Origin: Chthoniobacterales bacterium | GTDB taxonomy: Bacteria; Verrucomicrobiota; Verrucomicrobiia; Chthoniobacterales; JACTMZ01 | Assembly: GCA_021463515.1 (NCBI GenBank) | Contig: JAJTYZ010000119.1 | Coordinates: 1-35,159 of the forward strand | Reading direction: 5' to 3' | Length of the DNA stretch: 35,159 nucleotides | Shown here: in pieces, positions 1 through 35,159 of the stretch | Layout of the letters: every line of letters starts with the position of its first letter | Position numbering within the stretch: the first letter of the stretch is position 1 | Notes under the pieces: generated by a model | The model's input: only the letters and a program-made list of their open reading frames with translations | Told to the model about the DNA's origin: nothing | Databases searched by the model: none | Made by a program: the position numbers and the translations under genes

Positions 1-2
1 AA

Positions 3-1133
3 TCCCTCAAAGAAGCCGACATGCGCTTCCTCCTCGCCTCCATCCTCTGGCAACACGGCTACTCCCCACGCGGCACCACCCTCATCGTCGAACACGGCAC
101 CGCCGCCATCCGCCAAGACCTCGAAGCCATGCTCCACAACGAAACCGGAGGCCTCATCACCATCGCACGCTCAGGCATGGAAGGCGCAGCCGCCGCCGCC
201 CACCAATACGCCGGACGCTCCAAAGGCAACTTCCGCTTCAAAGCCGCCCTCGAATCCCTCGGCAACCTCATCCACAACGAACTCGCCGCATTGCCAGGGC
301 AAACCGGCCCCGACCGCGACCGCCGCCCCGAACAACTCCACGGCCTACTCAAGCGCAACGACGCCCTCCTCAAAGCCCTCTCCCAACTCCCACCCGAACG
401 CGCCGAAATGCTCCGCTGGCCCCTCCTCACCATCCAACAATTCCGCGCCATCGCCGACGAAATCTACACCCGCATCAACGCCCGCACCGACCACGACCTC
501 GAAGGCTGGGACGCCCACTACACCCACGACCCACGCACCAACACCATGCGCCGCCTCTCCCCCACCGAAGTATGGAACCCAGGCCGACGCCACCTCATCC
601 GACTCTCACCCCAAGCCATCGCCGGAATCCTCGCCCCCGACAACGGCATCGAACTCACCACCCGCGCCGGAATGCTCACCCTCACCGCCAGCGAAATCAC
701 CGGCGACCTCCTCCGCTTCGACGCCCATCAACTCCCAGACCGCCAAAAAGTCTTCGCCATCCTCAACCCCTACGCCACCGACAGCCTCTGGATATTCGAC
801 GCCCACCCCCGCTTCATCACCGCCTGCCCACGCATCCACAGCATTTGCAGAGCCGATATACCCGCCCTGCAACACGAATGCGGACGCGCCGCAAAAATCG
901 AAGCCGAACGCCTAGCACCCTTCCGCGCCCGCCACGCCGCCGAAGCCCGCCAACGCGCCGCCGACATGCGCCACAACGCCCAAATCCTCACCCCCATCCA
1001 ACCCACATCCCGCCTCCCCAAAGACATCGAAGCCCTAGCAGCCGCCACAAGTCCGTCAAGTCCGTCCAGTCCGTCCGACCTAGAAGACACCGACACCGAC
1101 GCCCTAGCCACCGCCCTCCGCGAACTCATTTAA
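3..1133 (+). CDS. Mu-like transposase, C-terminal part (5' end outside window)
   Basis: The frame is open from the first complete codon at 3, so the gene starts upstream; the ATG at 21 is probably internal. Numbering from that ATG, residues 19-27 (TTLIVEHGT) resemble the strand and turn that carry the second catalytic acid of RNase H-fold transposases. A conserved helix KAALESLGNLIHNE follows, with Glu78 54 residues after Glu24, close to the D-to-E distance in MuA. The second acid therefore reads Glu rather than Asp. Residues about 170-270 would be the post-catalytic beta-barrel region, and 290-330 a basic helix. The C-terminus ends in a Ser/Pro-rich tail (SPSSPSSPSD) produced by a GTCCGTC-type DNA repeat. 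The MuB-like ATPase gene follows after 16 bp. Family assignment is by motif and by the A-B gene order, and the role (cutting and joining element ends) is inferred. Confidence 0.8.
   Translation, partial: SLKEADMRFLLASILWQHGYSPRGTTLIVEHGTAAIRQDLEAMLHNETGGLITIARSGMEGAAAAAHQYAGRSKGNFRFKAALESLGNLIHNELAALPGQTGPDRDRRPEQLHGLLKRNDALLKALSQLPPERAEMLRWPLLTIQQFRAIADEIYTRINARTDHDLEGWDAHYTHDPRTNTMRRLSPTEVWNPGRRHLIRLSPQAIAGILAPDNGIELTTRAGMLTLTASEITGDLLRFDAHQLPDRQKVFAILNPYATDSLWIFDAHPRFITACPRIHSICRADIPALQHECGRAAKIEAERLAPFRARHAAEARQRAADMRHNAQILTPIQPTSRLPKDIEALAAATSPSSPSSPSDLEDTDTDALATALRELI
1049..1077 (+). repeat. GTCCGTC-type repeat at a gene 3' end (first of a family)
   Basis: Three near-tandem copies of AAGTCCGTC/CAGTCCGTC lie inside the last codons of the transposase gene. 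Related stretches occur at 3282-3313, 4218-4249 and 5176-5213, each at the 3' end of an element gene. A looser version (TCCGTC, TTTGTCC, GTCCCAT units) lies at about 14481-14520, behind a chromosomal CoA-transferase gene. The family is therefore shared by element and host. Confidence 0.6.
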
Positions 1134-1149
1134 CCAACCACCAAAAACC

Positions 1150-2208
1150 ATGAACCAAACATCCACCACCATCACCATAGACCCCATCCTCTCCGCCGAA
1201 GCCTCATCCGCCCACAGCCGCATCAACGTCCCCCTCAACCTCACCGTCTGGCGCGACCGCACCACCGAAGAACAAGACCTCCTCACATGGTTCCACCAAT
1301 ACATCCTCGACAACAACCTCTCCTGGGACGACGCCGTCGAAGCCATCGGCTACGACCGCTCCACCGTCTTCCGACTCCTCAAAGGCACCTACCAAGCCGA
1401 CTCATGGGGCAAACCCATCGCACGCATCAAATCCTTCCGACGCATCGCCATCGCCCGAGGCACTATCACCAAAAACGTCTTCGCCGAAAACTCCATCTCC
1501 CGCATGATCTGGGCCGGCCTCGACTACGCCCTCGCCAACAACTCCATCACCACCATCATCGGCGAATCCCGCCAAGGCAAAACCATCGCCGCACGCGCAT
1601 GGGCCGAAGCCAACAACCACGGACGCTCCGTCTTCGTCACCGCCCCACCCGTCGGCGGCATCAAAGGCCTCATGCGCACCATCGCCGGAGCCATCGGCGC
1701 CAATAAAAACCACAGCATCGTCCAACTCTCCGAATCCCTCCACCGCGCCTTCAACCGCAACCGCATCCTCATCATAGACGAAGCACACCGCCTCATGCCC
1801 AGCGACGGACGCACCCTCAACCCCGTCCTCCTCGAACTCCTCCGCGACCTCCACGACCAAACACACTGCGCCCTAGCACTCGTCGCCACCGCCCGCTTCG
1901 AAGAACGCCTCCGCAGCGGCTCCTACCAATTCGAGCAACTCATAGGCCGCATCGGAATGCCCATCCGCCTCCCAAAAAAACTAGGCCGCAACGACGTACT
2001 CCCACTCATCCGCCAATACATCCCACAGCCATCCCCAGCACTCATCGCCACACTCCAAGATGTCGCCAACCACCCCGGACGCCTCGGCATCGTCGCCGAA
2101 ACCCTCAAAGTCGCCTCACGCATCGCCACCAAAGCCAAAGTCCCACTCGACGAAGACCACATCCACAAAGCCCTAGACCTCCGCGCCCGCATGACCGGCC
2201 AAGCCTAA
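1150..2208 (+). CDS. MuB/TniB-like AAA+ ATPase (transposition target-selection protein)
   Basis: A 352-aa protein directly downstream of the transposase. Residues about 58-80 form a helix-turn-helix-like segment (DDAVEAIGYDRSTVFRLL), and the basic stretch 88-105 may bind DNA. Walker A is GESRQGKT at 138-145 and Walker B is ILIIDEAH around 206-213, so the ATPase is probably active. The C-terminal third is basic and helical, as in AAA+ lids. In Mu and Tn7-type elements such an ATPase binds target DNA non-specifically, stimulates the transposase and gives target immunity; that role is inferred here from motif and position. The start at 1150 follows an ACCAA-type leader and no Shine-Dalgarno is visible. 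Confidence 0.85.
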   Translation: MNQTSTTITIDPILSAEASSAHSRINVPLNLTVWRDRTTEEQDLLTWFHQYILDNNLSWDDAVEAIGYDRSTVFRLLKGTYQADSWGKPIARIKSFRRIAIARGTITKNVFAENSISRMIWAGLDYALANNSITTIIGESRQGKTIAARAWAEANNHGRSVFVTAPPVGGIKGLMRTIAGAIGANKNHSIVQLSESLHRAFNRNRILIIDEAHRLMPSDGRTLNPVLLELLRDLHDQTHCALALVATARFEERLRSGSYQFEQLIGRIGMPIRLPKKLGRNDVLPLIRQYIPQPSPALIATLQDVANHPGRLGIVAETLKVASRIATKAKVPLDEDHIHKALDLRARMTGQA

Positions 2209-2234
2209 CAACCAAGCACCAAAAACCAAAAACC

Positions 2235-2483
2235 ATGAACACCGACACCGACACCATTCCGCCATCCGGCAAAATCACCTTCGCCATCTTCCATCTCCTC
2301 ACCGTCCTACAAGACAGCGAGCCACACATCACCGACAAAACCACCAGAACCGACATCGCCCACATCTGCCGCGAAGCAGCCCAATCCCTCAACCACGCCG
2401 CCGACCGCCTCAGCGTCACCCCCGCCGAAGCCCAAGTTCTACGACAAATCCAAAATGAAATCGAAAACACCCAACTCAACTAA
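2235..2483 (+). CDS. Small hypothetical protein of the Mu-like element
   Basis: An 82-aa acidic, mainly helical protein of no recognised family. It has no membrane segment or signal peptide. It sits 26 bp after the ATPase gene, and that gap is filled by ACCAA-type repeat. The strongly C-ending codon usage matches its neighbours, which supports real coding. Position suggests an early accessory gene of the element; function unknown. Confidence 0.6.
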   Translation: MNTDTDTIPPSGKITFAIFHLLTVLQDSEPHITDKTTRTDIAHICREAAQSLNHAADRLSVTPAEAQVLRQIQNEIENTQLN

Positions 2484-2514
2484 ACTAACAACCAAGAACC
2501 AAAAACCAATCACC

Positions 2515-2775
2515 ATGAAACCCACTCAAGCCACCGCCACCGCCCGCGAAACCAAACGCGAGCTACGCCGCGTCAACACCTCACTCCGCGCCCACATCCG
2601 AGCCTACCATAACGTCAAAATAACCACCAAACGCACAATAGACCGCAGCATCAAAAAAGCCGCACTCGAAGCCATCCGCCTCGAAAAACAAGCCATCCGC
2701 GACCTCCGCGCCATCACCCGCGCCGTCGAAGCACTCCAACGTCGCCAAAGCATCCTCCAAGGCCGCCTCCAATAA
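2515..2775 (+). CDS. Small basic helical protein of the Mu-like element
   Basis: An 86-aa protein with many Arg, Lys and Ala residues; residues 10-86 look like continuous helix and possibly coiled coil (AIRLEKQAIRDLRAITRAVEALQRRQ). The frame is also open from an ATG at 2455, but those codons would overlap the previous gene and translate the ACCAA-type leader. ATG 2515, placed right after that leader like every other start here, is preferred. It might be a nucleic-acid-binding or Gam-like accessory protein, but no family is recognised. Confidence 0.6.
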   Translation: MKPTQATATARETKRELRRVNTSLRAHIRAYHNVKITTKRTIDRSIKKAALEAIRLEKQAIRDLRAITRAVEALQRRQSILQGRLQ

Positions 2776-2807
2776 CCTACAACCAAGAACCAAGAACTTA
2801 AAACACC

Positions 2808-3314
2808 ATGAACCAAGAACCCAAAGTCAAAGCCCTAGTAGATCGCGGCCTCCAGCTCTACCGCCAAATCGAAGACGCCAAAAAAGAGCTAAAGCGCATC
2901 GAAGAAGCCCTCAAAGCCCACGCCCTCACCGGCGACCAGCAGCCCCTCAACGACCCCGACCGCGACGGCCGCCAATACCTCGCCATCGGCACCAACGAAA
3001 CTGTCCCCATCATCCTCACCGCCGACATCCTCTATCAGAGCTTCGCCGACGGCAGTATCCCCCATCTACAAGCCGCCAGCATCGCCGGAATGGACCTCGA
3101 CACCCTCTACACCCCCATCAAAACGTGGAAGATGCTCGCCAAAACCGGCAAAGCCTTCCGCGCCGAAGCCGTCACCCAACTCGGTGCCCACCGCGCCGCC
3201 CTCCTCATCACCGCCGTCACCCAAAAAGACAAAGACGGCATCCCAAAATCCCAAATCCGCACCGAATGGGACCGCGCCACCGAGTCCGTCTCCTCCGTCC
3301 CGTCAGTCCAGTAA
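2808..3314 (+). CDS. Hypothetical Mu-like element protein with N-terminal coiled coil
   Basis: A 168-aa protein. Residues 1-40 form a probable coiled coil (LYRQIEDAKKELKRIEEALKAH), followed by a mixed alpha/beta domain. The arrangement vaguely recalls phage host-nuclease-inhibitor (Gam) proteins, but no diagnostic motif supports that. The N-terminus MNQEP is a translation of the ACCAAGAACC leader repeat, and the C-terminus SVSSVPSVQ is a translation of the GTCCGTC-type repeat, so both ends have been extended by repeat DNA. Confidence 0.6.
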   Translation: MNQEPKVKALVDRGLQLYRQIEDAKKELKRIEEALKAHALTGDQQPLNDPDRDGRQYLAIGTNETVPIILTADILYQSFADGSIPHLQAASIAGMDLDTLYTPIKTWKMLAKTGKAFRAEAVTQLGAHRAALLITAVTQKDKDGIPKSQIRTEWDRATESVSSVPSVQ

Positions 3315-3355
3315 CCAACAACCAATCACCAAAAACCAAGCACCAACCACACCTC

Positions 3356-3649
3356 ATGCACCAAGAACCCAACTACCTCACCATCGAAGCCGCCACCAAG
3401 CAAGGTCTCACCTCCATCACCACCCCCATGATCCACAGCGAGACCTGGATCATCAGCAACATCCTCGACGACCTCCGGCGCGGCAACATCCCCTGCGCCG
3501 CCGTCGTCGTCACAGGAGGCACCGAAGTCTGGAGAGCCACCTCCGGCATGAAATTCAACACCAAAGAACCAACCACCACCAACCAAGAACCAAGCACCAC
3601 CAACCAAGAACCAAGCACCACCAACCAAGAACCAACCGCCAACCCATAA
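3356..3649 (+). CDS. Small hypothetical protein with repeat-encoded Asn/Gln/Thr/Pro tail
   Basis: A 97-aa protein. The frame is open from 3125, but ATG 3356 lies right behind an ACCAA-type leader and avoids a 190-bp overlap with the previous gene. Residues 1-70 look like a small folded domain of unknown type (YLTIEAATKQGLTSITTPMI, then an RRGNIPCAAVVV strand). Residues about 74-95 are TTNQEPS repeats, in-frame translation of a 21-bp tandem repeat (ACCACCAACCAAGAACCAAGC, written with variation). The tail is probably disordered. Confidence 0.55.
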   Translation: MHQEPNYLTIEAATKQGLTSITTPMIHSETWIISNILDDLRRGNIPCAAVVVTGGTEVWRATSGMKFNTKEPTTTNQEPSTTNQEPSTTNQEPTANP

Positions 3650-3655
3650 ACCACC

Positions 3656-3829
3656 ATGCACAACATCCTACAATTCCTCACCGACTGCTGGCTCCCCCTA
3701 CTAGCCGCCCTCGGCCTCGCCCTCACCCTCTACCCCCTCGGGAAAGCCAACGAACGCCGCCGCCAACGCCGCCTCTGGGCCGACCGCCTCCGCCACCACA
3801 ACGCCCACTCCATCCTCCGCCATCTATAA
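3656..3829 (+). CDS. 57-aa single-pass membrane protein
   Basis: ATG 3656 lies 6 bp after the previous stop and the frame runs to TAA 3827-3829. One hydrophobic helix (about residues 9-28, WLPLLAALGLALTLYPLG) is followed by an Arg/His-rich cytoplasmic tail (NERRRQRRLWADRLRHH). Codons end mostly in C as in its neighbours. A small membrane protein in a phage-like cassette could be a lysis or host-takeover (Kil-like) factor, but that is speculation. Confidence 0.5.
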   Translation: MHNILQFLTDCWLPLLAALGLALTLYPLGKANERRRQRRLWADRLRHHNAHSILRHL

Positions 3830-3834
3830 AGCCC

Positions 3835-4269
3835 ATGCTCACCCGTCGCCAAACAGCCCTCTACTGGCGCACCTGGGCTTCCATCTGCGAAGCCCAGGGC
3901 TGGCCGCGAAGCGACAACACCCGACGCTACGCCCTTCACGCCGAAGCCGGTTGCCCCCACTCCATGACCCAATTCCGCAACCGCGACTTCAACCACTACC
4001 TCAGCGCAGCCGCCCCCCTCTGCAACCGCATAGACATCCGCGACCGCGACCGCGAAAACGCCCTCCACACCATCAAAAACCTCCCACTCGATCCCCCCTA
4101 CATCGCCTCCATCTGCACCGACCTCTACGCCACCAACAACCTCGACACCCTCACCCTCCCACAACTCGAAAACCTCCGCAACACCCTCGTCCAACGCGCC
4201 CGCAAAAAATCCCCCAAAAGTCCGTCCCCTCAGTCCTGTCCGTCCAGTTATTCCCCCCACCCCTTCTAA
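3835..4269 (+). CDS. Hypothetical Mu-like element protein
   Basis: A 144-aa protein with ATG 3835 placed 5 bp after the preceding gene. Most of the chain is helical; the N-terminal LTRRQTALYWRTWASICEAQGW and the RYALHAEAGCPHSM stretch look conserved, but I do not recognise the family. The C-terminus is a Ser/Pro tail made by the GTCCGTC-type repeat (about 4218-4249), so the native end was probably near residue 125. Confidence 0.55.
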   Translation: MLTRRQTALYWRTWASICEAQGWPRSDNTRRYALHAEAGCPHSMTQFRNRDFNHYLSAAAPLCNRIDIRDRDRENALHTIKNLPLDPPYIASICTDLYATNNLDTLTLPQLENLRNTLVQRARKKSPKSPSPQSCPSSYSPHPF

Positions 4270-4282
4270 CTCCCCAATCCCC

Positions 4283-4645
4283 ATGAGCAGCGATCTCGCC
4301 ACCCAAATCGAAATCCACCTCCTCACCCTCGGCACATGGGTTCCCACAGCCGAACTCTGCGCACGCTACAACCTCAACGAACGCGTCCTCCGCGCCGTAG
4401 GCCGTCGCCCCGGCCTCCTCGATCATTTCGCCGTCAGCAGCACACGGCAAGGCACCCACGGCTACATCCATCACCGCTATCTCCCCACCGCCGACTGGCT
4501 CCCCATCAAACACCGCCTCCTCAGCCACGCCCTCGCCGAAATCCGCAAAGCCCGTCTCTGGGCCAAATCCCGCCACAACATCCTCACCGGCCCCCAAAAA
4601 TCCCTCCAAGAAATCCACACCCACCAAGCCCTATTACCCCTATGA
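4283..4645 (+). CDS. Winged-helix-like hypothetical protein
   Basis: A 120-aa protein. Residues 1-55 resemble a winged-helix DNA-binding fold (IEIHLLTLGTWVPTAELCARYNLNERVLRAV, then a possible wing). The C-terminal half is a basic amphipathic helix. Its TGA (4643-4645) overlaps the ATG of the next gene (4642-4644) as ATGA, which suggests translational coupling to the polymerase-like gene. A regulatory role is only inferred. Confidence 0.55.
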   Translation: MSSDLATQIEIHLLTLGTWVPTAELCARYNLNERVLRAVGRRPGLLDHFAVSSTRQGTHGYIHHRYLPTADWLPIKHRLLSHALAEIRKARLWAKSRHNILTGPQKSLQEIHTHQALLPL

Positions 4646-5199
4646 AATACACACACAGCCAAGCCATTTCTGTCGCCGAAGAAATACTCGACATCTTCTC
4701 CTCACGGTGCTCCCGCATCGTCATCGCCGGAAGCCTCCGCCGCCAAGCACCAGAAGTCTCCGACATTGAACTCCTCTACATCCCACAGACCGTGCAAAGT
4801 GATCCTGATCTCTTCGGCAATTGCCAACAAGTTAACCTCGCCAACGACTCTCTGGAAGACATGCTCCAAACTGGTTTTATCAGCCAACGTCTCAACACCC
4901 GAGGCCAAGCCACTTGGGGCGAGAAAAACAAACTCGCCATCCACACCAAGACCGGCATCCCCGTGGACTTCTTTGCCACCACCGCAGACTGCTGGTGGAA
5001 CTACCTCGTCTGCCGCACCGGCCCCGCCGAAAGCAACATCCGCATCGCCTCAATCGCCAAAGCACGCGGCTACCAATGGAACCCCTACGGCCCGGGCTTC
5101 ACCCGCCTCCACGACGGCAACCAATTCCCTATGACCTCCGAAGAAGCCGTCTTCGACTTCGTCGGCCTACCAGGCCCGTCCGCCACATCCGTCTCCTAA
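4642..5199 (+). CDS. Minimal polymerase-X-like nucleotidyltransferase (palm plus thumb)
   Basis: A 185-aa protein matching the catalytic palm and C-terminal thumb of family X DNA polymerases. GSLRR at 30-34 and SDIEL at 40-44 form the first metal-binding strand: Asp41, with Glu43 where Asp is usual. IPVDFF at 107-112 supplies the third acid, Asp109. RTGPAESNIRIASIAKARGYQWNPYG (125-150) and the ending EEAVFDFVGLP match the PolX thumb. The N-terminal 8-kDa and helix-hairpin-helix fingers of normal PolX are missing. It may fill the short gaps left when a Mu-type element inserts, or it may transfer nucleotides to another substrate; both are inference. It is translationally coupled to the upstream gene (ATGA). 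Confidence 0.75.
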   Translation: MKYTHSQAISVAEEILDIFSSRCSRIVIAGSLRRQAPEVSDIELLYIPQTVQSDPDLFGNCQQVNLANDSLEDMLQTGFISQRLNTRGQATWGEKNKLAIHTKTGIPVDFFATTADCWWNYLVCRTGPAESNIRIASIAKARGYQWNPYGPGFTRLHDGNQFPMTSEEAVFDFVGLPGPSATSVS

Positions 5200-5213
5200 G
5201 TCCCATTAGTCCC

Positions 5214-5371
5214 ATGACCGCCACCGCAATGTTCGCAATCCCCGTCCCCAATACATCGAAACCGAACAACGCATCGGCGACATACGTCGTCTAGTCGAAC
5301 TTCCGGCCCCGGATCCCACAGTCAACGTCGGCGAATTATTCCGCAAAATCCGCGCCGAACTCCCCGAATAG
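5214..5371 (+). pseudogene. Frameshifted last ORF of the Mu-like element
   Basis: ATG 5214 follows a GTCCGTC/GTCCCAT-type leader but its frame stops after 26 codons. The frame one base back reads on as QYIETEQRIGDIRRLVELPAP and then a plausible helical ending with VGELFRKIRAELPE, to TAG 5369-5371. That frame has no start of its own. A single missing base near 5229 would join both into a protein of about 52 aa. It is either a real frameshift mutation, a programmed shift, or a sequencing or assembly error. Confidence 0.4.
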
Positions 5372-5576
5372 CACCCCCCTTGCAACATCCTTGCAACGCC
5401 TCGGAAAGTGCCAAAAAGTTTCCCAACTCCCTGTCATTATCGCCAAAAACCCCTAATTTTTCTCAAATACCCCCCAACGAACAGCCCGCAGCGCAACCCC
5501 CTATCCTTCAGCCACCTCCGCCTAATCCCACCTAATCCCAAGTTTCCCAACTCCCATGTCTTGTTTCATTCCACAC
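5372..5576. other. Non-coding right flank of the Mu-like element
   Basis: No convincing gene lies in these 205 bases between the last element ORF and the convergent chromosomal operon. The segment holds CTTGCAAC twice (about 5379-5397), an exact 16-bp direct repeat (5416-5431 and 5540-5555) and a tandem decamer CCTAATCCCA (5521-5540). Mu-type elements carry several transposase-binding sites inside each end, so this is where the right end is expected. The exact boundary cannot be fixed without the left end. Confidence 0.45.
5416..5555 (+). repeat. 16-bp direct repeats, possible transposase end-binding sites
   Basis: AAGTTTCCCAACTCCC occurs exactly at 5416-5431 and 5540-5555, 124 bp apart and in the same orientation. 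The bases after both copies are also similar (TGTCATT and ATGTCTTG). The spacing and the location just beyond the last element gene fit paired transposase sites in a Mu-like right end. This is inference from arrangement only. Confidence 0.4.
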
Positions 5577-6434
5577 TCAGTTGCTGCGTGGGGCAACGCG
5601 CCGATTATCCGAAAGAGAGCCACTATTTCCTGCGAAGCGGGAATCTGCACGGCGACGTTGTTGTACGAAGGTATTGTTATCGCCGAATTGCGCCCACGGC
5701 CCACGCGGTACATCTCGAAATTCGACAAAACGCCAACTAGCAACATCCTTACCGCGCATTCCAAGATAATCACGCACCGCAGGTGAAACATCTAAGCCGG
5801 CACCTTGATTGAGATTGGGAAGCGGACGTTGATTGCCGAAAACATATTGCCAGTGATCCGTGCGGAAAGGTCCGCAATCTTCCCACTGCGCATAGGCTTC
5901 ACGTCCGCGAGCGCGAACCACGACCCAGCGACTTTTGCAAACGGACTCGCCTTCACGGACAAAAGTTTCGCGAAACCACGGAATCACGCGGGGAGCCTCG
6001 GGTTTTGTCTGCCCCTTAGTAACATCATTGTAGGGAAGCGCGATATAAAAGGGATTTTGCCTCGGAATGAATCGCGCAGGAAGATAACCACGACGTCCTC
6101 GAGTGTCCGGGTCATCGAAACCGCCATAACTCCGCACCCATTCTTTATCCCAAGAGCTTTTCGTATTCGGCACCGGATTATTAACGGTGGGAAGCTCCCC
6201 GATCCAAAAAACCGTCGTGACGATATTATTCTTCCACGGATACCGTCGGGAATTTCCGGCGCGAGCGATCTCGGGAGCACGCGGGAGCATGGGCTCGACA
6301 CGCAGCAGAACGCTTTCCCGCAACCGCAAAGCCTGCTCCTCAAAACTCGGTGCCGCCCTTAAAATATCAGAAGCACCGCTAATCCAAAGAGCAGATAGCA
6401 TCAATAGAAGCCTTGAGGGAAAGGTTGCCGACAT
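5577..6434 (-). CDS. Secreted protein of unknown function (double-psi-barrel-like?)
   Basis: A 285-aa protein with an N-terminal signal peptide (SRLLLMLSALWISGASDILRA). The frame is open further upstream to 6620, but that part overlaps rodA; ATG 6434 gives a proper signal peptide and a 40-bp gap, and a GTG at 6443 is possible. The middle part (FYIALPYNDV, then AYAQWEDCGPFRTDHWQYVFG, then LNQGAGLDVSPAVRDYLGM and WRFVEFRDVPRGPW) looks like a small beta-barrel of the RlpA/DPBB kind; that likeness is my inference. As the last gene of an operon with rodA, a cell-envelope role is plausible. Its 3' end faces the Mu-like element, and the last residues could be altered by the insertion. Confidence 0.65.
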   Translation of the reverse strand: MSATFPSRLLLMLSALWISGASDILRAAPSFEEQALRLRESVLLRVEPMLPRAPEIARAGNSRRYPWKNNIVTTVFWIGELPTVNNPVPNTKSSWDKEWVRSYGGFDDPDTRGRRGYLPARFIPRQNPFYIALPYNDVTKGQTKPEAPRVIPWFRETFVREGESVCKSRWVVVRARGREAYAQWEDCGPFRTDHWQYVFGNQRPLPNLNQGAGLDVSPAVRDYLGMRGKDVASWRFVEFRDVPRGPWAQFGDNNTFVQQRRRADSRFAGNSGSLSDNRRVAPRSN

Positions 6435-6474
6435 GAACAGCACATTATCGCCTTGTTCCCAATGAGACGCAAGC

Positions 6475-7638
6475 TTAACGGCTGGGAAAAAGGCGCATCC
6501 CTTTCGGCGGTCGGAGGGGATCTCTATGCTTGGGAGTTGGTTCCGCGATTTTTCGGTGAATCCAAATACTTTGCAAAACCCCAAGGCTAAAAAGAACCGC
6601 CAGCAAAAATGATCCGCCATAACTCACGAGCGGCAAAGGCAATCCTGTGATTGGAGTAACACCAATCGTCATGCCGATATTCATAAAAACATGCGTAAAA
6701 AGGAGCGTCGTCAATCCAACGGCCAGCAGCCGCCCAAAGTCATCATTCGCCTTCAGCGCGATATAAAGTCCAATGCCCACCAAAAGTAAAAAGCTCAGCA
6801 ACAAAAGGGCACCGCCAATAAACCCATGCTGTTCACCAATCACCGAAAAAATAAAGTCGTTGTGCACAATCGTGCTTGGAAGAAATCCAAGTTCGTTGAG
6901 TGTGTTGGGTGCCTTAAATCCCTTCCCTTCCCAGCCGCCGGAACCAATGGCGGTGAGGGATTGGTTAATCGTCCACCCTGCTCCACGCGGATCAAGTTCG
7001 GGATCAAGAAAGGTCACAATGCGCAGACGCTGGTAGGGCTTAAGGCCGAAATTGACCATGAGCGGGATGGCAATCACAGCGACGAGCAGCAAGGTGATGA
7101 GATAACGCCCGGGAACACGCGCCGCATAGAGCATCGCCAATACCACGGGCATCCACACAATCGCGGAACCAAGATCAGGCTGAATGAGAATGAGGAGCCA
7201 CGGAGCAGCGACAATAACGCCGCAAAGCGCAATACGAAAAATCGGTGGCATGTTTTCGTAATCGGCTAAAAAAGTCGCAATCACCATCACCGAGGCAAGA
7301 ATGGCAAGCTGCGAAGGCTGAAAATTAAAAAAACCCAAATTCAACCAACTTCGCGCTCCATAAACTTCCTCCCCTATAAAATGTGTGGCCAACAAGGCCG
7401 CTAATCCTGCCAAATACAAGGGCAATCCGCCGCGCCGAATCCACCGGTAATCGGTAAGCGATACCACGAGAAAAATTGCAAATCCCACAAGCAGCCAAAC
7501 CAACTGACGATTCCAAAACGAATGTTCACGCATCCATGTTGCGCTGTAGATGGCAAAGATGCCGAAAGCACCGAGCAAGACAGTGAGAATAAGCAGCGGC
7601 CAATGGAGCGCGGCGAGTTTACGAGGAATGGACATCAT
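6475..7638 (-). CDS. rodA: Rod-shape SEDS peptidoglycan polymerase RodA
   Basis: A 387-aa integral membrane protein with about ten hydrophobic helices, the usual length for RodA. Family signatures include FQPSQLAILASVM in the second helix pair, GRYLITLLLV, the long periplasmic loop NELGFLPSTIVHNDFIFSVIGEQHGFIGG with the conserved Asp, and TPITGLPLPLVSYGGS near the end. It polymerises lipid II glycan chains with a partner class B PBP during elongation, so the cell is probably rod-shaped. The start is ATG 7638 or the adjacent ATG 7635, 11 bp after the upstream ATPase gene; both belong to one operon. Confidence 0.93.
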   Translation of the reverse strand: MMSIPRKLAALHWPLLILTVLLGAFGIFAIYSATWMREHSFWNRQLVWLLVGFAIFLVVSLTDYRWIRRGGLPLYLAGLAALLATHFIGEEVYGARSWLNLGFFNFQPSQLAILASVMVIATFLADYENMPPIFRIALCGVIVAAPWLLILIQPDLGSAIVWMPVVLAMLYAARVPGRYLITLLLVAVIAIPLMVNFGLKPYQRLRIVTFLDPELDPRGAGWTINQSLTAIGSGGWEGKGFKAPNTLNELGFLPSTIVHNDFIFSVIGEQHGFIGGALLLLSFLLLVGIGLYIALKANDDFGRLLAVGLTTLLFTHVFMNIGMTIGVTPITGLPLPLVSYGGSFLLAVLFSLGVLQSIWIHRKIAEPTPKHRDPLRPPKGMRLFPSR

Positions 7639-7649
7639 TTTTCCAAAAA

Positions 7650-8501
7650 TCAGGCGGCAAGGCGCGGCACCGCCGCAAGCAATTTCTTCGTATAGTCATG
7701 TTGCGGGTCGGCATAAATAGCCGCCGCCGGTGCCGACTCAACAATGTGCCCATGATGCATGACCACCACGTGATCGCTGACGTGTTCGACGACCGCAAGA
7801 TCGTGCGCAATGAATAAATAAGCAATGCCCAGTTGTTCCTGAATATCCTGCAGCAGATTCACAATCTGCGCTTGGACACTCACATCAAGCGCACTCACCG
7901 GCTCATCACAAACAATGAAGCGCGGCTTCACCGCAAGGGCGCGGGCAATGCCAATGCGCTGACGTTGCCCCCCGCTAAATTCGTGCGGATAACGCCCCAT
8001 AGACTCCGCAGGCAAACCTACCTGACGCAGCAGCTCCACAACGCGCTCACGTCGCTCGCCCTTGGTCATTTTTGGAAAATGAATTTCCAACGGCTCCGCA
8101 AGAATTGCATGAATGGTCATGCGCGGATTTAACGATCCAAAGGGGTCTTGAAAAATCATCTGCATGTCTTTGCGCAGAGGACGAAACTTCCGTTCGCTCA
8201 TGGGCAAAATATCTTCTCCTTCGTAAAGGACTTGACCGGACGTTGCCGGCGTGAGTTTAAGAATCGTACGGCCTACGGTAGTTTTTCCACTGCCACTCTC
8301 CCCCACCAGTCCTACTGTCTTCCCCGCCTCGATGTCAAAACTCACTCCATCCACCGCCTTAATCTCGCCCACAGGTCGTCGAAAAACGCCGCCAAGCACG
8401 GGAAACCATGTGTGCAGATTGCGAATGGAAAGAAGTGGCACCAGCGCACTTTGCCCATACCGCGCCGCCACCGCAAGCACGCGCTCGTTTAGCTGATCCA
8501 T
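7650..8501 (-). CDS. Oligopeptide-type ABC transporter ATP-binding protein (OppF/DppF-like)
   Basis: A 283-aa ABC ATPase. Walker A is GESGSGKT (67-74), with the Q-loop in [14 protein letters not shown], signature FSGGQRQR, Walker [13 protein letters not shown] and H-switch [19 protein letters not shown] and the C-terminal [14 protein letters not shown] are typical of the peptide/nickel OppF subfamily. The usual partner genes (permeases, OppD, binding protein) are not adjacent; the neighbours are housekeeping genes. It therefore works with a transporter encoded elsewhere. Its start overlaps the upstream IIA-like gene by 13 bp. Confidence 0.9.
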
Positions 8502-8938
8502 CGGGCCAACAATCGCGCAAAGTCTTCTTCCGACTTTGCTGCCATCAAGTCCTCGCGTCGTTTTGCATCCCCACAGGCACGCGCCAAGGCACCCACCGCA
8601 CGCAAGTACTCTGCAGCTCGGGCCGTAGGAATCGCAAAGGCAAAAAACAATGAAATCAACTCACCCTTTTCCCCGATCACGGGTGATGCGAGGCGCATCG
8701 CCGCTAAGGCTAAATCTACAATTTCCGAACGCCGTGCGTGAACAAGGCAAACCGCTCCACCATGCCCTTCCCCTAATTCCACGACTTGATTAGGCCCAAT
8801 CGCCTTCCAAAAATCTTCCCATAAACCCACGCGGGGATCGTCTCGCAAAATTTCTGCCACCGCCCGCACGGCCTCCTCCCGCGTGGCCACTTGCACTCCC
8901 AAACGAACGGTTGCTGCGCTTAAACACCGGCAATTCAT
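8489..8938 (-). CDS. PTS fructose/nitrogen-type EIIA domain protein
   Basis: A 149-aa single-domain protein resembling PTS EIIA type 2 (fructose/PtsN). The phosphorylated histidine should be in [17 protein letters not shown] (His67), matching the family's IPHAR motif, though the stretch is divergent. The C-terminal half ([29 protein letters not shown]) matches the second half of the fold. With no sugar permease nearby, a regulatory PtsN-like role is more likely than sugar uptake. Its ATG overlaps the nadK stop as ATGA. Confidence 0.75.
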
Positions 8939-9795
8939 ACATTACTCCCGCTCCATTTGAGCTTCTCACGAAGCACATCGCTAAAAGTGCGCTCGGGCAA
9001 TGTGGCTAAGCGAAACGTTTCCTCAGCCCGCGAAATTCGCAAAACATCACCCACCTCAAAATCATGCGTTTTTTGCCCATCCACATTCACCGTCACTCCC
9101 TCCCACCCTCCTACAAGTCGCAGCTCCAACCGTGCAGAATCCGAAATCACCGTCGAACGATTGGTCAAAACGTGAGGGCAAATCGGAGTTAAAACAAAAC
9201 AGGCACTCTCAGGCATCAACAAGGGGCCCCCTGCCGACATCGAGTAAGCCGTGGAACCCGTCGGCGTGGAAACAATGAGCCCATCGGCATTGTAAACGCA
9301 AAGCTCCTCCCCATTTACCCACACCTCGACTTTGATGAGTTGGGAATGTTGCCCTCGACTAATCACGGCATCGTTGAGGCCTTGAAAATTTCCAACGATT
9401 TCTCCGGCCCGTTCCAATTCCACACGCAGCAGCGTACGCACACTCAATTGAAAATCACCTGCCGCGATACTCTCCACAGCCCGTGGCCAATCCTCACTGC
9501 TTACGCCAGTAAGAAAACCAAGCGAGCCAAGATTGATCCCAAAAACTGGCGGAACCGATCCGCGCAAACGATGCAAAGCACGCAAAATCGTTCCATCCCC
9601 CCCCAACACGAGAAGCAAATCACAACGAGAAGCCAGAGCCGGTTCATCCAAACCTTCTCCCTCCAAACCGCACGCCACGGCTATTTGTCGCTCCAAAAGC
9701 ACCTCCACACCGCGCTGAATCAACGCCTCCCGAATGGCAAGCGTCAAAGGTGTCGCTTGAGGCTTATCTACTCGTGCAAGAATTCCGACTTTCAT
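8935..9795 (-). CDS. nadK: NAD kinase
   Basis: A 286-aa protein that phosphorylates NAD to NADP. The diagnostic GGDGT motif is at 65-69 (LLVLGGDGTILRALHRL), followed by PVFGINLGSLGFLTG and the NAD-binding NADGLIVSTPTGSTAYSMSAGGPLL. Length is normal. The frame opens at 9810, but ATG 9795 (MKVGILARVDKP) fits the family start and forms an ATGA overlap with the tlyA stop. Confidence 0.95.
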   Translation of the reverse strand: MKVGILARVDKPQATPLTLAIREALIQRGVEVLLERQIAVACGLEGEGLDEPALASRCDLLLVLGGDGTILRALHRLRGSVPPVFGINLGSLGFLTGVSSEDWPRAVESIAAGDFQLSVRTLLRVELERAGEIVGNFQGLNDAVISRGQHSQLIKVEVWVNGEELCVYNADGLIVSTPTGSTAYSMSAGGPLLMPESACFVLTPICPHVLTNRSTVISDSARLELRLVGGWEGVTVNVDGQKTHDFEVGDVLRISRAEETFRLATLPERTFSDVLREKLKWSGSNV

Positions 9796-10520
9796 GGCGT
9801 CAATAAACACAAGAATTCGCGATTTCCATCAGCACCAGTCAAAGGCGAAGGAATCACCCCGCCCCATGCCCAATTTCGATTTTCCGCAAAATGATGAATT
9901 TTTTCCACCGCCCGTTCGTGCGCTTTCTCATCACGCACAACACCACCACGTCCCACTTCGGAGCGCGATAATTCAAACTGCGGCTTAATAAGAGCCACGA
10001 TCATCCCGCCGTCAGTAAGAAGACTTGCCACCGGCGGCAAGACCAAAGTCAGGGAAATAAAACTTACATCCACCACTGCCAGACACGGCTTTTCGGGAAA
10101 ATCCTCCGGCTGCAAATGCCGTGCGTTGCAATGTTCTCTGACCACGACCCGTACATCCTCGCGCAAACTCCATGCCAATTGCCCATACCCCACATCCAAC
10201 GCATAGACCTTCACGGCGCCATGCTGCAACAAACAATCCGTAAATCCTCCTGTCGAAGCACCCACATCGAGGCAAATCCACCCGGAAGGATCAATGCCGA
10301 AATGCGCCAAAGCTGCCTCCAATTTATGGCCACCTCGACCCACATAACGATCGCGCTCCCGAACTTCGAGCGGCATATCTTCACCACAATTTTGTGACGC
10401 TTTTTCCATCCGCGTACCGCTGGAAAAAACGGCACCGGCCATAATAAGTCGCTGAGCCTTTTCACGGGAGGGACACAAGCCACGCTGTACCAACAACACG
10501 TCCAAGCGAACCGTGGGCAT
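9792..10520 (-). CDS. tlyA: TlyA-family rRNA (cytidine-2'-O)-methyltransferase
   Basis: A 242-aa protein. The N-terminal S4 RNA-binding domain (RLDVLLVQRGLCPSREKAQRLIMAGAVF) is followed by a RrmJ-like methyltransferase domain: GRGGHKLEAAL, SAM motif CLDVGASTGGFTDCLLQ, VVDVSFISL and LIKPQFE, giving the Lys-Asp-Lys catalytic pattern. TlyA proteins methylate 16S and/or 23S rRNA cytidines and are often misnamed hemolysins. The frame extends to a TTG at 10532, but ATG 10520 has a GAGAG sequence at good distance and matches the usual start. The tlyA-nadK order is common in bacteria. Confidence 0.92.
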   Translation of the reverse strand: MPTVRLDVLLVQRGLCPSREKAQRLIMAGAVFSSGTRMEKASQNCGEDMPLEVRERDRYVGRGGHKLEAALAHFGIDPSGWICLDVGASTGGFTDCLLQHGAVKVYALDVGYGQLAWSLREDVRVVVREHCNARHLQPEDFPEKPCLAVVDVSFISLTLVLPPVASLLTDGGMIVALIKPQFELSRSEVGRGGVVRDEKAHERAVEKIHHFAENRNWAWGGVIPSPLTGADGNREFLCLLTP

Positions 10521-10528
10521 CGTCGCTC

Positions 10529-11059
10529 TCAAATACCGCCCGACATGCCGTTTTCCGCAAGCCGACGCTCCAGCTGCCGAATACGCGCTTCCGCCATTTC
10601 CAACTGCTGGCGTCGCTCCACCAAGAGCAATTCGAGCTCACGAATCCGCTGCTGCAAATTCTGCCGTATCGTCCGACGCCCAGGCTCACGCAAGGCGATG
10701 TCTTCGGTCGGCGGCGGTTGACCTTGAAAAAATCCGCTCTCACGCAAAGGCATTTCTTTACCTGTGCAGCAATTGATGAGCGTCGTCTCCGCATTCACTT
10801 CTCCCAGCCGCAAAAACTCCTGCACCGCCTCTTCCGTCGTTGGCCCGTAAAAGGATTCATCCCCAAGTTGGATGAGATAATCCATGTGCAGCTCCTGCAA
10901 CATCGGTGCTTTGATCCACTCCATCTGATCATCACTCACAAGATCGAGAGGCGACACCTGCGCTGCACGCGCCCATTCTTTCAACTTCGCAAAATCCACC
11001 GGGCCGAAAATCTGATTATCCTCGTGCTTCCGTAAATACCACTTTTTTGAATATTCCAT
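10529..11059 (-). CDS. GYF-like (DUF4339-type) protein with C-terminal coiled coil
   Basis: A 176-aa soluble protein. Residues 1-52 (KKWYLRKHEDNQIFGPVDFAKLKEWARAAQVSP, then W) form a GYF_2/DUF4339-like module, and residues about 62-105 (YLIQLGDESFYGPTTEEAVQEFLRLG) look like a second, weaker module. A proline linker leads to a coiled coil at 129-168. GYF-like modules bind proline-rich peptides, so it may be an adaptor; this is inferred. It is first in the tlyA-nadK-rodA operon and its stop lies 9 bp before the tlyA ATG. Confidence 0.7.
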   Translation of the reverse strand: MEYSKKWYLRKHEDNQIFGPVDFAKLKEWARAAQVSPLDLVSDDQMEWIKAPMLQELHMDYLIQLGDESFYGPTTEEAVQEFLRLGEVNAETTLINCCTGKEMPLRESGFFQGQPPPTEDIALREPGRRTIRQNLQQRIRELELLLVERRQQLEMAEARIRQLERRLAENGMSGGI

Positions 11060-11217
11060 GGTGTCGAGAAAAAACTATGCCTTCTCTTCGATTCGATAGC
11101 GAGTAAATCTTCAGCAAAATTGTCGTCACTACGCCGCCTTCCATCTCCCTCGCTCTCGTAGAAAACCTCGAAAACCAAAAACATCTGCTCACCCCAAAAC
11201 GCAAAACAATGCCATGA

Positions 11218-12786
11218 TCATTTTTCCCTCTGGCGCAATTCAACACGCCGCGTTTTCCCGCTCATCGTCTTAGGCAACATGGAAACGAATTCGATTTCGC
11301 GAGGATATTTGTAGGAAGCGACAAGTTGTTTGCAATGGTCTTGCAATGTCTGTTTCATTTCCCAAGTCGGTTCATTTCCCGAACGCAGCACGACGAAAGC
11401 TTTCACTATTTGCCCGCGCCCTTTGTCCGGCTTTCCCACAACCGCCACATCCTGCACCGCTGGATGCGCCTGCAAAGCACTCTCCACCTCATAAGGCCCA
11501 ATGCGATAGCCGGAGCTTTTAATGACGTCATCCTTGCGCCCCACAAACCAAAAATACCCCTCCGCATCCCGCGTCGCACGGTCACCCGTGAGATACCAAT
11601 CCCCACGAAAACTCTGCCTGGTCTGTTCCGGACATCCCCAGTATTCTTTGAACAATCCCACTGGTCGCCCCGCTCCAAGGCAAACGGCTATTTCCCCCTC
11701 CTCGCCATCAGGTACAGGCTGAAGCTCCTCATCCACCAACTGAACATCATACCCCGGCGTCGGGTGCCCCAACGAACCGGGCTTCACAGGAAATCCAAGG
11801 CTCAAAAAATGACCGAGAAGAATGACCGTCTCCGTCTGCCCATAGCCCTCATGAATAGGCAACCCGGTAGCTTTTTTCCATGCGGTGAAAACATCGGGAT
11901 GAAGCGGTTCTCCGGCAGTGACGCAATGACGTAAGTGGGGAAATTTATGCCGCGCCAATCCACGACTTACCATCATGCGAAAGGCTGTCGGCGGAGAACA
12001 CAGACTCGTGATGGGATAGCGACTCAAAATGTCCATCGTGCGCGAGGCAGAAAACACTTCACCCGCCTCCCAGACAAAGAGACATGCACCGCAATGCCAT
12101 GGCCCAAAGAAACTCGACCATGCCGCCTTCGCCCACCCGAGATCGGAAGTATTCCAATGAATATCCTGCGGACGAAGATTGAGCCAAAGACGCCCCGTCA
12201 CCTCATGCCCGAGGCCATAGCTGCCGTGTGTGTGCACAACCATTTTCGGGTGCCCCGCCGTGGAGCTGGTAAAATAAATCAGTCCAGGCGCATCCGCCCG
12301 CGTGCGAGGCAATGAGAAATGTGGTGCTGCGTGCGCAAGTGCCTCCGCGAAATTGTGCTCACCCGCATATGACGCCCCAACAATCCAAAGAATCCCCTCG
12401 AAGCCGACAAGTTTGGATGCACCAAGGCGATCGGTAATCGCCGCCCGAATGTCTCCTTCTTTTAGGCGATAAGATAAATCATGCTCCGTGAGTTGCGGCG
12501 TGCAGGGAACCGGAATCGCCCCTAAACGAATCAACGCCAACATCGCAATCCACCACTCCGGCCGTCGCGGGAGTACGAGGAGAACCGGCTGTCCCACTTT
12601 TATCCCAGAATAGTGCATCGCACTTGCCGCACGAATGCTCAATTCACGCAATTCTGCGAAGGTAAAACGACGTTCCTCAGTGCCCTCCTCGCTTACCCAC
12701 CATAAGGCCATTGATCCCGGACTTTTTGTAGCCCATCCATCGAATATATCCGTGGCGAAATTGAAGTACTCAGGAACCGATACCAT
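11218..12786 (-). CDS. AMP-forming acyl-CoA synthetase (ACSM/acetyl-CoA synthetase-like)
   Basis: A 522-aa member of the ANL superfamily that activates a carboxylic acid to acyl-AMP and then acyl-CoA. The P-loop is YFTSSTAGHPKMVVHTH, followed by the A5 motif GYGQTET, the hinge region YLTGDRATRDAEGYFWFVGRKDDVIKSSGYRIGP (in two conserved blocks) and the catalytic Lys motif PKTMSGKTRR near the end. Length and N-terminus resemble medium-chain (ACSM) enzymes more than Acs (about 650 aa). Substrate is not determinable. It is divergent from a CoA-transferase gene, suggesting shared acetate or short-chain acid metabolism. An AGAGGA Shine-Dalgarno precedes ATG 12786, and a terminator-like hairpin lies in its leader. 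Confidence 0.9.
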   Translation of the reverse strand: MVSVPEYFNFATDIFDGWATKSPGSMALWWVSEEGTEERRFTFAELRELSIRAASAMHYSGIKVGQPVLLVLPRRPEWWIAMLALIRLGAIPVPCTPQLTEHDLSYRLKEGDIRAAITDRLGASKLVGFEGILWIVGASYAGEHNFAEALAHAAPHFSLPRTRADAPGLIYFTSSTAGHPKMVVHTHGSYGLGHEVTGRLWLNLRPQDIHWNTSDLGWAKAAWSSFFGPWHCGACLFVWEAGEVFSASRTMDILSRYPITSLCSPPTAFRMMVSRGLARHKFPHLRHCVTAGEPLHPDVFTAWKKATGLPIHEGYGQTETVILLGHFLSLGFPVKPGSLGHPTPGYDVQLVDEELQPVPDGEEGEIAVCLGAGRPVGLFKEYWGCPEQTRQSFRGDWYLTGDRATRDAEGYFWFVGRKDDVIKSSGYRIGPYEVESALQAHPAVQDVAVVGKPDKGRGQIVKAFVVLRSGNEPTWEMKQTLQDHCKQLVASYKYPREIEFVSMLPKTMSGKTRRVELRQREK

Positions 12787-12828
12787 GTCCGTTTCCTCTC
12801 AGGGCGAGCATCAAACTCATTTGAAAAA

Positions 12829-12848
12829 AACGAGTTGGAAAACTCGTT
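12829..12848 (-). terminator. Terminator-like hairpin in the acyl-CoA synthetase leader
   Basis: Read on the - strand: AACGAGTT, loop TTCC, AACTCGTT, immediately continued by further T residues (seven in a row in total). The stem is a perfect 8 bp. It lies about 43 nt upstream of the synthetase ATG and downstream of any promoter for it. No gene ends here, so it could be an attenuator rather than an end-of-operon terminator. Confidence 0.5.
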
Positions 12849-12870
12849 CTACGTTTTTTAAGATCATGGC

Positions 12871-12899
12871 TTGAATTCATCAGGAACTTGATGTATTAG
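12871..12899 (+). promoter_or_regulatory. Candidate sigma70-type promoter of the CoA-transferase gene
   Basis: TTGAAT (12871-12876) and TATTAG (12894-12899) are separated by 17 bp, each matching four of six consensus bases. It is the best promoter-like pair in this divergent region and lies about 80 bp before ATG 12981. Such matches arise by chance, so confidence is low. Confidence 0.3.
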
Positions 12900-12980
12900 T
12901 TTGGCTAATGGTGCATGGTTTGTGCTGTCTCCGCAAGAATAGATGCAAAAAATTGGCCACACCATTTTGGAAAATCATTC

Positions 12981-14474
12981 ATGAAATCATTTGCTAAACT
13001 AACACCCGAAGAAGCCGCTCAACTTATCAACAATGGAGAAACCATGGGGGTTAGCGGATTTACACCCGCCGGCTCACCGAAAGCCGTAACCGTCGCCATC
13101 GCCGCTCGAGCGGAAGCCGAACACGCTACCGGACGGCCTTACAAGGTGAATGTAATTTCCGGTGCTTCGACCGGACGCTCAACGGATGGTGTTTTGGCCA
13201 AGGCCAAGGCGGTGGGTTTTCGCACGCCGTATCAGTCCGATTCGGAAATGCGTAAAAGCATTAACGCCGGGGAAACGCAATTCTTTGATATGCACCTTTC
13301 CAAATCTCCGCAGGATGTGCGTTACGGATTTCTTGGGCCGATGAAGCTCGCGATTATTGAAGCGTGCGACGTGAGTGACAACGGTGAAATTGTCCTCACT
13401 TCCGCCGTCGGGGCGTCTCCCACATTTTGCCACGCTGCTGAAAAAATTGTCATCGAACTTAATCGTTACCACCCACAATTCCTTCGCGGGGTACATGACA
13501 TTTACGAGCCTGGGAATCCGCCCAACCGCGAGATTATTTCCATCCTCAAGCCGTCCGATCGCATTGGCTCTCCGGTCGTCAAAGTGGACCCCGCCAAAAT
13601 TGTCGGCATTGTGGAAACGAATACCCCAGACGAAACCGGTTCCTTCTCCGCCGTTGGTCCGATGACAGCGCAAATCGGCCAAAACGTTGCGGATTTTATG
13701 GCGCGAGAAATCCGGCGCGGACTCATCCCGCCAACCTTCCTCCCGGTGCAGTCGGGCGTGGGCGATACAGCCAACGCCGTTCTCATGGCCATGGCGGAAC
13801 ACCCCGATATTCCCGCCTTTGAAATGTACACCGAGGTAATTCAAGACGCCGTGATTGCTCTCATGCGTCAGGATCGCGTTAAATTTGTCAGCGGCTGCTC
13901 CCTCACCGTTCCACCCGATACTCTCAATGGCATTTACAAAGACTGGGATTTTTTCAAAAACCGCCTCGTGCTGCGTCCGCAAGAAATTTCTAACAGCCCC
14001 GAAGTCATCCGTCGCATCGGTGTATTAAGCGTCAACACCGCCATCGAAGTGGACCTCGTCGGCAACGTCAACAGCACCCACGTGCTTGGACGTAATATCA
14101 TGAATGGCATCGGCGGATCGGCAGACTTTGCCCGCTCGGCTTACCTTTCAATTTTCATCTGCCCCTCCACAGCCAAAGGCGGAAAAATCAGCACGATTGT
14201 TCCACTCGTCAGCCACGTAGATAGCAGCGAGCACTCCGTAGCCATTATCATCACCGAACAAGGTGTCGCCGATTTACGCGGGCTCAGCCCGGGCGAACGC
14301 GCCAATGTTCTCATCGCGAACTGTGCCCATCCCGACTACCGTCCGCTCCTACGTGACTACGTCGCACGTGCCGAGAGCATCCACTCCCACTCCCCGCATC
14401 AATTGCAATCCGCCTTCCGTATGCACCATGCCTTCTCCACCCAAGGCGACATGCGGCAAGCACAATGGGAGTAA
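12981..14474 (+). CDS. Acetyl-CoA hydrolase / succinyl-CoA:acetate CoA-transferase family protein
   Basis: A 497-aa class I CoA-transferase of the acetyl-CoA hydrolase (Cat1/AarC/Ach1) group. The N-terminal domain covers MGVSGFTPAGSPKAV and ISGASTGRSTDGVLAKA; the C-terminal domain carries IITEQGVADLRGLSPGERA, where the family's active-site glutamate lies, after GIGGSADFARSAYLSIF. It moves CoA between acetate and an acyl-CoA, or hydrolyses acetyl-CoA. The frame opens at 12915, but ATG 12981 (MKSFAKLTPEEAAQLI) has GGAAAA at the right distance and fits the family N-terminus. It is divergent from the acyl-CoA synthetase. Confidence 0.9.
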   Translation: MKSFAKLTPEEAAQLINNGETMGVSGFTPAGSPKAVTVAIAARAEAEHATGRPYKVNVISGASTGRSTDGVLAKAKAVGFRTPYQSDSEMRKSINAGETQFFDMHLSKSPQDVRYGFLGPMKLAIIEACDVSDNGEIVLTSAVGASPTFCHAAEKIVIELNRYHPQFLRGVHDIYEPGNPPNREIISILKPSDRIGSPVVKVDPAKIVGIVETNTPDETGSFSAVGPMTAQIGQNVADFMAREIRRGLIPPTFLPVQSGVGDTANAVLMAMAEHPDIPAFEMYTEVIQDAVIALMRQDRVKFVSGCSLTVPPDTLNGIYKDWDFFKNRLVLRPQEISNSPEVIRRIGVLSVNTAIEVDLVGNVNSTHVLGRNIMNGIGGSADFARSAYLSIFICPSTAKGGKISTIVPLVSHVDSSEHSVAIIITEQGVADLRGLSPGERANVLIANCAHPDYRPLLRDYVARAESIHSHSPHQLQSAFRMHHAFSTQGDMRQAQWE

Positions 14475-14523
14475 TTTTTCACAGTCCGTCTGCCCCATTT
14501 GTCCTCTTTGTCCCATCCATTCC

Positions 14524-15807
14524 CTATTGGGGGCGATGCATAATCTGCTGCCGCCCCAAGGTGACCACACGCGGCGTCGCACTGCCTGCCGACTGCACTT
14601 GCAATGACACCTGGGTGTTGGGCTGTCCTCGAATCATCGCAGACAATTCACGAGGAGAAACACCACGGGCATCCACCCACCCCGCGCCATCACTGCTCAC
14701 CGCGAGCACACGATCGCCCACCGTGAGACTACTGCTCGCCGGCGTATCGGGTAAAATACTGCCGATGACAGGAATGCCATCCGAGCCATTGTTGAGCGTT
14801 GCCCCAATCCCAACCGGTGCCACACGTTCAATCCCCCGCTGCGCCGCCTGACGCTCCATATCGTTGGTGAGTCCCGCAGCCCATTGCATAGCGGCTGCAG
14901 TGTCTTTGCCAGCCCACTCCGCCGCAATTTGGCCGGCGGCACGAGCACGCATCGGAGGTGGCGTGTCGGGCGACATTTCGGAAAAGTTTTGTGCAGCCAG
15001 CGCAGGATTTCCGGAAGCCTCGGATGCCAAAATTCTACCCAGCACCATACCTCGTGTGCGCGGGTCTTCAATTTCTGCTGCCCATTGACGCGCCGCCTCG
15101 GGTTGCGTCTCGGCCCATCCCATCGCGAAACGGGCAAGAAATTGCGAGCGTTGAAATCCATCCAACCCCTCCCCAAGCGCAAGAGCCGCTCCGGCATCCG
15201 TTGCCGCCAACGAAGCCGCAGCACGCCCCAACACCCCGGCACGCGCCCCGCCATCGAGAAACTCATTCGCATGCGCCGCCAATTGCTGTGGCGTCATTTT
15301 TCCATTTTCCATCAAATAAAGCCCCAACGCCCCCGCCACGCCGAAACGACCGGCCTCTCCACTACGAATAATATCAGCCACACTCCGCCCCGAGAGCTCC
15401 CCATAAAGCGCCAACATTCCCATCTCTCGTGCATTCACATCGGGAAATTGCCGTATGCGCTCCATGGCTTCGAGGGGATCGAGTCCTGCAAATGATTTTA
15501 CGAGAGCATTGATATACGCCTCGCGTTCACGATCACTTTTAAAGGATGCCAACTTCGCCGTGATGTCCTGACCTGCGGAGGGCGTGACTGCCGATAATTT
15601 TCCCGTACTTTCCTTGGTACGAGTCAAATTACTCACGACGTCATCATTGGCAGACGATGATGTTTTGGGGTCGGATTGGGCGGCCGTTGCCTTTTTATTC
15701 GAGGCGGAGTTTTCCGCCGGCACGGGTGACCAAGGACCAAAAAGTCCAAGGGCAATAATAAGGGCGGTCAGCAGAACAAACGCCACCGTGGCGAGTTTGA
15801 TATTCAT
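14524..15807 (-). CDS. Membrane-anchored helical-repeat protein with C-terminal PDZ domain
   Basis: A 427-aa protein. ATG 15807 starts an N-terminal membrane anchor (IKLATVAFVLLTALIIALGLFGPW); the open frame upstream of it adds no sensible residues. A low-complexity linker follows, then helical repeats of about 35 residues with A-x-x-WA motifs (PEAARQWAAEIEDPRTR; TAAAMQWAAGLTNDMER). Residues about 325-420 form a PDZ domain (VGIGATLNNGS, IPVIGSILPDTPASSSLTVGDRVLAV). No protease domain is present, so it is probably a periplasmic scaffold or adaptor. The type is common in Verrucomicrobiota; exact function unknown. It converges on the CoA-transferase gene. Confidence 0.75.
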   Translation of the reverse strand: MNIKLATVAFVLLTALIIALGLFGPWSPVPAENSASNKKATAAQSDPKTSSSANDDVVSNLTRTKESTGKLSAVTPSAGQDITAKLASFKSDREREAYINALVKSFAGLDPLEAMERIRQFPDVNAREMGMLALYGELSGRSVADIIRSGEAGRFGVAGALGLYLMENGKMTPQQLAAHANEFLDGGARAGVLGRAAASLAATDAGAALALGEGLDGFQRSQFLARFAMGWAETQPEAARQWAAEIEDPRTRGMVLGRILASEASGNPALAAQNFSEMSPDTPPPMRARAAGQIAAEWAGKDTAAAMQWAAGLTNDMERQAAQRGIERVAPVGIGATLNNGSDGIPVIGSILPDTPASSSLTVGDRVLAVSSDGAGWVDARGVSPRELSAMIRGQPNTQVSLQVQSAGSATPRVVTLGRQQIMHRPQ

Positions 15808-16096
15808 AAGGAACAAGGTGCGCCAACACCACAAAGTTGCAAGCTCGAACACGCCTCGGATTCACATCAAGGCGCAGGACAAAAATCTTCTATCATGCAA
15901 CGAGGGGCAGCGAGTCGTTTTCTGCGGCGCATGAGTTGAAGCGGTGTTTCCAGAACGAGTCCAAGCGTCGGCTGGCGTAGATGCAGCGGAATGCGAGGAT
16001 TTTGCCAGCATCTGGTTCGCTCCAAAACATGCCGGATTGCTTGCATCGCTACCGATGATGGTGCGACAACCCGGGAAGGACGCACGGCCATCAACT

Positions 16097-16128
16097 GACC
16101 AAACTTGATTTATTTAAGACGTTTGGTC
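16097..16128. promoter_or_regulatory. Inverted repeat upstream of the AAA_14 ATPase (candidate operator)
   Basis: GACCAAAC (16097-16104) and GTTTGGTC (16121-16128) are a perfect 8-bp inverted repeat around an AT-rich 16-bp centre. The dyad ends 15 bp before the GTG start at 16144. The geometry fits binding of a dimeric repressor. No regulator gene is adjacent. Confidence 0.4.
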
Positions 16129-16143
16129 TATTCTGTCGGCATT

Positions 16144-17370
16144 GTGAAAATCAAACGAGAAGCCTACCTCGGCAAACTGCGGGAACTTCGCGACTCCCAC
16201 CTCATTAAAGTGATCACGGGAATGCGGCGTGTCGGCAAGTCCACGATCCTCGCGGATTTCCGCGATGAGCTGCTGGCCTCCGGCGTTCCCAAACGACGGG
16301 TTCACTTCGTGAATTTTGAGGAGCGCCGGAACCTGCGTCTGACAGAATGGACGGCACTTCACGACGAAATCGAGGCGGCTCTCACCCCCCGTGGAACCAA
16401 CTATATTTTCCTTGATGAAATCCAAATGGTGAGTGGCTTCGAGCGGCTCCTCGACTCGCTTTTCGTCAAGCCGAATACCGACCTTTACGTGACGGGCAGC
16501 AACGCCTTCTTGTTGTCGGGCGAACTCGCCACGCTGTTGGGAGGGCGGCATATCTCGCTCAATGTCCTGCCCTACTCGTTTTCGGAGTTTTCGCTCGCCC
16601 GTCCCGGCCAGAACGCCGACGCGCTTTTCCGCGCCTATGTCAACGCCTCGACCCTTCCCGAGGCCGTCAACCTTGCCAGCCGTGCCCCCCGTCAGGTCAA
16701 TCAATACCTCCGCGAGGTTTTCGACGCCGTCGTGCGCAAGGACATCGTGACCCGGGCGGCCATCCGCGACATGGCCAAGTTTGAGGAAGTGACGAGGTTT
16801 GCCTTCGACAGTGTGGGGTCGTTTGTGTCGCCGCGGCGTATCACCGACACGATCAACACGGGGCGCAGGCAAAAGGAAACCGGCATTTCCCATAACACCG
16901 TGGAAAGTTACCTCCGCCATCTCACAGGGGCCTTTGTCCTGTATCAAACCGACCGCTATGACATCCGAGGCCGGAATCTGCTCAAGACCCAGCAAAAATA
17001 CTACGCGGTCGATCTGAGTTTGAAAAACGCCATGAGCGGGGTGGGCAGCGGGATGAACCTGGGGCACAAGTTGGAAAACATCGTTTATTTGGAATTGCGC
17101 CGACGTCACCAGGGCGATATCTGGGTTGGCAAGCAGGACGACAGCGAGGTGGATTTTGTCGTACAAAACCATGCCGGGGAACGGCGTTATTACCAAGTCG
17201 CCTGGTCGGCGGCAGAGACGGAGACTCTGGAGCGGGAATTGCGTCCGTTGCGCAAAATCCGGGACAACCATCCCAAAATTCTCCTGACGTCCGATCCCGA
17301 CACGGTGACCATCGAGGGCATCCGCAAAGTCAATGTCATCGAATGGCTTTCTGGTGGAGCCGATGCGTAG
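16144..17370 (+). CDS. AAA_14 ATPase with C-terminal DUF4143 (PD-(D/E)XK-like) domain
   Basis: A 408-aa protein from GTG 16144 (MKIKREAYLGKLRELRD); a TTG at 16105 is a less likely start. Walker A is GMRRVGKS (26-33), Walker B YIFLDEIQ, and sensor-like VTGSNAFLLSGELATLLGGRH follows. The DUF4143 domain ends in a nuclease-like pattern: LENIVYLELRRR, then SEVDFVV and YYQVAW. These ATPases are widespread, often horizontally acquired, and their function is poorly known. The gene is more GC-rich with evenly G/C-ending codons, unlike its neighbours, and stands alone, which suggests transfer. Confidence 0.85.
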   Translation: MKIKREAYLGKLRELRDSHLIKVITGMRRVGKSTILADFRDELLASGVPKRRVHFVNFEERRNLRLTEWTALHDEIEAALTPRGTNYIFLDEIQMVSGFERLLDSLFVKPNTDLYVTGSNAFLLSGELATLLGGRHISLNVLPYSFSEFSLARPGQNADALFRAYVNASTLPEAVNLASRAPRQVNQYLREVFDAVVRKDIVTRAAIRDMAKFEEVTRFAFDSVGSFVSPRRITDTINTGRRQKETGISHNTVESYLRHLTGAFVLYQTDRYDIRGRNLLKTQQKYYAVDLSLKNAMSGVGSGMNLGHKLENIVYLELRRRHQGDIWVGKQDDSEVDFVVQNHAGERRYYQVAWSAAETETLERELRPLRKIRDNHPKILLTSDPDTVTIEGIRKVNVIEWLSGGADA

Positions 17371-17588
17371 GTCAGGCCAAGAAGGCCGCATCGTCATACC
17401 ATTTCACGAGCACGACAGGGGGTTCCGGCGGGGCGTCACCAGACACTCGATTTTGCGAAAATTTTTTACCTTGCTTTGCGGGTTCCCATTTTCCGTTGCC
17501 TGTCTGGCTGATTAGTCCTCCACCAAACGAACAAAGGGTAAAAGAGATAAAGATTAAAGGGTATTCCTCCTACGCCTCCAGAGCATCA

Positions 17589-17927
17589 TCATGTCTTGGT
17601 TTTCAGCCTCTTGAGCGATGGAAATATTTGGGGCGGATGCCTTTTTTTATCGCCAGCCTTGCGTTCCTCTCGGCTTTGCGCGGAGATAACTTCGACCAGA
17701 TTTTCCACCAAGGTCTCGAAATGCGCAAAAGCCTCGGTGTTAGCCCGGGCTTCTTCCACCTGTCCGGCGGGAATATATTCGCTCACATTGCGCCCATTCT
17801 CCCGGCGTTGGAGGTTGTAATAAGGCCCGTGCGGCCCTTGCCGAATGACCGAGAGCTTGCCCCGTTCCATGTGAGTAATGGCTGTGATTTCTTGGATGAT
17901 GTCGCGAGGTGTATTTTTTGAGTTCAC
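17589..17927 (-). CDS. DUF6788-like small protein, often transposase-associated
   Basis: A 112-aa protein with a core MERGKLSVIRQG, GPYYNLQRRENGRNVSEYIP and a helical FAHFETLVENLVEVISAQ segment. This pattern fits the DUF6788 family, which I recall as often lying next to insertion-sequence transposases. The frame opens at ATG 17975, but those codons translate an AT-rich, promoter-like stretch; GTG 17927 (MNSKNTPRDIIQEITAI) is a better start. No transposase follows. The basic C-terminus (KRHPPQIFPSLKRLKTKT) may be a replaced or truncated end. Confidence 0.5.
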   Translation of the reverse strand: MNSKNTPRDIIQEITAITHMERGKLSVIRQGPHGPYYNLQRRENGRNVSEYIPAGQVEEARANTEAFAHFETLVENLVEVISAQSREERKAGDKKRHPPQIFPSLKRLKTKT

Positions 17928-18015
17928 AGAAAATATATATAAGAATACATATACTAATCCAAGAAAGATGTCCATGAATCTTTTTTTTGAAAAAATTTAT
18001 CCTGCACCCTTCACA

Positions 18016-18966
18016 TCACCGTAAAATCCAATGCAACCCAAAGCCTAACCAAAGTGGAATACTGAGAAGTCCCACGAGCGACGTACCAAGGACAACCTGC
18101 AATGCCGTACGAATATCACCGCCATAGGCAAGCGTGACCACCAAGGAAAAAATGGAAGCGGGCATCGCCGCCTCCATGACCAAAACGGCCCGCAGTTTTT
18201 CATTCACGGGCAACATCCATGCCAAAAGCATGATCAGCGTGGGAACGACCAAAATACGAACGGCAATCCCCGCGACGATATTGCGGCGGCCATGGCGAAA
18301 CGCGCCCACATTCAAATGATCCGCAACGAGCGCACCACTGAGCAAAAGCGCAATGGGAATCGCGCAGGTACCGAGCATGTGAATCGTGGTTTCTGCTGCG
18401 GTGGGCAACCATGTTTTAGCGGAAAGACCATTGAGAATAAGAGCCAGCGGAATGGCGACCATCGGCGGATTCAACATCCTCCTCCACCGTCCCTGCGCCT
18501 CGTGTCCATTCAATTGCCACAGCGCAATACTCCAAAAAGCCACCTCCACCCCAAGGCAAAAGGCAAAGAGAATTCCCATCGTATCCCCGGGAAATAATGC
18601 CGCGCAAATGGGCAACGGAATGTAGCTATAGTTTTGCAATGACGCCGTGAAAACAAACGTGTGGTGCTGCTTTTCCTCCGCAATCCGAAACACCCGCGCC
18701 CCAAGACGCGCACAAATGATCCCCAATGCCACCGAGGCAAATCCAAGCACCGGAGGCAACAACCAATTCTCTGGATGCCTCAACGCTTCATTCCCGAGAA
18801 TTGCGTCAAAAATTAGACACGGTGCAAGCACGACGATTACCAAACGCGTGAGCGAACGATCCGCTTCCGACGACAAAACTCCCGCTCTTCGCAATCCAAA
18901 TCCTATCGCCATCACAGCGAAAACCGGCGCAACGATTTGCAGCAAAAATACCAGCTGTGCCATCAT
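18016..18966 (-). CDS. AEC-family (auxin efflux carrier-type) transporter
   Basis: A 316-aa integral membrane protein with about ten helices in two halves. The start MAQLVFLLQIVAPVFAVMAIGFGLRRAG and the C-terminal LVVTLAYGGDIRTALQVVLGTSLVGLLSIPL match AEC transporters (malonate, lactate or auxin carriers). The substrate cannot be told. It begins 9 bp after the UDP-glucose pyrophosphorylase stop, so it is probably co-transcribed. Two adjacent ATGs (18966 and 18963) are possible starts. Confidence 0.85.
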   Translation of the reverse strand: MMAQLVFLLQIVAPVFAVMAIGFGLRRAGVLSSEADRSLTRLVIVVLAPCLIFDAILGNEALRHPENWLLPPVLGFASVALGIICARLGARVFRIAEEKQHHTFVFTASLQNYSYIPLPICAALFPGDTMGILFAFCLGVEVAFWSIALWQLNGHEAQGRWRRMLNPPMVAIPLALILNGLSAKTWLPTAAETTIHMLGTCAIPIALLLSGALVADHLNVGAFRHGRRNIVAGIAVRILVVPTLIMLLAWMLPVNEKLRAVLVMEAAMPASIFSLVVTLAYGGDIRTALQVVLGTSLVGLLSIPLWLGFGLHWILR

Positions 18967-18975
18967 GAAAGTCGT

Positions 18976-20400
18976 TCAGTGAAAGAACTCCACCGAAACG
19001 TCTGCATCATGGTATTCTCCCTCTGCCGCCGGTGCCAAATGGATCGAGGGATTACTAAATGTGACAGAACCTTCACAAATCACGTTGGGCTCAAAATACC
19101 ACGGCCCTTCGACACGAAGGCTCGAACAATGCCGCAAAGACGGTGCTCCATTTTCAAAAGCTGCCTCAAGGTCGGAGAGACGTTTGTAATGCGCTCCATC
19201 CAGCACCACTTCAGGGGGAATTCCACGACGTTCCGGCAGGAGTTCGAGCCGTTGATCGAGAGTGACGCCATAAGCATCGGAGCGTAAGGCGAGCAGATCA
19301 CCCGTGCTTTTCACCGGTGCAAATCGCGTGCGCGGCACAAGCAAAGCACCGGCCTGAGCGAAGCAAGAAATCGCCGCTCCCATGGCACCTTCAAGTTGAA
19401 GTACCTTGGGGGACGAGGCATCACGCGGGTCCACGGTCTTAGCATTTTTTATGAGGGGCAATGGCAAGGAGCCTCCATGTTTCGCGAGTGCCTCGCGCAA
19501 GTCCTGCAGCCGAATCCAAAGGTTGTTGGTGTTGAAATAGCGATGCCTCGAAATATCCTGAAATGCTTCGATGGCGTCCTCGGGGCACTGCGCCACTTCG
19601 CGCAATACGAGGCGACCATCGGACACCCGTTGCGCGAGATGCCCACCCTTGCGATCCGACGCTGTACGCTCGGCGACCTCCATGAGAAACGAAAGTCCAC
19701 TCTCCGCAAAGTACCCAAGAACTTCCAAATCCGCCGTGGCTCCCAAATTGTCGCTGTTGGAGATAAAAAGAAACTCTACGCCTTCATCCGCGAGGCGATC
19801 CGCCCAGCCCGAATCTTGCAACGAGGGATAAATATCTCCGTGTCCGGGCGGGCACCATTCGAGTTCGGGATCAGTCGGCCATTCTACAGGCTCAAGCGTC
19901 TCCGCAGAAAGTTTCGGAACTTTGCTCTGCAAAAAATCCAACCGACCATCGGACGACAACTCCGGATAGCGTGTCAAATAAGCCAGCGTATCTGCCGATG
20001 TACTAAAGCTATTCATGAGCAAAAATCGCGGCCCATGGATGCCATGCGACTTGCGTTGATGAAGAATTTGCCGTGCGATAAAATCCAAAAAAGTCAGATT
20101 ATCCTTCACCGTGATGAGAGACTTGGCTTTTTCCAAACCCATTCCGGTGCCCAAGCCACCATTGAGTTTAATCACACATAGTTTATCAAGCAGAGTGGGC
20201 GAAGCATGGCGAACGGCGACATCCGCCAAAGCAGGGACATGGCTTGGGGACGCAATAGCCTCCTCCGGCATGAGCCCTGCATCTCCCGAGGCCACCTGCC
20301 GCCATGCGCGAGAAAAGCTGTTCCTCACAGCGGAGGACATCTCCGCGACGCTCATCTTCGCCAAAGCCAATTCCAGCCCACGTTCGTTTTGCACGCTCAT
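18976..20400 (-). CDS. UTP-glucose-1-phosphate uridylyltransferase, eukaryote-type (UGP2/UDPGP family)
   Basis: A 474-aa enzyme making UDP-glucose from UTP and glucose-1-phosphate. It belongs to the UDPGP family of eukaryotes and some bacteria, not to bacterial GalU (about 300 aa). The nucleotide-binding motif is CVIKLNGGLGTGMGLEKAKS; WCPPGHGDIYPSL and FLFISNSDNLGATADLEVLGYF follow, then the KNAKTVDP block and a C-terminal left-handed beta-helix (FEPNVICEGSVTFSN). It starts directly after the aspS stop and so shares the hisS-aspS operon. UDP-glucose would feed glycogen, trehalose or envelope polysaccharide synthesis. Confidence 0.9.
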   Translation of the reverse strand: MSVQNERGLELALAKMSVAEMSSAVRNSFSRAWRQVASGDAGLMPEEAIASPSHVPALADVAVRHASPTLLDKLCVIKLNGGLGTGMGLEKAKSLITVKDNLTFLDFIARQILHQRKSHGIHGPRFLLMNSFSTSADTLAYLTRYPELSSDGRLDFLQSKVPKLSAETLEPVEWPTDPELEWCPPGHGDIYPSLQDSGWADRLADEGVEFLFISNSDNLGATADLEVLGYFAESGLSFLMEVAERTASDRKGGHLAQRVSDGRLVLREVAQCPEDAIEAFQDISRHRYFNTNNLWIRLQDLREALAKHGGSLPLPLIKNAKTVDPRDASSPKVLQLEGAMGAAISCFAQAGALLVPRTRFAPVKSTGDLLALRSDAYGVTLDQRLELLPERRGIPPEVVLDGAHYKRLSDLEAAFENGAPSLRHCSSLRVEGPWYFEPNVICEGSVTFSNPSIHLAPAAEGEYHDADVSVEFFH

Positions 20401-22170
20401 TTACGATTTTTTGGTCGAGGCAATATACAGCTCACGCAATTGCTTAAAGTCCACAACCGAGGGCGAGGCCGTCATCAGCTCCACCCCACGGTTATTTTTG
20501 GGAAACGCTATCACATCGCGGATGGATTCTGCGTGAGCGAGCAACATCACAAGGCGATCTAGCCCAAGAGCAATGCCTCCATGCGGTGGGGTGCCAAAAC
20601 GAAACGCTTTAAGCAAATGCCCAAACATCACCGCTTGCTTCGCCTCATCCACGCCAAGCACGCTGAACATTTTTGCCTGCAAATTCGCCTCGTGAATTCG
20701 AACACTGCCGCCGCCGATCTCGACGCCGTTAAGCACAATGTCATAAGCCTCTGCCCGCACCTCACCGAATTTTTCGCCTTCCAGTAACGCAATATCTTCC
20801 GCCTTGGGCCGTGTGAACGGATGATGTACCGCATTCCATTTTTGCTCTTCCTCCCTCCACGCGAGGAGCGGAAAATCAACCACCCAAAGAAAATCCAACC
20901 GTCGTGGATCATGCTGAATACCGAGCATTTCCACCACACGCAAACGCACGCGCCCCAGCACTTCGCAAACGACTTCCCGTTTGTCGGCTCCAAATAAAAT
21001 CAAATCCCCCTCTTCAATTTGGAGTCGTTCTTGAAGAGCAGCTTTTTCTACCTCGGAGAAAAACTTAACGATCGGCGACTTCCATTCGCCGTTTTCACAT
21101 TTGATGAACGCCAGCCCCTTCGCGCCAAATTGCTTGGCCATTTCGGTGAGTTCCTCAATTTGCCCTGTCGTAATTTTTGCCAGTCCCTTGGCATTCAGCG
21201 CACGCACCACACCACCCCCGTCGAGAGCACCACGAAAGACCTTAAACTCGGAGGCCGCAAAAACATCGCCCACATCCACGATCTCCTGCGCATAGCGCGT
21301 GTCCGGCTTATCACTGCCAAAACGATCCATAGCCTCGCGATACGTCATCCGGCAAAATGGCGTCGTGATTTCCACACCCCATGCTTCGCAAAAGACGGCG
21401 ACAAACATCTTTTCAATGAGTGCAAAAATATCCTCCGCCGTCATAAAACTCATCTCGATATCCGCCTGCGTGAACTCCGGCTGACGATCGGCCCGCAAGT
21501 CCTCATCACGAAAGCAACGCGCAATTTGAAAATACTTCTCCCCCCCCGCAGCCATGAGCAATTGCTTATATTGCTGTGGTGCCTGCGGGAGCGCGTAAAA
21601 TGTTCCCGGGTTCAACCGGCTTGGCACGAGAAAATCGCGGGCACCTTCGGGTGTGCTCTTACTCAAAATGGGTGTTTCAATTTCCCAAAATCCCTCCCCA
21701 TCGAGCACATCCCGCACTGTTTTAATCACGCGGTGACGCAAGCGAAGGTTCGCCGCCATCGTAGGGCGACGCAAATCGAGATAGCGATGAACAAGCCGCA
21801 AATCTTCATTAGCAATTTTCTCATCAAGCGGAAAAGGTAAGACATCGGCTTTATTTAAGACCGTCATTTCTTCCGCCACCACTTCCACAGCCCCCGTGGC
21901 CAATTTGGAATTTTCTGTCCCCTCCAGCCGTTTCGCGACCTTGCCTGTTACCAATATCACATCCTCATCGCGCAAAAGATGCGCTGTTTCAGCCACAGCC
22001 GGATACTCCTCCGGGCGGAAAACTACCTGCGTAAGGCCTTCGCGATCACGCAGGTCAATAAAGATCACGCCCCCATGGTCACGCCGTGAAGAAACCCATC
22101 CCGAAAGCGTGGCGCTTTTCCCAATATCCTCAGTCCGCAAAGCGGCACAGTTGTGCGTACGAAAATTCAT
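20401..22170 (-). CDS. aspS: Aspartyl-tRNA synthetase
   Basis: A 589-aa class II synthetase of normal bacterial length. The N-terminal OB-fold anticodon-binding domain starts at SATLSGWVSSRRDHGGVIFIDLRD. Motif 2 lies in YFQIARCFRDEDLRADRQPEFTQ, the bacterial insertion (GAD) domain is in the middle, and motif 3 is IALGLDRLVMLL. The frame opens at 22224, but ATG 22170 (MNFRTHNCAALR) overlaps the hisS stop as ATGA and fits the family. The hisS-aspS order is common in bacteria. Whether it also charges tRNA-Asn cannot be told. Confidence 0.95.
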   Translation of the reverse strand: MNFRTHNCAALRTEDIGKSATLSGWVSSRRDHGGVIFIDLRDREGLTQVVFRPEEYPAVAETAHLLRDEDVILVTGKVAKRLEGTENSKLATGAVEVVAEEMTVLNKADVLPFPLDEKIANEDLRLVHRYLDLRRPTMAANLRLRHRVIKTVRDVLDGEGFWEIETPILSKSTPEGARDFLVPSRLNPGTFYALPQAPQQYKQLLMAAGGEKYFQIARCFRDEDLRADRQPEFTQADIEMSFMTAEDIFALIEKMFVAVFCEAWGVEITTPFCRMTYREAMDRFGSDKPDTRYAQEIVDVGDVFAASEFKVFRGALDGGGVVRALNAKGLAKITTGQIEELTEMAKQFGAKGLAFIKCENGEWKSPIVKFFSEVEKAALQERLQIEEGDLILFGADKREVVCEVLGRVRLRVVEMLGIQHDPRRLDFLWVVDFPLLAWREEEQKWNAVHHPFTRPKAEDIALLEGEKFGEVRAEAYDIVLNGVEIGGGSVRIHEANLQAKMFSVLGVDEAKQAVMFGHLLKAFRFGTPPHGGIALGLDRLVMLLAHAESIRDVIAFPKNNRGVELMTASPSVVDFKQLRELYIASTKKS

Positions 22171-23429
22171 GGCGCGGGAGTCTGAAGATTTGCAGACCAA
22201 TCGGCAAGCGCAGCCTGATCCCATGTGGATTCTGTCCGCGATTTTAGGTCTTTAATTTTCACCAACGGCCACTCCTCACCGATCACCACAGCGATCATCG
22301 CCCCCGAGGCATTGGCGTCCTTAAATTGACGAGCCACTTTGTCTGCCGAGAGCGAATAATTCACCCGCCGCCCCTGCGCACGCAAAAGCCCAATGACTCC
22401 GAGAGCCTCCGGACGCCGCGATTCATCGGCAATGACGATGAAAATATCACAGGCAAGTTGTTGGGCGATGGAAGCGTCCATGAGTGCTTTGGTCGTGGGG
22501 ATACTTTCCAATAAGTCACCTAAAACCACATCGCCAATTCCAAAGCCAATAGCCGAAAGGTCTGTTTTTCCATCGCTCAAATCGAAAAGCAAACGATCAA
22601 ATCGCCCGCCACCCGCCAAGGCCCGCCGCTCTTTACGCCGATCAAACACCTCAAAAACGGTTCCCGTGTAATAAGCGAGACCTCGCACAATTCGTAAATC
22701 CAACTCACAAAAGTCCCCTAATCCTCGTGCTTCAAGATTCGTCTTCAAAGCCGTAAAAAAATCCGGCTGCGCGGAAGCGATGAAATCTTCGATCGTCGCG
22801 AGTTTAAGGCCAAATACCGCAAGCTTTATTTCTAGGCTTTCACGCGACTCGCGTTCGAGTTTGTCAATAATTGCCAACACCTCCCGAACTGCCGCGACCT
22901 CAATGACACCCTCCGAAGTCAGAAAATCTGTCCACGCCCGCCGATCGCTCACCCGCACCACGATGTCCTCTGCCGTGAGCCCAAACGCCCGCATCGTTTC
23001 GATAAGAAGCGCGATCATTTCCGCATCCGCGCCCAAGGAAGCATCACCCACAAGGTCGCAGTTAAGCTGAAGAAATTCCCGCAACCGTCCGCTCTGCTGC
23101 TTCTCGTAGCGAAAAAACGGCGCAATACTAAACCACTTAATCGGCTTCCGAAAATCACGCACCTTCGCAATGAGCAACCGCGCCAAGGTCGGCGTCATTT
23201 CCGGACGCAACGCCACCTCGCGCTCGCCTTTATCGGTAAAAGAAAAAAGCTGACCAAGAATTTCACCGCCGCTATTTTTTTTGCGATAAAGTTCCATGGC
23301 TTCAAGCGTCGGCCCATCGTATTCTTGGAATCCAAAAGTCTGCGCCACGCGCCGCCATGTGCCAGTGATGTAATTGCGACGGGCACAGTCAGCCGGGAAG
23401 AAATCCCGAAATCCTGGTAATGCTTGCAT
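22167..23429 (-). CDS. hisS: Histidyl-tRNA synthetase
   Basis: A 420-aa class II synthetase. Motif 1 region follows LPGFRDFFP; motif 2 is WFSIAPFFRYEKQQSGRLREFLQLNCDLVG; the histidine-specific motif reads GLAYYTGTVFEVF and motif 3 is SAIGFGIGDVVL. The C-terminal domain (CDIFIVIADESRR to VVIGEEW) is the anticodon-binding fold. The frame is open to 23501 and another ATG lies at 23441, but ATG 23429 has GGAG six bases upstream and gives the usual MQALPGFRD start. First gene of the aspS-UGP-AEC operon, divergent from recF. Confidence 0.94.
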   Translation of the reverse strand: MQALPGFRDFFPADCARRNYITGTWRRVAQTFGFQEYDGPTLEAMELYRKKNSGGEILGQLFSFTDKGEREVALRPEMTPTLARLLIAKVRDFRKPIKWFSIAPFFRYEKQQSGRLREFLQLNCDLVGDASLGADAEMIALLIETMRAFGLTAEDIVVRVSDRRAWTDFLTSEGVIEVAAVREVLAIIDKLERESRESLEIKLAVFGLKLATIEDFIASAQPDFFTALKTNLEARGLGDFCELDLRIVRGLAYYTGTVFEVFDRRKERRALAGGGRFDRLLFDLSDGKTDLSAIGFGIGDVVLGDLLESIPTTKALMDASIAQQLACDIFIVIADESRRPEALGVIGLLRAQGRRVNYSLSADKVARQFKDANASGAMIAVVIGEEWPLVKIKDLKSRTESTWDQAALADWSANLQTPAP

Positions 23430-23516
23430 AAGAATCTCCATGTTGCGCGTTCCAACGCTTTGCTTCAATTCCTCTTTGCGCGTTCCGGTTCCTGACGGCA
23501 CACTTGCAGCACTTAC

Positions 23517-24584
23517 ATGACTCTTGGATCGCTGACACTTCGTGACTTTCGTTGCTTTAAACGCACGGAGTTTGATCCGACTCCCGGGCTGAATCTCGTT
23601 TCTGCGCCCAACGCCAGCGGGAAGTCGTCGCTCCTTGAAGCCATCTGCGTCCTTTTACGACTGCAATCCCCTCGTGCAGGAACTCTCAGCGAAACCATCC
23701 GCCATGGCACCGAAGGATTTTCGATCCTAGCCCGTTTTGGCCCGCGTTCCCTCGCTTGTCATTTGGGCAAAAGCAAAGGGCGTCATCTTCTGCTCGATGA
23801 TGTGCCACAGCGCAAATCCAACGACTACCTTCGCGTGGGGCTTGTCGCCTTTTTTTCCTCGAGTGATATAGAACTTATCCGTGGTACATCTTCCAAACGT
23901 CGTCGCTTTCTCGATTTTCTCGGCAGTCAATGCGACGTGGGGTATTTGAAACATCTTCGCGCCTACGAGCGTGCGCTGCGTGCTCGGAACTTTTTACTTA
24001 AAGATGGTCCTCATCGTGGGCGTGAACTCGCTGCTTACAATGGGCCCTTCCTCGAAAGCGGAGAATACCTTGCCAAAGCCCGAGCCCGCCTTTGTGATGA
24101 CCTCACTCCGCTGGTGGCACATCATGTTCATACCATCAGCAACAATGGGGAAATTGCCACCCTGCGGTATAAATCCTCCGGCGGCCCTGATCTCCAAGTG
24201 GCCCTCGCGGATAGCTTTTCCGAAGAACAACGCCTACGTCAGACCATCGTGGGGCCGCACCGCGACGATATGATTCTCGAAGTCAACGCCGCCTCCGCCC
24301 ACACCTTTGCGAGCGAAGGGCAGCAACGTACTTTTGCCCTCGCACTCCGCCTCGCGCAGGCTGAGCTTATTCGTACGCGACGTGGGGTGCCTCCCATTTA
24401 TCTCCTCGACGACATCTTCGGCGAACTCGACAGCCACCGGCGTCATCGCCTTCTCGGTGCTCTCCCTGCGGATGCCCAAGCCCTTCTCACGACAACTTCA
24501 TGGCATTGGCTCGAAGAGGCCACCGGCGCACCCCATTGGACAATTACTGAGGGGCGTGTTGTTTCACAGCAGCACATAACCTAA
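23517..24584 (+). CDS. recF: DNA replication/repair protein RecF
   Basis: A 355-aa SMC-like ATPase that helps load RecA at gaps through RecFOR. The N-terminus SLTLRDFRCFKRTEFDPTPG is typical. Walker A reads APNASGKS (30-37), with Ala replacing the usual first Gly. The ABC signature region is ASEGQQRTFALALRLAQ and Walker B is YLLDDIFGELDSHRR. It stands alone beside hisS rather than in a dnaA-dnaN-recF cluster. An 87-bp divergent promoter region separates it from hisS. Beyond its stop the sequence turns into decayed genes. Confidence 0.92.
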   Translation: MTLGSLTLRDFRCFKRTEFDPTPGLNLVSAPNASGKSSLLEAICVLLRLQSPRAGTLSETIRHGTEGFSILARFGPRSLACHLGKSKGRHLLLDDVPQRKSNDYLRVGLVAFFSSSDIELIRGTSSKRRRFLDFLGSQCDVGYLKHLRAYERALRARNFLLKDGPHRGRELAAYNGPFLESGEYLAKARARLCDDLTPLVAHHVHTISNNGEIATLRYKSSGGPDLQVALADSFSEEQRLRQTIVGPHRDDMILEVNAASAHTFASEGQQRTFALALRLAQAELIRTRRGVPPIYLLDDIFGELDSHRRHRLLGALPADAQALLTTTSWHWLEEATGAPHWTITEGRVVSQQHIT

Positions 24585-24608
24585 CCCTCGCTGTCAGCTT
24601 ATTGCTTC

Positions 24609-25062
24609 TTGCATTCGCATCTGCTCAGGCACAAACAGGTAGAGAAAGAAAACTCTCCATTGAGCATTCGGCGGCAATGCGAACTCCTTGATCTCAATCG
24701 CAATCGACTTAAGAAGCCAATTCGGCAAGATCTTGGAGATAAGGATTTGCCGATGGCACGGCGCATTGACGAAATACATTTGAAGTTTCCCGAGTTTGGT
24801 ACGCAGCACGTGAATCAATGTCTTCGACGAGAAGGATGGGAAAAAGCGAGTCGTGTAAGGGGCGATGGATGGACAATGTGTTTATCGAACGGCTCTGGTG
24901 CTCGGTCAAGCACGAGGGGGTTTACCTGTAGGCGCACGAGAATGTGAGAGAGTCGGAGGTTGCCTTGGAAAAATGGCTTTTCGATTACAACTACTGGAAA
25001 CCCCATCAGGTACTTGGCTACAAGACGCCGTGGGAGTGCTATCGTCCTTTAGTGGGCTGTGG
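24609..25062 (+). pseudogene. IS3-family transposase (OrfB) remnant
   Basis: Part one (about 24655-24850) reads PLSIRRQCELLDLNRNRLKKPIRQ and MARRIDEIHLKFPEFGTQHVNQCLRREGW, the N-terminal region of IS3/IS150 OrfB. Part two, in another frame from about 24870, reads GRWMDNVFIERLWCSVKHEGVYL, an in-frame TAG, then EVALEKWLFDYNYWKPHQVLGYKTPWECYRPL, the end of the integrase core. The middle with two of the three catalytic acids is deleted. No terminal inverted repeats were found. It is dead and abuts a pbpC fragment at about 25070. Confidence 0.8.
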
Positions 25063-25071
25063 GATATACTC

Positions 25072-25455
25072 CGGGCTGTGTGGGTGGGAAACCCTGATGG
25101 AAAGCCGATGCGCAGCGTTTCCGGCGTGACCGGTGCGGCTCCTGCGCTGCACGCAATCTTTCTGAGACTTCATGCCACCTACGGCACAACGTGGTTTGCA
25201 CGGCCTCAAAATATTCACGCGGGTTTTGTGCATCCTCTCACCGGTCACGCCATCGCCCCTTCACATCCTCCTGATTTGCCTGCGAATGCGCCGTGTATTC
25301 CGCTTTTTGCAACCCAATCCAAGAATGTGACATGATCGAGCGATACCTTACCCTTCGAGGGGCGCAATTCCGTGTCGCGTGTTCTACTTCGCCAAGGCGA
25401 GCACGTCATTACTGCGCGTTGTGGTGCGTTCGCTTTAAGCCATGGAATATCGTGA
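25072..25455 (+). pseudogene. pbpC: 3' fragment of a penicillin-binding protein 1C gene
   Basis: From 25072 the frame reads AVWVGNPDGKPMRSVSGVTGAAPALH, the end of the PBP1C transpeptidase domain. The PBP1C C-terminal domain follows with FVHPLTGHAIAP. An in-frame TGA at 25333-25335 interrupts it; the same frame resumes with RNSVSRVLLRQGEHVITARCG to TGA 25453-25455. The glycosyltransferase and most of the transpeptidase domain are lost, replaced by the IS3 remnant. Peptidoglycan synthesis cannot depend on this copy. Confidence 0.7.
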
Positions 25456-25469
25456 TGTCATTATTTTAA

Positions 25470-26059
25470 GCAGGAGATTTTTCCTCCGAGGCATTGGTGG
25501 TAGCGACGGGCGGACTTCCATTTGCCAAACTCGGTGCCACCGATGTGGGCTATTCCTTAGCGCGACAATTTGGATTGGGCGTGACAGAAACGCGCCCGGG
25601 GCTTGTGCCCTTGGCTTGGTCTGCTTCGGATAAAACTACTTTTGAAGCTTTGAGCGGTGTTTCTCTTCCCGTGCGGGCGAGTTGCCAGCAGGTATATTTT
25701 GAAGAAGCACTGCTTTTCACCCATCGCGGATTGAGTGGCCCCGCCGTTTTGCGGAAGCACGGTGCGCTCGTTATACGCCGCAAAAACCGATTGCCCAATG
25801 GACGACTCCCGAACGTGATAAAATAAAACACCTAATTCACGGTTGGCCCGTGACATTTCCAAACAGCGAAGGTTATCCCAAAGCCGAGGTGACATGTGGC
25901 GGTGTGGACACGCGAGAACTTTCATCGAAAACAATGGAGTCGCGCCGTGTTCCCGGGCTGTATTTTATTGGCGAAGTTGTGGATGTCACAGGTTGGCTCG
26001 GTGGCTACAATTTCCAATGGGCCTGGGCCAGCGGCCACGCCGCAGGAGACGCTGTTTAA
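25470..26059 (+). pseudogene. BaiN/YhiN (HI0933)-family flavoprotein remnant
   Basis: Piece one (25470-25826) reads EALVVATGGLPFAKLGATDVGYSLARQFG and RPGLVPLAW, the middle of HI0933-family NAD(P)/FAD-dependent oxidoreductases. Piece two, in another frame (to 26059), reads GGVDTRELSSKTMESRRVPGLYF and then GEVVDVTGWLGGYNFQWAWA, the conserved C-terminus. The FAD-binding N-terminus is missing, part of the insert domain is deleted and a frameshift lies near 25790. The last 120 bp recur at 32338-32456. Confidence 0.75.
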
Positions 26060-26276
26060 TCTCGCAGGAAAAAAATATGCGGAAATACACGAGGCGATTT
26101 TGACAGGAGACGTTGATAGCCTGTCGTTGTAGCTCCATGCGACCGCCCCGCAAACCCTATCGGCAATCACATCGGCAATTCTACGGAAAAATTGAATGAT
26201 TAGCCTGCATATCTTACTTGATTTCAAATGACTGCTCACTATATAAATCGGAAATGTCATCGGCAATTCTTTATGA

Positions 26277-26720
26277 TCGCCCGGAGGAGATGGAACCGAT
26301 GAGAAGCGCCTGAGCGATTTTGACGGCCGAGGCAGAATGTCCAATCGCCAGCTCTTCGAGTTCTGCGCCTGGCTGCTTGATACGGCGCACGATCAGATTG
26401 CTTACATGGCAAAGATCCTCCAAATTGAAACCTTGGCCGGTCGGCTGACTGCCGCCGTGCTCCACAAAGAATATTCCGGCGAGCTTCCCAAGAGAAGTTC
26501 CAAGCTGATTCGTGAGGCGCTAATCAAGGGAAGGCTCGCCCGCACCGAAGCATCCGCGATCATGGGTGTCAGCCCGCGAACCGCCCAGCCCATCATCCGG
26601 ACTCTCGTCAAACGCGGATACCTGCAGTCTCCATCGGAACGCGGAAAACTTGCCGTGGGATTCCCTGGGGAAATCTGCGCATTCGCTTTCCCCGAGCTTT
26701 TTCCTACAGGGATGCTTTGA
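26277..26720 (+). pseudogene. Fic-family protein, C-terminal fragment
   Basis: The open frame from 26277 reads DEKRLSDFDGRGRMSNRQLFEFCAWLLDTAHDQIAYM, then a winged-helix tail (ALIKGRLARTEASAIMGVSPRTAQPIIRTLVKRGYL) and FAFPELFPTGML. This is the end of a large class of Fic proteins. The catalytic HPFxxGNGR region is absent, so no AMP-transferase activity is possible. ATG 26337 could still start a 127-aa protein made mostly of the winged-helix tail. A more deleted copy lies at about 32577-32747. Confidence 0.65.
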
Positions 26721-26828
26721 ATGTCGTGAGGTAGAAGGTTTACCATGAGGTGCTGACATTCTCAGACCCCCTTCGTTGCAATCGTCAGGGAATCATTTTT
26801 TCTTGCCTCATTTTAAAATACAGGCTTT

Positions 26829-26848
26829 TATTAAACACGTGTTTAATA
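26829..26848. promoter_or_regulatory. 20-bp perfect palindrome, candidate LacI-family operator (copy 1)
   Basis: TATTAAACACGTGTTTAATA is perfectly self-complementary, with the central CG typical of LacI/GalR operators. It lies 195 bp before the DUF4091 gene start and at the beginning of the lacI stub. The same 20 bases recur at 32854-32873. Confidence 0.6.
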
Positions 26849-26943
26849 GGAATGGTATTACCACACAAAAGGACATAGCTGAGGCGTGTTCAGTCTCACG
26901 GGCGACGATGGGGGCAACTCTGGCGGGAGGGAAGACAGCCTAA
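26839..26943 (+). pseudogene. Truncated LacI-family gene (DNA-binding domain only)
   Basis: GTG 26839 inside the palindrome opens a 34-codon frame: ITTQKDIAEACSVSRATMGA then LAGGKTA and TAA at 26941-26943. This is the helix-turn-helix start of the full regulator at 32864, at the same place relative to the palindrome. Similarity stops exactly at the end of the stub. It is a leftover of the duplication and probably not functional. Confidence 0.75.
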
Positions 26944-27042
26944 CAACCCGAAATACCAACTAAATCTCACATAGCAACTGGCTCAAACTTCGAGGGCACT
27001 CCAATTTTTAGTATCAAAGCAATCGACAACCCTACAAGCACT

Positions 27043-28884
27043 ATGAAACAACTATCAATTCTTCCTTATTTATTTGCCCTCTGGCTTTGTTCGACCTGCC
27101 TTCTTCTAGCCGCACCGTCGGCATCGGAGCGGGTACGCGACGACATCAAGGCTAGCGGTGCCAAAACAACGGGGTCCTTTGTTTATTATGTGGTTTCACC
27201 GATGAGTAATCTCAAGCGCTTGGAAACGACTTACCCCGAGGATGGTGTTTTGGGCGGGCCAGTGCAGATTATTGCTGCACAGGGAGAATTTGAGCCGGCT
27301 TCGATGGTGTTTTTTGGACTGGCGGACGCCAAAGAGGTGGAGTTGAAAGTTTCCAATCTCAAGGGAGAAAGCGGCACCATTCCCGCCTCGGCGGTGGATA
27401 TTAAGGTGGTCAAGGTTTGGTATCAGACGGGTACGGCATGGCACAGCTATTTTGCGGATACGCAGGGGCGTTCTCTTGTGCCCGAGTTGCTGCTTAACGA
27501 TGAGAATCTGATCAAGGTAGATCGGAAAACAGAGGATAATTTTCTGCGGGTGGATTACCCGAAGCCGCGTGGTTCAGAGTTTGTCTGGATCAGCAATCCG
27601 CATCAGATTGAAATTCCTTTTAATATTTTCACCGAGCCGGTGGGCGACGCACCAACCCTGCGTCCCTTTTCTTTGATCAAGAACGAATTCAAGCAGATAT
27701 GGTTGACTTTTGAAGCACCAAAAGATGTAAAAGGATTTTATACAGGAACAATTTCTGTGACGGTTGATGGAAAGCCGCAGGGGACGATTCCTTTGGAAGT
27801 CCGAGTGCTTCCTTTTACCCTACCGGACCCCAAAACCAATTACGATCTCAATCGTGAATATTACACCTCCATTTACAATAATTTAAATCTGTCAACTTAC
27901 CTCGAACAAAATGGCGGGGATCGGGAGGCGGCGCTTAAACGGCTGGCCAATGAATATGAGAATTTGCGGAAGCACAACATTCTTTACCCGAAGGTTCCGG
28001 ATAATTTTGCGCCGGGTGAGGCAAAGTTATTCACCGATCAATTCGAGGTTTATAAAAAGGCGAGGCTGCGCACCGATGCCATTTTTGGGGCGGTTCCGAC
28101 TATTCCGAGCTATGCGTGGATGACCTCCCCTGAAGTGCGAGGCAAACCGCTGAAAGATCAGCCCCCTGATTATGGTTTGTACCGTAAAATAGATGCTGTT
28201 TATGACACTGCCGTCAAGGCCCTTGGCCATCATAATATCTACGGTTTTGGCTGGGATGAAGCGAGTATGTCATTGCTTGTTGCCGAGCGCGGCCCATGGA
28301 AATACGTTCATGACAAAGGGCTGAACGTCTATGCGACGGCACATCACGATCATTTGCTTTATGCCGGGTATAATGAGGATTTCGTCAACTATGGGGGTCA
28401 TTTTTCTAAAGAAGACGCCGAGGCTTGGCATGCGATGGGGGCCCGCATCACGAGTTATGCCAATCCTCACACGGGGCCGGAAAACCCTGATTTTTCCCGC
28501 CGCGCCCATGGTTATGAGCTTTACCGCTCCAATGCCGATGGAATCAACAACTATAAGTTGGACGGCTCACCTTGGAATGACTTTGCAGGGGCTAATTACA
28601 ATTTCCGTGCTTTCAATGTGATTTATCCGGGGATAGAGCGGCCCATAGACACCCTCCAATGGGAAGGAATGCGTGAGGGTATTGATGATGTTCGTTATGC
28701 GACGCTTCTCAAGCAACTGGCTCATCAAGTCATTGAGACAGGCAAGACCGAGAACGTCTATGCCGGGAAAAAGGCTCTCCTCTGGCTGGCTACCCAAGAC
28801 CCCAAGACGGTTGACCTCAATGCCTTGCGGATGGAAATGACCGCTATCATCCTTAACTTTCGGGAAATTCTCCAATTAAAATAA
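27043..28884 (+). CDS. Secreted DUF4091-type putative glycoside hydrolase-like protein
   Basis: A 613-aa exported protein: signal peptide ILPYLFALWLCSTCLLLAAPS, then beta-sandwich-like N-terminal half (VQIIAAQGEFEPASMVFFGL; FKQIWLTFEAPKDVKGFYTGTI, two conserved blocks) and a C-terminal barrel-like half. The region YGFGWDEAS, a tyrosine/histidine-rich stretch, and the closing LQWEGMREGIDDVRYATLL match the DUF4091 family found in polysaccharide-degradation loci. Substrate is unknown. The next gene follows after 4 bp. The palindrome upstream and the LacI-type regulator downstream suggest sugar-controlled expression. Confidence 0.75.
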   Translation: MKQLSILPYLFALWLCSTCLLLAAPSASERVRDDIKASGAKTTGSFVYYVVSPMSNLKRLETTYPEDGVLGGPVQIIAAQGEFEPASMVFFGLADAKEVELKVSNLKGESGTIPASAVDIKVVKVWYQTGTAWHSYFADTQGRSLVPELLLNDENLIKVDRKTEDNFLRVDYPKPRGSEFVWISNPHQIEIPFNIFTEPVGDAPTLRPFSLIKNEFKQIWLTFEAPKDVKGFYTGTISVTVDGKPQGTIPLEVRVLPFTLPDPKTNYDLNREYYTSIYNNLNLSTYLEQNGGDREAALKRLANEYENLRKHNILYPKVPDNFAPGEAKLFTDQFEVYKKARLRTDAIFGAVPTIPSYAWMTSPEVRGKPLKDQPPDYGLYRKIDAVYDTAVKALGHHNIYGFGWDEASMSLLVAERGPWKYVHDKGLNVYATAHHDHLLYAGYNEDFVNYGGHFSKEDAEAWHAMGARITSYANPHTGPENPDFSRRAHGYELYRSNADGINNYKLDGSPWNDFAGANYNFRAFNVIYPGIERPIDTLQWEGMREGIDDVRYATLLKQLAHQVIETGKTENVYAGKKALLWLATQDPKTVDLNALRMEMTAIILNFREILQLK

Positions 28885-28888
28885 GTCC

Positions 28889-31075
28889 ATGAAATTTTTA
28901 ACACGCACTTTCTATTGTTCGCTGGTTCTCGTTTTAGCTCTTTCCCCATGTGTTTACGCACAAGCACAAGATAAGGCGGCTGCGGAGCGTATTCAGGCAC
29001 TTTTCACCGGAGCCACTCAAGCGACTCAAGAAAAGGACTTGGCCAAGGCCATCGAGCAATACGACGCAGTTCTCTCCGCATCCGATGCTACGTTAAAGCA
29101 AAAAGTGATGGCCGTTTCCAAAAAGGCCGCCATCCTGCAGACCCAAAAAGGCCCCGAGGCGATTGTCGCCTTGTATCAGGACGCATTGGATAAAGCGGAG
29201 TTTCAGAATGCTCCCGAGCGTGCCAACCTTTTGATGGACTTAGCGTCTTATTGGAATAATGTGATGAATCCGCATAAAGGCCAGGCAGCTTTTGAGCAGG
29301 CCGCCCAATGGGCAGCGGCCACTCGTCAGGATCGCTTGGCTGCACTCAAGGGGGTGGGAAACTCATTTCTGGCCCAAAACCAATACGAATTGGCGCGAAA
29401 GAATTATGCACGGATGTTTGAGGTGCCGGAATTGACACCCAGTGAGCGTGCCAATGCCCAGTTACTAATCGCGAATTCCTACGAGAGGGAGGGAGATTTT
29501 GCCAAGGCCGAGGCCGAGTTGATCAAGGCGACAAACACAGAAGGGCTGACTCCGGTTCATCGCAAAGGGCCCTTAGGTGCGTTGGCCAAGTTTTACACCG
29601 GTCGGAATAACTGGGAGGCTTTCATGAAAACGTACGAAGACATCCGTGCGGTGGATGGAAGCGTAGACATGATGACCATGCTTAACCGCGTCCGTCTTGC
29701 CAATGCCGTGGGGAAAAAAGCGGAAGAAGAAAGGGCATGGGATGAAATCATCGCCTTGCCGAAAATTAGCGGGGCAGTTCTCTTAAAGCCCATCAATGAA
29801 AAACTAGCTTTATTAGCCGCCCATGGGGATGCGGCCAAGTTAAAAGCCTTTCTGGCGAGCATGGAAGACAGGACACTGGCGCCCGTGCAGCGGGCCACCT
29901 TGACCATTTTGGCGACCGCATTGGCCGTTCCTGACGGTGATTTTTCTAAATTTAAAGCACCTGATTTGGAAGCTCTTGGTATGGAAGATCAGGCTCAGGC
30001 TTATTTTGAGGCGGGCAAGGTTATGATGTACTTGCGGGATTTTTCAGCTGCACGGTTTCTCGCGCAAAAGGGAGAATCCCTCTTCGCCAAAGAGCCTGAG
30101 CGACTTTATGAGGTTCCTTTTGTTGAGAAAGCCCCACGAGGTGTTTCCGGCTGGCTGAGTTCGCCCCTTCTCCATAGAACAGCCCGGCGTGAGGCCAATT
30201 TCGAAGAATACAATAAGGAGGCGGCGGCACTCTTGATTAATGACGTGAATACGGCACGCAATGTCGTCACAGATTCTGCTGTTAAAGAATCTCCCCTTGC
30301 CTTTTATATGGCTGCCGATGCTCAGGGCTGGCACGTCTTTATCGAGTATAAGGATGAGGAGGCGGAGAAAATTTTGGCAGGCCTTTTGTCAGGCGGTAAA
30401 CTGGAAATGTATATGGTTCCCGGCATGAGCAATCCGTATTATCAATTTCTGCTCGAAGTGCCTTCTGGGGAAATCACATTCATGGATTGGTCCTCCTCTA
30501 ATCGGCATTATCGCTCGGCCAATGATTACGTGATTTCCGAAGTGGCACCCATTCCCGGTGGCTTTGGCATTTCCCTGATTTTCCCGTGGGAGCTCATTTA
30601 CGACAAGTTGCCGCAAGCTGATGAAGCCTGGCCGTTTGGTCTCATCGGGTTTACCCGCCAGGGTGCCTTCACCTGGGGAAGGGGACAGGTTCATGAATTA
30701 AGCCGTTTTGGAAAAGTCCAATTCCCTGCCATCGAAAAAAATCTTCCAGCAATCCACCGTTGGATCACGCTACGTGCTTGGGGAAAATTTCAGAAATCCG
30801 CTAAAAATGTCAAAATTGTTTGGAATGACCCAGAAAAGGGCGATCCGAAGTTTTTTGAAACAGTTGTACAGCCGGAGATGAACAGACTGAGTGAATTAGG
30901 GAAAGAGGTCAGCCCCGAGATGTCCTCCGCTGTTTCAGGCAAGCTGTTTCAAGAGACAGTACCGGCCTGGATGGAGTTTGATTATTGGGTAGCCGATCAA
31001 CGGGCGCGTTACCTGGCGAAACAACTGATGACACCCTTAACTCCGGCATCTGGTTCGTCAAAATCTTCAAAATAA
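28889..31075 (+). CDS. Secreted TPR protein with C-terminal CBM9-like carbohydrate-binding domain
   Basis: A 728-aa exported protein with signal peptide (CSLVLVLALSPCVYAQAQ). Residues about 35-400 are TPR-like helical hairpins (DLAKAIEQYDAVLSASDATLKQ; NQYELARKNYARMFEV; DFAKAEAELIKATN). Residues about 440-620 look like a CBM9/DOMON-type beta-sandwich: AFYMAADAQGWHVFIEYKDE, then YYQFLLEVPSGE, a GGFGISLIFPWELIYDKLP strand pair and WPFGLIGFTRQGAFTWGRG. A helical tail ends the chain. Coupled to the DUF4091 gene (4 bp), it may hold or present polysaccharide at the cell surface; inferred. Confidence 0.7.
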   Translation: MKFLTRTFYCSLVLVLALSPCVYAQAQDKAAAERIQALFTGATQATQEKDLAKAIEQYDAVLSASDATLKQKVMAVSKKAAILQTQKGPEAIVALYQDALDKAEFQNAPERANLLMDLASYWNNVMNPHKGQAAFEQAAQWAAATRQDRLAALKGVGNSFLAQNQYELARKNYARMFEVPELTPSERANAQLLIANSYEREGDFAKAEAELIKATNTEGLTPVHRKGPLGALAKFYTGRNNWEAFMKTYEDIRAVDGSVDMMTMLNRVRLANAVGKKAEEERAWDEIIALPKISGAVLLKPINEKLALLAAHGDAAKLKAFLASMEDRTLAPVQRATLTILATALAVPDGDFSKFKAPDLEALGMEDQAQAYFEAGKVMMYLRDFSAARFLAQKGESLFAKEPERLYEVPFVEKAPRGVSGWLSSPLLHRTARREANFEEYNKEAAALLINDVNTARNVVTDSAVKESPLAFYMAADAQGWHVFIEYKDEEAEKILAGLLSGGKLEMYMVPGMSNPYYQFLLEVPSGEITFMDWSSSNRHYRSANDYVISEVAPIPGGFGISLIFPWELIYDKLPQADEAWPFGLIGFTRQGAFTWGRGQVHELSRFGKVQFPAIEKNLPAIHRWITLRAWGKFQKSAKNVKIVWNDPEKGDPKFFETVVQPEMNRLSELGKEVSPEMSSAVSGKLFQETVPAWMEFDYWVADQRARYLAKQLMTPLTPASGSSKSSK

Positions 31076-31390
31076 TCGGGCAAGGAGGTTCCCTTTTGTC
31101 ATCATAAAATGAAAACAAAGAGACCTTCGTTTATATTCATCTGTGAGGGCCACATCCAAGGAATTTATCAGGAGCCGACTCGATGAAGGAACCGACTCTA
31201 CCATCCACGAGCGACACTAAGGAAAAGGGAACTCTTTATTACTGCGGCACCTTAGTTTACACAAGAGGGGGGCTTTTCGTTCTCTTCTCATGGATGCTCT
31301 TGGGAGACTTTTGCTTCACCCGTTGAACGGAGACGTTAGACTGACGCTTGGCTATTCGCCCCTGCTTAATGATCAAATTGATTTGCTCAC
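31076..31390. other. Non-coding stretch after the DUF4091/TPR pair
   Basis: No gene seen. A - strand frame in about 31275-31385 reads EQINLIIKQGRIAKRQSNVS and ends KRTKSPPLV. It is coding-like but has no start and no family I recognise, so it may be another decayed piece linked to the IS630-like scrap beside it. Confidence 0.4.
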
Positions 31391-31521
31391 CTACGCAAAC
31401 ATGCCCGCGTGAATGAATTTTGGAGCGGTCGTTTTTCCGTGGCAGGTGATTGTTTCAAGTTCGCTGCGCTCTTCTTCGGTAAGGGTGACTTTGTATCGTG
31501 GTGCTATGCCATCAACTTGCC
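31391..31521 (-). pseudogene. IS630-like transposase N-terminal scrap
   Basis: On the - strand the frame reads APRYKVTLTEEERSELETIT and CHGKTTAPKFIHAGMFA before TAG. This resembles the first 35 residues of IS630-family transposases or related helix-turn-helix proteins (RYxVxLTxEERxxLExLxxxGKxxAxK). The rest of the gene is missing. Confidence 0.5.
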
Positions 31522-31570
31522 CTCAAAAAACAGGCAAGTCAATATGCGAAATATTACATGTTACAGGATA

Positions 31571-31849
31571 CTAGACGAATATCGTTTGCATCTCTTCTTC
31601 CGACAATATTCTCCCGCGCTCGCACCATAGGCGCAGTACATCGGCATCAATATCATAACCGGTCGGCCACGTTAAAATCCCGTGGTCAAGGAATGCTTGG
31701 GCAAAAGCCTCTTCATTCAATAGCGATTCGGTCACCGGGCCGGGACGCGTCTCGAAGTAGCCGGTAAAATCTATCTCTGCGCCCAGCCCATCCGCATAGC
31801 GAATAAAAATACGGCAATCTCCGGTGTAGCGAATAAAGAGTGGTTTCAT
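31571..31849 (-). CDS. DUF2442-family protein
   Basis: A 92-aa protein. The frame opens at 31936, but ATG 31849 (MKPLFIRYTGDCRIFIRYADG) overlaps the stop of the DUF4160 gene as ATGA and fits the family start. FTGYFETRPGPV, EEAFAQAFLDHGILTWPTGYDIDADVLR is the typical DUF2442 core (two blocks). DUF4160-DUF2442 pairs are common on mobile DNA and are sometimes proposed as toxin-antitoxin-like; function is unproven. Confidence 0.8.
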   Translation of the reverse strand: MKPLFIRYTGDCRIFIRYADGLGAEIDFTGYFETRPGPVTESLLNEEAFAQAFLDHGILTWPTGYDIDADVLRLWCERGRILSEEEMQTIFV

Positions 31850-32061
31850 GGCAGTGGGGCGATAGGCTTGAGTGGTTGTCTTTGGGTGCGCCGTTGCCAA
31901 TTTTCCTCTAGCTCCGAGCGATGTATTTCCAGCCATTCTCTCACCAGCCGCGTCGCACGCGGGGAGAGAGTTCCGGCAATAATCTCGCCCGAGGCAATGG
32001 CAAAATGCGCTTCCTTACCCGCATACTCTGCATGAAAGTGCGGTGGCGCAATGGTCATCAT
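31846..32061 (-). CDS. DUF4160-family protein, N-terminus separated by a frameshift
   Basis: The frame gives 71 aa: APPHFHAEYAGKEAHFAIASG, then LSPRATRLVREWLEIHRSELEENW and LKPIAPL, clear DUF4160. The family's normal N-terminus is also present just upstream in another frame: ATG 32107 reads MPELARFFGIRITMVYDDH and should continue straight into APPHFH. One extra base in the AA at 32050-32051 (a T on the coding strand) breaks it. ATG 32061 could restart translation and give a protein lacking the first strands. The gene is upstream of and coupled to the DUF2442 gene. Confidence 0.75.
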   Translation of the reverse strand: MMTIAPPHFHAEYAGKEAHFAIASGEIIAGTLSPRATRLVREWLEIHRSELEENWQRRTQRQPLKPIAPLP

Positions 32062-32223
32062 AAACCATTGTAATGCGAATCCCGAAAAAACGGGCTAATT
32101 CAGGCATGGCACTATTATTGATCATCAGCCATTCTTTCGTCAAAGAAAACCTACGAATAAAGGCCATTGCCCAGAAAAGCCGAAAACATGCCGGCTACCC
32201 CAAGGCGGAAGGCGTCTGCCCTG

Positions 32224-32334
32224 AATGTCACTAAGTTAAGGCGATTTTTTAGATGTGGCATCGGCATCCTGCCGATGTTTTCAAGGGAATCATCGGCTGG
32301 AATCCGATGCCACGACGCTTATCTTAGTGCCATT
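32224..32334. mobile_element. MITE-like element with REP-type hairpins
   Basis: About 110 bp bounded by near-perfect inverted ends: AATGTCACTAAGTTAAGGCG at 32224-32243 and its inverse with two mismatches and one gap at 32316-32334. Inside, two related 22-mers (32256-32277 and 32291-32312, 19 of 22 identical) lie in opposite orientation, and each can fold on itself around CATCGG/CCGATG. There is no coding potential. No clear target duplication is visible. Confidence 0.55.
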
Positions 32335-32337
32335 TAA

Positions 32338-32965
32338 GTCGTGCCGTATTCCCGGGCTGTATATTAGCGAAGTCGTGGATGTCGCCGGTTGGCTCGGTGG
32401 CTACAATTTCCAATGGGCCTGAGCCAGCGGCCACGCCACAGGGGACGCGGTTTAATCCCGCAGAAAAAATTATGCGGAAATACACAAGGCACTTTTGTCG
32501 CGAGACGTTGATAGCCTGTCGCTGTAGCTCCGTGCGACCATCCCGCAAAACTTATCGGCAATCACATCGGCAATTCTTTATGATCGCCCGGAGGAGATGA
32601 AACCGATGAGAAGTGCCTATCATCCGGACTCTCGTTAAACGCGGATACCTGCAATCTCCATCGGAACGCAGAAAACTTGCCGTGGGATTCCCTGGAGAAA
32701 TCTGCGCGTTCGCTTTCCCCGAGCTTTTTCCTACGGGGATACTTTGAATGTCGTGAGGTAGAAGGTTTACCATGAGGCACTGACATTCTCAGACTTCCTT
32801 CGTTGCAATCGTCGGGTAATCTTTTCTCTTGCCTCATTTTAAAATGCAGGCTTTATTAAACACGTGTTTAATAGAAATAGTATTACCACGCAAAAGGACA
32901 TAGCCGAGGCTTGTTTGGTCTCGCGGGCGACAGTGGGTGCAATTCTGGCGGGTGGGAAGGCGGCG
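32338..32965 (+). repeat. Segmental duplication, copy 2
   Basis: A diverged direct repeat of 25939-26940: baiN tail (with an added stop at the W in QWA), spacer, fic tail with an internal deletion joining GTGCC to TATCATCCGG near 32619, intergenic DNA, palindrome and the intact start of the LacI-type gene. The left edge abuts the MITE-like element within four bases. Confidence 0.85.
32854..32873. promoter_or_regulatory. 20-bp perfect palindrome overlapping the regulator's start (candidate autoregulatory operator)
   Basis: TATTAAACACGTGTTTAATA, identical to 26829-26848. The GTG start of the LacI-type gene (32864-32866) is inside the CACGTG centre. A repressor bound here would cover the translation start region in DNA and block its own gene. 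Confidence 0.6.
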
Positions 32966-33991
32966 ACACGGTATAACGAGGAGACACGCAGGAGGGTGCT
33001 CGCAGCGGCAAAAGAGCTGCGCTATCGTCCGCATCGAGCAGCACAATTAATGCGGAGATCGCAGAGCAATCTTATAGGAATCATACATTTTGGAGCAGGG
33101 TTAGAAGCGGCTGATAAGGCCAACATGCTACTTGCGCAGGAGCTAAATGCAGCAGGGTTTGACTATGTAGCGATGGATATGAATTGGCAAGGTGGCGGTG
33201 TCGAGCGTGCTATTGAAGAATTAGTACAGGCCCGCGTGGAAGGAGTATTGATTTCCCATATTCAAGAAGTTCTTGAAGACAGGCATATTGAAATATTACT
33301 TCACGCGGGCATTCCGGTGGTATCCATCAATGGAGAGCGCCGCAAAAATGTTTCCCTTATCTGCGATAACATTACCAAGGCTTTTTCCCAATTAACATCT
33401 CATTTGCTGGCGCAGGGTCATCGGCATATTCTTCAAATTCTACCGCAGGTTGGGAAAGAGGCATACCGCAGTAGTTTGAGAGCATGGGGAGAACGGAAAA
33501 ACGGATTCGTCACAGCGATTTCCACTTTAGGTCGTTGGAAGGAGGCTGCGGAGGTGAGTTTTTCCATGAATTTATTTGAGGGAGAAGAAATTTTGGGTGT
33601 CACAATGTACCAAAACCCTCGTGCTTATGAAATGCTGAAGCGCCCGGTTTATCATTTTTGCAAGCGCCTTTGTGCTTCCGGCTTTCGACCTGATGCGCTG
33701 GTTTGCTCAAATGATGCTTATGCCATTGAGGCTATCATGGCTGCACTGGAAATGGGGTTAAGTATTCCGGAAGATTTAGCGGTGACAGGCTACGACAACG
33801 ATCGCATCGGTGAATTTCCAATCTTAGGTATTACTACGGCGGAGCAAGACTTGAAAGGCATCTGCGCGGCAGGAGTGCAAACACTTATCAAACACCGAGA
33901 AAATCCAAGCTTGCCAGCGACAACCCAAACTTTTGACTCCGAACTCATCCTACGCACCTCGTGCGGACGTACCACCCCTTTACTAGCGTGA
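32864..33991 (+). CDS. LacI/GalR-family transcriptional regulator
   Basis: A 375-aa regulator. The helix-turn-helix is at about residues 8-28 (TTQKDIAEACLVSRATVGAI), followed by hinge RRRVLAAAKELRYRPHRAAQLMR and a periplasmic-binding-protein-like effector domain (NLIGIIHFG, VEGVLISHI, PVVSINGERR, DALVCSNDAYAIEAIMAALEMGLSIPEDLAVTGYDND in two blocks). The effector is unknown but should be a sugar or derivative. GTG 32864 is the only normal start codon between the in-frame TAA at 32840 and the helix-turn-helix. Likely targets are its own promoter and the DUF4091/TPR operon, both next to the same palindrome. Confidence 0.9.
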   Translation: MFNRNSITTQKDIAEACLVSRATVGAILAGGKAATRYNEETRRRVLAAAKELRYRPHRAAQLMRRSQSNLIGIIHFGAGLEAADKANMLLAQELNAAGFDYVAMDMNWQGGGVERAIEELVQARVEGVLISHIQEVLEDRHIEILLHAGIPVVSINGERRKNVSLICDNITKAFSQLTSHLLAQGHRHILQILPQVGKEAYRSSLRAWGERKNGFVTAISTLGRWKEAAEVSFSMNLFEGEEILGVTMYQNPRAYEMLKRPVYHFCKRLCASGFRPDALVCSNDAYAIEAIMAALEMGLSIPEDLAVTGYDNDRIGEFPILGITTAEQDLKGICAAGVQTLIKHRENPSLPATTQTFDSELILRTSCGRTTPLLA

Positions 33992-33996
33992 AAATT

Positions 33997-34764
33997 ATGA
34001 ACCCTTCATTCAGCCTTAGCTTATGGTGCCTTGTTACCTTGATCAGCACGGCAGTCATCCACGCAGAGCCTCCGGCTTCCAGCGATACGATCGTCATGGC
34101 ATTTACCATCCCGCCTTTTGCGGAAGAGGGAACTGTGGCCGGGATTGAGGACTGGGAGATGATTTCGTCGGGCTTAGGAAAGCCAGAGTTAGCTCTGGTG
34201 CGGAGTTTTAAAGATTCTCAGACGGGCCTGCTTTTAAAAACCTACGGCATTCAAAGACTACTACCGAATCGCCAAGAAGGTCGAGTCACCATGACCACGG
34301 TGGTGCAGTTTGGTATGGTGTCGGACAAGGGGACGCCATCCAACTTTACGTTCATGCCGATTGTGGGTGTCGGAGTGGGTGCGGCTCCATTTGGATTTGA
34401 CAATTCGGACGCCTCCAATCCGGAATCAGGAGGTTTTTTTTATACAGAAAAAATACTTGATGAAAATGATCAGGTGATCCAAAAACACGTCCATTTGTTA
34501 CCACGGGAGGCGGCCTACGAGGGAGCAAAATACACACTTGTTTTGGATATGGATTTGGATGAACGAACTTACGTCCTTACTATCACAGGTAAAGATGCAA
34601 GTGGCCAACCGATTAAGGTTCAGTCTGAAAAAATTTCTATGGAAGCACCAGGTCGCAGCAGTGCAGGAAATCAATTTTTGACCGGAATCCGCCTGGCTTC
34701 GAGCATGCCCGCCAATACCGAGTTTTTTGTCGAATCCATCACTTTTGCCCCAACCGCTCCTTAA
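33997..34764 (+). CDS. Secreted protein of unknown function
   Basis: A 255-aa protein with signal peptide (SLSLWCLVTLISTAVIHAEPP). The mature part is beta-rich (VTMTTVVQFGMVSDKG; FFYTEKILDENDQVIQKHVHLL; KYTLVLDMDLDERTYVLTITG), resembling a concanavalin-like or carbohydrate-binding sandwich; no family is certain. ATG 33997 is preferred over upstream in-frame codons because it starts the signal peptide and lies 5 bp after the regulator stop. The prepilin-type gene follows after 1 bp, so the three genes look like one operon. Confidence 0.65.
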   Translation: MNPSFSLSLWCLVTLISTAVIHAEPPASSDTIVMAFTIPPFAEEGTVAGIEDWEMISSGLGKPELALVRSFKDSQTGLLLKTYGIQRLLPNRQEGRVTMTTVVQFGMVSDKGTPSNFTFMPIVGVGVGAAPFGFDNSDASNPESGGFFYTEKILDENDQVIQKHVHLLPREAAYEGAKYTLVLDMDLDERTYVLTITGKDASGQPIKVQSEKISMEAPGRSSAGNQFLTGIRLASSMPANTEFFVESITFAPTAP

Positions 34765-34765
34765 A

Positions 34766-35159
34766 ATGCGAATGCTCTTCCCCATTATAAAATCCAAATC
34801 TAAGAAAGGTGCTTTCACGTTAATAGAGCTACTCGTGGTTTGTGTTGTTATTCTCATTCTGGCAGCCCTGATTTTTCCGGCCATAAAAGCCTTTCAAGAG
34901 CGGGCCGAAGGAGCGATCTGCGCAAATAACATGCGTCAACTGGGCACCGCCCTTTTCGCTTGGCGCCTCGATCACAGCGGATGGTTCCCGCCAGGTTATC
35001 CTGTCGCACCCACGAAAATCACGGGAGCCAACGTGCAACCCGGTGCTGAATTGCAACCCGGAATAAGTGAAATTCGATTTAGCCCGCATAAATCACCAAG
35101 GAGTACATTTTCGGAAAATATGGAAATCTCGGCGCGAATTATCAAGACGGTGCGCACAC
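34766..35159 (+). CDS. Prepilin-type N-terminal methylation protein (cut by window end)
   Basis: ATG 34766 reads through a basic leader to KKGAFTLIELLVVCVVILILAALIFPAI, a type IV pilin/type II secretion-like signal with its long hydrophobic helix. NNMRQLGTALFAWRLDHSGWFPPGY is typical of the many pseudopilin-like exported proteins of Verrucomicrobiota, Planctomycetota and Lentisphaerota. After about 35090 the frame looks unnatural, while the +2 frame reads KEYIFGKYGNLGANYQDGAH; a frameshift is likely. The gene continues beyond 35159. Confidence 0.8.
   Translation, partial: MRMLFPIIKSKSKKGAFTLIELLVVCVVILILAALIFPAIKAFQERAEGAICANNMRQLGTALFAWRLDHSGWFPPGYPVAPTKITGANVQPGAELQPGISEIRFSPHKSPRSTFSENMEISARIIKTVRT

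Follow-up and report, generated by a model that had tools for sequence, protein, structure and literature searches.

Gene content of the locus

The window analyzed here is contig JAJTYZ010000119.1 of a Chthoniobacterales bacterium (assembly GCA_021463515.1) at its full length of 35,159 nucleotides, and its start falls inside the gene of a MuA-type transposase (A). The transposase, AAA+ ATPase, small ORFs and 185-aa PolX-like protein that an earlier note had read from this DNA are all present according to profile matches and the ORF list. Automatic gene calling took the wrong strand in the element of the window and also in parts of L065 and L077; the analysis therefore relied on frames set by hand and on six-frame searches. 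The features are as follows, with identities given to the IMG/VR record G097 and to the loci L077 and L082.

3..1133, plus strand: MuA-type transposase, C-terminal part, 376 aa, with about 232 N-terminal aa beyond the contig start (phrog_310, E = 3e-9)
1150..2208, plus strand: MuB-type AAA+ ATPase (B), 352 aa (PF13401; PF09077 Phage-MuB_C, 9.1e-6; phrog_296, 2.8e-40)
2235..2483, plus strand: small early ORF o3, 82 aa (36% identity to the ORF that follows B in G097)
2515..2775, plus strand: small early ORF o4, 86 aa (open frame only)
2808..3314, plus strand: early ORF o5, 168 aa (39% identity to an ORF near mini-PolX in L077)
3356..3649, plus strand: small ORF o6, 97 aa, with a repetitive end (open frame only)
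3656..3829, plus strand: small ORF o7, 57 aa (open frame only)
3835..4269, plus strand: early ORF o8, 144 aa, with conserved counterparts in related prophages (53% identity to G097, 36% to L082)
4283..4645, plus strand: early ORF o9, 120 aa (62% identity to G097 over 87 aa)
4642..5199, plus strand: mini-PolX, 185 aa, palm and thumb only, with D41, E43 and D109 (domain profiles, alignment, fold model)
5416..5431, plus strand: first copy of a direct repeat of 16 nt, a putative right-end transposase site (repeat search)
5540..5568, plus strand: second copy of this repeat (5540-5555), together with the predicted right terminus, TCA ending at 5568
5577..6620, minus strand: first host gene, native stop intact, insertion intergenic (compared with 6 of 10 other genomes of the genus)

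Aligned with the A protein of G097 (603 aa) from residue 233 of the latter onward, the transposase shows 66-68% identity, and the ATPase is 82% identical to its counterpart in that record. A is diverged in this lineage, since Pfam found nothing in the three A proteins tested. The order of a MuA-type transposase, here only its C-terminal part, followed by a MuB-type ATPase is what a transposable (Mu/B3-like) phage would have. The seven small ORFs fill 2235-4645 between MuB and mini-PolX; o4 gave no convincing match to Pfam, to PHROG profiles or to G097, and the stop of o9 overlaps the start of mini-PolX in ATGA.

Extent of the element and layout of related prophages

The earlier note had placed the element at 3-5576. 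Its left limit there is the contig end within the transposase, and its right end is more likely at about 5568, because the first host gene, on the minus strand, retains its native stop at 5577-5579 in comparison with genomes of the genus; the insertion is therefore intergenic. Beyond mini-PolX, the putative right end at about 5568 is followed by host genes, and the repeats are consistent with an end probably near this position. The window holds two exact copies of TTTCCCAACT against 0.07 expected; the right-end repeats of L123 number three against 0.11 and those of L184 three against 0.00, all for motifs that were chosen after being seen. When three mismatches were allowed in the 16-nt repeat, there were two matches against 0.40 expected, a number reached by 4 of 100 shuffles. 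The right-end repeat layout of the window resembles those of G097 and L184 (left end off the contig), and in G097 the same arrangement of TTTCCCAACT and 16 nt ending in TCA lies 25 bases ahead of a tRNA-Ser gene.

It had also been noted that no phage structural genes precede the chromosome. Pfam and PHROG profiles indeed found none between the contig start and the host DNA in the window, although this is uninformative about the upstream region because the contig itself breaks off there, within the transposase gene. In G097, the portal, head protease and terminase genes lie on the minus strand to the left of A and B. In G312, the head protease gene lies to the left of A, B and Gam on the opposite strand, and mini-PolX closes the series of called genes, followed by a repeat array and host-like genes. 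The head protease and MuA/MuB are also on opposite strands in G225, G198 and G222. The contig end would thus explain why the window shows no head genes, since in relatives that have A and B (G097, G312) these genes are found to the left of A and on the strand opposite to it.

Divergent arms are the layout of B3-type phages (PMC8705779), and phage B3 and Leptospira prophages share with G097, G312, G225, G198 and G222 the two arms in opposite directions, one of them with the transposase, the ATPase and a series of short early genes. Unlike the present element, they are not described with a mini-PolX in the available text of PMC8705779. The two-arm layout is not general, because two carriers of mini-PolX, G219 (L073) and G015, encode the head protease on the strand that also carries MuB and are in this respect one-directional, unlike the B3 type.

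The earlier note had offered as its alternative a prophage fragment whose late genes were lost or lie upstream. The layout of the relatives speaks for the upstream position. A decayed remnant, in which the late arm was deleted and the early arm alone was left, has a slim chance of being correct: a search of the assembly, which is 65.65% complete, with the 603-aa A of G097 as the query did not recover the N-terminal part of A that the contig lacks, but the contig terminates within A as an assembly break does, the nine frames that follow A are all open and the element retains its right-end repeats.

The mini-PolX protein

Domain profiles, a sequence profile and an AlphaFold2 model agree that the 185-aa protein consists of a PolX palm and thumb without fingers, as the earlier note had read it. 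The thumb (PF14791) scored above its cut-off (28.5 against 25 bits) and the palm (PF14792) below it (20.1 against 25 bits). A profile of 59 aligned sequences gave E-values of 2.4e-15 with the PolX of T. thermophilus and 8.3e-14 with Pol lambda, in both cases spanning palm and thumb. The structure prediction that the note had called for gave a model with a pLDDT of 95.9 that matches Pol beta and Pol lambda, with TM scores (query) of 0.66-0.78 among the 50 matches listed. Neither the domain profiles nor the model revealed an 8-kDa, fingers or PHP domain in the protein, and in the model the thumb is followed only by a 4-residue helix.

Across the 59 aligned sequences, the acidic triad is conserved (D41 in 59, E43 in 58, D109 in 58), with the reservation that the D-x-E count is biased by one search pattern that demanded D-[IVL]-E, whereas R-T-G was in no pattern. 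The palm GS-x-RR (G30 in 59, S31 in 58, R33 in 58, R34 in 59) and the thumb TG (T126 and G127, each in 59 of 59) are retained, and the dNTP-contacting Asn is found as N132 in 55 of 59. The signature of the family is D-x-E plus D, together with R-T-G at the canonical YF/HF steric-gate position, where C, I or V stands in 57 of 59 and is followed by R (R125) in 58 of 59 instead of YF or HF. The steric gate was not treated as defining PolX because it is not universal even in canonical members; according to PMC9226535, YF or HF is found in most canonical prokaryotic PolX. Mini-PolX thus has the palm and thumb features of family X, and polymerase activity is predicted.

A known enzyme of about the same length is the PolX of African swine fever virus (ASFV; 174 aa), which PMC13252658 names the smallest known DNA polymerase. 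It also has palm and thumb only and guards viral genome stability (PMC11646218), and a PDB search with the single sequence ranked it first (E = 0.0065; profile E = 2.6e-11). The phage family differs from this eukaryotic-virus gene in having D-x-E and R-T-G, and the sequence similarity is weak. Bacterial PolX1 with a PHP domain, such as that of T. thermophilus, shares the palm and thumb homology, but mini-PolX lacks the 8-kDa, fingers and PHP domains and has a different steric gate. The PolX2 group as described in PMC12926913, where viral occurrence is stated, likewise has no 8-kDa or PHP domain; by that description it carries an extra helical C-terminal domain, which is absent from mini-PolX.

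The family-wide change at the steric gate and the D-x-E in place of D-x-D raise the possibility that the protein is a PolX-fold nucleotidyltransferase that no longer makes DNA and instead, for example, adds nucleotides to RNA or protein or counters host defense. The protein may do something other than fill gaps in DNA, judging from the changed gate and from the YxxPxxR tail of the family consensus, which is missing from the window copy; the absence of the fingers and 8-kDa domain and the accessory position at the end of the early operon also fit such a function. We consider it unlikely, though the strongest of the alternatives, given that DNA polymerases are the closest folds and profiles, that the palm, thumb and Asn motifs are retained and that none of the five mini-PolX proteins tested matched PADLOC. 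Gap filling by the PolX-like protein is plausible.

Distribution of mini-PolX and its proposed role

A scan of IMG/VR with the mini-PolX of the window as a single protein gave no match, while a six-sequence alignment led to 74 loci; a single-protein query of 50,697 phage records gave one weak match of 25% identity. Five of the ten best genome loci with mini-PolX lie on contigs equal in length to ones among earlier genome matches and may thus repeat them. Among the viral structure models of BFVD there were 24 PolX-fold matches at E 0.001 or better, including a Harvfovirus PolX of 174 aa as well as proteins from uncultured Caudovirales phages; the two best are, at 252-254 aa, unlike mini-PolX in length. 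No minimal PolX of a phage was found in a literature search of titles and abstract starts, which had subscription journals mostly outside its scope.

The earlier note had proposed a repair-autonomous transposon, in which a cassette of transposase, ATPase and PolX without phage genes seals its own insertion gaps. The window, with nothing phage-structural ahead of the host DNA, and L077, where mini-PolX directly follows MuB, have this appearance. The trio is not conserved, however: only 4 of the 39 relatives by MuA carry mini-PolX and 35 do not, or 4 and 23 when the count is limited to the 27 with at least 3 kb of sequence 3' of MuB. Relatives have head genes, prophages with head genes carry mini-PolX among other early genes (G312, G015), and MuA/MuB are nearby in 8 of the 74 IMG/VR loci, with none in the examined flanks of the other 66. 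Both findings that the note had named as speaking against its proposal were therefore made, and we regard the proposal as highly improbable. Mini-PolX is an optional gene that recurs in many phages and is not part of a self-repairing transposon.

A related idea is that mini-PolX is specialized in transposable phages for the short gaps left by Mu-type strand transfer in hosts without Pol I. By lineage profiles, transposition genes occur at 8 of the 74 mini-PolX loci and at none of 80 control loci (p = 0.0023), the control being the best 80 of 592 DNA methylase loci, host-unmatched and including one locus (L211) that itself carries mini-PolX. With phrog_310, for which 50 of these 80 control loci were scanned, the counts were 5 of 74 and 0 of 50 (p = 0.081); this profile missed four of the eight transposable carriers caught by the lineage profiles (L048, L073, L077, L119), and its five matches include the weak L114 (6.3e-5), outside the eight. 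As phrog_296, with 14 matches over 50 records, also matches all 14 control genomes, it was used for positions and never for counts. In 13 of 14 transposable carriers, the window included, mini-PolX is encoded downstream of MuB and on its strand (L098 is the exception), and PMC12926913 reports that a significant fraction of Verrucomicrobia lack Pol I.

Specialization for strand-transfer gaps is nevertheless quite improbable in our view. Most carriers have no transposition genes in the flanks examined, the control limits the comparison as stated, and Mu insertion gaps are, according to PMC3325207, repaired by PriA and RecABC without a gap-filling polymerase. Nor do the copies from transposable phages cluster on the tree (13 rows with 13 changes, only 2 of them forced by well-supported branches, against a shuffled mean of 12.1), which was built without G017, L119 and the long rows L112, L114 and L116, includes five genome rows and has an unsettled bootstrap.

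The explanation that we favor, and consider likely, is that the locus represents the early, right-hand arm of a prophage of the Mu/B3 type. The late arm would lie beyond the contig start in this strain, and mini-PolX would be an early accessory polymerase for gap filling or repair. The last early gene would encode a minimal family X nucleotidyltransferase from a stand-alone mini-PolX family of unrelated phages; made early, the enzyme would close short gaps when phage DNA is replicated or repaired, much as ASFV PolX is supposed to do for its virus, and it may pay off in hosts without Pol I. A wider proposal has a small chance of being right: transposable and other phages of bacteria that often lack Pol I would spread a minimal PolX clade (D-x-E, R-T-G), distant members of which occur in genomes of Bacteroidota, Chloroflexi and others, as a gap-filling substitute with altered sugar selection that also helps to seal the insertion in the transposable phages.

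The analysis removes a false lead, in that a two-armed prophage of which a contig end leaves only the early arm in view mimics a transposon without phage genes. A phage family of about the size of ASFV PolX whose nucleotide-binding signature differs would be a source of new minimal polymerases, and it would provide a testable case of phages supplying a repair polymerase to hosts that may be without Pol I.

Gene content of the element and layout of its relatives

The window is an entire contig (G000:C23), and the mobile element on it runs up to a host border with the following features:

3-1133, MuA-type transposase (phrog_310), its open frame already running at the contig start
1150-2208, MuB-type ATPase
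2235-4645, seven small ORFs
4642-5199, plus strand, 185-aa protein (mini-PolX)
6620-5577, minus strand, first host gene, with host DNA from 5577 on

The seven small ORFs gave no convincing family match in Pfam or PHROGs, and the start codon of mini-PolX shares bases with the stop codon of the preceding ORF (ATGA). The first host gene ends at the same stop as in its genus relatives (6/6 fetched, out of ten other genus genomes); the insertion is therefore intergenic. Most early genes are preceded by A/C-rich spacers (AACCAA...ACCATG; window 1134-1149, 2206-2234, 2484-2514, 2776-2807, and 3312-3355) without an evident Shine-Dalgarno site; the window also has a related repeat (3559-3620) with a match at G000:C16:31600-31659. 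In the alignment of the window transposase with its relatives, one Glu never varies (VEHGTA in the window); the DDE triad would be expected to have its second Asp at this position.

The 39-kb IMG/VR record G097, found through MuB, is a close relative (MuA 66% and MuB 82% identical). To the left of MuA, on the minus strand, it carries genes for portal (6.1e-41), head maturation protease (5.4e-23), and terminase (5.1e-7), with small genes between them; no mini-PolX was found in this record. In the Verrucomicrobia MAG G312, a head protease gene on the minus strand is followed on the same contig by MuA, MuB, Mu Gam (PF07352, 3.4e-25), short ORFs, an ORF like the 144-aa early ORF of the window (3835-4269), mini-PolX, and a repeat array, with host-looking genes beyond (scanned in part). 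This contig argues against the transposon without phage genes proposed in the earlier note. The head protease is also opposite in strand to MuA or MuB in G225, G198, and G222; in the mini-PolX carriers G219 and G015, it lies on one strand with the MuA/MuB genes. The two-arm layout is that of the B3 type, as described in the available text of PMC8705779. Because the relatives have late genes to the left of MuA, the window is most simply read as the early arm of a prophage cut off by the contig end. The earlier note had also considered a prophage fragment with its late genes lost or upstream; the upstream position agrees with G097 and G312, but a search of the assembly, which is 65.65% complete, did not turn up the remainder of MuA.

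Repeats lie between mini-PolX and the host border, and the expected counts given here refer to motifs picked after being seen: AAGTTTCCCAACTCCC occurs at 5416-5431 and 5540-5555 (0.40 matches expected with three mismatches allowed, and two reached in 4 of 100 shuffles), exact TTTCCCAACT has two copies in the window versus 0.07 expected, and TTCCCAACT is found three times inside 156 bases at the corresponding place in G097 (0.11 expected in the 20.5-kb locus). The spacing is 40 and 107 bases in G097, and 41 and 95 bases for the three copies of another 11-mer in G312. In both the window and G097, 16 bases ending in TCA come after the last copy. Judged from sequence, the repeats are putative transposase sites, with a predicted element end at 5568. 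A tRNA-Ser lies 25 bases past the TCA end in G097; together with a gene for a phage integrase (phrog_1, 4.7e-47), it stands directly outside the prophage right end (L015:17662-19065).

Fold and residue signature of mini-PolX

The Pfam thumb model matched mini-PolX above the cut-off and the palm model below it; "palm plus thumb" is used here as in Pfam and the earlier note. A single-sequence search of the PDB gave African swine fever virus (ASFV) PolX as the top, weak match (E 0.0065), and a profile of 59 aligned sequences matched the PolX of T. thermophilus (2.4e-15), Pol lambda (8.3e-14), ASFV PolX (2.6e-11), and Pol beta (3.6e-10). The AlphaFold2 model has a pLDDT of 95.9, and all 50 PDB matches listed by Foldseek were Pol beta, Pol lambda, or T. 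thermophilus PolX (query TM-scores of 0.66-0.78). By sequence and predicted fold, the protein is a PolX, as the earlier note had read from its palm and thumb motifs. Among viral structure models, the Harvfovirus PolX (174 aa) ranked third and some uncultured Caudovirales phage proteins matched too; phage PolX-fold proteins are therefore already present in databases.

In the 59 aligned sequences, G30 (59), S31 (58), R34 (59), T126 and G127 (59 each), and N132 (55) are conserved, as is the acidic triad of D41 (59), E43 (58, one D), and D109 (58, one E); a triad of Asp or, rarely, Glu is counted as canonical in the accessible part of PMC9226535. At the steric gate, where the majority of canonical prokaryotic PolX carry YF or HF (same source), the mini-PolX family has C/I/V (57/59) followed by R (58/59). 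Of the 27 genome loci, 26 were aligned for the signature: D-x-E and R-T-G are both present in 10/10 close loci, and among the 16 distant loci D-x-E is present in 15, a count biased by the search pattern, and R-T-G in 15, free of that bias. The distant short PolX-like proteins (L190-L205; 25-33% identity), from Bacteroidota, Chloroflexi, and other genomes, mostly carry this signature, and one (L196) lies near a phage integrase. The family consensus has a YxxPxxR tail after the thumb, which the window protein lacks (5172-5199).

Family X polymerases are known, as are minimal PolX and B3-type prophages. A phage minimal PolX family with the D-x-E/R-T-G signature was not found in literature searches (titles and abstract starts), nor in the accessible part of a phage polymerase review (PMC8775771). 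PolX2 has viral members and an extra C-terminal domain, according to the available text of PMC12926913, and by this description the mini-PolX family would differ from them. PHROGs gave the window protein no family match at E values of up to 1, NCBIfam gave weak matches to full PolX far under the cut-off (3/3 tested), and PADLOC gave no match (5/5 tested).

Distribution of mini-PolX and its link to transposition genes

The transposase-ATPase-mini-PolX trio, read in the earlier note as a possible repair-autonomous transposon, was not conserved across the 39 records from a scan with MuA of the window lineage: all 39 have a MuB match, and 4 carry mini-PolX, with the same result from flanks and from whole records (G225, G214, G285, and G282). 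Some records stop soon after MuB; the fairer count is 4/27, taken over records with at least 3 kb fetched beyond MuB (the distance of the window's own copy), which include all four carriers. Mini-PolX is thus absent as a rule.

Searches found 74 mini-PolX loci in IMG/VR and 27 in GTDB genomes, the ten closest of the latter (41-51% identity) lying in nine Verrucomicrobiota MAGs and one Planctomycetota MAG. Seven of 97 genomes near the window, its own included, gave a match, among them a full-length PolX (G017) and a fragment (G070); the ten other genomes of the genus gave none. MuA and/or MuB occurred within the flanks (at most 10 kb; nine loci under 8 kb) of 8/74 IMG/VR loci (L048, L065, L067, L073, L077, L082, L098, and L119) and near 3/10 close genome loci (L183, L184, and L187). 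Counting also the window, L134, and L137, there are 14 transposable carriers; in 13 of them mini-PolX is on the strand of MuB and downstream of it, the exception being L098, where it stands ahead of MuA. Neighbors vary at the other loci, the recurring clusters including DnaB helicase, ParB-like protein, DNA methylase, terminase, and portal. One neighbor, a 772-aa gene (L092:4-2319), has an intein-like (Hint) stretch slightly below the Pfam cut-off.

MuA/MuB were found at 8/74 mini-PolX loci versus 0/80 control-gene loci (p 0.0023; lineage-made profiles, control unmatched for host), and phrog_310 at 5/74 versus 0/50 (p 0.081; control likewise unmatched). A tree of 62 rows gave no sign of a transposable clade: its 13 transposable-phage rows require 13 changes (shuffled mean 12.1; bootstrap range 10-13), of which the well-supported branches on their own force only 2.

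Possible role in the phage

Mini-PolX closes the early gene series, a place in which transposable phages carry short accessory genes. The retained acidic triad, GS-x-RR, and TG plus Asn speak for an active nucleotidyltransferase binding dNTP. ASFV PolX works with palm plus thumb alone, and a mutated, palm-plus-thumb Faustovirus PolX retained template-free DNA synthesis (accessible part of PMC13252658). By sequence and analogy, mini-PolX is most likely a gap-filling or repair polymerase that would be made early in phage growth. A role in transposition in particular is less likely, because no transposase is seen in the available sequence of most carriers and because Mu repairs its own gaps with PriA and RecABC (available text of PMC3325207). 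Pol I is missing from a significant fraction of Verrucomicrobia, as stated in the accessible part of PMC12926913, and this lack may be a reason for the spread of mini-PolX.
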